Shown here one piece after another: positions 1-64,000 of a DNA stretch of 64,000 nt. This DNA comes from Rhytidiadelphus loreus (lineage: Eukaryota > Streptophyta > Bryopsida > Hypnales > Hylocomiaceae). The position numbers were made by a program, and so were the translations under genes. The DNA lies in contig OX344764.1 in the NCBI GenBank assembly GCA_947034895.1, forward strand, positions 54,851,348 to 54,915,347, read 5' to 3'. Within the stretch, counting starts at the first letter, position 1, and the number at the start of each line of letters is the position of its first letter. A model generated the notes under the pieces. It was not told the origin of the DNA. It did not search any database and saw only the letters and a program-made list of their open reading frames with translations.

Positions 1-398
1 TAATGATCATTCACCACAGCATCTGACTAAGGTAGCGACATCCATAATCGCCGCCCTAATCTCAGACAAAAGGTACACATTGAACAGGAATTACTAAACC
101 ACCTTTACGAATGTTGCGTCTGATGGCCAAAGAATGCAGTCATAGCAATATAAAAAGGTCTAAACTGTAGCAAAAGGGTCTAATCTATGCATTCATAGCG
201 TCATGAAAAGAGTCTAATATGTAGCAAAAGAACTTACATAGATTAGATCCTTTCCACGATAAGCACTTTCCTTACAGTGTCCCAACCAAACGAAAAAAAG
301 TGTCGGTAGTGCAGATGCAAGAGTAGGAGTTTGGAGTCAGACAACCAAAGAAATGGACAGAGAGGGAGAGAGAGGAAGCGAAACCCTAAAACACACAC

Positions 399-576
399 CA
401 GAGCGCAATGGATCGTCAGGCTTCTCGTCCAATTCTTTGACCAGATAAACAAATGCAAATCCTCCTTCTCCGATCTGGCGTTGAATCCGAAACCGTCTCT
501 CTCCAATGAAAATCTCCCCACCCCCACCGCTAACAGCTGCAGTCAGAGCGTGCAGCCCCGACCATGTGCACCCCAT
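399..576 (-). CDS. STK16-like protein kinase, first exon (gene continues off the left edge)
   Basis: Exon 1 of a serine/threonine kinase of the plant STK16/NAK type. From the ATG at 576 it encodes 59 residues plus one base. It starts MGC, a likely N-myristoylation/palmitoylation signal as in STK16, then has a glycine-rich ATP loop (GEGGFAFV, about residues 36-43) followed by YLVKEL. The donor GTGTGTG follows position 399. The VAIK lysine and the catalytic and activation segments are not in this exon. I could not place exon 2 with confidence in 1-398, so the rest is probably outside the window. An upstream in-frame ATG exists at 753, but family members begin at MGC, so 576 was chosen. STK16 kinases act at Golgi/endosomal membranes in animals; the plant role is inferred. 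The promoter would lie at 577-1300. Confidence 0.75.
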
Positions 577-2092
577 AGTCCCTCTTCTCTCAAGCTCTCT
601 CTTCACAGAACTCCCGAATCGTTCCAACGAGGAAACCCCGCAATCTTGGATTGAGCGCAATGTGGAGCCTTCAGCAACCAAGCCACGCCATTTGTGCCAC
701 TCCAAGGACTTCAAATTCGAGAGCATGGTCCAGCAATCATCCTGCTTTCGCAAAATCGATTCGAGTCAAAAGCGCAGAGTCAAAATCGATTGAGAGATTT
801 AGATCACAGACGATGATTGATTTGAAAGTTGGACGTGGCAAAGGGAAGATCTAAGAACGGGACTCAACATCTGGACTAGGGCAAAGACCAAACTGGGTAT
901 TGAATTTTTTTTGTGGAGATAAACCAAGAGAATGATGTGACCTGTTGAAGTGGACCGCAAGAAACGCTGAATTCTGAGAAGAATATTACCGTACCTGAGG
1001 TTACGGTTTGCTTTGCTGCGCGTTATATTGGTGCCTGCCAGTTACCGCGTTGCCACGAGCATGGCGTGTGTGCCAAGTGGAAACCCTAATCATGAATCGG
1101 ATGATATGAGCAAAATCAGAAGCGGAAGGAATTCAATTGAGGGCACTGAAAACGAATTCGAAAGCAAGATTTGCAAGAGATTCGAGATTTCGAGATGCGA
1201 TGCTAGAAGAGGTTTGCGACTTGGCGGGGTTTGCTTTCTCCGAGGAACAGAGCTCGGTTGCCGACTTGCGGTCGGCTACGCCTGGTGAGACCGACTGTCG
1301 GTTGGGAGGGCGTTGACATGCAGCAGAGGTAGATATTTATATAGTGTGTCATGTCAATTAATTAGTATGGGTTCCCTTAAAACCCCTATTCAGTGCATAC
1401 TAAGTGAGAATTTCAACTTCAACCTCCCAAAATTGTACAAAGAATCTTCTCATTCATATTGTCACTGGAAGCACATAAAATGAAAATACAAAAATCTTAT
1501 TATGGACATCAAACAATTAAACACATCATTGATAGTGTTTTCATTGCAAGGTCTGGAACATACACAACTCATATTTGCTAAAAATTTGTTGGTGGGTTAA
1601 CAAATTTTTATTATTTGCGTGCTAAGTTAGTAACCAATTTTAGTAAATTTTGAATTGCAAATTGCAGTTTTTTTTTACCTTACAACACAAATATTTGGAG
1701 ATGTCTTGGTCATCCAATGTGAGTCTATAGCTTAATAGAGAATAATTCACTAGCCTTCAATTGTATTGGTATGTTCTCCAATAATTTAGAGTGTCTTAAC
1801 TAGTTGATAGTCTCATGGGTGTATCTATGCTCTTGGAATCCTTATGTGTTATAAGCCTTCCAATAGCCATTGATGATCTTTGTCCTAGGTTGCACATACT
1901 TGAGAATGATTTCTTCTAAGGTTATGGTGGTTTGATTTGGCACGCATGCCAAAAAGTCTTTACTACTTCTTTCAACCTCCTCTAAAATCCATTGTCCTTC
2001 CACTCTCCTTTCCTTCTAGTATTTTCTCTTCTCAAAATTTCTCTCATGAATCTCAACAATTTTTCTTGGTCCACCAATTCTCTCATATTATA
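577..2092. other. Intergenic: kinase 5' side, no gene seen
   Basis: No convincing coding exon on either strand. The first few hundred bases are of moderate GC and probably hold the kinase leader and promoter. From about 1320 on the sequence is AT-rich with no recognised element until the MITE at 2093. Confidence 0.5.
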
Positions 2093-2473
2093 GGGGTAGT
2101 CACACCTTCTTCACTTGGTATTTGAAGAATGGAGAATGAAAACGTGGTAGCTTGGGGTTGGCTTCATGTTGGTAGAATATACTTAGTTGGATATATCTTC
2201 CGCACTCCTAGTCTTCACCTCCCAAGGTGAAGATTGGGAGTGCAAAAGATATATCCAACTAAATATATTCCCTTTGTTGTTGCCAATTTTCCTCCAACCT
2301 TACATCTAATCTTAGGTTTAGGTAAATGGATTCTCCACTTTTTTCATTCTCCACTCTCAACACATCTTTTAGGGATGTCACACCTTCATCCACCGCGGCT
2401 TCTCATTGGCTCTTCCAAACCCTCACCAACTTCTCATTCTCCATTCTCCAAGTGAAGAAAGTGTGATTACCCC
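2093..2473. mobile_element. Foldback MITE, TA target duplication
   Basis: About 381 bp bounded by long imperfect terminal inverted repeats starting GGGGTARTCACAC and continuing through TTCTTCACTTGG to a GAATGGAGAATGA block (left arm from 2093, right arm ending 2473). Both ends are flanked by TA. Inside is a second near-perfect palindrome, about 2172-2271, in which a 46-base arm around AGTTGGATATATCTT is repeated inverted across a 5-base loop. No coding capacity. The TA duplication fits a Tc1/mariner-type element, but superfamily is uncertain. Related ends (revcomp of ACACCTTCTTC) recur near 4790 and 5795. Confidence 0.6.
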
Positions 2474-3254
2474 TAATGATTAATGATTACTCACCACTCA
2501 TAACCTACTTACAAATTTTTTAACAATGCACACACCAATCTACACTAGTGTGGCACATGAAAATAAAAGCATATTTGATAGTGAAGTTCAAATTCTCAAA
2601 CCAAGTGCCTAATCTAAAACTTTTTGTATTCCTAAAATGTCTTTGTCCGCAACCCCACCAATATCCATCTACTGTACAATGGTCATGCACTTTCCCCATA
2701 GAACTTCTACAAGACAACATCACAATCTACAACTTTAGATAGTAGTTCAAGATCGTAAGAAAATTGTAGACAACTATTAGGAATGGAAGTGAGAGCAACA
2801 AATGTGTGCATGCTACAAAATAGAAGATTTGCTACCCAATTCAGAACTCACTATATATTCTGGAGTGAGGCGGAAGAGACCGATACTTCTACTACGCAAA
2901 CACTGACGAGCACTGAGGGTAGTCGTCCTCAAAGGTGAGTAGCTATGGAGGGATTGTACAGAACTTGCGAGTGTGCAAACTCACGCTTAATCTTAACAGA
3001 AAAGGAAATAAACTGCTTGCTCTTGTTACGAACCAATGGCCTACTCGATCAGAGCTCATTTCACCAGGTTCCTTTCAAGAAAATGCCTCATATAATAAGC
3101 ATTGGGACGCTGACGGACACAATTCTCTCCAAAAGATGACGTTTTCTACATCAGGAGAAAGCTGTAATCACCCCTGGTCAGAAAGCATCAAACCTCAGCC
3201 AAGTAAGATGCCAATCCACTTTCATATGAAAAAAGGCAACTCCTCAACAGGTGA
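2474..3254. other. Intergenic, 3' side of the ArfGAP gene
   Basis: AT-rich sequence with short open frames only. The part near 3255 is probably the ArfGAP 3' UTR. No RNA gene or repeat recognised. Confidence 0.4.
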
Positions 3255-4217
3255 CTAGGCCTGCACAAACTCTCCAAACTCTTCATCGTCATCAAACACT
3301 ACCTCAGATTGTTCCGCATTTTTATGAGCATGATCAGTACCAGATTGTGAGCTAAAGGGAACTTGTGAAGCTAAGGCCGAGTTGTTAGTACAAGGCTGGC
3401 TAGGTCGACGCGGCTTCACTTGGCTGGATTCACCCAGAGACCTCGGAGATGCACAGTCCGGACCACATCGTAGAGTTCCCCGAGGCAACAATTTCACTTT
3501 GAGACTCACGCTTCTTGTCGAGGCATCAGGGGGAACAGGCTCAACCATCTGCAAATGGCAATGAAATCATGTCGGTATCCTTTCCGACTTGCAATTCCCA
3601 GCATGTGACAAGCAAATCAATTACACTTCAAATCTCAAGTAGTAGACAGGCTTTACTTACTTGTGGAGTTACGGAGGGCGGTTCTCTGCTTGAAGAGCAG
3701 AAAAGCTTTCTCTCATACTTGTCGCGAATCCATTTCTCGACTTCAAAATCTGGAGAGTCGGCATTCGGACGTTGGAAAATTGGAGGAGCATTTTCTGCAA
3801 CAGTTAACAATAGCGATTCTGAGCTCACCATAGAAATTGCACACAAGGAGGAATGGTAAACCTTAAACCACAAACCTCACCAGATCGCAATAAATTAGGG
3901 TTTGGGAGAAAACTACTCCTAGATTCCAGCGTTTTCAATCAATTTCGGAAGAGCAATAGGTACGTACCTTCCCAGTACGAATTCGCAACAATATTTCCAA
4001 TGGAACCCATTCGATGCACCTCATCGGGGCTCCATCGATCCAACCCCACAGTCTTGGTGCGCGTCACGTGTGTTCCTATCGACCGATGGATTCCGTAACA
4101 GCGATTGCACAGGAAGACGGCCAAGCTGATGGAGGCGAATCGGGGGTAGCGCCCCCCGCAATCTGCACATGCGTCATTTCCTGGTCTCTTAAGCAAATTC
4201 CGCAGCTCTTGCTCCAT
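3255..4217 (-). CDS. ArfGAP-domain GTPase-activating protein (AGD/SMAP type)
   Basis: Stimulates GTP hydrolysis on ARF GTPases in vesicle budding (family knowledge). Exons: 4217-3968, 3794-3661, 3548-3255; all introns GT-AG; 225 aa. The ArfGAP zinc finger is complete and close to the N terminus: C17-x2-C20-x16-C37-x2-C40, followed by the catalytic arginine R45 in IHRSIGTH. The domain continues over the first splice (SYWE/ENAPPIFQRP) to about residue 120. The remaining 100 residues are Ser/Pro-rich and end in an acidic stretch with FGEF just before the stop, which resembles clathrin-adaptor ear-binding motifs (inference). The protein is short for plant AGDs, with no BAR, PH, ankyrin or C2 domain, so it resembles the compact AGD5/AGD15/SMAP-like group. 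The start is the first ATG, ten residues before the fold. Confidence 0.85.
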
Positions 4218-4849
4218 CTCTCTCCGCTACGTTAGCGAACTCTGCATTCGTCCAGCCCCAAATATTTTCACGCTAACCCTTCCATAAGCTTCTCGACTCG
4301 CCATTTCTAAGGTACTCCACGCCACACCAAATACTACCAGCTCGAGTTGGCTGGAATGCGCAATTAGAGACGACAATTTGGCGAAATTGCACCCAAAAAA
4401 TTCGCATTTGAAACATAAGAATAAAGATGCGTTTCTCAATGTGTGCAGTAGAAATATGGCAACTGCAGTTTCGTCTGAAGACGCATGTCTTAGGTTTGAA
4501 AAATCTGTGGGACATACGTCTTTCAGTGATACAAATGTGAGCAAATGCAGGTGATGTTCAGCTTCACGAATGCAAATTTCGCGTCGTCTCGATGCAAGTT
4601 ACAAGGTAACCGTCCATTGGACATTCTTAAACCTCAAGGCAAGGCACGGCAAGGGACCTTCTCCGAAAATGAAACTTGTATGAAGGATGAAACTTGTATG
4701 AAGGATGAAACTCCTATGAAGGATGAAACTCCTATGAAGAATGAGATGTGGAGTAAAAAAACAAGTCAATAGGAACCCTTCTTCATGAAGAAGGTGTAAC
4801 TCCCCTTTTCATCGGGTGAAGAATGACAATGGACATAGGTTATAAATCC
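4218..4849. other. ArfGAP upstream region
   Basis: Likely promoter and leader of the ArfGAP gene (reading leftwards). It contains the 18-bp tandem array listed separately and no other gene. Confidence 0.4.
4671..4742 (+). repeat. 18-bp tandem repeat, four copies
   Basis: Four contiguous 18-base units of the form GAAACTYSTATGAAGGAT; the first two carry TTG and the last two TCC in the variable part. The period is a multiple of 3 so a frame stays open, but there is no sign of a gene around it. Confidence 0.85.
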
Positions 4850-4853
4850 TTAA

Positions 4854-5441
4854 CCCCTAAATACCCAGGGCAACCAATGTAGGTGTTGACAATACTAAAA
4901 AGTTAAATAAAATCTAAACAAATTGCTATTTTTAGTAGTTTTTATTTTTTTTAAATTCTCTTTGAAGTCTAATTTTAGCATTAAAAGTTTGATTTTGAAA
5001 ATGATTGATTATGATTTTTCTATTTAAGGTTTTCTGCAAGGGTGTCCATTGCAATTTTGACTTTCTATAGTGTTGAAGGCTCTTGGAAATGAGCCTCAAA
5101 TACACTAGTTAGAAGACCTTAAAGAAAAAAATCACATTAAGAATTCATTTAAAAAAATTGTAGAGTAGATTTTGAAAAGTTGTAAATTGATTGGAGTTAT
5201 GTATGTTAGGCCCTTTATCCTCATATTTTTTTGGTGAACAACTTTTTAGATTTGACATGTGAAAAGAGGATTGAAAGACTTCAAAGCACTTTTGTAGTTT
5301 TAACACCCTTATAATCAAACATTACAATCTTTCAATTCATAAGTGATATTGTTTTCTTTTATTTTCTTCTTGGAATGTTGGCTTTTTGTTCAATTTAGAA
5401 CAAATTCCTAGAAGCTCAAAAAAGGCCTTGGATATTAGGGG
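4854..5441 (+). mobile_element. TTAA-type MITE, family B, copy 1 (588 bp)
   Basis: Flanked by TTAA at 4850-4853 and 5442-5445. Ends are CCCCTAAATACCCAGG on the left and, reverse-complemented, CCCCTAATATCCAAGG on the right. The same element, inverted, lies at 18495-19081 (587 bp), with matching internal blocks such as the region around TTGACATGTGAAAAGAGGATTGAAAGAC. TTAA duplication with CCC...GGG ends is the signature of piggyBac-like elements (Kolobok also uses TTAA). No coding capacity. Confidence 0.8.
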
Positions 5442-5445
5442 TTAA

Positions 5446-5654
5446 TGGATAGATTAGTGATCGTGGAAATCATCCCTTTGATTATTGTGTGAATCATTGG
5501 CTTAAAAAATTGCAAAATCACTCATTGGAAGTCAAACTACTATAGAAGACCTCTTTTTACAACAAAATTTTGAGGATGAATGCTTGCACTTCTATCCTAC
5601 TGAAAGGATTTTTTGTCATCCATTGGACAAAAAGCATCCTTGTTGTTGTTTAAG
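5446..5654 (+). mobile_element. TTAA-type MITE, family C, copy 1 (decayed left end)
   Basis: About 209 bp similar to 16548-16779 and 22756-22970. Shared core: a CGTGGAAATCATC-like block, CATTGGAAGTCAAACTACTA, a TTGCACTTYTATCC block and CATCCATTGGAC. The right end is AAGGG followed by TTAA (5655-5658). The left end directly abuts the TTAA that closes the family B element and has lost its CCC. Confidence 0.65.
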
Positions 5655-5658
5655 GGTT

Positions 5659-6879
5659 AATCTTCTCTAGGGTTCTTCAATCTTCACGTCCATTCTTCAC
5701 CTCCAAAGGAAAAAAAAAAACTTCTCAATGTTCAAAAAATGGGTCCTCCACAATTCAAGGAGAGAGTGCCACGTCTTCATTCTTTGAAGATTGAGAATGG
5801 GTAGAAGAAGGTGTAATGACTCCTATTAATTCCCTTGAATCATGGATCCTTTCATCATAGAAAATCTTGAATGCAAATTTGTCCATGAATTGTGGGTCCT
5901 TGTAACACAAATTATTTTTGTTATATTGTTATGGGGAGTTGCAATGTCATTCGAAGAAGACATCCAAACCTCGGCCTACTACTAGCAAGTGTGTTATGTA
6001 GACTCCTAATTAACTCTCAAAGGTCTACACAACCCAATTTTGGTCGTGACATGATTTTTTTGGTGTATTTGACATCAAAGGTGCATCAATTGAGGTCTAC
6101 ACTACTGACAAAAGTTTATCTATGTATTAAAATAGATCTAAAGAAATATCAATGGCACTTCTAATTTGGATTGTTCTTGCAATCTCACGTTTAGGAGGTA
6201 TATATGGCTATATCATACTAATTTTATAATTACGGAATGAACAAAATTAGATTTTACATCAAGATGTTCTTTACTATGATATTCATCTATGAAGAAAACT
6301 CAAATTTTTGTGTTTTAGTTGATACAAATTTTCTTCATATTTTGTCAAAAACTCAAAATAATTTTCAAGTTAGTACAAAAAATCATAACACTAAGTAATT
6401 GAAGAATTCATACTATGGGCCTAAAGAATCAAATATTAGTTTGTTTTAAACAATTGGGATATATTTTGTGAATTGTGAGTTTGTGACACATAAAAATAAT
6501 ATATTATAATGTATAAATTATTTATTTATTTAATAATCCACATTTGATAATATATAGTATTGTACAAATAATATGATTATTTATACTTATTTTTCCAGAC
6601 AAAATCTAAATAATAAATATTTTTGGAAGAAATAATAAATAATAGTACACATAATAAATACAATATTCATAACTAGTATAGCACTAATCAAGCCACCATA
6701 ATGGGGTTTTTGTTGAGAGAATCCCCAAGGTTAATGCTTTGGACATGCCCAACACTATTCATATACTCATATACTAGTACATCAAAGATTATGTTAATAT
6801 CTACTATTTATATATAATTTATAGCTAGAGGATTCCAAGGTTTACACAAAGTTTTCATAATTGGGGGGTGGCAACGATT
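5659..6879. other. AT-rich intergenic stretch
   Basis: No gene found. A segment at about 6055-6110 (TGGTGTATTTGACATCAAAGG ... GAGGTCTACACTA) is related to the 93-bp repeat units at 16918-17140, so it is probably a fragment of the same dispersed repeat. The last part is presumably the NIP 3' UTR. Confidence 0.4.
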
Positions 6880-9800
6880 TTAGTGGCGGAAGATGCGAAC
6901 AGGCCGGTTTGGAGTGTCTTCCTCCCTGAGACGTACTAGTGTATAGGCTGTAGCCCCCGTGACCATTCCTGTAATTGGTCCAATGATGTAGATCCAAATA
7001 CTTTTGTAATTGTGCGCTGCTATGGCTGGCCCTATAGTGCGCACTGGATTCATTGATCCTCCTGATATTGAGCTGTTAATGCAAACCAATTTGAGTTATG
7101 TTCACACATGCATACATTATTGTGGTATGTACAAGCTACTCAATATAATCATATTTCATTTTTATTACATTGATATGCAAATGCAATATTGTGTCCTTGT
7201 AGTTCTAGAAAAGAAAGAAACAACAAGAATATGATGCCAAGAAAATTAAACCATGTAAAGACAAAACTAGAAGATATCATGTGAAGGATAAAATATATAA
7301 TTTTAATTTTTTGGCTTATTTTTATCTTATTTTATAACTATAATTGAATATTTATCAAATGGTATAAAAACATACTTTGGAATATGATGATAATAATATG
7401 ACTAAAATTGAACTTATTACAAAAGTCAACTTATGAATTGAGCCTTTTCTTCATCTAGAACTTTGGGTAATTATGGTGAGTAGATAATTAAAAGTAGATA
7501 GTAATGTAGAACTTTCTTCGCCTTGTGCTTCAAGAACATGAGATGAAACAACTCCTCCATTTTTCAAGGCTAATAATTTGTCTCTTTCTATCTTTAGTTG
7601 GTGTTTAATGAATTAGTTTACTTTGAAGTGAGATCCAATTATTAATAGGATTCAATGGTAGATTTCATTGAGTGGGATTGAAGGAGAGAACTTTGTACCT
7701 GGCCACCAAGATGTTCATTGTCACACAAGCACCACAGGCAATGCCGGCCAACTCTCCCACCTATACAAGAATGCATCTTCAATGTCAAAATGTCTCTTTC
7801 AAACACTTGCTTTAGTGTTTTGGTGTTGATTACATCCATGTTCATTTTTAATCATATGAAGAATTTTAGTTTTTTATTGGTTACAATGAAATGCAAATGA
7901 TCAATTCTCTTAGAATTGAAAAGGTAAAAGTATTTTGTGATGACATGTTAGAAGGTTGAACAACTACCTTTGTTAATTAAAAATTGCACATGAAGTACAA
8001 ATATCAACTTTGAGTGCTTTCTCTAACTATCACCTTAATCACCTTGAAATAAGGCTTGACAAAGTTACCTAATGCAACAAAATGAACATGTTTTCATAAA
8101 CACTAGTATGCCTTGTGCCATTACCATAGTATAATAAAATAAATAGTATATTTTTATTTTCATTTCATTTTATTTCTTAAAAACTTCAAAATTCAATATC
8201 TATTTACTATGAGTCAAAACAAAGTCCACGCATCCCTCCTTGTTGCAGGCTTTCCAATAGGTACCATAAACCCGACCGAGAATGTAAGGTTCTAGAGATC
8301 TCACCATAAACAAACAAAAACAAAAACAAAAAAACAAACTAATTTAATGATAAACTAATGTGCCCTATGCAATTGCCACAACCAAGAATAAAAGTAAAGG
8401 TAATTTTCTAATTTTTAATTAAAAAACTTCAAAATTCAATAACTTTCACATTGTAGGTCTAAACACCACGAAACAAAGCCCATGCACCCCTCCTTGCAGA
8501 GAGCTTTCCAACAGTTCTAGGAATGTGACAAGGGGATGGACGGTCTAGGAGATCTCACCGTAATAAACAAACAAAACAAAACAAGCAGCCTAACTTGAGG
8601 TATGGATAAGTCAGGTTGTTTGTTTGTTTTGTTTGTTTTGTCACCGTGAGATCTCTTGGAGCATCAATGCGCCCCTTGGTCACGTTCTTGGTACCATCGG
8701 AAAGCCCTCAACCAAGAGAGGTGCATGGGCTTTCTTTCATGGTGTTTTGACTCACAGAAGAAAAGATATTGAATTCCAAAGTTCTTTATGAATTAGAAAA
8801 TTAGAAAATTACTTTTTATACTGTGGGAACGACACAGGGCACAGTAGTGGGTATCGATAGACTGGAGTCTGTGAAGAAAATTCCCCCAAATCGAGTTGTC
8901 ACCATTGAAACAACCGATTGCTGAGTGAACTCAATTTACAGTAGTGCGCAAAACTTGAAGATTTTTCAGCATTTGAATGTTTAAAGTTGATGTCAAAGGG
9001 TGATTCATTTGCTATTAATGGATGTGTAAGAACTTTTGAGTAGATTCAGATTGTGTGCAGCAAACATGCCGAAGATCGAGACAGACAGACAGACAGAAAA
9101 ACAACTGTAGAGGTCTCTGACTTACAGCGCGAGAGTCTGTTGCAACGGCAGTGATGACAAACATGAGGTTGAAGGAGATGACAAACTCCATCACAAACGA
9201 AGCCCACTCGCTGCCTTGCGGTACTGTCACTCCACCTTGCATGTCTGGATGAAAGATGCCCTTGAGTGCAAACGATGCCGCAACGGAGCCCAACACTTGT
9301 GCCGCAATGTAGAATGGCACCTGCGCGCATTCAATTCACCAAACAATATGATTGTCTGAGCTCAATTCATGCAGTGTCTCCCTGGCCTGGAGAATGCTTG
9401 AGCTGAAAGTCCGAGTGCCGGCATTGTTATAATATTCATAGCCAAGCACTCATGGTTTTAAAATATTGCCGTTTTTTCTTGGTTTTCTCATCTAATTTTC
9501 AGTATCTGTTGAAAGAATCTAAACTGTGACTGTTTTTGTTTTTTGTTTTTTTTTCTCCTGGATCCAGAACTAAGAACCCAGCTAGCTAGCTGCTCACCTG
9601 GACCCAAGGGAAATGGCGAAGAGCAGCAAAGGCTATGGTGATGGCAGGGTTCACGTGGGCACCCGAGATGTGACCTGTGGCGAAGATGATGATCATGATG
9701 GCAATCCCAGACGTTGCGGCCCCGCCCAGCAGAGTGACTGACCCATTCTTCTCATTCACTATAGCAGTGGCCGTCGCCGCAAAGATCAAGATAAACGTGC

Positions 9801-10451
9801 CGATACTCTCCGTCGCAACCTGTTTCGTAGCTTTGCACATGAGCAGGTCAGTGGATGATTGTGTGTGTGTGTGTTATCACATATCAGACCACCATGCTTT
9901 GTCAACATGGCGGATTCCCAGTCAGAGTGTCAAGTGCTCAGAATGTTGAAATCTAGAGGAGAATTTATCTCCTGGGAAATCCAATATGGAATTTGGAAAA
10001 AAATGTCCTTCAATTGGGTTTGTATATGAAAATTGGACAAATTATGCCCTTTTCTCTCCAAATTCCATATCCTAGTGACTGTATCCTATTTCACTGGACA
10101 TTGACTAGATGTAATTCTTCAAAAATTCCAAACATTTTGAGCTCAACATGTTGTCGGACACCAATTCGTCTTTGCGACTCGAGAGTCAAGCTCTCTGCTG
10201 AAGATCGATCAGTTTACTTAATATGTACAAATCCAAATGGTGTGCAAACCCAAAGGGTGCGGAAACCCACGAACCTTGCGAGGAAGGGAGACAACGGGAG
10301 CTTTCACCACAGGCGTGGTGAACATTCCGTTCTCCAGCATAAACTCCACTGGGAAACACTTGTCCGCTGCAGGAGCACTGGGAGTGGAGAGCTGTCTATC
10401 CATTCCTGCAGCACTTGGAATGGACACCTGATGCTCCGGAGGCACTGCCAT
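6880..10451 (-). CDS. Nodulin-26-like intrinsic protein (NIP aquaporin), NIP5/6/7-like
   Basis: Six-helix membrane channel for small uncharged solutes such as boric acid, glycerol or metalloids (family knowledge). Exons: 10451-10275, 9819-9598, 9320-9126, 7760-7699, 7072-6880; GT-AG sites and phases agree; 282 aa. First pore motif N116-P-A within GHISGAHVNPA, second N227-P-V-R within SISGGSMNPVR. By alignment to AQP1 the selectivity filter reads S96 (H2), I215 (H5), G224 (LE1), R230 (LE2). NIP5;1-type boric acid channels usually have A-I-G-R, so Ser at H2 is a variation. The N-terminal 59 residues are a hydrophilic exon ending LPRK just before helix 1; the C terminus is short and basic. Intron 3 carries a large hairpin repeat. 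Substrate cannot be fixed from sequence. Confidence 0.9.
8101..8848. repeat. Hairpin/foldback repeat with an extra direct arm, inside NIP intron 3
   Basis: Arms at about 8353-8590 and 8610-8848 are inverted copies separated by a loop of some tens of bases, so transcripts across it can fold into a stem of more than 200 bp. Landmarks: ACTAATGTGCCCT at 8354 pairs with the reverse of AGGGCACAGTAGT at about 8836; CATGCACCCCTCC pairs with GAGAGGTGCATGGG; AGATCTCACCGT pairs with ACCGTGAGATCTC. The arms meet in AAACAAACAAAACA / TGTTTGTTTGTTTTG. A third, diverged arm in direct orientation lies at 8101-8325. Non-coding. Confidence 0.8.
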
Positions 10452-13400
10452 CTCAGTCGTCCTTCAAGTAATTTTCTTCTGAGAGGGCTGGGCGGCTCTA
10501 TCTCTCTCTCTCTGTCTCTCTCTCTGGGACCAAATAAAAAACACGTTCCGTTACTCGTTAGTTCTTGCTGATGAGGATCTGAGTGCGTAAACTACATTCT
10601 GCAACACCGGGTTTTATTATCTCTCTCTTTTTTTCTTTTCTTTTTAAAGATTACGAGATGGGTTGCCACAAAGGAACGCTTACACGTTTGAGACCGAGGT
10701 TTTAATAAGGTTTCATTAAGGAAGCGTAGTTCTTGCCACCGACCTGAGCTCAATTCAAACTAAACAGGAACTGAGTTTGAGTTTTCGATTTTTCCCCCCT
10801 TTTTTTCTGTTTCTTTTCTTTCAGTCTGTGGTTACACTTTACATGCTCTGCAGGTTTTTCTTAAACTGACGTTCAAGGAATTGTCGACGTTTCAACTTCT
10901 AAAAGACCCAAGCACCTGAAGTGAGACTCAGTGAGTAAGGTAAATAGATTCAGACAGTGCGTCCGGAAAGAAATTTTTGGTTCAAAAACTGTGTGAGGAG
11001 TGATAGCACAGAATCCAGAACCTGAAAACAAAGTTATCATGCAGACACTAAGTCATAGATCGAAGTGCTCTGAAAGCGAGAGGAGAGATGGAAGATCGAC
11101 AGTAGCTAGAGAGCTAGAGAAGATCCTGGAAATGAAAGGTTCATCTATTTGGAAAAAAAATCCAACCGAGTGAGGGGCGTTCGTGCAAGCAAGCAAGCTT
11201 GTGACAGATGAAGCATGCAAGCTAACGACTCGAGTTCAGAATCAAACAAGGTTTGGAAGACAGAAGCAGTTCTGTGAGCAATTCGTGCAGGAGAGAGAGA
11301 GAGACGAAGTCAGTGCGAAGACGAAGATGAGAAGGTGGTGGCGATGGAAGAGACTGAGGATTCACGTCACGAGATCAACTTCAATATTTGTACTCGTGAG
11401 GAGAATACTTAAATTTGAAGATCATGGAGAGTCGTCTAATACTAATTAATCAGTGCAGACTCATAGTTTATGGCGACGAAAAGGTGGTAACTATTCATCA
11501 GGGCTGGCAACGGCTTGTTTTTTGTGCCATCAGTTTTTTTGCCTAATTTCTTGCACCGTTGGGAAGCTAGATGCTTGCATCTTCAATTCTGTTTTTATAA
11601 GGCACAATTTCAGAGCTAGCTCCCAATATGGCGACATTAAAAATTGGCTCCGGGGAGCTTTCAAAAACGAAGGAGGACCGTACCGGCAGGATCTTCAACA
11701 ACTTTGTGCAGATGAATCTATGTCACAATTTCTTGGCGCCTACAATCAAGCCAATTTCATTTAGAAAACATTTGAGGCCCTCGAGAATTGACATCATGCA
11801 AAGTTGTTTTTTATTGAAGGCTAGAGATGATAGCCTAATATGTGACATAATTGTGTTGCTACTTTGCGTGAATTTCATCAAGTACCCATGAACTTGTCAA
11901 AATTGAAAGAATGTCAAAATTGAAAGAATATAGTACCTAAGACTTGAATGACAAAAAGTACCTGGCTAAATGAATGTCTTATTGTCCAATTTTGAGACAT
12001 TTCATTGTGCAAACGTCATGAGCATCAAGTACTCGTGATCTTTCTAAAATAAAGAATTCATTTGTCATACTAAGGACTCATTCAAGTGAGAAGAAATACC
12101 TAATGTCTTGGTGTGTCCAAACATCATGAGACATTAGTACTTAGTTGTACCAAATTTGTCCTTTCTCCATATAAAGTATTCCTTTGATGTACTTAGGATT
12201 TGGATGTCAAGAAGTTCCTAATGTCCCATTGTCCAACAAAAAAGGCATGCTATTTTGTAAACAACCATCATGATGTCCCAAATGAGTGGAATAAGGGGAG
12301 GAAAATATCATTCCTTTTCTTAACAAGTAGGCATCTAAATCCAATTAAGGTCCCCAATCAAGGCCATTCTAGAGGCCTCTTTTTTGAAGGGCCCAAATTT
12401 CTTCTCATGAACAAAATCAATGATTTAAGTTTTTAAGAGTCCCCCGCCGATATTACGAACACGGTGAGATTAAGATAACTACACCCAAAATCGCACGCTT
12501 CAATCCTACAATCACACACCAGAGATTCTTGCCGCTAAAATGTACTCCCACTATTCGCGAGATTCTATGATGGCGTTTAGGAACGACACCTACTATTTTA
12601 AGCACTTTGAAAATTCCGGTAGTTTATTCAAACCGTGTCCAAAAAATGCACTCTAAGATTGAGACTCTCTAGAATGATCCCCTTTTCCCTGAGAACATGC
12701 CCCCCACCAAAAAAAATTCCAATATAATAATGGGAACCATGCTGAATTGAATTGCTTTTTATTTGTGCGATTTTTTAGGTGTACGCTACCTTAAATTTGT
12801 GCAAAATCATCATTCTGGAACGACACTTCTGAGTTCTGCCATTCAAAATTACAGACGACGACAATCTAAGTTTAGTCCCTGTGAAACTGATTCGCGTTTC
12901 GCATTTCGCATTTTTCTTTTCACAATTTCGTAGACGTACGTACCCAGCCAGGAGGCGAAGAAGCGTGAGCAGCTTCACCGGCAGACAAAATCATAAGATA
13001 TGAATATGGTCATATCCCCAAATTTTTACAACTTACACTGTTTCAGATCCAGATTCTTTGCAGCTTGATTTTGAATTTTCTCCTCGGATTGGAAGTGCCG
13101 ATTTACAGTAAGCTTACTTCAAAAAACAAAACCACGCTGCTTGGTGTTGCAAGTGGCAATTGGCAACTACAGTGCTGAATGAATGATTTTTGTGCACGGC
13201 CCATGTCGATCAGTCGCCACTGGCAGAGCAGTTGCACCTCGACCTTGCTGCACCGACGTACGTACCCACCCCAGCTCGCTCCCGGCGCTTTCCCCAAATC
13301 AGTTGAGGACTCTGAATTCAGGGACCTTTCCTTTCCACAGTCACCGCAGATCGACAGACTCAGGTAAGCTTAAGATATCTTCACGCATGCATGGTATCGG

Positions 13401-13550
13401 CCACAGCTAGCTAGTAGCGGCACAGTGCATTAGAGAAAGAAGAAAATAAAAATATCAAATCAAACCGGGGTTCAATCGACAAGCCAAGCTACGTTTCTGC
13501 AGTTCTACATACAAAAAGCTACTCAAAAAGGTCCGTAGAGGCAAAGGAAT
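10452..13550. other. NIP upstream and intergenic region
   Basis: The first few hundred bases are the presumptive NIP promoter and leader, including a CT-rich microsatellite at 10501-10526 (TCTCTCTC runs). A short hydrophilic open frame at 11183-11449 has no family resemblance and is not called. No RNA gene seen. Confidence 0.4.
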
Positions 13551-13985
13551 CTCACAAAAAACAAACACATAATTCACCTGGTGTGAGTATCGAGGTTGTC
13601 AAGGAGTATCTTTCAGTTTTTTTAGTACTCTCTTTTGAATATAAAAAACAATTGTGATTGACATGTGCAACCCCTCTCCCATTTGAATACTAAGTTAATA
13701 CTCATGCGAGAATAATAAGAAACAGTGTGATTGCCACAAACCCTCCTCCCATTTGAATACGAAGTTAACACATTTGAATACTAATTTCACAAAAAGTGAG
13801 AGGGAATCTCTCACACAATAAAACAAACACATAATTCCCCTGGTGTGAATATCGGGACGGACAAGGAGTATATCTCAGGGTGTTTTTTTAATTTTTTTAT
13901 AGTACTCGCTTTTTGAATTAAAAAATAATAATTGTGGTTGGCATGTGCAACCCCTCTCCCATTTGAATACTGAGTTAATACTTCA
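13551..13985 (+). repeat. Two direct repeats of about 150-180 bp
   Basis: Copies at about 13551-13703 and 13806-13985 share AACAAACACATAATTCMCCTGG, GACAAGGAGTAT, a TTTTTTAGTACTC block and CATGTGCAACCCCTCTCCCA TTTGAATACT. The first element of the intervening segment also repeats the TTTGAATAC phrase. Likely an old local duplication of a small repeat. Confidence 0.7.
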
Positions 13986-16547
13986 GTGTATGTGTACCAA
14001 TGATGAACAACAATAGGGGGAAAGTTTCTTGTGTTGGCGAAATAAATGTAATCTTGGGTCCCTTTCGGTACTTCTTAGGAGAATTTGGATTTTCTCTAAT
14101 TGGCACAATTCAGAATCCTTTTATCCATATATTAGTCTAATGTGTATTTCATTTAAAGAATGAAAGACCCAACCCTTTTATTTTTACTTTTTCGAAGGTC
14201 ATTAGAAGAAGAAGCCGGAGTTAGTATTTCTATGCCCTAAAAAGTTTTGGTTCTAAAATTTTGTTTTAGAAGGAAAATGCAAGATGATAGAATCAATGCT
14301 TCATTCTAGCACTATCTAAAGTAATTTACATAAGATAGTTTGTACTAAAAGTGACTATTAAAGGACTGGTCTGCCTTTTTCATGGGTTTCAGTGGATGGG
14401 AAGATTTTTAACTCATTTTTCTTCGGACAAAAAGAAACAAACGCGGAATAGTGTGATACAAGTGGTTTCATATTCTTTGAAACATTATTGGATTAATTTA
14501 AGAATGTTCAAAGATTTATGTTGTAGACACCTATTCCTAATAGTAGCCGGCTTGGCAAAATGCGGTGCCAATTGCCAAGTGTTGACATGTGGATGAAATC
14601 CGACCAATAGAGACAATGCTCGACGGGGGCTCACTTCCCCATACAAATCACCTATTTCATTCTCATCGCCAAAATCGCCTCTTAGGAATCAAATGGAAAT
14701 AGAATCAAGGTCAATCTCACACACGCAACCTATAAAGAAAGATAAGAAAAATCAAGAAGAAGCATGGGGGCTTGCGATAAATAACATACAATCAAGGGTT
14801 GTGAATGCAACCATGCTTGTATCAAATCAATTTTGCAGATTCCTTGCATTCTCCATATATAACAAGATAGTTGGCCCGCCAACTTCAAATTTAAATGCAT
14901 GAATTCAAGGCACAACTGTCAAGATATTTGAAAAAATGGACCCAACCACATGCTTTTTTCCATCCATGATTCCATCCTAACCTAAAAATGGTGATAGACT
15001 TCAATGCGCTCTCACTTTATCCTCAATATTCTCAATCCATACAATGGCTATCGTATATTGATTCTTTTTTTTTTCCTTGAAAAGGACGGTGTGAATTCTT
15101 ATATCAATTTCAAGACCACCGCATGTGGCCATTTCCGAGCTAAATGAGGGTCGCTTTTCAAGGAATCCGTCGCTTTGTGACGAACGCCTTGACGACGAGA
15201 GAGGTCCGTCACTGTGCTTTCATTGACTGATTACAAGACGATCGATCGATGTGCCAGACAGTTGTACAACGAAGTACTTAATTAGTTCTACTGATTCTTT
15301 GATTTGATCAACTAATCTCAAATTTGATGACGAAATCTCAATCGGAGCCGATCGATTGGAGTGGTCTCGATCAGTCCGCACGTACCCAATTCATTGAAAC
15401 CTCCGAAATCGACCAGTCCGACGGTAAAATCAGAGTTCAAGGACACTCAAAGAATGACGTAAGAGCAATATATAAACTTGACTTACTAAACTTAAATAAG
15501 AAGAACAGAAGTAGAGCACGGTTGGTGTCATTGACAGTTTTTTTTTTTTTTTTTATCATTTTATCATGATAGATGCTCCATTTTGTGAAACTGGCGAGAT
15601 TCTGGGCGCCAAAAATTGCGGTACTCATACACACCAACCCTCTCGATCAAAACCGGGGTTGGTATCGATCGATTTAAGTTTCAACTGATTCAAGTTTCAA
15701 CTTGCGCACCCTGAATTAGTGTCTATCAGAGTACTGGAATTTGGGCAATTCAACGAAACTGACCGATATTCTGGCGTCATTCTTAACTTGGAGCGTCAAT
15801 TTGTCACCTCCTTCTACGAACTTCGTGTGGGCCGGCACCGCTTTGATACTCTGAATTAATTAAACCTACCGTTATAATTGATAAATAATTCTTACCAGGT
15901 TATTTGGATTTCTAGCTAACACGTTGTTAATATTCTTAATTAACTTTCCCTTAATTTGGTACCATCAGAGAGACTGATTGATCGATCGAGTCTTGAGCAA
16001 TCTGTCTGACAAAGTGTACTTGATATATCATCTCTTGAATTGAAGCTGGCCAAAACAGTCCTTACAATTGTTGGATGTCGTTGCGTACGTACGTTGTGCA
16101 TGACCTTTGTGAGTTTATTCTCGATCACAGTCAGTGGCATGGTACCTGCCTAGCTACTTGGCTTCAGGATTGCGAATTTGCAGACATCGTACGTGCATGA
16201 CGACAGAAACAACTTGCATGTTTGCAACTTATCCAATTAGACAGTCTTCAATCAGTCTTAAGATAAGTTCGTAAAGATCGTGATCGATTCAAGCTGAATT
16301 TCAAGAGCTGATTGCAATAACGGCCACTGATCTCGAAATTTGTACTGTACTGACCGACCCGGCTTAGCGTCTAGATTATAGCGCACAGTCGTTTTGAGGG
16401 ACCGGCTTTGGAGTGCATGTCAGTGTGCCGTGGCAATCAATAATGGAGAACTTTCAGTTGTTGTCAGGAAGAAGAAGAAGAATAGTCCAGTTAATTTGTC
16501 AACGGGCTGGTTGGGTTTTCAGAGAATCTCACCTCCAACCCTAGAAA
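13986..16547. other. Intergenic stretch with clustered self-complementary tetramers
   Basis: No gene found. Between about 15230 and 16110 runs such as GATCGATCGAT, TATCGATCGAT, GATTGATCGATCGAG and CGTACGTACG recur, giving a local cluster of 4-base palindromes. A poly-T run lies at about 15538-15554. Function unknown. Confidence 0.4.
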
Positions 16548-16779
16548 CCCTTAAAACGACGAGCTGGTCATCACCGTGGAAATCAAACTGTTTTGGAACC
16601 GTGTGAGTTGTTGCCTTAAAAAAAATTGCAAAAGCATTTGTTGGAAGTCAAACTACTGTAGAAGATGTTCCCTTTTCACACAAATGTGGAGGATCGGAAG
16701 AATAGTTGCACTTTTGTCCCACATGGAGAGATTCTTTGTCGTTCATCGGCTGGAAAATATCCTCAATGTCATTTACAGG
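16548..16779 (+). mobile_element. TTAA-type MITE, family C, copy 2
   Basis: Starts CCCTTAAAACGACGAG and ends TTTACAGG followed by TTAA (16780-16783); the left TTAA has decayed. The interior matches family C copies at 5446 and 22756 through the TGTTGGAAGTCAAACTACTG and GTTGCACTTTTGTCC blocks. Confidence 0.6.
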
Positions 16780-16917
16780 TTAAATTATATATATGTGAAC
16801 TTTTTTGGGTTCATTCTTAGTTTGTCTTTAGAAGGTGCATTTGTCAATTTAAGTCTGACTTGGGGTTTGGTGAACTTGTAGTTTTTGCATTGGAAAAGTT
16901 GCTGATGGCCAGATGTA

Positions 16918-17140
16918 GCATGAATTGAGGCCGGTATCCACTAGTAATAACATTTTGTATCAATGTTCTTTGTACAATATGGTTTTCTTTGAGTGTATTT
17001 GACATAGAAGATGTATGAATTGAGGTATACACTAGTGGTATCATTTTGGATCTATGTTCTAAGCACATATGGTTTTTTTGTTGTGTATTTAACATAGAAG
17101 GTGCATGAATTGAGGTATACATCAGTGATAACATTTTGTA
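16918..17140 (+). repeat. Tandem repeat, about 93-bp unit, 2.4 copies
   Basis: Units begin at about 16918, 17011 and 17104 with YATGAATTGAGG and contain CACTAGTRRTAACATTTTG, then a TGTATTTRACATAGAAG block. A single diverged unit is present near 6060-6110, so the unit is dispersed as well as tandem. Confidence 0.75.
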
Positions 17141-17633
17141 TCCATATTCATCCAGATCCAATGATATATAGCACCAAATTGAGTGGATGCACCTCCTATA
17201 TGTCCCAAAAGTTATAAAATGGTCACTTATTCTCCATGTACAATGTTTTATTTGAGGTTTTAATGTTAAAAGTGACATTCAAATAAAAGATGTTAATTTA
17301 TTGAGTTATCAATCCAATGGTATGAAAATGGTATATCTTGCCATATTTTTGTACATGATAATTTCTATTCTAAAAGTCAAAAACATAACCATATAATGAT
17401 ATGGTCTCCACATACTTTTAAGGTTTAAATTAGTGAGGTTTTGGGCTCTAGAAATTATAACTTTTATGGCTAAACAAAGCTTTAAAAAATTATGATTGGT
17501 TTAGACTTATTATTGAGGTTACAAGTCATTGAAAAGACATAAAGATATAATAAAAAATATGCAAAAATTCAAAAAAAATTCAAGATTCAACAGGTTCAGT
17601 ACTTTGTTTGCATGCCTTTTCTTCAACTAATGG

Positions 17634-18300
17634 AATTGTAGAAAGAAACACTTGTCTTTTTATTTTGTCCCATTGGCTTGGACAAGTAGTTTTTTTTCTC
17701 ATAGCTTTTGCGTCGTATGCTTGTTTTATATGAAATTTAAAACAAAGGTACTTGTGGTAGTGTACTTCTATTTTTAAAATGCCCCAATTGGATGTCCACG
17801 TTGGCCATTTGGGGGGGGGGAGTATTGTTTTTGACCCAAAAATGCAAATTCAAAGGTTAAAATTGGGATATAAGGACATCTACTAAGGTCACACAAGCCT
17901 ACCAAGAGATTTTTTTTAAATAGTAAAGTGTCCACCTTCCACATGTGCTCAAAGTGGAGAACCCAAAATTTTCCCCCAAAGATGCAAAATAATGGTCGAA
18001 AAGAAGCATCTTCAAGTTAGAAAAAATGGATTTTTGGAAATTTTTTTAAGAATTTTTTTACTATTTTTTGGAAAATCAAATTCCTAAATATCTATTTTCT
18101 GGGATTTTCCATCATTCTTTTTTTGTGCATAACTTTTAAAGATAAACTTTTCTAAACCTAAATTTCCATGTACATGTTATTTTGAATGCTTTACAAATTA
18201 TCCATATTTTATTTCATTTAAAAACAATTATTCCAAAAACCACAATACTCCAATACTCAAGTTGTTGTAAGCCCCAAATGATAGGTGTTTCTTACAACTC
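17634..18300 (+). mobile_element. Dispersed non-autonomous element, family R4, copy 1
   Basis: Ends are inverted repeats around GTAGAAAGAAACACTTG (17637) and, reversed, GTTGTAAGAAACACCTATC (ending about 18300). A second, diverged copy lies inverted at about 55510-56145, sharing CCAATTGGATGTCCACSTTGG-like sequence next to a G run and an AAAGTGTCCACCTTCCACAT block. Contains an uninterrupted run of ten G at about 17810-17820. No coding capacity; superfamily not determined. Confidence 0.6.
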
Positions 18301-18494
18301 CCCTAATTTCAAGTTTATCAAGCATTTTTTTTTTGCCTCAATTGAACCTTCATATTGTAAGAGATTTCGTAAATACATTGGAACTAGAATATAAATTATC
18401 TTTAAAAGTAAAACTATGAATAAATAAATAACTATCTATTTTTTTTTCTATAAACAACCATTTTGATTGGTCATCGCCTCCTCTATTGGCTTAA

Positions 18495-19081
18495 CCCCTA
18501 AATGCCCAAGGCTTTTTTTTGAGCTTTTAGATATTTGCTCTGAATTAAAACTAGGCATGTTAGAGATCACATAGGAAAAGGAAAACACAACAATATCACT
18601 TATGGATTGAAAGATTGTTTGATCATGAGGGCGTTAAAACCATGAAAGTAGTTTGAAGTCTTTCAATCCTCTTTTCACATGTCAAATCTAAAAAGCTGAT
18701 CATCAAAAATATAAGAGGTTAGGTTAAAGGGCCTAATATGTATAACTCCAATCAATTTAAAACTTTTCAAAATCTACTCTAAAATTTTTTTTAAATGAAT
18801 TTCTAATGTGATTTTTTCTCTAAGATCTAGTGTATTTGAGGCTCATTTCCAAGAGACCTCAACCCTAAGAAAAGTCAAGATTGCAATGGACACCCTTGTA
18901 CCAAATCCTGAATAGAAAAATCATAATTGATCATTTTCAAAATCGGATTTGTGATGCTAAAACTAGACTTAAAAAAGATTTTTTCAAAAATATAAACTCC
19001 TAAGAATAGCAACTTGGTCAGGTTTTATTTAACTTCAAAGTATTATCGATACGAAAATTTGTTGTCTCGGCCATTGAGGGG
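18495..19081 (-). mobile_element. TTAA-type MITE, family B, copy 2 (587 bp)
   Basis: Flanked by TTAA at 18491-18494 and 19082-19085. Left end CCCCTAAATGCCCAAGG, right end GGCCATTGAGGGG. Inverted relative to the copy at 4854-5441 and almost the same length. Confidence 0.8.
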
Positions 19082-19085
19082 TTAA

Positions 19086-19909
19086 TCCGGGACTGTTAAA
19101 TCCGTTCTGTTCACACCGTAATCAGTGAACGCTGGGAACTTGCTGAGATCGACGGTGACCGTGAGGCTGCAAGATCCAAGGGACGGGAGCACGCGAGGTC
19201 TTCGTGAGGCTCCGCAAGCGTCTCTCCAGTTCTCGAGTGAATTTCTTCGTCGCCCTGCCAGAATCATGTTTTTTGCGGAACCAAGATTCCGTTGTCAATT
19301 GCGTATGCCCGCTCAGGCACAACCTCTTCCGTGAATATTCTCAAATTGCTGTAAGAATCATCTTTGTTGTTATGTTTTGAATGGCTTTATCATGAATTTA
19401 ATGTCAAGGTGAAGGTGGCAGTGTTCTCTCTGAATTACCCGCTTTTGAGGTCTCTAGTGATGGCGTTTGTGTGGACTCGATTTTTTCTCAAGTGTAGTGC
19501 ATGAATTCTTCAGCATAACTACTCATCAGTGTTTTCGCCCGCATTGCGAACATGATGCGATTGAGCCTTTAGCAAAGTTTGCTCTATTTATTCAAAGATG
19601 GAATTTAGCGTGGAACCCTAATACCATATGCAGGACGTGATTCTTTGTGAAAGGTTTGTGTGGATTTGATTTTAGGTTAAGTGTAGTCCATGAATTTTTC
19701 AGCATGTCTTCATATCGATGGTTTTCCCGAATTATGAATTCCCGAATTGATGAGATTGAGGTTCAGTGTGCTCAAAGATGGAATTGAAGGAGGAACCCTA
19801 ATTGCATCAATGCCACAATGTGTAGGGACGGCATTCTTGCGATGCGGAACTCTCCACATCCATTCCTGGTAGAGTTCTGCATTCTTCTTCCACGGCGCGG
19901 ATTTAGAAT
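19086..19909 (+). promoter_or_regulatory. TADA upstream region with a direct repeat
   Basis: Moderate GC sequence between a MITE and the TADA start codon. Two diverged direct repeats of about 150 bp, near 19464-19622 and 19655-19802, share GTTTGTGTGGAYTYGATTTT, AAGTGTAGTSCATGAATT, CAAAGATGGAATT and GGAACCCTAAT. They probably cover promoter and leader. No TATA box could be assigned with confidence. Confidence 0.45.
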
Positions 19910-22094
19910 GTGTGCCCTATGCCTGGCCTCATGAGGGGGTCATCGATGTTCCTTCACCTTCGCCCTTTTCTTCTTCGGAGATTCTTCTCGTCTGTTGCAA
20001 TGGACGCGTCAATTCTTCCTCCCCGCAATACTTTCGCTGCGCATCGTGACTTGACGCCGCTTCTTCCCCCTCAATTCCTTTCTCACGCTTCCTTTCTGAG
20101 CATCAATCGCCCATTCCGGAATCCACGGAGGTGGTATGCCTCCTCCTCTCCTGAGCCTCCATTTCCATTTCTACACCCGCATCTTGTACCGAAGGGACAA
20201 GTTGCCGAGCCTAAAATTGTGAAGGAGGATTGCATTCTTGGATCCATTCCCAAGACGAGTAATGGGACAGCCGAGTATATGCCAATTTTGGAGCAGGAGC
20301 TGCTCAAAGAAGCCGCTACGCAGGAGTTCCAGGACGCCTCGAGTGTGGACATGCCTGTTGATCCAAGAGTGCTTGGGCGTCGCCAGCGAAAGCGGAAAAC
20401 ATCCGTTCCGAAGGCTCCCAAGAGACTGTACTCCGAGGAGGAAGATTTAGGTTACATGCAGGAAGCGTTGGTAGAGGCGAGAAAAGCGGCGAAGCAAGGC
20501 GAAGTACCAGTCGGCGCTGTTCTCGTGCACAACAATAAGATCATTGCTCGGTTTCATAACCAGTAAGTATAATGCGCACCCTGAACCAGATCTTATTTTT
20601 CCTTTCGTATTGAAGAATGATCTGCTTCTTTAATTGGAGCTTTGCATCAACATCTTCAAATTTGATTGTCCGCCTTGTAATGTTGTGTTGATGTTACAGT
20701 GGGTGAGCGCAGAGTGGAGACCAGCAATGATCCCACCGCTCATGCAGAAATGCTGTGCATTCGCAGTGCTGCGGCTCAATTAGGTAGCTGGCGACTTACG
20801 GTACGTGAAGTTCCACCTATCTCACCTGTGTGATTCAACGTATTGCCCTGTATGATGTGGGTAATTTCAGGCTGGTATTTCGGAAGAATATGGAACTATT
20901 GTAATTAGGTGGTTGCTCAACGCATAATGTCCAAACGATATAGGCTCATTGCTGAGATATCTTTACTTGAAAGTTTACTTTGCAGGAATATTTACTCTGT
21001 CGTTATAATACCGTTTGATGCTCTACCTTTTAGAATTATTTATTTTCTGCTTTTGGTGTGCCCCTACTTTCTTCTGATGAGATGGTGAAATATTTCGCTC
21101 GTGTTTTCGTATAGTGTAACTGAAAGACCTCGTATTTAGTCCCTGTTGGTTTGGGAGGTTAGTGAGACTCCCTAACACTAGAAAATCGTGCTGCAGGACG
21201 TGACTATGTATGTCACACTGGAGCCATGCCCTATGTGTGCAGGAGCTATTTTGCAAGGCAGGGTGAGCGAGCTTGTCTGGGGTGCACCCAACTCGCTTCT
21301 TGGTGCAGACGGGAGTTGGATCAAGTGGGCATTCTACCATTTGTATACTCAATTTTTTGAATGCTTGTGTTCCGTGTTCACTTTCTGCTTGCCGTACCCT
21401 CGTTTTTCCCGTTCAACTTACACATGACCTTAGATTGAGGATACTAGAACCATTCGAGACCTGATGCCGTCTTCTATACTGATTCTTGTGTGACCAAGAG
21501 CAACTCATCATTCGTTCCCTGGATGTCCTTCAATTCGAAAGTTGGGTATAAGCATGACGTGGCTAAATGTTTATTGCCTAAGATCATTGAATGGAAATGG
21601 GGTGGTTGACTGTCAGTCATAGTGGTCGACAACCTCACTTTGAAATTGCATACAAGAGTCTTACATAGTGACAAAATTTGATCTCAACAGATTTGGCTCT
21701 TGTGACCAAAGATCTCTAAATCTCTATCGTGATCTCCCAGAAATTTCACTCCTACATGTGTCAAAATGCTGATAGGATGTTTGATCATGTTGATCATTTT
21801 TCATCTTTCGCTGGCAGGCTATTTCCAGCGTCGTCGACTTGCGAACAGGAACCCAAAGGCAAGGACTACCTTCACCCATTCCATAGAACCATCACTGTGC
21901 GGCGAGGTGTATTAGCTGAAGAAAGTGCTGATATTATGCAAACATTCTTCGCCATCAGAAGACTGCAACCCAAGTGTGCAACGACTGATGCTCGCATAGG
22001 TGTAAAATCTGCTCCTTGGCCAAGATCTCCTGCTTGGTTCCCACCTGCCTTTAAGAAGCTGAACTACTGGGTGCGCCGGTGGTTCCAATTTTGA
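19910..22094 (+). CDS. TADA: tRNA-specific adenosine deaminase, chloroplast TADA type
   Basis: Converts adenosine 34 to inosine in the anticodon of chloroplast tRNA-Arg(ACG), needed for plastid translation (family knowledge). Exons: 19910-20562, 20713-20800, 21197-21324, 21818-22094; 381 aa. Zinc site and catalytic residues: H228-A-E230 in PTAHAEM and P257-C258-P-M-C261. Flanking family blocks GEVPVGAVLV, LGSWRLT, YVTLEPC, GRVSELVWGAPN and LLGADGSW match plant TADA. The first 200 residues are unique, Arg/Ser-rich at the start (LLRRFFSSVA), consistent with a plastid transit peptide. The exon 2 acceptor is the AG at 20711-20712; using the AG at about 20700 would give a stop. Much shorter than Arabidopsis TADA, lacking its long N-terminal extension. 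Transcribed divergently from NIP and convergently with MLO. Confidence 0.88.
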
Positions 22095-24108
22095 ATCTTC
22101 ATTTTATGCTTCCTCATTCCAATTTCTTTTATCTTACTTTGGAGGACCATGATTTATGTTGTACTCTGTATTCACGTGGGAAGACAACTCTTCCAATTGA
22201 TAATTCTCTTTATGTGGTCACAGCATTTATTGATTCATTGCAGCATTTGTTGGAACTTCTTTTGCTAGCGTATCGAATGACCCTTGCTTTAGTCATGGAA
22301 AACGGATTCCAGTTAACACTTGCGATTATGTAACTGTCATGTGCCTATTACTTCGATATCCAAGTCAAAACTCATACTATCCTTAAATCATTCAGTGCAG
22401 TACAGAAGAAGATTGTTGGCCGAGATTTTCGAAGGGGTGCCTCACCGGACTTACTTAGTTGACGATATGGTCAAGCTCCAAAAAAATTTAAAATGAGGAT
22501 ATTGTACATGTTGCTTTTTCATTGTACCAGCAATGTACAAAAAGTGTACATCTCAGAAGGACGTGGGTCATTTCAGTGACCACTGCGTTCCAACTTCAAA
22601 AATTCATAAATAATTCCTAAAAATTCCAAAAAACATGAAACCACTTAGGTTAGATGCCAATTCCATTTTCCTTTCCAGGATAGTTTATTGAAAAAATATT
22701 TAACCTCCCCAATTCCATTTTTCTTTCCAGTATAATTTACTGAAAAAATATTTAACCCATAAAGGATGAAGGGGTGACCTTGGAAATCATCTCTTTCCAT
22801 TACCGTGTGCATTATGGGCTTTAGAAATAGCAAAAGCACTCATTGGAAGTCAAAGTACTATAGAAGACCTTGCCTTTTTGCAACAAAATTCCAAAGATGA
22901 ATAGTTGCACTTCTATCCTACTACAAGGATTCCCTGTCATCCATTGGACGTCGTCCTCGACCTTTAAGGATTAACGTCCCTAAATTAAGTTTCAACTCTT
23001 AAATGGGTGCTTTATACGAAAATAGTGGACATGGGATCAAAGTTGGTGCATGTGATCAATTGGCAATGTCCACCATTTATGGTCCTCTTTATTTTGAACT
23101 CATAGCAATGTTCATGAAGTTTGTTTTTTGGGTTTTACCATCTGTTTTCCTTCAATTCCCATATTGAACCGATTTCTCAAGTACAAAGTCCGATTATTTT
23201 CTCTATTTTTTATTTTATTTTTTTGGTCGATGTTTTCAAATTGCAACCAAGTTTTTAATTCCCAATTCCACCGGCTAACTTTGGGTTCCAGTCGAGACAC
23301 ACTGCTGCTACTACAGATTTGATGTTGTGTTGCTTGTTATTCATGCATTGTGTGAAAATGAGCTTCTGGCTTTCTGCTACAGGACAGGACAACAACATCC
23401 ACTTGGTTTTGGATGCTGTGAGATCAGTTCTCCAAATTGGACACAAATTTTCCAATGAGGATGTCCCGAATTCTAAAGAGACTACGACGATCAGTCCACT
23501 GAAAACAATAACAAGGTACAACAATCCTGCTACAATCCATTTCAAATTCAAAGCCAAAAACAACGAAACTGGAGATTTGCTTCGTTTACATTACGGAGTC
23601 ACAAATTTCGGAGTCACTCAACAAGTCAATGAATGGAATCCAAGCACCCCAAAAGAAAAACAAACTCCCCACCCATTCTCCCAGCCAAAGTTTTCATCAA
23701 CTGTTCCAATATTTTCAGACTATTAACCACTGGACAGGTATTTTTTTTTTTTCAATTTTTCAATTTTATTACAAGGTCGGTACCAGTAACAAAATATGCA
23801 TTTCTAAATACCGGTATCAAAATATGCAGTTGTGTGAAAAACTGAGAAGCCTGATCTTGGTTCTCACACAACTCAAACTACGGTATAGTTAATGCACATT
23901 TTTTTCTTTTCTTACACACTGCTGTGATTATTTCCTTTCCAAGTCATTCTCCGCAACAGGAACGTCCTCTGTGTGTGTGCTCATATCCATTCATGTTGAG
24001 CTCCTCAAGACCGGTTCTGAAAAAGAAAGAAAAAAGAAAAAAGAAAAAAAAGAAAAAGAAAATAGAGATGAAATTACACTGACTGACTGATTTTTTTTCC
24101 TAGTTTTC
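22095..24108. other. Intergenic between the convergent TADA and MLO genes
   Basis: Holds 3' UTRs, a 52-bp tandem duplication at 22657-22759 (CCAATTCCATTTTYCTTTCC units) and the family C MITE at 22756. An open frame near 23319-23726 has no family resemblance. An A/G-rich low-complexity tract lies at about 24018-24062. Confidence 0.45.
22756..22970 (+). mobile_element. TTAA-type MITE, family C, copy 3 (215 bp, best preserved)
   Basis: Both TTAA flanks intact (22752-22755, 22971-22974). Left end CCCATAAAGGATGAAGG; right end reversed reads TCCTTAAAGGTCGAGG. Used as reference for the two more decayed copies at 5446 and 16548. Confidence 0.75.
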
Positions 24109-27100
24109 TCACACTTGGGGTTTCTTATCTTCATCTTCGGCAGTAGCAGCAGCAGGGGGCTCCCCAATTTCTACAGTATGGAATTCATCTGAAGGGCCAC
24201 AACAGCATCCATTGTGTCAGAAAGAAATGCTTTTATAACATAGATTTGAAATAGTGTGGTTATTATTAAACTGGGAAACTAGTGTGGGTGTCACACAATT
24301 TTGCAGACATAATTTATTATGTTCTGGATAACATTCACACCAGCATTTTACACTGCTTAGTTCAATTCTCTTCTATTGCATTTTTCTACAAGAATAGTAA
24401 AAGCTCTTTTTTAATGGACTTGAATGTGAAGAAAATTAAACCTTCCCCTTGGTATTTGTTAAGAAGATTAAAAAATAAATGTATTCCAGTAGAAAAAATG
24501 CAATATAAATGAATTCACGTGAGTTACAAAAATTGAAACTAAGCATACATGATACGTTACAATGATGACCCTACTGTTCTCATACTATGTGTGAAAGATA
24601 GCGTTGAGGATATTTTTTGAGTTTTACTAGCTATTTTCCTTTAATTCCCATATTGATCCAAATTTTCAAGTACCAAGTCCGTTTTTTTCTCTATTTTTTA
24701 CTGTAAACAAAAGTTTTATTGATTTTTTCACCCAATTTTTTATGATCTTTTCAAATTGCAACCATTTTTTTACCCAATTCCACTGGCTAACAATGAACTC
24801 ACTAATGATTCTCCTTGAAGATTGGTGCAAGAGAATAATGATCAAGGTTTAAGAAGCTTATTGCCAACATACCGTGTGTTTGAGAACTCTTTTGGCCATG
24901 TGGATGCATGTGATGTAGAACGCCATTTCCATGGGCTTGCCCATTAGTTCCGTGCAATTTTACCCCACCCGGAATATCAACCGGGTGTCCGTGCCCATCA
25001 AGAGCCTTAGTGAGACCAAGGATGCCAATGTGCGGTTTTATGTGGCCCATGTCATGTGGTGCATGGACGAGCGGTCTTGAGTCTTGACTACCGGTAGTGC
25101 TCGAGTCAATGGTAGAACTTGAGTCGTGGCTCGAGTCGTGTGGCGTACCTGGAGGGGTGTGGACATGGTTGGGTTCATTGTGCTTTTTCTTCGCAGTTTT
25201 GGCCCAACCTCGGAGAGCCGCACCCGTCGACTCCGATTGGAATATGGAAAACTTCATGTGGGTACCCAACTGCACAAGAGAACAATGTCAATTACAAGGT
25301 CTCCAGTGTGTGCCAACTACTAGAAACAATATACAACCAAATTAGGTCTCTATATCACCAAATTCATAGACTAAAAAAATGAACTAGGTAATGGAGTGCA
25401 ATTGGCTAAAGTTGGTTGATTGATAAGCATGATTTGTCAACACCTCTGTAATTTTTGTTTCGCCTTTTAGTGTGCTTTTAACCCTTAAAGGACCGTCACT
25501 ATACTTTCACCAAAAACGCTCCAAAACTGCCATTTCTAGTACAAGTACCAAAATTTTGAAAAAAGACTATTTTGACATATCTAACCATAGGATCTTATAT
25601 TATATAGTATCAAAAACATGTGGTAAAAATTTCAGACATTTCTACCAGGTGGATTGCAAGATATAAGCATTCAAATTAGCTAAAATCATTTTTTTTACCC
25701 TGCAAAAAGCAAGGCAGCTGCACTTCACAAGCTCACATTTCTATGAAAAAATGACCTAAATGGTCGTGCTTCTTTGGATTTGTTTTCCTAGACAAGTTGG
25801 CCACGTGCTTGAAAAATTTCAGATCATTTGGAATAGCACAACATATAGGAAAAAAATAGTAAGTAGATAGTAGTAGAAAATGATTAAAAATACTAAATTA
25901 TTTACAATTTAAATATGGAATTGAAAATTTCCAATCCCAATGGTCAAAATGTTGTAATAATGTATCTACATCCTACAATTTTATTTCTGTCCAAAAATAT
26001 TGAAAATTGGATAAGATAAAGGATTTCAAAGTTTATTTTAGAGTGGGAAATCCAAAACTGCCCGCAAACAAAAAATCCTCATAACTTTTGACTCATTGAT
26101 CATATGGAATGATTCAAAGCTTTTTGAGTATATAAAACTCTAGAAAATCAATTCCAAATTTTTGTTTCTGAAAAAAGTGATTTTTTCTGATCTGCCCGAA
26201 CTGCCCAGCTGGAAAAAAAAGTAACATATTAGGCTATAACTTTTGACTCGTATTTCCAAATGTCATGAAATTTGGTGCATATGAAAGATATTCCTTGACC
26301 CCACATTCTACTAAAATTTCAGCCCCAAATATAAAAATCTCCGCTCCTAGGTACCTGCCCAAAATTTCTATACAACCAAAAAACATAGTCCGGTCCTTTA
26401 GGGGTTAAAGCAGGTTAGTTTCATTGTCTAATGTCTGAATTTGAGTTTTCTTGTATATATTCAAAGACTTTTTGAATGCACTTCCCATGATCAAAATTTC
26501 AAGATCTAATTATAATAAAGTAGTGAAAAGTTAAGAGTCATATTTGGTAGACATGTATTGACTGGTCCCATTAAGGATACCCTAACATCACAATGGGCTC
26601 TATTGCTCTCAGACTTTAACCACAAAGGACCACAAGACCACCCATGTGATTTCTGCAAAACACTATTTTTTGCACCCGTAGTCATTTATGGGTTCAAATA
26701 TCCTGAGTATGAATGTACCCCATGAGAAATAGTATGTTGAAATATTAGAGTGGCAAGACAGGGTTTAAATACCTGAGTGACAAGGGCATAAAGGGGCAAA
26801 GTACTGGCACTGCATAAAATCTGGATAGAAAATCTGCATGCAATCCAAAACAGTAAGTTCCATGCCAAAAACACAAAGAAACCCCCCTCGGGGGTTATCC
26901 TAGCAAACCATGTAAAGTGAGAATCAATGATAAAAAACAAAGTTTTTGTAGCAACAAACCCAATTCAAAAGAACCACAGTTGTTGAATTTCAGTCAAAAA
27001 AACTTAATACCAATCCCATACCTCTCAAGCTAAATAATTCGTGATAATAATGAAATAATAGTCATGACAATATTCAAATGGAGGGATGTGCGAAATGAAC

Positions 27101-30100
27101 ATCATACCCAACTAGAATGCGCACAATAACCATCCATGTGGGCCCCACCAAGCATGACTTGTATCCGTATGTGAACTGCAGTACAAAAGAAAAAATTAAA
27201 ACTTTTGTTTAGAATACTTGACAATGAAATGGGATGAAATAAATCAAGTTTTGAGACTACTGTACTATACTAGCAACTCAGCAGAAAGTCTTTTTTTAAT
27301 CTTTCAAGAGAATGTTGTGGCACGTGTCATATTTTGAAAAGTGCCCGAGCTGCTAATAACCTACAGTAATGTAATCTAACAATAATATAAGTATTTTTTT
27401 GTTCCTCTAATAAAACAAATAAGTGTGAACTTACCAAGGTCCAGAAGAAGAACGCAAGTTCAAAGGCATTCTGGAAAATACACCAGCATGAAAAACAAAT
27501 GCAATTTCAGAAATTAGATATAACTCAAGGATCAAGAAAACTTCACAAAGAAATCAGCTTGAAAATGATCAATTGTGCAACAAAAGCAAGTAGAGTTAAA
27601 AATATATATAAGTTTCATTTTTACAACTAGTTCTGTTCAAGTGTGATGACCTCTTTATATTAAAATGAGAAAAACGGTGTCATGTTTTCATCCAAGCGAT
27701 TTTCATTCATTCATTCATTCCTTTCCTTGCTTAATCACCAATAGAAATTTGGTCTTTTTGCAACTAGTCACAAACAAATCTAGCCATCCCCAAAACAACT
27801 TGTTTTGGATGAGTTATTCTGGACGCCGCTCAAAAACAACTCATTTTTACCCAAAACAAAACGAGTTGTTGTGAACAAGTTGTTCTCAACAAGAGTAGTT
27901 ATAAAAGACCAAATTTTTACTAGTGAATCCTAATGACTCATCTCAATGTTTTCCTTGATGAAAGCAACCTTCCAACTTGATGAAACTTTTTTTAGTGTTG
28001 TTGCTGCTGTAGCATTGCGAAGGCTATGTTCTAGTAAATAAATACACATTGATCCTAGCTTTTCAAAATTTTCATATTACAAACTCAATACTCCCTCTGT
28101 TTGGAAATAGTGTATCCATGATTGTACTAAGAATGGATACACTACTTCTCTTAGTGACGATTGCATTGAGAGTGGATACACTATTTCCAAACAGAGGGAG
28201 TATTCAAAACATGGGTCTCAGTGGTGATTGCAGTGAGAATGGATACACTATTTTTCCAAACAGAGGTAGACATTCAAAACATGGGCCTCAGTAGTGGTGA
28301 TTGCATTGAGAATGGATACACTATTTTCAAACAGAGGCCCATACTTACTGTACCTGGAAGAGGATGAAGTGGACACAATAAAGCAACAGTCGTGGAGAAC
28401 TGAACCAAAACAGTTCGTCTCGCGGCGTCACGGACGCCATTTTCTTCAAGTCTTTTCTTTTGCAGATTCGAATATCTTGGCAATGTGGGTGGATCTGTAC
28501 ATTGGCTCGTACTTCACGAGCCAGGCATGTGACGATGAGCTGAAGCTTGGCTCCAACAAGCAACACCATCTGTTCTCATTTCCCCACACACAGTCAACAA
28601 AAATTGGTCCGCCAGGAAACATCTTGAAAACCAAAAGCAACAGGCCTTAAAATTGACCTAAAGCCAAGGCTTGATAACTTAAAGTGAAAATCTCGATGGA
28701 TTGGGTTCATGAACTTTTAGAGAACACGATTTTGAGGAAACTCAGTATCATCAGTCTCTGGTTTTATTAGTCTCCCTGGGTCCTCCGGTACCGGACGATT
28801 TTCTTCCCATTTTTTTTTATATAAAAGTTGCTGAAACAATCGAATTTACTGAAAATCCTGTTGTAATCAATCTCCAAATGCAAAAGTCAAAAAATAACGA
28901 AAGTCTTGGAATAACTCACGATTGTAGGCACAAAGGCCAACCAGAAGTAGCTGTACCACCCTGCAATTCGGAAAGGCCGTGATTAAGATACAGTTGCAAT
29001 CAAGAATAGCAAAGTGTCGTGCGCGTTGGACTGTACGTGAAATGATGTAAAAAGGAAAAATCGGATAGTCGCATATGAAACAGGAGAAAAAAATTTAAAA
29101 GCTTTTATGATGAGGAAGAAGGAAGTTGAAGGATCAACCCACCATTGATATCAACAAGAAGGTAGATGCAAACAAATGCCCACAAGTAACCGCTGTCAAC
29201 GACCAACACAACAACCAAATACACGATTAAATCCAAGTCAAGTACTTAAGTAAGTGGTCGTTGACAGATTGAAATGTAACGACAGCCATTGAAAGCAGAC
29301 GCAATCCATACACCAGCTATGGATGAAGAGAATCGGATTTCGTGTGTTGAAGACTGAAGAAAATTGAATGCTTCTAGAAACTAAGCCGGTATGCAGATGT
29401 ACAAAAGTGTCACTAATTGCAAACTGAGTATAATAGTTAGTCTCGTTAGTCATATGTTAATTTTTATTGGATCTTATTGGCAATTGAAAGAGGATTCCAA
29501 CACACTTTAGAATGTAATATTTGGACATCTTATGAATAAGAATTTTACTTTCTCTAGGTGTATCAAACACCAACACTACTATGGACTCTCATGTTTTGAT
29601 TGTTGTATTGTGGTTGAATTGTAGGTGAAGAATTTAGGGAAGAGATGATTCTGGGTGCAAATACCTTACTAGATAAAAAAAGAAACATTCGAGAGATTTC
29701 GTAATGATGATAAAAATAGAAGCATTAACCAAATTGGATGTAGTACTCCTGAATCAAAAGTGTAATATTTTTTTTTAATTTTTTTTGCCTTTCATTGAAT
29801 TATAAGCTTCTCTCCCTCTGATCAACAAAGAAAACTTGACACACATCGTCTACTGGTTCACTTCGCCACGAATCCATCAACAGCCCATGTCTACTACTCA
29901 CCTGATGCCCACCACATGCTGGAAATCTTTTTCCATGGTCCGCCTGATGTAGCTGTGGAAGTCAAAGCCTGGTTTGAGTTTATGATGCTACAGAACAGGG
30001 CCACGAAAAACAGAATCTGCAGTTCAGAATAAGCCCCGGGCGACAATTGAAAGCATAACGTATCTGCAAGTGAACTTGTAAATTGCGGCATGACGAGCAT

Positions 30101-33100
30101 GAAGATGATGAAGTATAATATAATTTGAAGATCAACGCAGAAAAGAATGAAGAAGACCAACGCACCTCAATGAAACCTAAGCGTAGACACAAGTAATCGG
30201 ATTTGTAGATAGGTTTTCCAAACTGTCGGAAAAAGCTGTACTGTAGACACAACGAAGTCAACAACAAGAAGTTATATAAGCTTGTGCACACACAGTCAAT
30301 GAATGACAATCTTTAGAATCAAGTCTCCATTTGACATCAAAGACTCAACCGATTGCAACTTTCTCTGAAATGCCGCAAGCTGAAAAAAGAAAAGAAGCGG
30401 TTATGCTTTACGAGGATCTGTAGCTTAAAAATACCCTTCAGTTCTTGATTAGCAAAAATTTCTGATTAAAGTATACGAATCAACTCAAGCTTTCTCAATT
30501 CACAGTAGAAGGGGTCACCCCAAATAAATGCTAACAGAAAATTGCCACCCTAAAATCTTAAGAAATGGATGTTTGATAACTTAGAATCCTTTTCGATTTA
30601 CATACAAGAACACTTAATCAGTCTGATGATAGGAACTATGCATAGCATTAAAATTGGAGATTTTGGGATACTCTAGCTTGTGTTTTTAATGCAAATGGAC
30701 TTCCCCTCCCCTCTGATACAAAGCAAACAAAATTCACCTCCGGCAAATCCAACAAATAGATGGAATGAAGGTGCATCGAAATCATTCTTATTTTCTTGGT
30801 GCATTGTTGGAACATACCAAGTAGCCATTAATGTGATGACCAGTTCTTGAGGGTTGCAAGCAACTGCGACGTAGTCGGCATGCGATGAAATCACCAACGA
30901 CGTGCTTTCCGACCAAAGCTGCACACAAAATCAATCAAACCACGGAACCCAATCAATACCCAAACCCAAGCAAATTCCTAACTACTTGGAAGCAGGGCTT
31001 GCACACCTCCAAAAAAGATTTCAGTAAATTTCTTTTCAAAAGATATACGGAAGCATCTAGAACGCACTTCTCTTCATATTTTTGGGAACTTTTTCTAGAA
31101 TTAGTGATGAATGTTTGAAGTTGAAATGACCAAAAAAAAACCCTAATAGGATGTGCAGTTCTGCATGCATTTGAGGACGCTCAATTAGAGCGCAAACTGT
31201 TTTGAGACCTTGTATCTTACTGCATTTGTAACCATTGTTGAACCATTGACAGCCTTCTTCAACCGAAGGAGGGGAGATGACCCCGCAAACTACTCACCTT
31301 TATTAAAACATTGATCTTCCGTCTGTGCATCTGTTGCCTGATGCTCCCATCTCTTCCATCTGTGCACCTGTTGATTCAATTCTTCAAGGTAAGAAACCCT
31401 AGAAGTATTTTCTTCCGTCTCCTTTTTCCCTCATGGGAGAGTAGTATGAATTCAAGGTCATTCAATTAGTGCGAGTTTTTCAAAAGAGTGCTGTGACAAT
31501 TGTAAACTCTCCCACTCATTACAGCACTCGCTTTGCTCTGGAGAGTTTGTAATGTATGAGGATTCCCTGACTTCAGTCAAAATTAGATCCAATTCATAAA
31601 AGAGCGATCCCGAGCTCAATTGAGAGACCCAAGAAGGGAACATTGAGAGTGGACTTACTTGCCATAAACCAACTATCACTGTGATTGCACTGTAAACCAC
31701 GTGCACAATTGCCATCACAAAGATGAAAATATGCAGTTGGTGGAGACCCTCGGCCGATATAAGTTGCACTTTTCCCTGCAGCAGTCAATTTCAAGCAAAC
31801 CCATCAGTAGGACTCACCTAATAGAGTATAATCATCAGCACGCACAAAATTGCATTGCAAATTGCTGAAGATGCAAATTGCTGGATTAAAGAAATAGGAC
31901 AGTTCGGTAACTAGACTATGAACATCAATAAGCATAAATTTGCGTTAACAGTGCCCAATGAAGAAGCAAAATTGTCGGATTAGGGCAACAGGACAATACG
32001 ACTACTACAGCACAAACATCAGCAAGCATAAAATTGCTTTAAGAGTGCTTAATGAAGATGCAAATTTCTGGATTAGGGAAACAGGGCAGTACAGCTAGTA
32101 GATAATAACCATCAGCAAGCATGAAAGTGCTGATTGCGAGAGCTTAACGAAGAGGCCAATTGGTGGATTAGGGCACAACAGGCAATACGACTACTACAGC
32201 AGAAACATCAGCAAGCATAAAATAGCACTAAGAGTGCTTATCGAAGATGCAAATTGCTGGATTAGAGCAACAGGGCTATACTTCTACAAGACTATAACCG
32301 TTATATCAAGCATGAAATTGCATTAGGAGTGCTTAACGAAGAGGCTAATGGGTGGATTAGGGCATGATTAGTACCGCAGGGCACGTCACAACTCCCCCGG
32401 AAGAGAGGAGGCGCCTGTGAGCCCCTGCTTCAGCAGGAGCAGCAGCTTCCGCTTCCACAACAGATCGGTACTTGCACGGGAGCATAATCGAGTTGAGTCT
32501 CTCTGGCATGCAAATGGAGGCGATCTTCGACTGGAAGACCGTGAGAGACAATGAAATGAACCCCAGAAGCATCAACTCTGTGCACACACAATCAATGAGA
32601 ACACATATGCAACAAAATCAAACAACTGCATCTAAAATCATCCGAATAAGCATTCGAAAATTATGGTACTTGGTATTAAACTGATGCTGTTTTTGTTGGA
32701 TCTTGGGGGTTCCGGAATCTCTTATCATCCATGTTTGGACACTATGAATAAACTGTGAATTTTGAAAATAGGGGTATCCTGAATCGACCTAGGCGTTCGT
32801 GAAAAGAGATGGTACATTTTAGGCAAGACTGTGTAGGAGTCGATATTCAAAAAAGATCGCAATTAGCTGCAATTACGTTTTAAGGCACAAGCAACCGTTC
32901 AAAACGTTGCTAGATTTCCTATTAACCCAGGTATCAAAACGACCAGTTCAATTGATCAATCGTATTTTGAAACGAGTAATTCAGATAGGGCCACTTTCTG
33001 AAACACCTGAATCGGTGAAGAACATTGCTTTGTTGGGTAAAAAACTATTGAAATTTTCAAAACATTGAAATTGACCAAACAAAGTTCACAGATCTGTTGA

Positions 33101-33974
33101 AAAACACACGAGGTCCAATTTGGGCTTCTTCGTGTTGTAGAAATCAAAATTAGTCCGGAACTCAATCTAGAAATAGTTTAGCAGTTGAATTCATGAAAGT
33201 AGAATTCATGCACTTACCATCCTTGATTATCTCCAGTGTGTGTAACAACTGCTTCTGCTTCGATTTTCTCAAGTACTGCACACGACGCAACAAATTGTGA
33301 AAATGACATAACTGGGTCACCCAAAGCACAACGAAGTACAAATGTAAAAACTAGGCACTGTGACAACTGACTAAAGGGATCACAAAATTCATTAAAACGG
33401 TGCATTTCAAAGAAACAAAATCGTGACATTCAATTGCAGAGAGCACTATAAAACCAAGACCGAGATTTCAAAAGAGCGCCTGACAAAGTACACACTCAGT
33501 TGAAATTTCACGGTACTAGCGATTCAAACACAGTTGTAATTTCACGGGACTAACGACTAGAATACTCAAATTCACGGCGAGAATCACAACAAGGCTACTA
33601 AAGTCTCTGGCAATCCGTAACAATTGGCATTCCAGCCAACAGAAGAGGAAACACTGTACGAAGCCACTACAGTTGCCACAAGCTTCCGAGCTCTTCCAGT
33701 ACATAAAACTGAAACCTTGTGAGTTCCTTCCATCACTCGTGTGGAGCAAATCCAAGGAATGTGCCAACAAGAAAACAAAAAACAAAAACCTAGCTAGCCC
33801 CCAATTCTCAACGCGAACCCAAAGAGAGTGCCCGGCCATCAGTCTCCCTACGTTGCCCAAGTACTTCAAGATGCGCTCCACCACCAGCGACGCAATCACG
33901 AACACCGCGCACACCGCCGCGACAGCCCAAGTGGGCGTCTGCTCCAACGACTTCTCACTCTCCTCCCCCGCCAT
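24109..33974 (-). CDS. MLO-like seven-transmembrane calmodulin-binding protein
   Basis: MLO proteins are plasma-membrane calcium-linked proteins acting in powdery mildew susceptibility, pollen tube and root responses (family knowledge). Seventeen exons: 33974-33852, 33275-33218, 32577-32375, 31775-31659, 31367-31298, 30918-30818, 30379-30308, 30240-30166, 29987-29902, 29192-29143, 28960-28920, 28569-28354, 27470-27435, 27175-27108, 26833-26773, 25269-24873, 24188-24109; phases add up to 1854 nt, 617 aa. Landmarks: N-terminal [43 protein letters not shown] (170-175), [50 protein letters not shown]. The calmodulin-binding helix is near 475-488 ([12 protein letters not shown]). The tail is rich in His, Ser and Gly, unusual in its HGH/HHMHPHG clusters. 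Exons 6 and 7 are the least certain: both lack strong family motifs, and the exon 7 donor is weak. Confidence 0.88.
25482..26404 (+). mobile_element. TTAA-type MITE, family A, copy 1 (923 bp), in MLO intron 15
   Basis: Flanked by TTAA (25478-25481, 26405-26408). Ends CCCTTAAAGGACCG and CCGGTCCTTTAGGGG. The copy at 53023-53945 has exactly the same length and, over the first 550 bases compared by eye, only scattered single-base differences. A third copy is at 43317-44289. No coding frame. Confidence 0.85.
28091..28200 (+). mobile_element. Stowaway-like MITE, MLO intron 12
   Basis: 110 bp with terminal inverted repeats CTCCCTCTGTTTGGAAATAG ... CTATTTCCAAACAGAGGGAG extended by GTGTATCCA, flanked by TA on both sides. 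CTCCCTC ends with a TA duplication are the Stowaway (Tc1/mariner) signature in plants. Confidence 0.85.
28203..28340 (+). repeat. Two partial tandem copies of the Stowaway right half
   Basis: Two units of about 70 bp (from 28203 and from about 28271) each read TTCAAAACATGGGYCTCAGT ... TGCANTGAGAATGGATACAC followed by CAAACAGAGG. They repeat the right half of the MITE plus its flank. The last one ends only some 15 bp from the exon 12 donor at 28353. Confidence 0.75.
31826..32370 (+). repeat. Minisatellite, about 95-bp unit, about six copies, MLO intron 3
   Basis: Units start near 31828, 31923, 32016, 32111, 32208 and 32300. Each has CATCAGCAAGCATRAAATTGC, AGAGTGCTTAAYGAAGA, a TGCAAATTGCTGGATTAGG block and an AACAGGRCAATACGACTACT block. 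Copies differ by several percent. The array fills almost the whole intron between exons 4 and 3. Confidence 0.85.
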
Positions 33975-35420
33975 CGCTCCCCCTCCACAAACGTCACACC
34001 AAGCTGGGCACCAAGCTAGCTCACTCGCAGCAACAAAAGCTGCAACGCCACTCCCGCACTCGCCTCATCATCTCGGGACCCCAACTCCTGAGACCCCAAC
34101 TAATCTTCCTCCAAAGCTTGCAATGAGTGGGACACCACCCTCTCAAGCAGCAGCACTAGATTCTTCTAAAGTCGTTAGCTAGTTCCAGGGCTAGCAATGA
34201 TCCCCCAGCTTGAAAAGCGTCCCCCTTCCATTCGTCAACTCCTAGCTGGGTCGTCCTCCTTTCCACGGGATCCAGTCCACTGTTGATGTCCTGGCGCTCA
34301 CGACCTGATGAGAACTGATCATCAATCCGTTTGTTCTGTTGCGGTGGGTTCGACACAGCTTGGGAATTGGGATCCCGCTGGGAGCACGGGCCCACGTGAG
34401 ATTCGAGTATCGTGCGCATGAGTTGGTCACAGCGTGCTTTGGAGTGATTTTGAGGAAGCACAGATCACATGGGGTGCCAGCTCTTGGGGGTCGATGGAAG
34501 TGTGCAACTGTGCATCGATGGTGGAGGATTGTTTGTGTGGTTTCGAGTGCAACTGGGGATCGAACTTTGTGCATCGATGGTGGAGGATTGTGCGGTTTTC
34601 AAGTGCAACTGGTGAACTGGGGGAACTTGAAGGTGCCCAGGGTGCGAAGACTGAGCTCCTTTGAAAGGTTTGGGGATGGGAACGTTGGATCCGTGGTGCT
34701 GGATAGGTGCTAGCGCAGTTGCGGGAGCAATTGCGGGAGGCTGGCGTTGCGCTTGTTTAGTGGTTTGGGCGGCGAGCTTCAGGAGAAAGTCGCTGGTTCC
34801 AGCGGTGCTGGGGAACCCGTACTGTACGTCACTCATGCGGGGAAGTCCGGCCCAAAGTACGAGCCTTGCTGCACGGCGGCAGCCGTTGCCGCTCTTCAGG
34901 GTGCGTACCTCCAAACCAGACACTTTGTTTTTGTTTTTGCTACTGTGCGTATTTAGTAATATTAGAATGGACAAATTTTCAGATTTTCTTGTTGGCAAGT
35001 GAAAGGGGGCTCCAACACATCAAAGAATGCAACATTTGGATACCGTATGCAAAAGTTACAAAGGGTCAAAGTTTTGGTTGGTAGAAGTTTTGATTTTGGA
35101 GATGTACTCTGAGTGATGATGATGAGTGATGATGGCGATTTTGCATCAGTGACACATTTTGGGGGGCTGGGGTGAATCAACGACCCCCTTGGGCTTGTCT
35201 TGCCAAAGTCATTCGAGGTGTGCATCCAAAAAAAAATATCCCCTATTTTGTGCTTGATTAATTTATCTTCTGTACGTTTCTTATCTCATTTGGGGTCTTT
35301 GATTGCAAATTTTATCATAAGTGACAAATAAAAAATTTCAGCATTTTCACTCAGGGACAAGTGAGGGGTCAGTTCACCCTGGCCATTTGGGAGGGGGGGC
35401 ACCTTATTTGTAAAGAGGCT
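33975..35420. other. MLO upstream region and GC-rich island
   Basis: About 33600-34920 is clearly more GC-rich than its surroundings. It includes the MLO 5' side and a 59-bp direct repeat at 34509-34622 (TGTGCATCGATGGTGGAGGAT units). A plus-strand frame at roughly 34708-34905, reading LFSGLGGELQEKVAG and later HAGKSGPKYEPCC, ends at a good donor-like GTGCGT and could be a stranded exon, but I do not recognise it. Confidence 0.35.
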
Positions 35421-35424
35421 TTAA

Positions 35425-35643
35425 CCCCTTAACACCGGAGGCGCCATTCTGTGCCATTTTGATGGTAGTTCAATGGGCCAGAAAAAAATAAGAAGCATTT
35501 TTTGCATTTTCTTTTACCTTTCATGTTGAGTTACAAAGGATGATTTCATTGCTCAATGTAGAAACATAGAATGCACCTATTGGTCCAGTAATCAAAACAT
35601 TTTGGTGACTACCTTGGTCGTGGGGAATTGTGTCCTTTAAGGA
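35425..35643 (+). mobile_element. TTAA-type MITE, family D (219 bp)
   Basis: TTAA flanks at 35421-35424 and 35644-35647. Left end CCCCTTAACACCGGAGG, right end reversed TCCTTAAAGGACAC. Similar size to family C but a different interior. Single copy in the window. Confidence 0.55.
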
Positions 35644-36215
35644 TTAAAGAACCTTGCAAGCCTCATAGACATTATGAAAGTCAAACCTAAATTTTCACAT
35701 AGTTCTTGATTTTAAATGTTTTTAAATTTGACTATGAAAATGTAGTTCTAGCAATCTACTTTTTATTCTATTTTCAAAATTTTTAAATTTTTAAAAATTA
35801 TAACCTTGAAGCGCTCCAACATCCAATTTCTACACAACTAATAGATTAAAATTCAAGTTTCATCTTTGGATGAAAGTCATCTTAATTTGTGGAGATACTT
35901 TATCAAGTTGTTGTCCTATCTAATGGTTGGATTTGGTGTTACTAGAGTATATATTTTTTTTAAATTACAAATGTGGAGGTATGTCAAGTGGTTGACTAAG
36001 CCAAAATTGCATTGACTATAGTTCAAAACTAGATTTGCAAAAATGAGGTTATAGATGTAAAGAACACAAAAGTTTCAAAAAATCACCATGTGAAAGGAAC
36101 TTCATTTTAAATCCATTCCAACAAGTCCAAAAATGATAATATTTTACTTGTAATTGAATTTTGAAGGAATTACAAAATTTCCCTTCCAAAATTCATAAAA
36201 AAATACTGGTGATAA

Positions 36216-37124
36216 CACTAGAAGAAAATGAGGGGTTTTGCAACTACAGTATGCAACTCATTTTGTAGTTGCATAGGACGTTTGCAACTAGGTGACAATG
36301 TAGAGTTCATAGTTGCAATGGACAAGTCGCATTAGTTGCAGTCTAGTTGCAAGGTTTTTTGTCATCCAACACCATACAAAGAACTTCATCCTTGTGTGCA
36401 ACTTGTTTGCAACTTGTAGATTTGTAAATTTTAAAATATAAATCTCAATGATTTGTAGATTTCAAATTTTCAGATCTACCTCCTTTCTAGATTTTAGAAT
36501 TTCAGAACTACCTTTTTCTTAGATTTTTGAATTTCAAATCTACCTTTTTTTAGATTTCAAAATTTCAGATCTACCCTCTTCCTAGATTTCAAAATTCAAT
36601 TTCCTAGATTATAAAATTTCTTGAATTTTAATTATTTTTTAAATTCTTATATACAAAATCTACAAATTGTAGAAACCCACAAATTATAGAAATCTTAGAA
36701 TTCTATCAAAAGAATTCATTACATAAGACTATAACAACTTACAAGTCTTATATGTTCAATCTAATGGTGCTCTTTACAATTGATATGGGTCAATTGATAT
36801 AACACGAATGGGAATGAACTTTGAAAGCAACTAGGAAACAACTAGAGTGCAACTAAGAAACAACTAGCGTACAACTAGGAAACAACTATGGTCATTTTAT
36901 AGTTGCATAATAGTTGCATAGGACACTAGTTGTTTCCTAGTCTTTTTTTGCAACTACAGAATGACTACTTTGCAACTAAAACAATGAATGAATGTTATAA
37001 AACAATGACACAAAACAACTACATTAGATTTGGTGCAAATAGAGAGGAAACTAGTTGCATGACAGTTGCATAGGGCACTAGTTGCATAGTAGTTGGTTGT
37101 GCCGGACGTGTTTTTCTTCTAGTG
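36216..37124 (+). mobile_element. Non-autonomous CACTA (CMC/En-Spm) element
   Basis: Ends are CACTAGAAGAAAA on the left and TTTTTCTTCTAGTG on the right, flanked by a 3-bp duplication TAA (36213-36215, 37125-37127). The interior is densely filled with short subterminal repeats of the GTTGCATAG / CAACTAG type in both orientations, as expected for transposase-binding arrays. No coding capacity in 909 bp. Confidence 0.85.
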
Positions 37125-37248
37125 TAACATGGGTGAATCTAACTAGAGAGGAAACTAGTTGCATGACAGTTGCATAGGGCACTAGTTGCATAGTAGTTGG
37201 TTGTGCCGGACGTGTTTTTCTTCTAGTGTAACATGGGTGAATCTAACT
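37041..37248 (+). repeat. 104-bp tandem duplication of the CACTA right end
   Basis: Units 37041-37144 and 37145-37248 look identical base for base. Each contains the last 84 bp of the CACTA element plus TAA and 17 bases of flank. Confidence 0.9.
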
Positions 37249-40200
37249 GTTCTGATGGAATCTAAAATTTAAAATTCTACAACTTTCATTTGTATATTAA
37301 TTCCAAAATATTCTTCCAAATAATACTTTACAATGATTTTTTCCAAATCATCGATTCTGAAGAAGACTCTTGACATTTAGGGAATAATTATTTGTGACAC
37401 TTTGAAGATAGCATCTTGAAAGCTCAAAATACACCAATTTTGAACTTTTCTATCAAATCTCTCTTGGTGTAAGCTTAAGGAGTATACCAATTACACCATG
37501 ATGTGGGCCATGATGTTTGTCACTATTATATCTATTTTTTAAAATTTTCATACTACATTAAATATTTTGTAATTACTATGATTTATGCAAGGATTTCTTT
37601 TAAATCATATGAAATTTAATTTGATGTTTTTAATTATGAAAAAAATGAGAATAAATATTATACATATATTAATACATGTGAAAAATATCAAAATTTTGAA
37701 ATGTGTGTTTTAATCTTGAAATATACTGAATTTTGACCAAGCTCAGACATGAAATGTCTTGTATGGATTAAATTTGAAAGGTCCTCTTGTCCTTCCTTGT
37801 AAAGTCCAGCCAAAAAAGAAATCTTCAAAATGACATTTTAACCTAGATTTAGCCTTGCTCATTTGTTGGTTTCTTGTTTTTTCCTCCGGTGTTGGGTGGA
37901 TTGAATGGATAGATGAACATCATGGCATGAGCCATAATATGCACCAAGGTCTAAGTTTAGGTTGAAATCATTAATGGATAATGCTAGTTTGTTGTTTCAA
38001 TGAAATTAAAAATAGGGAACTCAAAGAAAGCTTTGAATTTGGAAATTGGATGTATGGCCATTCTATCTGTCTAGTACATATTCTACTTGGTTCACCCTTC
38101 TCATATAAGGACAATTGGTATTTTTTTCCAGCCTTTTTATAGGCCATTTTTGAAAAAATATTCAAATGTTTGGGGATGTTCAAAGTGTTTAGGAAGGGCC
38201 AAATGTATGTCAAATTTAACACTTGTTTGTAGGTCAAGGTTTTTTCTTTTGTTCATTTTAGCCAAGATATTCTATGTTCAAGAAATTTCCAACTATATGA
38301 TAATTCCTTGATTTGAATATGGGAGAACGTTTTATGACACAAAATATTTTTAATCTTATACATAGAAAACCTTTTAGAATAAGATTGTAATTTTTGTTTT
38401 ATATGGAAGTCAAGACATTTTAATTTCTAAGTATAAGATACATTGCATGTTGGTGTCCGCTATAGGCTCCGCTATAGGTTGAAGCTAGTTTTGGTTTGTA
38501 CAAAAAACAATCTTCACTAGAAGTGGTTTACATCTATACACATAGATGAAGTATGCAAAATATAGATGAAATTTAAACTATTTGCCAAAAAGTGTATACA
38601 TTCATCCAAAAATCAATGATATTTTCCTAACATTTTGTAGCATTTCAACAATTTTATCCATTAAGAATGGATGAATACATCTCCAAATATTCCCTTGAAA
38701 AAATTGCTTTGATTTTGAATGAGAGATCTCTTAAAAAAAATTGGGTAGGCCATCAATTTTTATTTTTTTTGGAGGGGAGAAATTGAAAATTCAATTGGAA
38801 GGAAAAAAAAAGAAAAAAAGAAGCTACATCAGCCAACAACAACAAGACACCATAGAAACTAACAAAAACTAACAAGGCATTATTTCTTTCAAACAATCAT
38901 CAACTTATTGTGTGAATGAATCATTTGAGGGAATTTTGAAGGTGTTGTAACGTACTAATAGAAAACATGCTTAGAGGGCACTATGATGAGTTAAATCAAG
39001 TGTGGGTTTTGAAGCTTCATCAACTCAATCATGTTTTGTTCTATTGACTAGACCAAACAAACCTTCAATTTGAAGAAAACCCTTGGCAAGTTTTTTTATC
39101 ATTTATTATAGGCAATGTAGAATGTGATCTTCATTGGATTGATGAAGCCATGTATACATGAAACATGAAACATGAAAATGAAAAATCAATTATTCATCTA
39201 AAAATATATACACTTGTTAATAAAGAGTAATATCATACTATGATTTTGTAACAATTCAATGATTTCAATGACAATTAAGATAAAAATCTCCTATCAAATC
39301 TTCCACCCAAACCATTTATATTATTTTTGGACAAATTATCATTCAAGATAAAAGAAAAACCTAATCCATCTCCATTCTCATTAAGTCTAGACTAAAAAAT
39401 TTGCCCTTCAAAATAGCATTCAAGCGGAGCATTCAAGAATATAATTTTGCCCTTCTTACGAGATGAAAGGTATGAACAATTTTACCCTTATCATTTTCTA
39501 GTAACAAAAAGCTTTATAGAATTGACATTATAGCATAATTGAATTACTTGAATTAACATAATATACAATCCAAGACTTTAAACTTCAATTTACACTCAAA
39601 AACATCAAGGGAAAATAAAATTTTCTTTTTCTTTCTAATTGTCTATTATTTCTAAATCCTTAGCCTAATATACTATGAGGTGAATGCAAGAAACACCGGT
39701 ACTATTTGGCGTCACAATTGGAATGACGGAGTTGCCATTCGCCATATCTTTTGGGAAATGAAGTCCATGTACTTGAAATTTTTATTGGAGATGGCTAACT
39801 TGGAAGTCCTTAGATTCCTTATTTCTGAGAAATTTTGAAAAAAATCCTTTAATTAAATTGTAATTTACCTAATTTGTCACACTTTGCGTTTTAGGGTTTT
39901 TTAGTACTGTGGAGCATCCAAAAATGATGATGTATGTCTAGGATTGTTGTGGGCTATTGCCACAATAGAAAGGCATGTGCCCACCAAAGGGCATTAAAAA
40001 AAACACAATTCTTTGTCCTCAACATGCATGCAAATAGGGGGCCCTTGCCCATAGTGCTCCAAACATTTATGATGGTTTGAACTTTTAGTTTTTGGTGAAA
40101 TGTAATCACTATCAAGTCTCTACAAATGGCCAATTTTTAGTTTTTTTTATTCATGATTTTCTAATTATTATTAATTTATACTTAATTTTATCTACTTTTT

Positions 40201-42402
40201 GTGACAAACTGTCATTTTTTTCAAAGAGTTACTATTTCAGTATTATAAAGTATTCAAAAGTAGTATTGGCCGTTGATTTTTCGGATCAACGATTGAGATT
40301 GCTCCGTTTTGCAGTACTAGGAGTACTAGGCAGAAAAAAAAGCAGTTTTGGCAAAACGCTCCCTAAATCGTTCGGTGTTTCTTGCATCTACCCTATGGCT
40401 TTAACAAACTAGCTCTAAAAATCTTCCTTCATCTAACATCCGTCATGATAAAGGTTAGGAAGACCAATCCTAGTTTACCATATCTCAACCTTTACATGTG
40501 ATGCCATGCCATCAAAAAATGTAATGTCTCAAGACTTGATATATTGAATTCTCCCTTAGTTAGCATTCTTGGTAAGGTTGTAAATGCTAAAATCCTTATC
40601 ACACAAATCTAAGATCCAAAATGTGTAGTTTGACACATTCAAAACATGTCCAATTACCTTCATCCTTTCACCCTTCCTTAAGGCTTTATGTTGGTTTTTT
40701 GTCCTTCTTAGAGGACATCCTTGAAGTTTTTCAAATTTATGGAAACATGCACAGTGCCTTAAAAAAGACTAAATGCAAGTTAGTTGTAGATTAAGTTTTT
40801 TTTTTATTCCATTTATTTTGAGCACTTCAAAAAAAAATCTACAGACATGGATGAAATATGCAAAATACGGATAAGAATTGGATCATTTTTTGAATAGTAT
40901 ATACAAATATCTCAAATTGAGTAATTCCATCTTACAATATTGAAGCAATTTTTTTATTACATTATAATGATTTTAGCAATTCAACCACTCGAAAAGGAAG
41001 AATTATTCACCAAAGATTTGCTCTTAATATTATGGCATCATTTATAGAAAATTCTTTGCTAAGAACAAAAAAGTTGATGTAGATCCTTATCTTACCTACA
41101 CACATTTTCCTTTTTCCTTTTTATATTTTGGTGGAATTTATTCTACATCCAAAACATTTTCTTGGGGGGTGGGGGGTGGGGGGTGGGTTGGGTTGGCAGA
41201 TAGGTAATGTGGCAATCCACCACAACATTAAAACTCCTATCCAAGCAATTCAAAAAATATATTCATCCATTTGGCTTACATATTTTACAATAATAATAAT
41301 AAGAAAGACAAAGCGAATAAATCCATGCATTTCATTTCTTGGAAAAATACGGCAGTTTTCATCCACCAAAACCCGCAAACTGTGTGACAGAATCCTCACT
41401 TCAACCAGTTGATCACCTTCCAGAGATTACAAAAGCATCTGAACACAAGTAGAATAAAAAGTTCAAGTACTTATTCAAAGATTTTCTGATCAACGATTGA
41501 AGAGAAAACAGTTAACCAGCTCCTATCACTTGGGAAGACAGCATCTAAGTAACAGAAAAAACAACGAAGATGGCCTCACACGCAGTGTAGTAATAAGAGA
41601 CCCACTCCTTGGCTTCCTAGTTCAAGAGGTTCAGCCAAAATGATAAACGGATCAGAAAACAAGGATCGGGTGACATTGATACCAGCCTGCAACAAGTCCG
41701 TAGCAGCCATGTCGGTGTTCTGGATGTCAGGCCGAAATGGAAGAACTAGAGGCCAGATTCTCAATTCAGTTCATGCTTGATCGATCACATTCCATAACTC
41801 ACTAGCAACGTTAATCAGAGCATGACCAGGTAACTATACTGTACGAGAGATATAACTCATCCAATGCATTCATGAGACAACCGAGATATCATTCCACAAT
41901 AACACAATTGAAGTAGCACTTTAATGACGAGAAGTAGCTGTGATCCACATCGCTGACACAAGCAAGACGGAACACATTGTCGACTCATAGCAAGACACTG
42001 TCTAGAATAGAACCACAACAAGGCCAAACTTGCATCACATTCAAAAATATTATATCAACCTATATCTCTATAATAGTGGATTTCAGACCTTGAAAGAATG
42101 CCCGTTGAAAGAGAATGTGGTTGAGCCGTAACCATAGACACTCAGTAATAACACTCAAAATGGCAAAGAGATAGTGAACAGACACAAAACGTGGAGAAAT
42201 TGAATAATTCAATGTACTGTCCCAACTCTTAAACTACAATTCATGGTGAGAGTCAAACCCTAATCCAAGGGTACACCAGCAGGGCCACGAGAAACCCCAG
42301 AATTGACTGTCATTCCTATTCAAAATGGCAGAAGTTCACCGTAATACTCCCTTACGAAACTCGAAACCAAAAATGCCGATAAAACGGCAACGGCGACGGA
42401 GC
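37249..42402. other. Long AT-rich stretch without a recognised gene
   Basis: No coding exon with family resemblance. It holds a strong G-run tract at 41164-41197, listed separately. The last kilobase before 42403 is richer in GC and is probably the 3' UTR of the ribosomal protein gene. Confidence 0.45.
41164..41197 (+). other. G-quadruplex-capable tract
   Basis: Three blocks of GGGGGGT followed by GGGT and GGGTT runs: at least four G-runs of three or more separated by single T. It meets the usual G-quadruplex pattern on the plus strand. No gene is close enough to assign a role. Confidence 0.7.
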
Positions 42403-42735
42403 TCAGTTGAAGAGCGTTTCGTCAATGTCGACGTGAATGTATTCGGTATCCGCGGAGTCGTCCCTCTTCGGCCGCGGCGGCAACGGCGTGAGCGCCAGTC
42501 CCGTCCCCTTGGACGAATCCTTGGGACGGCAGTTGCCGAACGAGCCGCGCGCGCGCTTCCCCTTGGCAGTGCGCCTGTCGCCGCGGCCGCACACAATGGC
42601 GGGCAACCGGGACACCGATGCTGAAGCAGAAGAAGATTTCGGAGCAGCGGGACTCGGCACAGGAGTTGGAGTGAAGAACGAGGAAGCGGAGCAGCATAGC
42701 GACGAGGGCGCAGCAATGAGGGAAGCCATCGCCAT
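42403..42735 (-). CDS. PSRP4: Chloroplast 30S ribosomal protein bTHXc (PSRP4 / S31)
   Basis: Small basic subunit protein that stabilises the head of the plastid 30S particle (family knowledge). Single exon, 110 aa, start MAMASL, the usual start of plant orthologues. Residues 1-47 are Ser/Ala/Pro-rich with few acids, a plastid transit peptide. The conserved core [13 protein letters not shown] (49-61) and GSFGNCRP (64-71) follows. The acidic C terminus [11 protein letters not shown], with its I-x-V/I-D-I-D-E-x-L-F pattern, is diagnostic. An upstream in-frame ATG at 42837 would add 34 hydrophobic residues but is not family-like, so 42735 was chosen. Unlike the surroundings, the gene is GC-rich. 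Confidence 0.93.
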
Positions 42736-43316
42736 AGCTACTACCAATTCTAGCACAAAAAAAACTCCTCCCGCTCCAAATTCCGCAACAGAAAAGAATT
42801 CCAAAACGACTCTGGAATGAATCACAATTCCAATCAATCCCTGCGCCAGAGAATTGGGATAAGGTTGCGTCGTCGCCGTCGTCGTCGTTTGCAGTTCGCC
42901 GTTCAGTCCATACCAGAAGGTACTCAGATTGAGGTACCGCTATTACATCGACCATACCCATCATCCCGGGTATAAGGTAGCAAGGGCCTATATTACCATG
43001 CAAACTAGCAATCTGATATCTTGGGGCCAATTCCAAGGGGGCATATTTATTTTTTTCAGAGGTGTGTGCTTGTTTTACAAATCATACCCAAGTGGAATTA
43101 TAATTTTCTGACTAAAATTGTAAATTCTTTGAATTTTAGAGTGGTATGCCTTGAAATTACAAAATCATTCGTAAAGTGGAGTCATGAACATCTTATAAAC
43201 AACCCATAAACTCTCCCCCATTTTGCCCAAATTTGCAAAAAGAAAGCTTATTTTGACCCCATAGCCACTTCAATTGATTTGGAGGAGGATTTGGAAGAAA
43301 GAAATCTATGATTTAA

Positions 43317-43610
43317 CCCCTAAAGGACCAAGGCCTTTTTTCTGCCAGAAAACATTCAAAACTGCCATATCTACAGCAAGGAGTAAAAAAAAATTAATTG
43401 TTTTTTTTTCATATCTAACCGTAGGATATTACACCTAACTAGTATGAGACTGTGTGGAAATAATTTCAGAATTTTTGATTGCTCAAATTGCAAGATATCT
43501 GCGTTTTAAAGTGGAAAAAAAAAAAAAAAAAATTAGCACATTGCAAGACTAGATTTTTTGACTTTGAAAATTTTTAACTTAAAGTTTTTGCACTACAGAG
43601 TTTTGAGCTT

Positions 43611-43667
<57 letters not shown>

Positions 43668-44289
43668 GAGAATTGAGTTGAGAGTCTAGGTAAAATAAAA
43701 ATTCAAAAAAATTTAATTTTCATTTAAAAAAAATTGTTAAATAGAAGTAGGTAAGAGATAGAAGGAAAATCTAAAATATTCATATATTTTAGATGGAATT
43801 AAAATGCACTAATCCCAATGGTGAGATTGTTCTAGCAAGTAAATTAGACCATGCAAAAAAAAAAATTGAAAAATTTGAAAAATTACATTCAGAAATGAAT
43901 CCTACAAGTTATTTTTTTCAAGAAGATGCTCTAACTGCCCGAAAAACAAGAATGTCCATAATTTTCTCATAACATATCCAAATGAAATGAATTAAAGCTT
44001 TCCAGATAGACAAAAGTATAATCTACAAGAAAAAAAATATTAAAAAAATATTAAAAATTTTGTCTATTTTTTTTGGGCTGCCCGGGCTGCCTGCCATCCC
44101 CTCGCTTGAGCTTATTTGGTCATAACTATTGTTCTTGGACACTGATTGTAAAAAAAATTATATTCCTTCAAAGCTAATCAGCTTTTCTACCTCCAAAAAA
44201 AGTTTCAAAAAATTAGGTGAAAATTTCAGCCTGTAGGTACCTGCCTAAAAACACATTTGTCCCCTGAAGGGACAATGGTCCTTTAGGGG
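43317..44289. mobile_element. TTAA-type MITE, family A, copy 3 (973 bp)
   Basis: TTAA flanks at 43313-43316 and 44290-44293. Ends CCCCTAAAGGACCAAGG and GGTCCTTTAGGGG. The interior is alignable to the 923-bp copies but clearly older, and it is enlarged by a (TA)n run at 43614-43664. Confidence 0.8.
43614..43664. repeat. (TA)n microsatellite
   Basis: About 25 uninterrupted TA dinucleotides, inside the family A MITE. Confidence 0.95.
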
Positions 44290-44293
44290 TTAA

Positions 44294-46615
44294 AGCATTA
44301 TTGGATCATTAGACCTTGTTTTCATTTAAGAGTGGATGATTTCATACATCAACTAAGCTCATTTTCTCTATGTGTGCCTTCACAAAACATTGAAGAGGTT
44401 TTCTTAGTTGGGAACAAATTTGTCTCTTGTTAAACATCCTTCAACATTAGACATATGCATGGCCACTTGAATGTCTTTCTGACAAACATTTTTTATTTTA
44501 TTTTTTATCTCCTTGTCAAGATTTTGGACTATGATTCTCTAAGGGTTCAAAGGTCTTTATAATCACCTCTCCCCTACATGCAACTCTAGTTGGATCTAGG
44601 AAGCATCTGTATAATTTGTATTCAATTAATTCAAGTAGTATTCTTTATTTCTTATTCGATGTCCACGAGGAAGTTTTTTACGCAAGTGTCCCTAGAGAAT
44701 TGTCAAAACATTTCTTACATTTGTGTAATTGTTGAAAATTGCATCTTATTTTCTGAAATGTACATGTGTAGCTTATGGACCACCATATTTGGTGGACTCA
44801 TGGCTAAGGGAACAAGTGAAGCCTTGTCTATTGACTATAGGTGGCTTGCCCCTTTATTATGCCACTCCAGATCATCCACTCCCACCCACTTATGTAAAAG
44901 GCAAGAAATTTGCATTGATTGTGAGGAGTGTCAATGAGCAATTGAAGCCCTAAGAATCTCCTTCTAATAGTCTTATTGAAAAGATTGCAAGAACATTGGT
45001 GGAGAAAGGCATAGGTTTAGGGTTATTTAACTAGGCTAGATGAAGTAAAATGCAGAGGTGGTTTAAGTTGGAGATGGCATGAATATGCCTAGTGCTATGT
45101 ATAGACTTTTTATGATGTGGGAAGTCTTTTCAGGTTTTGGAAGATCGGCATAGAAGTCTATTATACCAAGTGAGCATATTATTGACAATACATCTTATAA
45201 GCTGACACTCATACAACAACAGATTCTTCATGAGTCAAAAGGTAGAGTTGCAATTCCATTGAAAAGACATAAACAATAAGCGTTTCTTTACTACTCAACA
45301 TGGTTTCAAATTGTATAGAAACCAAATGGTGCATCATCCATGGTATATGAGTGGAAGCACCTTTATTGGCCATTTGCAAGATGACAATATTTTTCATAGG
45401 TCATATATTGGTTTAACTATATTAATTGAAAGATGGAATGGCATATTCAACAATATCTTTTGATAGCAAGGAGGTGGATGGCACTTATTTAGAGGGCTTT
45501 GCTAACTTTGAAATTTGAGTATCCATGAGATTCTATCGATGGACAATCCTTACAATGGATAGTGTGAAGGTTTATTGGGATAGAGGGGGGTGACTCGATT
45601 GATCATGTTGATCTTGAGCACTAAAATTTGTTCATAGTGTCCAACAATAAATTCCTATGGTGACAATTTCAGATTTTTCAAGCATATGTTATATTTGATA
45701 TGAATTTTTTCTATTTTTATTTTCAAAATTCATAATAATTTCAAATTTTCATCAAAAATCTGAAAATTTTATGACTTAAAGAAGACATGACTGTGATTGC
45801 ATCTTTGAAAAATAAATTTTATCCATACCTAGTTGCAAAATGACAACAAAATGAACAAATAGAGTGAAGGATGTGAAACTTGACTCTATACTCATGACTT
45901 GTCTTTTCAAGGTTAAACCTAATGAGGTTTAAAGACCTTGCAAGATACAATTGATAACCTCAAAAGTTTCTAAATAATCATGTTGGTACATGATTGCTCT
46001 TCATTGGAGAGTCTTCCAACCTTAGTCAATAGAGTGAATTCACTTAAGAGGAGGCTCGATTATTTAGGGTGTGAATCTTTGATTGGAGTTCCTATAGAGG
46101 TTGGCAAGGTCAATCATTAGATGTTTTTTCAGGGGTGTAAAGGTTTGTTTATTGGGGTTGTGGAAACTCCGCTACTACTGCAGTGGCACAACAGTTTAAC
46201 ATGGCCAAACTTTGACCATGTCACAAAAAAATAAATTTAAATGGAATTAAAAAAAATAGCAATCTAAGAATTAATTAATTAATTTTTAATTAATATTTTG
46301 ACAGGTCGGCATTTTTTCCCTACATATAGAACAACTAGGGGAATAGGCCTAAAACGGCCCTTCCCTTGGCTGAAATGACATCAATGAAGTTGGAATTTCT
46401 AACATTAGCACATTGCTCCAAGTTCTTGGGCAATTTATGTTGCCTAAAAACATTGACTTTATGATTGGTGAGAACTTATGCACTGGCAACCTATCTAAGC
46501 AATTGGGACAACTATCACAATTAGAATTAAATATCTTGATCTTAGGGGTTGCATGAGATTGGAAAAATGAATAGTAGAGACCATCCAAATGGGACAATTT
46601 CACATAGATTAAGAG
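44294..46615. other. AT-rich region with a possible coding relic
   Basis: No intact gene. A plus-strand frame at 44729-45033, interrupted once by TAA at about 44951, reads AYGPPYLVDSWLREQVKP, then KGKKFALIVRSVNEQLKP and, after the stop, LIEKIARTLVEKGIGLGLF. Its composition looks like eroded protein coding rather than chance, but the family is unknown to me. Confidence 0.3.
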
Positions 46616-46619
46616 TCAA

Positions 46620-48180
46620 ATTTTGTTCACCACTTTTGTCAGAAGTCATATTCCTTCCATTAGATTGCTATGTTTGCTAAAAGTTATATTTTGTTCGTCT
46701 ATTCACTATGTCTGCCAAAATTACATTTTATTGTTTGTCTGTTATGTTTGATAAAAGTTACATTTTATCCCCGTGTCTACTAGCCAAAATTTATTGCTAT
46801 AGGGGGTTGCTATTATGTGAGCCTAGGAGCTTGAACTCATGAGCCTAGAAGACTTTATGCAAGCGTAGCAATGGATTTTGGGATTTTTGGCAAACGACTG
46901 TCTTAGATGAGAAAATGGAGAACAATTTGGTGGACAAAATGTGACTTTTGGTGGATGTAGTTATGAATTTTTGTAAGCGGACGATCACATGTATATATGT
47001 AAGTTAGAGTTGTATGTGTGAGTGTCATGGGGAGGGACTTGAGCGCTAAATGCTTAGAATAGAGCTAGCAAATAATTAGTTTAAGGTCTAGGAAAAGCTT
47101 TAAGTTGCTTATTCTTGGATTCCTAGCATAGACGAGTAGCCATTCATTGAAGTCTAAGGTATGAGCATGTAGAGCCAAAGAAGGCATTGAGATGCAAGTT
47201 GTCAATACATCACATTTGCTTCTAGATTTTATACATGTTTTCACTTTGAATTAGAATTATATGCGAAAGAGGCTACAAATCCAACATGATTTTGTACGTA
47301 ACATGGTGGTGCACTGGTGCGCACTTTGTAGGAGGAAAAAGTTGATGGCTATGGACCAATAATCATGTCCATTCAATTATCATTAATCATATTTGTATGA
47401 AGATTAAGAAATTTTTGGAGAAATTAGGAATGGTAGTAAATGCCAAGTCAATTGTGATGTAAGTGGGGAATATATTGTATTCTAATTTCACAATCATTGA
47501 AACACTTGGTTTTATTCTCAAGGTATAGCTATTCTAAATCATTAGATTTATAAGTAAGAGGTTCAAGAGTCTCATTGTTGGGAGAACAACTATGTGCTTA
47601 AAACTCTTGCCTTACAGTAGATTTGCATGCCTATTATTGTACTTGGGTGTTTCTGTCCATCTAATATATATTTTGGATGAGATTATTTTTTGAAGCTCGT
47701 GCATGCATGATTTTGGCTGGCATGTTGAACCAAGCTGGAAGGAAAATAACATTTTTGCCAATTTATCTTTGAATTATAGCTTCACTTACAAATTACATAG
47801 TTGATCATGTTTAGATTTTTGTTCTTAGAGAAATCTTGTGAATCTCTACTTGGACATCTTTTGCCAAAATTACATTAGAAAAAGATGTTCATCTAGTTCT
47901 AGATGTAGTAGGCATTAGATGTGTCCATCCTAGAGTTGCCAATAATAAATAGGATTCATCTTTAGTGGATAAGAGAACAAATTTTAGTGAACAAGCGGAT
48001 ACGATATAACTTTTTGTGAGTGTGGTGATGGATTTTGGTGGACAATTGGATGAGAAAATGATGAATGATTTGCCCACAAAATGTGACTTTTGGTAGACAT
48101 GGCAATGCAATGGTGCTAGAGTGTGAGTAGGGAGCGATAAGTATTGAGCGTTGAGCAATGAGTGATTAGGTTTAAGCGCT
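46620..48180. repeat. Cluster of tandem, direct and inverted repeats
   Basis: At 46620-46800 a unit of about 60 bp with AAAAGTTACATTTTRTC recurs three times. It is inverted relative to ACAAAATGTGACTTTTGGTGG at 46937. That block and its flank (GATGAGAAAATG ..., then AGCGCT and AGGTTTAAG-like sequence) recur in direct orientation at 48026-48170. It looks like the two ends of an unidentified element of about 1.5 kb. Confidence 0.45.
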
Positions 48181-48189
48181 CATTACGAG

Positions 48190-50550
48190 GAATTCAACTA
48201 AAAATAGACATATCAAAGTAATAAATAGGTTTATTAGACCTAAATAAAATAATGTCAAAAATCCCAAATAAAAAAATTTATAAAAAAATTTATAGAAGTT
48301 TTATTCAAAGTAATAAATTTTGCAATCAAATGTTGTATGAATGAACAACAATGAAGGACTGACATTTCTCACAAGTAGATGATTTCACAATCATAGATTT
48401 GATGTACGAATGCACTTCATCCATGTTATTCATTCATCATCCATTCACAAAAAACTTTATTTGCACATTGCTAAACAAGTCCTAAAAATTAAGGGATTTT
48501 TTCCTTCAAAAAACAATCATTTACAAAAATTATTAAAATTTGCATTATTGACTTCAAAACTTTATTTACTATTTCGAGACTAGTTTCATGCTTTTTGGAA
48601 CCAAAGAGCACCTTGAAAATTTATTTCAAAATATATAACAATTAATCTTATAATATTATTTGGTTGTGGTTAAGTGCTTTTCAAAACCAAAGAGTACTTT
48701 CAAGATTCATTTGTAGAATTGTAACATTTCATCCTACACTATTGTTTAGTTGAATTCAACTTTTTTTATGTATTTTTTTTATGTTTACGATTTTACAAAT
48801 GATTTGAGTGGTCCTTCAGATGCCATGAACTATTTCCACCTTAAACTAATTAGAGTTTATTAGGGCATGTGACAATTACTCTAATCGACCATTCTGTATT
48901 CACTTCTAAACAAAAGTGGTTTCACTATCTACTACAAGAAAGACATAATACAAATGCTTGCAATTCACCCATGATTTCCTACAACCAAGTGTAATTGTTC
49001 TCATGGTGATGAAATCTTCATTAGTACAAACATGAAAGTTTGAAATTGTGATTTGATAGACCTTTTGATTAGAAAAGATATCGGACATTTGAGTTATTCT
49101 TCTATCATAGGTAGGATATTATGACTATAGATTCAACAACTTTCAGGTTACATGCTATTTTTCATTTATTGCGGTGGTCAATTATGAGGGCATTAAAATT
49201 AAGTCGTATGGTCGTACCCAATCACTTTGTAGGGTGCATATATCAATCATTAGAAGATTGTTGATCACTACTTGGCTATTTCAAGTGAAAAAATGACACA
49301 CTTCTCATTGTACTCTCTTCATTAAAGAGATAGAACACTAGTTTGCCTAGCTCTTCAATTTACAATTGAAAGCTATCTTCTTTTAGGGAAATGATCTTTA
49401 ATTTGATGAGATGTATCCCATATGCAATAAGCCATACATTTGATAAAAAAAGTCAATCGTAAACCTACTTGACCTTAGAGCCTCTTGCACAATGCACAAG
49501 ATCGTTTGCATAAAACCAAAAATAAAGGTTGATAATGGCCTTAGTTCTGTATTCTATCATGCAGTTGTTGTAGGTAGGTGTTACTGTTACACTCTTGTTT
49601 AACTTATTTATCTTTCAATCTTTTCCCCTCATTTCTTCTTCATTCCAATTTGAACTCCGTGACAATTCTTCCTTCCTTTCTTACACCTAGTAATGTGCCA
49701 CAAGGAAGGGTTGCAATTTGTTTCAAGTACTTTGGTAGCATGAGGACATAATGTGCTTGGTTGTTTTTCTTATGTTAACATCAATGTTGGTATTGGCATT
49801 GATGCATCTACTTTTGTACATGTTCTGGTCGACCAAGTTTGAACTCTAAGTTCAAAAAAATTCACTGTATTGTGGAGGTGAGAGTTGCCATTGGACCTAG
49901 GTGGCAAATTTAGTTTGCGCTTTAAGGAGCCAAATACTTCTTCTCCTTCCAAGTAGAAAACCTATATGTTGAATAGGTGAATATCTATTAGTTTGGCAAC
50001 AACCTCGGCAAACTTTGCTAGATTTATAATTCATCTTGCAACTTGAAGGCAAAGTTCATCTAAGTGGGGATCAATTTCAAATGCATACTTTTGGAGGTAT
50101 GCCTAGTGATTAGTCAAATGTTCTATACCTGCATCATGTCATCCATGTTAGTGACATACAAGCATGTTCTTTTCTTCCCGAACATTTGTAACCACTTGTT
50201 GTGAATTGTTTTGGCTAAGTTGCACAAAGACATTCAGCTAGCTTCTCTAAGTTGAGGTTGTGTACCAACAACAACAATTTTGAATGATGCTATAAGGCTT
50301 CTTTGGTTTCAAAAGTCATATTTCAATACTAAGAATTATGTATGTTTAGCTCAAATTTGTGCAAATTTTATAGATGTGAAGGAGAATAATTAAATAAAAA
50401 ATCACATATATTTTGAACACTAAAATAACTTATTAGTGAACAAAATTTGAACAATCAAGAAGTAAAATTGAAAATATACGAGGCATGTGCCTTACCAATT
50501 TTAAAAATTCACCCCATTATCGATATCAAAAGTACCAAAAATCCAACCAA
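48190..50550. other. AT-rich region, nothing recognised
   Basis: Only short open frames without family resemblance. A TACTACAAGAAAGA string at 48932 resembles a CACTA end, but no partner end was found. Confidence 0.4.
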
Positions 50551-50689
50551 TCATCTAGTTCTTAGAGAGAGTCTTCCAATGTAGCCTTTGAACCAAGCCA
50601 CCAACCTTTCATTCCAAGGTATTTTTTTTCCGCTTCCACCACCGACTTTGCATCCTTGTATTGTTTGCAAAATCTCTTGTGAGTTTTTT

Positions 50690-51204
50690 AGAACTGTAGA
50701 TAGTCAAATGAGCTTTTATATATGTCTATTTAATGAAGTCGTGCAATGAAATAGAGAATAACACTTTTGATCTTGTATTGACTCTTACTTGTTGTCACTT
50801 CCATAAACCATACGGATAGCATGCCAATTGGCCATTGCATTATCAATCATGAAACTCTTGAAATTTGGAGAGAAAATTTTGTGACATGCCATGACGGTGT
50901 TAAGTGATTTCCACATTTATTCCTGTGATTGAGCATCCTTGCTCATCATGTCGCAAATACAAATAGTTTGGACTGGGCAAAATTCAAGATCGTATATGTG
51001 AGCATTCATTGACGTTTGTCCTTTCACACTCTTCACATGATCAAACATGCACCAAAATTTATGCAAGTCTTTATCATGTTGCATTCGCCTTACCAAATCT
51101 ACTCCGCTTTCTAAACCTTCCTTATACATCTTGAAAAGGTAAACCTTATCTTTACATTGGCTTGAAAGCATGCTATCTCGAATAAACAAATAGATACTTT
51201 TCAT
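50690..51204 (-). pseudogene. Degraded MULE-like transposase fragment
   Basis: The minus strand reads MLSSQCKDKVYLFKMYKEG ... DLEFCPVQTICICDMM, then in the same frame, after one stop at 50917, MWKSLNTVMACHKIFSPNF and FMIDNAMANWHAIRMVYG, followed by another stop. FM-x-D-(S/N)-A-x-A-N-W-x-A-(V/I)-R-x-VYG is the phrase around the second catalytic region of MULE-type transposase-like proteins common in plant genomes. This is my recognition, not a search result. In-frame stops on both sides and AT-rich decay mean it is not functional. Confidence 0.45.
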
Positions 51205-51423
51205 TTTTAATAAGATAATATTGTCAATGGATCCCCCACTTGTATTGTCATGGAAACTAAAGATGGTATTTTGAATTCTTAATGAATTGAATCTCTAAAA
51301 TTTTTCTATGATAGCCTCGAGGGCCTTTCCGTGGATAGACTCTTGGTCACTTTGTAGTCCTTCTTTTCTAGATAGTTCAAATGCAAGAAATTCCTTACTA
51401 GTAGCAAATCAAATGACAAAATT

Positions 51424-51652
51424 TGTTACAGTTGGTGTCTTTGACACCGTTTGACAAATCAAAGATTTTGGTCGTAATGGATACATAGTGTAGTATAAAT
51501 GTAATACACTAGTTAATACTAGTTTAATAGTTGTGACTTTGTACATAAAGACAGTTGTAACTATTAACAAATACGTGTAGAACAAGCTTTAAGGATGTAA
51601 AGTGTCATCTTTATTTCATAAATTAAAAAATACAACAAAATTTTCTCACATG
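51424..51652 (+). repeat. Possible Ty1/copia 5' LTR with adjacent primer binding site
   Basis: A candidate LTR starts TGTTACAG and ends TTCTCACA, immediately followed by TGGTATTAATGC, a 9/12 match to the initiator-tRNA primer site TGGTATCAGAGC used by copia elements. A broken copia gag follows on the same strand. No 3' LTR was found, so the boundaries are tentative. Confidence 0.4.
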
Positions 51653-52339
51653 GTATTAATGCAATAATGTACAACAATGTGCTTTCCTCAACCTGAACTA
51701 GAATGGTCAAGTGAAGATGAACTCCAAATAGTTGAGATCTAAACTATACTATCATTCACAAATGCAAACCTCACAAATGCATTTTTTTAAGCTCCACTAG
51801 ATTTACTTCTGTATCTTCAATATCTTACAATTCAAAAAGATGAATAGCCTCTAGAATCAACACAAAACACATACATAATTAACAATGCCCTTGCAATCAT
51901 TAGATGGGATTTAGTCCTTTGGGAGGGCTGTTTCAGGCTAGTTCCTATTGTTGGAAACCAGCTTGTGGTATTTGAATTTTTTTTTTAAATTAAGTTTAAA
52001 AAATAAAATACTAAAATAAAAAATAAAATAATAATAATTATTTTTATATATAAAATAATTTTTTAATGCCTGCTGATGTTGTCGTCTCTCGACCACGTTA
52101 GCAGGCTGCGTGGCAGAGATAAGGACGTAGGGAAACGCAGAAAAATTCACAGCCCTTAATGAAGGCTGAATTTCATCTAATGATATGTCCTAACAATAGT
52201 TAAATTTGATGAAGGTAACCTTGAATATTTGGTTACGGATTTCATTGATGAATGTGAAATATAAATTTTTTTAAGACAACACATAAAATAGACATCAATC
52301 ATATCACTAAATTTGATTATTCTTATTATAATGTATGAA

Positions 52340-52812
52340 AATATAGACTAACATTAATTTTCAAGGTTGCAAAATTATGGCCTATTGTAAGTGGTAGTGA
52401 ATCACTAAATCCATACTAGTGGCACCAATGGCAACTGAAATTGTTGTTGGAACTTCAACATTATCTATTACAAAAGTAAGGAGTATAAGTATATGGGAAG
52501 ATAAAGATGCATTGTCTTTAACAATAATTAATAATTGCTTAGAAAACAATATTATTTCACAAATACAATCTTGTCCATTAGCTCATTTAGCATGGCAAGA
52601 GTTAGAAAAGTTATTTGAATCACAAGATGCAATGACAAAAATGTATCTCAAGGATAGATTATATACTTTGAAGAATGAAGATGAAAGGTAGTGATAAAGT
52701 TACTAAACACATTCATACTTTTAGAATACATCTTGAACAATTGCTAGTAGTAGGATCAATAGTTTTAGATGATGAGGCAGTCCTTATATTAATGCAAAGT
52801 TTGCCTTTGTAG
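52340..52812 (+). pseudogene. Ty1/copia gag (UBN2-type) relic
   Basis: An intact stretch at 52419-52691 (90 aa from ATG) has DALSLTIINNCLENNIISQI, LAWQELEKLFESQDA and KMYLKDRLYTLK. In a shifted frame from 52682 it continues KGSDKVTKHIHTFRIHLEQL and LMQSLPL. These are the successive blocks of copia Gag (DUF4219/UBN2). Another shift lies upstream, where KLWPIVSGSES is read before a stop. At least two frame breaks, so a pseudogene. Its 3' end is cut by the motif-rich element. Confidence 0.7.
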
Positions 52813-53022
52813 ATAGGCTTAGGTTCTAATTGGAAATTATTCCCTAAACCAATAGTACAAAGTTTGTTCCTAAGGAGGCTAATTAAATAGGGATACTTCC
52901 ATGTTAAATTCGTACTTGGTCATTGCAATTATAGAATCTAAAGAAAAATTCCTTAATCACAAGCATGAATGTTTTCCTCTCGCATATAATCTAATTACTA
53001 AATTTCATCACTCCACTCTTAA

Positions 53023-53945
53023 CCCCTAAAGGATCGAACTGTGTTTTTTGGCTGTATAGAAATTTTGGGTAGGTACCTACAAGCAGAGATTTTCATATTT
53101 GGGGCTGAAATTTTAATAGAATGTGGAGGCAAGGAAGATCTTTCATACGCACAAAATTTCATGAAATTTGGAAATATGAGTCAAAAGTTATAGCCTAATA
53201 TGTTACTTTTTTCACCTACAAGGCAGTTCAGGCAGATCAGGAAAAATCACTTTTTTCAGAATCAAAAATTTGGAATTGATTTTGAAAAATTTATATACAG
53301 GAAAAGCTTTGAATCATTCCATTTTGATCAATGAGTCAAAAGTTATGAGGATTTTTTGTTTGCGGGTAGTTTTGGATTTCTTACTCTATAATAAACTTTG
53401 AAATCTTTTATCTTATCCAATTTTCAATATTTTTGGACAAAAAAAATTTGTAGGATGTAGATACATTATTACAACATTTAGACCATTGGGATTGTAAATT
53501 TTCAATTCCATATTTAAATTATAAATAATTTAGTATTTTTAATCATTCTCTACTACTATGTACTTACTATTTTTTTCCTATATGTTGTACTATTCCAAAT
53601 GATCTGAAATTTTTCAAGCATGTGGCCAACTTGTCTAGGAAAACAAATTTAAAGAAGTACCACCATTTAGGTCATTTTTTCATAGAAATGTGAGCTTCTG
53701 AAGTGCAATTGCCTTGCTTTTCGTAGGGTCAAAAAAATGATTTTAGTTAATTTGAATTCTTATATCTTGCAATCCCCCCGGTGGAAATGTCTGAAATTCT
53801 TACCACATGTTTTTGATACTATATAATACAAAATCCTACGGTTAGATATGTCAATAAAAGTTTTTTTTCAAAATTTTGGTACTTGTACTAGAAATGGCAG
53901 TTTTGGAGCGTTTTTGGTGAAAGTATAGTGACGGTCCTTTAAGGG
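53023..53945 (-). mobile_element. TTAA-type MITE, family A, copy 2 (923 bp), inside the motif block
   Basis: TTAA flanks at 53019-53022 and 53946-53949. Left end CCCCTAAAGGATCG, right end CGGTCCTTTAAGGG. Same length as the copy in MLO intron 15 and inverted to it. It interrupts a CTCCACTCTTA phrase that is uninterrupted in the related segment at about 56350. Confidence 0.85.
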
Positions 53946-55509
53946 TTAAAGGCCACAAGAGTAAGAACATTCTCCCAAATTATTTCTTTCTTCTTCAATT
54001 CTTTTTATCTTATATTTCTTCTTAATTTTTTAATTTTCAATTTCTCTTTGTCCACCAATTTGGTTCTACACAAGTTGGCACTGCAGATTGAGCAGCGCAT
54101 CTCCAAATTGGTCTTGAACCAAGAATAGCTTGGTTGGACTCTTAGACTTCCGAATTGGGCTGAATCACACCAACTTGATCTTTGCCTCCTAATTCAACAA
54201 CCATAGGATCTTTCCTTTCCAACTTTGGAATCATAGATGTAACACAATCAGGTTGGAAATAATTTTGCTTACGATAGAATTTGCAGTTTCTGCCTACCAA
54301 TTTCCTTTCTAATTCATAATTCTCCATTTTTAAATAATTAATTCCAATTTAGACATAAAATCAACATACTACAAAAACATTCATCAATCACCCTTGCATC
54401 TCACAAACCAACTTGGATTCTTATTAACATAACATTCACTCACAAATAATCCTATTAGGACTAAATTAATGCTGAAATACAATACATTCAAACTTTTCAA
54501 TTAGGCTTCCACAATTAAATTTAACATTCATCGTGCAGGACATACACAAACACATACACCAATTTGGCTGAGAATACATTTTCATATTAATTTCGAATTG
54601 GCAATCTAATATTAAACGTCATGCCTAGTATTCCAACTAGGATCTGCAATTGATTTCTATCAACTTGCACTAATCCTATCTTTAACACCAATCGGAATTC
54701 AAATTCCAATGTGTTACTTCATTGAACCACCGATTAGGATTTACCATCATGTTAAATTTAACTAATACCATTCTACATTCAACATCCCAACTCGGACATG
54801 ATCACACTACTACAGCCAGACATGAATCAGACCAACTTGGACACACACCACTCAAACACCATTTCTTTTTTCTCCATTGAACACACTCTCCAACTTGGAC
54901 ACAGACAACAAAGACACCATTTTTACTAACCCCCTCCACTCCTGTTGATACTTTGACTTTGACTTAACATTCCAAAAAACCAAACAAAGACACATTCATT
55001 GTAACACAAGCATGAAAGCACACAAACAATTAAAATTACACAGCACAAATTGGCTAGGACACACACTAGATTGTCGACAGCGGGTAAGAAAAAGAAAAGA
55101 GGAAAACCACTCAAATAGGAGCCAGAGAAGATGCAGACCAACTGAAACAACCAACTTGGCCAATTCGACTGACTCAACTGACATCTTCTCCAACTTGGAA
55201 TTCCAACTCGACATAAACAAAAGACAGATGCCTCTGATTTTGTCACTACAGACTGAACATCCGACTTGGCAAATAAAATAACCACATACCGAAACCGACT
55301 TGGAGACACACCATTACCAACTTGACTAAATCCAACTAGGGATGAACCAATATGGCTACAAACATCCACTAATGCCATCATGACTCCTATTTGGATTAAA
55401 AACTGGACTCAACAATTAAACTCCCAACTTGGAAAAACACTCACAAAATATCAAATTTAGAACAAAAGAAACACCATTAATTGGTAAAACACTCTGAATA
55501 GGTGAACAG

Positions 55510-56145
55510 TTGCAAGAAACACTTGCTGATTTTTGTTCAAAACGGCCATTTCACTCCTGTTCATGGATTTTGGAATAATTTTTTTAAAAATAAAACAAAA
55601 TATGCATAATGTGTAAAGCTATAAAAAAATGATATGTGCAAAAATTCAGACCTAAAATTTTTTATCTCTAAGAGTTATGCACGGTCAAAGAGGGTTGAAA
55701 AATGGAAGAAAATAGACAGTTTGAAATTTAATTCTTAAAAAATAGTGAAAAAATTCAAAAAATTCTCAAAAGAAAAAACATTTTTCCTAACTTATAGATA
55801 CTCCTTTTCACCAATTTCTACTATTGGAAAAATAAAATTGTGTTCTCTATACTAGTGCAAAGGTAGTTCTCTTTGAGCACATGTGGAGGGTGGACAGTTT
55901 ACTATTTTTAGAAATCCTTTAGTGAGATTGTGTAACTTTAGTATAAGTCCTTGTATACCAATTTTGAGATTCAAATTCTTATTTTTGGATCAAAAATAGT
56001 ACTACAAACCCCCAAAATGGCCAAGGTAGACATCCAATCGGGGGCAATTTAAAAATAGTAAAATAATTTTTTTAAAACCCAAAAAATTACTCAACATCTG
56101 AAACTACCACATTGTAGATAAGCTTTGGACATAATTATTAAATTA
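55510..56145 (-). mobile_element. Dispersed element R4, copy 2
   Basis: Inverted relative to 17634-18300. It starts GCAAGAAACACTTGCTG, contains GAGCACATGTGGAGGGTGGAC and a CCCCCAAAATGGCCAAGGTAG block matching the reverse of copy 1. It is free of CCNANTNGG motifs although surrounded by them, so it inserted into the block. Confidence 0.6.
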
Positions 56146-58319
56146 AACAAAACCCAAGGCTAATAGTATGATTCGTTCCTAGGGAGGTCTTTTCTAATAG
56201 GGATACTTACTACAACGACACTAAGACGACAAACAAGAGAACAAAACACCCATATACATCATACTTCCAACTAGAATTAACTTAATTACCTCACAATTTG
56301 TTAATTAATTCTTTAATTAATTTATTTTTATTTCATTAATTAATTTTCACTCTCCACTCTTATAACCACCAAGGATTAATTTCACCCCATTTGGCTTGAT
56401 CTTCAATCTTCAAATTGGATTCTTTTATCTTTTCACCAAATCGGAATTGGTACTGCTGCTGGTATAGGCTCAGCGGCGATCTCCCAACTTGGCTTGCTGT
56501 AACTCCCAGCCTTCTTTCTCCAACTTGGTCAAATCACTCTCCAGTAATTTTTGTCTCCAGATAGGATGCAACCAAATCTTCCAACTAGGATTCTTTAACT
56601 TTTGCTCTTAATCTTCCATCCTCACTTGTAATCCTTTCACTTCCGACTTGGACATTTCAACTACTCTTCTACCTTGAAGACTTTTTCTAATTGGATAATT
56701 TTCATCCACTCATAACTATCACTCGTACGAATTGGATCACTTCTCACAACAATCTGTTATCTCCAATTCGGTAAAACACACAGGACCATAACTCACAAAC
56801 AACTCCGAACCAAATTGGATCATACATTCAATCAGTCATTCTTTTCCAATTCGGCCAAACATCCAAACTGCCAAACTCCAACTTGGCTAACATCACATCA
56901 ACTTATTAAACATCCAAATTGGACTCATGCACCAGCATATAGACCAACAATCAGGAAACACCAATTTGCTTAAATCACATTTTATTAAGCTGAATTGGTG
57001 AACATATCACCGTTCAAAATATTGTTTCCTAATTGATTCACTCAAAATTAGCTACTGTTTCGTATTCTCCAACTTGGACACTTCAACTTCCACGCCCAAT
57101 TGGATCTAATCTCTCATAACATCTCCATTAAGAACAAACATAAAGATGCTAAATCCCAACTTGCTTCACTGCATCTATTACCAATTTGGCTAAACAACAA
57201 TCTTGCCCAAACTGGTCCCACTCCGCAAAGATTTCTTCATCATGCTTCCTTACAATAACACCCCAAATTGGACCTGCATCATCACGCATAACTCCAAATA
57301 GGATTTAACCATTCACACAGCCATCATTACGATGCTGTCTCTCAACTACCGATTTGGACTTAAGCTCTTCTGCTCCACACTCACAAATATTCCAAATCGG
57401 TTCTCTGCAGCAAACCTGCAATCACTTACAGCTAATTCAACAGGCTCTGAACTACAAATTAAAACACACCAATTAGGAAGTTAATGTTTCAGCTCCTTCA
57501 CGAATAATTCCACATTGGATCTCTGCAGCACACTCCAGCTGCTACTCACTCCGAACTACCAAATCAGACTTCACGCCCACCACTGTGGCCACCAACTTGG
57601 CCAAACAAAATTCCACTTTCTCCACAAAGACCATCACACACGCATTAATGCACACACAACCAATTAGAACTCACTTTCTCAATCACAAGCAAACATGCAC
57701 AAAACCAAATAGGAAAACATAAACGCAGCCATTCCGACTGGGACTCGCACTCGCATCTCTTGCACAGTGGGTGCCTTCCAAATTGGAAAACTCCGCCTTA
57801 AAACCTTCAACTCGGCGGTTCCCTAACCAACTTGGTTATCACCTCAAAAAGCCACAAACTGCCAATTAGGAACCTCAATCATAACCGCAACAAAACTACA
57901 AAAGAAAACTTCCCAACTTGGCATTCCTTCACGCAAATCCAACTGGGAATTAGCTGCAACCTTAACTACACACCCTAGACCAAATTGGAACACAACTGGA
58001 AGACCTCCAGACAAGACCATACCAACTCCGATTTGGAACAACACCCAGACTATTCCACTTGGAAGAACAGTCTACAATTCCAACTTGGATCTTACATTCA
58101 CGACTTCACACGTCACAGCCCAACAACTTCCACCATTGTTTCCAAATTGTTTTTTAAACTTCAAAAACTGACCCTCCAAATAGGTTAATACACACTTAAC
58201 ATTGCCAATTTGGAACATCATTCACACAAAATATAACCAAAATTATGCAAAACACACAAAAATAGACCCAAAATTTTACAAGAAAATATTCCTAATAGGG
58301 TATTTACATAGCCCCAGAC

Positions 58320-61205
58320 TCAAGGTTTTGCGTCCCCGCAAACCAACTTCTTGGGCTTTCTTTTCGCTAATCGGGCTTCAGGCACCAACTTGAGATCCGG
58401 ATTTGCCTCCTCTGCCTCCTCTGCCTCCAATCTTGCTGCCAATTTGGAACGCTCCGCCGGCAAGGTCCGCTGCTGGCGCTCATAAAAAGCCTTCACAGGT
58501 CCAGCCCGCGTCCCCAACTCTTCACAGGCGTCCAATATCATTACTTGATGCGCACCCGGCAAGAACTGCATGATGCACATTAACTCCAAAGCTCTCAGCC
58601 GTCTCGCACCATGGTAATGTAACTTGGAAAAGATTTCCATGTCCGTGCTAAGGCGCGCTCCAATTCGGTAATCCACCACGAACTGATAGTCGTGGCACAA
58701 ATAGGCTAAAATCCCTGCAAAGACACTTGCTCAGAAACAAACAGGGTCCCGATGCGCAGGATGCTCCAAAGAAAATTTAGTATAAGCCTGCACACAACTT
58801 TCCGGGTTCTTGTATGAACTAGGAATTCTTGGCCAATTATACCAACGTGAATCCAATTTGGCGCGGCTGGACCACAAGTACCGCCTTGGGCAAGGGCAGA
58901 AACGCGGATCCGCAGCCACCGAATTTGGAGGTGTGGGCGACCGTGAAACTCGCTCCGTATGATCCATGAGGTCCATAGCCACAATTGGGGGTCTTCTTTT
59001 TCCGCGATGATCCTGACCGATCCATAGCAAAGCCTCCCAACTCGGAAATGGTATATTGTCAATCTCTTCAAACAACTGGTCGTAATTCCCCAAATAGCGA
59101 TCATCATTTGTTGACCGGATAGAAGGCAATGGAACAGACCATGACACCCATTTGGACAACAACCCCGACGGCACGATCGATTTATCTCCTACTTGAGGAC
59201 GGGGAAATGTCAACTCAACAGTAAAATCCAAATTCGGAATTACTGAGAGTGCTCCGGCTTTCCTCTTAATCTCCAATCGCGCCTTTGTGTTCTCATACTT
59301 GTACACATACACCGTTGGATGCACGTCCATCAGCTGGCTCCGAGTTGCTCTATTTTGGACGTTTTGCACCAGGTCTATGAGCCAACTCGATTCATTGAAG
59401 CTCCTCTCCAACTCGGTTATGGTGCGTATCCACTCCGTTGACAACGCAGGACCTTTCATCTTAGTACTCCTAGACGCTGTCTGGATAGCTGTGGACACTC
59501 CTTCCAACAACCTTGCTCCCGAGCTCAAGCGCCTCTGACCTATATAGGACGCGGCCACCTGCCTCCTCTTCGACAGAAGATCTTCCAATTCGGAATAAAA
59601 CAACAAGCAGCGAGCTCCATAGTCTCCAACCAGGGTAAAGGCCGCCAAATTGTCTTCTAAAACCACATCACCTCGACCGATAATCTCAGTGAAGAAGTTC
59701 TCACACTTCAATTGGATTGCCTGTGCCCAAATTGTTTTAAATCTCGATTTGGAGAGATACTCCTTCAACCCCAAGCCTGTATACACGAAAAACACCTCTC
59801 TCTCGAAGGCATATGCAAACTCGATGTTGTCCGTCGGAGGAATCCACTCGAATAGTGCTTCTAGATTCTCCACATGAAGAACCCGCTGACGTTTCCTTGG
59901 TACCAACTTGACTTCCTCCGCAGAACTCTCTCGACTTGCTGAAGCCTTGCAATGCCTTTCCACCCTGGCCAACTCTTTCTCGAAACCCAGCAAGCCTTCT
60001 TCCTTATCCGATTCGTCCTCGGGTGTATGAACGCCTTCCAACTTGGTCTGCAGCTCAAGGACCTTCTGCTCCAAAGTCGCCACTTTACTCTCTGCAATGC
60101 GTCGCAAGCTGGACTCCAATTGGATTTTCTTCTGGATTTTATCGAATCGTTCTTGCAAATGCGCCAATTCTTCGCGCACATCTTGATATTCGGCTGCCAT
60201 TTGAACTTCGTACGCTGTCCGTTCCTCCTTCACCAACTCCAACTCGTCCTTAACCCTCTGACATTCATTTGTCAATTTGGTGTTTGCTACTCGCAAACCA
60301 GCTACTTGTGATGGGTCAAAATCATTCAACTCGGATAGCGTTTGAGCCAATCGCGCCTTCATCTGCGAGACTGAGCGGGCTGGCGCTTCCAAATCGGTAG
60401 CATTCCCCGAACTTGTTGAAACGCCTGGATCTTTCTTGGGCTCCCGATATAAGTCGGGTAATGCTGCACAGGTGACCTCTACCAACTCGGAAATAAGCTG
60501 CGCCCTCCGCAACCTACCTTCTGGCTTCTTCTTGAACTCCGCGACGAAAGCATGTAGTCTTCTGGAAACAAACACTGCCCAATTGAGCACGACTCCTTGC
60601 TGAACCGCTACCACCACTAGGAGATTCTTCTGTGATATATTCTGTGCTGCGGGCTCCAACAGCAGACATTGCACCACCAATTTGATCCACGGATGCCAAC
60701 TCGGTTTAATCCACTGAAACTCACACACCGAATTGGCTCTCTGCTCTTCCGTTACATCCTCCATGAAACATTCTTCCACCGAATAGGTAACTGAATCTTG
60801 AATGCTCTTCACTGACACCCCCGATTTTGGAAGCTGGAAGACCTGTGCAATTCTTTGCGGATGCAGCTCCACCGATTCGCCACGCACACAACTCTTCCTC
60901 TCCGCCACCGAATAGGCCATTACAAAAATCTCGAGTCGATTAGGATCGAGTTTTGCCCACCGTCTTCGTCCTTCCACAAACATCCACAAACCCGCATCTT
61001 GGAGTTTCAACTGCTGCGTCTGCTCCCACTTGGTATCTTCCAATTTGGTTGCAGCTTCAAACAAGAAGTCCGTCCGAGGCACCTCAATTGGGATGTCCCC
61101 CGCTTCTCCCAATTTGGGTTTCTTGTCGATATGCTCCGCTGGACACACCAATTTGGTCTCCTCCTCTTCCGCTGGAGCTTTTCCTTTGCCTATTTGCGCT
61201 TCCAT
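58320..61205 (-). CDS. Retroelement coiled-coil protein with one in-frame TGA
   Basis: From the ATG at 61205 (MEAQIGKGKAPAEEEE) the frame runs 824 codons to a TGA at 58733-58731, then stays open in the same frame for another 135 codons to the stop at 58320. N-terminal part: basic/acidic leader, then LEIFVMAYSVAERKSCVRG and ELHPQRIAQVFQLP, similar in layout to the N-terminal domain of plant transposon and Tat/Ogre extra-ORF proteins (F-x-x-x-V-R-G ... I-x-x-x-x-x-LP). The middle is a long coiled coil (about 300-430: VREELAHLQERFDKIQKK, LEQKVLELQTKLEG). The C-terminal half is unrecognised. No zinc knuckle, protease or RT is visible. It could be a gag-like or extra ORF of the gypsy element whose integrase lies upstream on the same strand, or a separate copy. 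CCNANTNGG motifs cross it in several frames. Activity unknown. Confidence 0.55.
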
Positions 61206-61745
61206 CGCACCTGCAGACCACAATCTCACAATCTCTCGGCAATGCTCCAATTTGGTTTAGAAATTCCTCACTTCCCACTCGGCAGTGCGCTCCCTCTTAA
61301 CTCTGCGCTCTCCAATTTGGACGTACTTTCTCCACAATTTAGTTATACTCGACTTGAAAACCTAACCCTGAAATACACACGACACCAAAACCAACACAAA
61401 CCAAAACCACGCCCTCACAAGGATTTCAACAGAATAGAAACTCCAAATTGGCACCCACGCTCACTGCGCCCATTTACAACGCCCACGAGCCCAACTTGGA
61501 AAACAGACACACAAACAAAGAAACCGACTCGGCAAACATGCGAGCCTCCGCACCCGTTCCAATTTGGCTTCTTGCTATTTGCACAACCACCTCGAAGCTC
61601 CAAGTTGGTGATTCTTACACCAGGTTCCCCTCTCCGATTTGGTTTGCCGCGAACTGGCGGCTTGTCATCATTCCCATTCGAAATGATACTTTGCTCGAAA
61701 TGATTCTTTGTCACTTCTTGTCCAACTTGGAGACGTCTCTTCCGA

Positions 61746-63261
61746 TTTGATAATCATTTTTTATTTTCTAATTATTTTTTCTTTTTTCTTTTTTCTTTTT
61801 TCTAGATTTACACTTCAAGCTTTCTTGGTGAAAAAGATTCTTGAAATGTTTTCTAATAAACCGACATTTATGCTTGATATTTGTTGGTTAAACTTAATAC
61901 ATGAAAATATGACTATGTGGATTGTTGATAGTGAAGCCTAGGAATATATATATTCTTTCTTTTGAAATAAAGAATATTTGTTTTATTATCTCTAGCTTAA
62001 ATGGTCTTACTAACGGGCAGAGAGAATAAAGATATGGAAATATTATTCACACATGGATATTTACATCTTGTTAAACTTCCTAGTGGTGTATTTATTTTCC
62101 TTCCATTGATGCTACAAGTGATTCTATTTATTCACAGCATATTTAGATAGATTTTTTTTTGCAATGCCTTACACTGACTTAATTTGGTAAGTTGTGGCAC
62201 CTTTAATGCTGGGGTTGAGGCTCAACTAACTAACCCTGTTGACATGATATATTGACGATATGAGATCATATGGGGTGGATTTGTTCATTGGACCTTTATT
62301 TCCTCATGAGCTGTTTTGCTCCCTTATAAATGGCTTGGCTTCCGCATGTGTAAGCTGACGTGATATGGGATCTAATTTCCCTAACTTCATGATTTGACTA
62401 AATTGAAGTTATTCCCTCCTGCTATCACCATATTACTGGGTTCGGGCTGGCAACTTCAGTCTCTCGCATTCTCAGCATTCTCTGCTAGCTACCCATCACT
62501 GCAGGCCTATTGCAATTTCAGGATAGCTCAAGTAGATTGAGTTCTTTTTCTCTGTATTCCTTGACTCGAGATTGGAGTTCTGTATCAAGGATGGCTTCGT
62601 CACAGTCTACTCCTAACAGTCAGGTTTCGTGGTTTATAATTTGTGGATACAATGCATGGACTTTTATTGGTTTATTTTGTTCTTTTCTAAGTTGTTTTGT
62701 GTGAAAACGATGACAAGTGACACAAGGCTGAAGACACCTTGCATACACACTATAACTAACTACTTGTTTGTTGTGGTGTATGGATGCAGGTGAGGCCTTT
62801 GTCCTCATAAAACGACTTAGATTCTTATGAATTGGTTTTATTCCTACATGTCTATTTATCCATATTAAGAAAAAAGTTTGTATAGTGAGATGGAGATTTT
62901 GTTGGACAAATTATCTTGTTCCAAGCTTATAGATTTATAACTTTTACTTTTACATGAAAAAATGAATACTATCTTATGGTATTTGGCATGTTTAAAAGTT
63001 ATTCTATATTCTTTTTTATATAGAGTGGTATCTATATAAATATTTATTTACATATTTTGACCTTAGATTAACAAGCTAAGGCCTATGAAGGGAATGTCAA
63101 ATTCTTTTGTCCATGGTGTGAAAATCATGTTTAAGAAATTTGCTTGCTTCTGCATAGACAGGAATAGATCAGTGCTCTTGTTACAAGAGGTGTTCCAGAA
63201 AAGCCTTTTTCTTTCTTCATAAAAGACTACCCCCCAAATTGAAAATGCCGCCCTCGGCATC
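61746..63261. other. Motif-free AT-rich spacer between the retroelement ORF and integrase
   Basis: CCNANTNGG density drops to zero at 61745 and a pyrimidine-rich, AT-rich sequence begins. No coding exon was recognised. Just below the integrase stop, minus strand, is a purine run (TTTGGGGGGTAGTC, about 63230) that could be a polypurine tract, in which case 63230 downward would be a 3' LTR. No matching second LTR is in the window. Confidence 0.4.
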
Positions 63262-64000
63262 TCAAACAAAATATGGCTTAAGCCGATAACCATTAATCCT
63301 AGTTGGAAGTAAATTGCCCTCAAAATCCTTAAGTTGCAAAGACCCATTAGGATTGACATCTACAACCTCATATGGACCTAACCAATGCATTTGCAATTTT
63401 CCCGGGAATTTGAAAAAACGGCTATCATAAAGCAACACTAAACTCCCAACCTTGAATTCCTTAGGACGCAATTTGGAATCATAATAAGACTTACGCCTAT
63501 TCTGGGTGGCTAGGGTATTTAAATAGGCCTCTCGCCGCTTTTCATCAAGGGCTTCCAAATTGGTTAGCCGCACTTGCAAACTTTCGTCATCTCCCAACTT
63601 GTTTTCGATAGCCACTCTTAGGCTAGGAATTTCAAATTCGATTGGGAGAATGGCCTCTTGGCCGTATACTAATTGGAATGGGGAAAACCCTGTAGTGCCT
63701 TTGTAGGCGGTTCGGTAAGCCCATAAAGCACTCCACAGTTTTTCATCCCAATCTGTTGCTGCACCACTAATAGTCTTAGTTAGGATTTTACACAATATCC
63801 CATTTGTCTTTTCGGTTTGCCCATTAGCACGCGGGTGGTAAGGGGCCGTTTTACGGTGTTTAATTAAAAACCTATTTGTTAATTCCTCGATCGTGGCATT
63901 TAAGAAATGTGTGCCCCGGTCACTAATTAACTCCTTTGGGCACCCAAATCGGGAAATAATGTTTTCATAAAGAAAACGTGCCACCGTTTTTGCATCATCA
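63262..64000 (-). CDS. Ty3/gypsy integrase, C-terminal part (truncated by window edge)
   Basis: Open from the right edge to the stop at 63262, at least 245 residues. It has the second catalytic Asp in ELISDRGTHFLN and the catalytic Glu in YHPRANGQTEKTN of the DDE core, then WALWAYRTA-type sequence, SPFQLVYGQEAILPIEFE and a C-terminal domain with KVGSLVLLYDSR and FPGKLQMHWLGPYEV. The last block is typical of the Tat/Athila (OTA) branch. HHCC finger, first Asp, RT and RNase H would lie beyond 64000. The visible frame is uninterrupted, so the element may be young. It carries at least three CCNANTNGG motifs (near 63298, 63557, 63943). Confidence 0.9.
   Translation of the reverse strand, partial: DDAKTVARFLYENIISRFGCPKELISDRGTHFLNATIEELTNRFLIKHRKTAPYHPRANGQTEKTNGILCKILTKTISGAATDWDEKLWSALWAYRTAYKGTTGFSPFQLVYGQEAILPIEFEIPSLRVAIENKLGDDESLQVRLTNLEALDEKRREAYLNTLATQNRRKSYYDSKLRPKEFKVGSLVLLYDSRFFKFPGKLQMHWLGPYEVVDVNPNGSLQLKDFEGNLLPTRINGYRLKPYFV

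What the first reader, a model, noticed from the sequence alone, without database searches (positions are those of the whole stretch)
52815..61745. A retroelement block saturated with a 9-bp palindrome CCNANTNGG
Seen: roughly eighty exact CCNANTNGG sites in about 7.4 kb after removing two insertions. The fixed letters are symmetric (CC.A.T.GG) and the three variable positions are restricted mostly to R, H and H. Chance expectation for six fixed bases is about one per 4 kb, and the 52 kb to the left has only a handful (for example near 9980, 17782, 23433, 29739). Spacing is irregular, so this is not a tandem satellite. Inference: a target motif for a dimeric DNA-binding protein, accumulated throughout one element family. 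Precedent: VANDAL elements of Arabidopsis, where VANC anti-silencing proteins recognise a short motif that accumulated across the element. The sequence and element class here differ, so this would be an independent case.
Basis: partly seen in the sequence, partly recalled or inferred. Interest (0 to 1): 0.95.

Follow-up and report, generated by a model that had tools for sequence, protein, structure and literature searches.

The report
Retrotransposon families tagged with private palindromes
A plant retrotransposon carries dozens of copies of a short DNA palindrome that selection has kept in place, and related families in the same genome carry different palindromes, as if each family's own extra protein reads its own address label.

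Summary
Confirmed, and larger than first reported. CCNANTNGG occurs 79 times in 53,901-61,800 against 7 in the first 53 kb. The block is a young Ty3/Gypsy element on the minus strand (LTRs 99.86% identical, TSD CACAT) with an extra sense gene (ORF2) between integrase and 3' LTR, plus a neighbouring motif-rich fragment. ORF2 relatives form a large family in this genome. I examined 54 copies. In 43 (one weak) a palindrome stands out, and it follows the ORF2 clade: CCNANTNGG, CCNATNGG, ANCNATNGNT, GNCNANTNGNC, TCNANTNGA and, once, GCTTNAAGC. Ten copies, in two clades, show none; one has a tandem array instead. Other classes' palindromes stay low. Motif letters are conserved at the DNA level (synonymous third positions, amino acid matched). 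Most sites turn over between distant copies while many remain, and sites keep about 26 bp apart. Best explanation: ORF2 is a dimeric DNA-binding protein coating its own family's DNA, most likely a VANC-like anti-silencing or self-activation factor evolved independently in LTR retrotransposons. Binding and function are inferred; the palindrome code and its selection are shown. The PMC searches listed no description of it.

The parts
56108..56112 (.). Target-site duplication CACAT (second copy at window-equivalent 72187-72191)
   Evidence: Read from the flanks printed
56113..58308 (-). 3' LTR, 2,196 bp, TG...CA, 33 CCNANTNGG sites (15 per kb)
   Evidence: 99.86% identical over 2,202 aligned bases to window-equivalent 69985-72186 in L061; density
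58320..58730 (-). Continuation of ORF2 in the same frame after one stop codon (136 aa), 2 sites
   Evidence: relatives L039, L041 and L044 carry this part in one open frame
58731..61250 (-). ORF2, 839 aa: weak PF20167-like N-terminal part, coiled-coil region, conserved C-terminal domain with five invariant Cys/His; 16 sites
61251..61800 (-). Leader between pol and ORF2, 9 sites (16 per kb)
61801..63205 (.). Stretch with 0 sites, absent from the copy read as L035/L006; taken as a later insertion
63262..63999 (-). C-terminal part of integrase; pol and gag continue beyond the window (L037, L061)
   Evidence: PF00665 below its curated cut-off; retroviral and Ty3 integrase matches in the PDB; RVT_1 and zf-CCHC in L037
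53954..55440 (.). Separate motif-rich fragment, 18 sites; a 189-bp stretch is 74% identical to copy L015

Best explanation
The element encodes, between integrase and the 3' LTR, a protein (ORF2) that dimerises through its coiled coil and binds a short palindrome scattered through the element's own DNA, densest in the LTRs and the ORF2 leader. The array marks the element as self. The bound protein most likely keeps it transcribable by displacing or counteracting silencing, as VANC does for VANDAL transposons. ORF2 lineages have changed their recognition sequence (half-site letters and 0 or 1 central base), and their elements have accumulated the new sites. SHOWN: the sites, their lineage specificity, their co-segregation with the ORF2 tree, selection beyond the protein code, turnover with many sites kept, and site exclusion.
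For: Density. A gapped-hexamer scan without a preset motif gives CCNANTNGG as the top pattern in all but three of the loci of that class (the three exceptions L022-L024 put an overlapping form first by 0.1), and in other lineages either the palindrome or an overlapping form of it. Private codes: each class has its own motif at 3.2-6.7 per kb, the other four classes' motifs at 0.03-1.0 per kb, except TCNANTNGA at 1.74 in the GNC group. Tree: 7 changes for 7 labels on 44 rows, the least possible being 6; shuffled mean 23.7, as low in 0 of 200. Later fetch: of six further copies five proved 65-98% identical to the ORF of L039, and all five carry CCNATNGG at 12-19 per 3 kb. Selection, window copy against L006: in ORF2 (71.8% identical) 12 sites coincide of 16 and 20, where 15.0% of random 9-mers keep all six letters, fixed letters 86.1% and free letters 66.7% identical; in the first half of the LTR (64.9%) 11 coincide of 18 and 14, random 9.3%, fixed 82.4%, free 68.5%. 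Motif letters on third positions, amino acid matched: above expectation in 10 of 10 pairs (four share the window copy), e.g. 33 of 36 against 19.3 expected. Spacings of 9-25 bp: 7 observed, 34.0 expected (ratio 0.21; lowest of 60 control patterns 0.69); GNC lineage 4 against 16.1 (0.25; lowest control 0.58). ORF2 is under constraint (dN/dS 0.09-0.60 in the 15 of 19 pairs where it could be computed) yet changes faster than integrase.
Against: No DNA-binding domain was recognised: Pfam and PDB sequence searches gave nothing certain, both AlphaFold models are poor (pLDDT 34.5 and 49.1) and Foldseek gave no match with E below 3. Two clades, 10 copies, have ORF2 but no clear palindrome in the 3-4 kb read. 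Co-segregation with ORF2 does not exclude another element protein that shares the same history; gag and pol trees were not made. Privacy is not strict: the CCNATNGG copies are also rich in the looser core CNANTNG (11.1 per kb in L039 against 4.5 in the rest of the window) and have 2-4 CCNANTNGG per 3 kb. In CCNANTNGG elements the centre is G far more often than C on the coding strand (33 to 1 in the block; 35 to 9 and 32 to 9 in others), more than base composition explains, which a purely symmetric reader does not predict. In one search fixed letters were more alike than free ones in 13 of 15 pairs, equal in one and lower in one (L005/L011). The window copy's ORF2 has a stop codon.
Confidence: 0.6

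Rival explanations
1. The palindromes bind ORF2 but serve transcription or enhancer function, nuclear positioning or copy counting, not removal of silencing.
For: Densest in LTR and leader (15-16 per kb); palindromic repeated motifs are described beside Sirevirus LTR promoters (passages of PMC2829016).
Against: Sites also run through gag, pol and ORF2 coding sequence at 4-6 per kb, more than a promoter should need.
Confidence: 0.2
2. The motif acts in RNA: a lineage-specific packaging or dimerisation signal read by Gag or by RNA-RNA pairing.
For: Strand bias of the central base; the genomic RNA would contain all these sites.
Against: Little excess of complementary letters at the mirrored free positions: 146 seen, 136.1 expected in CCNANTNGG; 59 against 60.0 and 88 against 77.3 in GNCNANTNGNC. 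The centre of an odd palindrome mismatches itself. An exclusion of about 26 bp has no evident reason in RNA pairing.
Confidence: 0.1
3. A host DNA-binding protein reads the motifs and the elements exploit or suffer it.
For: Most classes share a C-N-A half-site core.
Against: Four codes each seen in four or more copies, and largely private to an ORF2 clade, would need a host factor each; a silencing factor would select for loss of sites.
Confidence: 0.07
4. By-product of tandem duplication, base composition, coding constraint or alignment of recent copies.
Confidence: 0.03

Closest known systems
VANC proteins of VANDAL (Mutator-like) transposons, Arabidopsis
   Same: Element-encoded protein; short motif at high density inside its own family; related families have different motifs; densest in non-coding parts (Results section of PMC5735166 read; abstract of PMC10398659).
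   Different: Host element is a Ty3/Gypsy retrotransposon; no DUF1985 or DUF287 listed for ORF2; the motif is a dyad palindrome, not YAGTATTAY or AGTTGTCC; sites are dispersed rather than in tandem repeats and also run through coding sequence. Binding unproven here.
[quoted passage not shown]
   Same: Same position and strand; a sunflower Athila 3' ORF has partial PF20167 similarity and a predicted nuclear signal (passages of PMC11728184); PF20167 is weakly matched here, below its curated cut-off (5.2e-7 in L040; 0.042 in the window ORF).
   Different: No motif system is described for those ORFs in the passages read; the lineage of this element was not placed on a reference RT tree.
Retand antisense TRP28 ORFs
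   Same: Extra ORF between pol and 3' LTR with predicted DNA binding (abstract and passages of PMC11963269).
   Different: Antisense, different domain; tandem repeats but no palindrome code in the passages read.
Sirevirus palindromic repeated motifs
   Same: Palindromic repeats in a retrotransposon, upstream of the TATA box in the LTR and beside the env gene (passages of PMC2829016).
   Different: Copia elements; clustered boxes mostly with a CGG-CCG core; not described there as element-wide or tied to an element protein.

Membership tests
VANC anti-silencing proteins | DUF1985 / DUF287 domains | tested here: not met
   Neither is among the 22 Pfam families listed at E up to 10 for the window ORF2 or among the 21 listed for five members at E up to 1; weak matches may be filtered out
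VANC anti-silencing proteins | Carried by a Mutator-like DNA transposon | tested here: not met
   LTR pair, TSD, gag zinc knuckle, RT, integrase
VANC anti-silencing proteins | Family-specific short motif at high density in the element | tested here: met
   43 of 54 copies
VANC anti-silencing proteins | Motifs in tandem repeats of non-coding regions | tested here: not met
   Dispersed, coding and non-coding; exception L070
VANC anti-silencing proteins | Protein binds the motif and removes methylation | not testable with these tools
   needs EMSA, DAP-seq and bisulfite data
Ty3/Gypsy LTR retrotransposon | LTR pair, 5-bp TSD, gag-RT-RH-INT order | tested here: met
Athila lineage | RT/RH/INT phylogeny within Athila | not tested
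   no reference elements were at hand
Athila lineage | Sense extra ORF 3' of pol | tested here: met
Athila lineage | PBS of tRNA-Asp type | tested here: inconclusive
   The stretch after the 5' LTR reads TGGCGCCGTTGCCGGGGA (pieced); its assignment to tRNA-Asp and to Athila is recalled

The most novel reading that the evidence does not exclude
LTR retrotransposons evolved, independently of VANDALs, a radiating protein-DNA self-recognition code: the gene in the env-like position is a dimeric factor that coats its own family through 60 or more dispersed palindromes and shields it from silencing; lineages diverge by changing half-site letters and spacer, so that five or six largely private systems coexist in one genome.
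Probability: 0.5. Interest if true: 0.95.

Novelty: new variant of a known kind. Interest (0 to 1): 0.88.

Why it matters
The function of extra genes between pol and the 3' LTR of plant Gypsy elements is open: one review calls an env-like role in plants controversial (section 4 of PMC7264820), and PMC12844716 says it remains to be investigated whether Tork and Athila lineages encode such ORFs and whether these shape the elements' epigenome (passage). Here the sequence alone names the likely target of one such protein family and supplies matched protein-site pairs, so specificity, co-evolution and anti-silencing become directly testable. It would also give a set of different DNA-binding specificities within one protein family.

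Full report
OBSERVATION. The motif is real and extreme. CCNANTNGG occurs 90 times in the window against a shuffle mean of 10.3 and a largest of 22; 79 of these lie in 53,901-61,800, seven in the first 53 kb. The same pattern read backwards (GGNTNANCC) occurs 0 times in the LTRs, leader and ORF2, 4 times in gag-pol and 11 times in 1-53,953. It is not a tandem array.

ANATOMY. The host is a Ty3/Gypsy retrotransposon on the minus strand. Its 3' LTR is 56113-58308. The matching 5' LTR lies outside the window (99.86% identical over 2,202 bases), with CACAT as target-site duplication on both sides. With a recalled plant rate of 1.3e-8 this dates the insertion to roughly 50,000 years. A gag zinc knuckle and RT (L037) and integrase (63262-63999) precede an extra sense gene, ORF2 (58731-61250, 839 aa). 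Its frame continues after one stop codon to 58320. A stretch at 61801-63205, absent from L006, carries no motif. Site density: LTR 15.0 per kb, leader 16.4, ORF2 6.4, gag-pol 4.3-5.4. A further fragment at 53954-55440 has 18 sites. The genome is 407 Mb with five large scaffolds (lengths, about 395 Mb together). Rhynchospora breviuscula, with five chromosomes of about 370 Mb in all (passages of PMC10954556), was considered but not shown.

THE FAMILY. ORF2 finds 67 matches in the genome (54 of 250 candidates scored), the ORF of L040 finds 93 (56 of 360), that of L041 57 (55 of 258). These lists overlap and are lower bounds. I looked at 54 copies: the 30 loci make 25 copies after joining pieces of one copy (20 with CCNANTNGG, 5 without), and 29 more came (6; 16; 6; 1). 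By a gapped-hexamer scan without a preset motif the classes are: CCNANTNGG 20; GNCNANTNGNC 10; CCNATNGG 6; ANCNATNGNT (often CTATAG) 4; TCNANTNGA 2, one of them weak; GCTTNAAGC 1; no clear palindrome 10; and one (L070) with a 38-bp tandem array carrying AGTCATAT instead. In many copies outside the first class the top pattern is an overlapping form of the palindrome rather than the palindrome itself. Upstream pol is of the same kind in the GNC lineage (64.8% identical over 437 residues, L062) and the CCNATNGG lineage (70.6% over 761, L063), and the palindromes run through it too: 16 GNCNANTNGNC and 12 CCNATNGG in 3.2 kb each.

CO-SEGREGATION. On a maximum-likelihood tree of the C-terminal part of ORF2 (44 rows) the seven labels need seven changes where six is the minimum; shuffled labels need 23.7 on average and never as few in 200. 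Near-copies help such a result, as the tool warns. The two classes without a central base (CCNATNGG and ANCNATNGNT) form one clade (100/99), though long branches meet there. Two separate clades, one beside CCNANTNGG copies and one beside GNC copies, carry no clear palindrome. Of six copies fetched afterwards, five proved relatives of L039 (65-98% identical) and all five carry its CCNATNGG; four of them are close copies (91-98%) and one, L067, is distant (65%). Per-kb counts show that codes are largely private: CCNANTNGG 6.57 in its own lineage and 0.03 in the GNC lineage; GNCNANTNGNC 6.74 and 0.10 the other way round; the main leak is TCNANTNGA at 1.74 in the GNC lineage. The CCNATNGG copies are also rich in the looser core CNANTNG.

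SELECTION. Between the window copy and L006, 32 sites coincide of 41 and 43 in the segment from leader to early LTR (74.4% identical; 23.4% of random 9-mers keep all six letters; fixed letters 86.9%, free letters 71.8% identical). This includes the leader, which is 96% identical. Without it: ORF2 12 of 16 and 20 (random 15.0%), first half of the LTR 11 of 18 and 14 (random 9.3%). In ORF2, where synonymous sites are near saturation (pS 0.71, dN/dS about 0.09), motif letters on third codon positions are kept 90% against 52% expected. Restricted to codons with the same amino acid and compared with the same codons elsewhere, all 10 pairs tested, from three lineages, exceed expectation (z 1.5 to 6.9; the pairs are not independent). 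At greater distance (49-64% DNA identity, 13 pairs) 15-41% of sites coincide against 2-8% by chance, so most have turned over while the copies still hold 15-34 sites in the aligned part. This is selection for having many sites, at DNA or RNA level, beyond the protein code.

SPACING. Sites avoid each other: spacings of 9-25 bp number 7 where 34.0 are expected after jitter by up to 100 bp (ratio 0.21), and 4 against 16.1 in the GNC lineage (0.25). Among 60 other patterns of similar frequency in the same DNA the lowest ratios are 0.69 and 0.58. CCNATNGG shows 0 against 6.0; ANCNATNGNT has too few sites to tell. Spacings of 32-54 bp are in excess (81 against 44). A footprint of about 26 bp is the simplest reading, and points to a protein on DNA.

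ORF2 is the best candidate: its tree carries the code, it has a long region that matches coiled-coil families, a weak PF20167-like N-terminal part (5.2e-7 in L040, below the curated cut-off), and a C-terminal domain with five invariant Cys/His residues (C785, C819, H830, H833, C838 in 24 of 24 representatives chosen from 44 rows) that could bind zinc. It evolves under constraint but faster than integrase (pN 0.33 against 0.02 between the window copy and L008). No DNA-binding fold could be assigned. Four relatives in the protein collection (34-75% identical over 37-100% of the query, 3,108 candidates) suggest that the family is not confined to this genome.

WHAT DOES NOT FIT. Ten copies in two clades have no clear palindrome in the 3-4 kb read. 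The centre of CCNANTNGG is oriented: G over C on the coding strand 33 to 1 in the block, and 35 to 9 and 32 to 9 in other copies. GCTTNAAGC as a dense code rests on one copy.

COMPARISON. It works like VANC of VANDAL elements (Results section of PMC5735166): an element-encoded factor, a dense private motif, related factors with different motifs. It is not a VANC: no DUF1985, another element class, palindromic dispersed sites. Most plant elements of the Ogre/Tat/Athila superclade carry extra ORFs and large non-coding regions (section 9 of PMC6317226). The meeting report PMC12859917 (passages) mentions unpublished VANC structures. The listings of searches of the PMC library (8-20 papers shown of 26-309 found) show no paper that describes such a code in an LTR retrotransposon; subscription papers and preprints were mostly not covered.

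Noticed in passing
L070 (G000:C2:61634900-61637899): A relative of L068 has 38/76-bp tandem arrays with ATATGACT...AGTCATAT units, closer in style to VANC target repeats than to dispersed palindromes.
   Followed up: partly
L068 (G000:C3:67930183-67933182): The deepest ORF2 relative read carries 11 exact GCTTNAAGC in 3 kb, a different palindrome without the CNA core; one copy only.
   Followed up: partly
L029, L031-L034 and L047-L050, L052: Two ORF2 clades without a clear palindrome in the stretch read; they may have lost the system, carry it elsewhere, or use another kind of signal.
   Followed up: partly
window 53954-61800: Coding-strand centre of CCNANTNGG is almost never C (33 G to 1 C in the block), though the rest of the site is nearly symmetric.
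   Followed up: partly
window 57100-61300 against L006/L036: ORF2 and the first half of the LTR are diverged together (56-82% identity) between flanks at 95-97%, a sign of recombination between subfamilies.
   Followed up: partly
window 53501-53953: Repeat, 93.8% identical to window 25474-25925; about 440 bp of it are 77% identical to L039.
   Followed up: no
window 19910-20566: Exon of a cytidine/adenosine deaminase-like gene (PF14437, PF00383).
   Followed up: no
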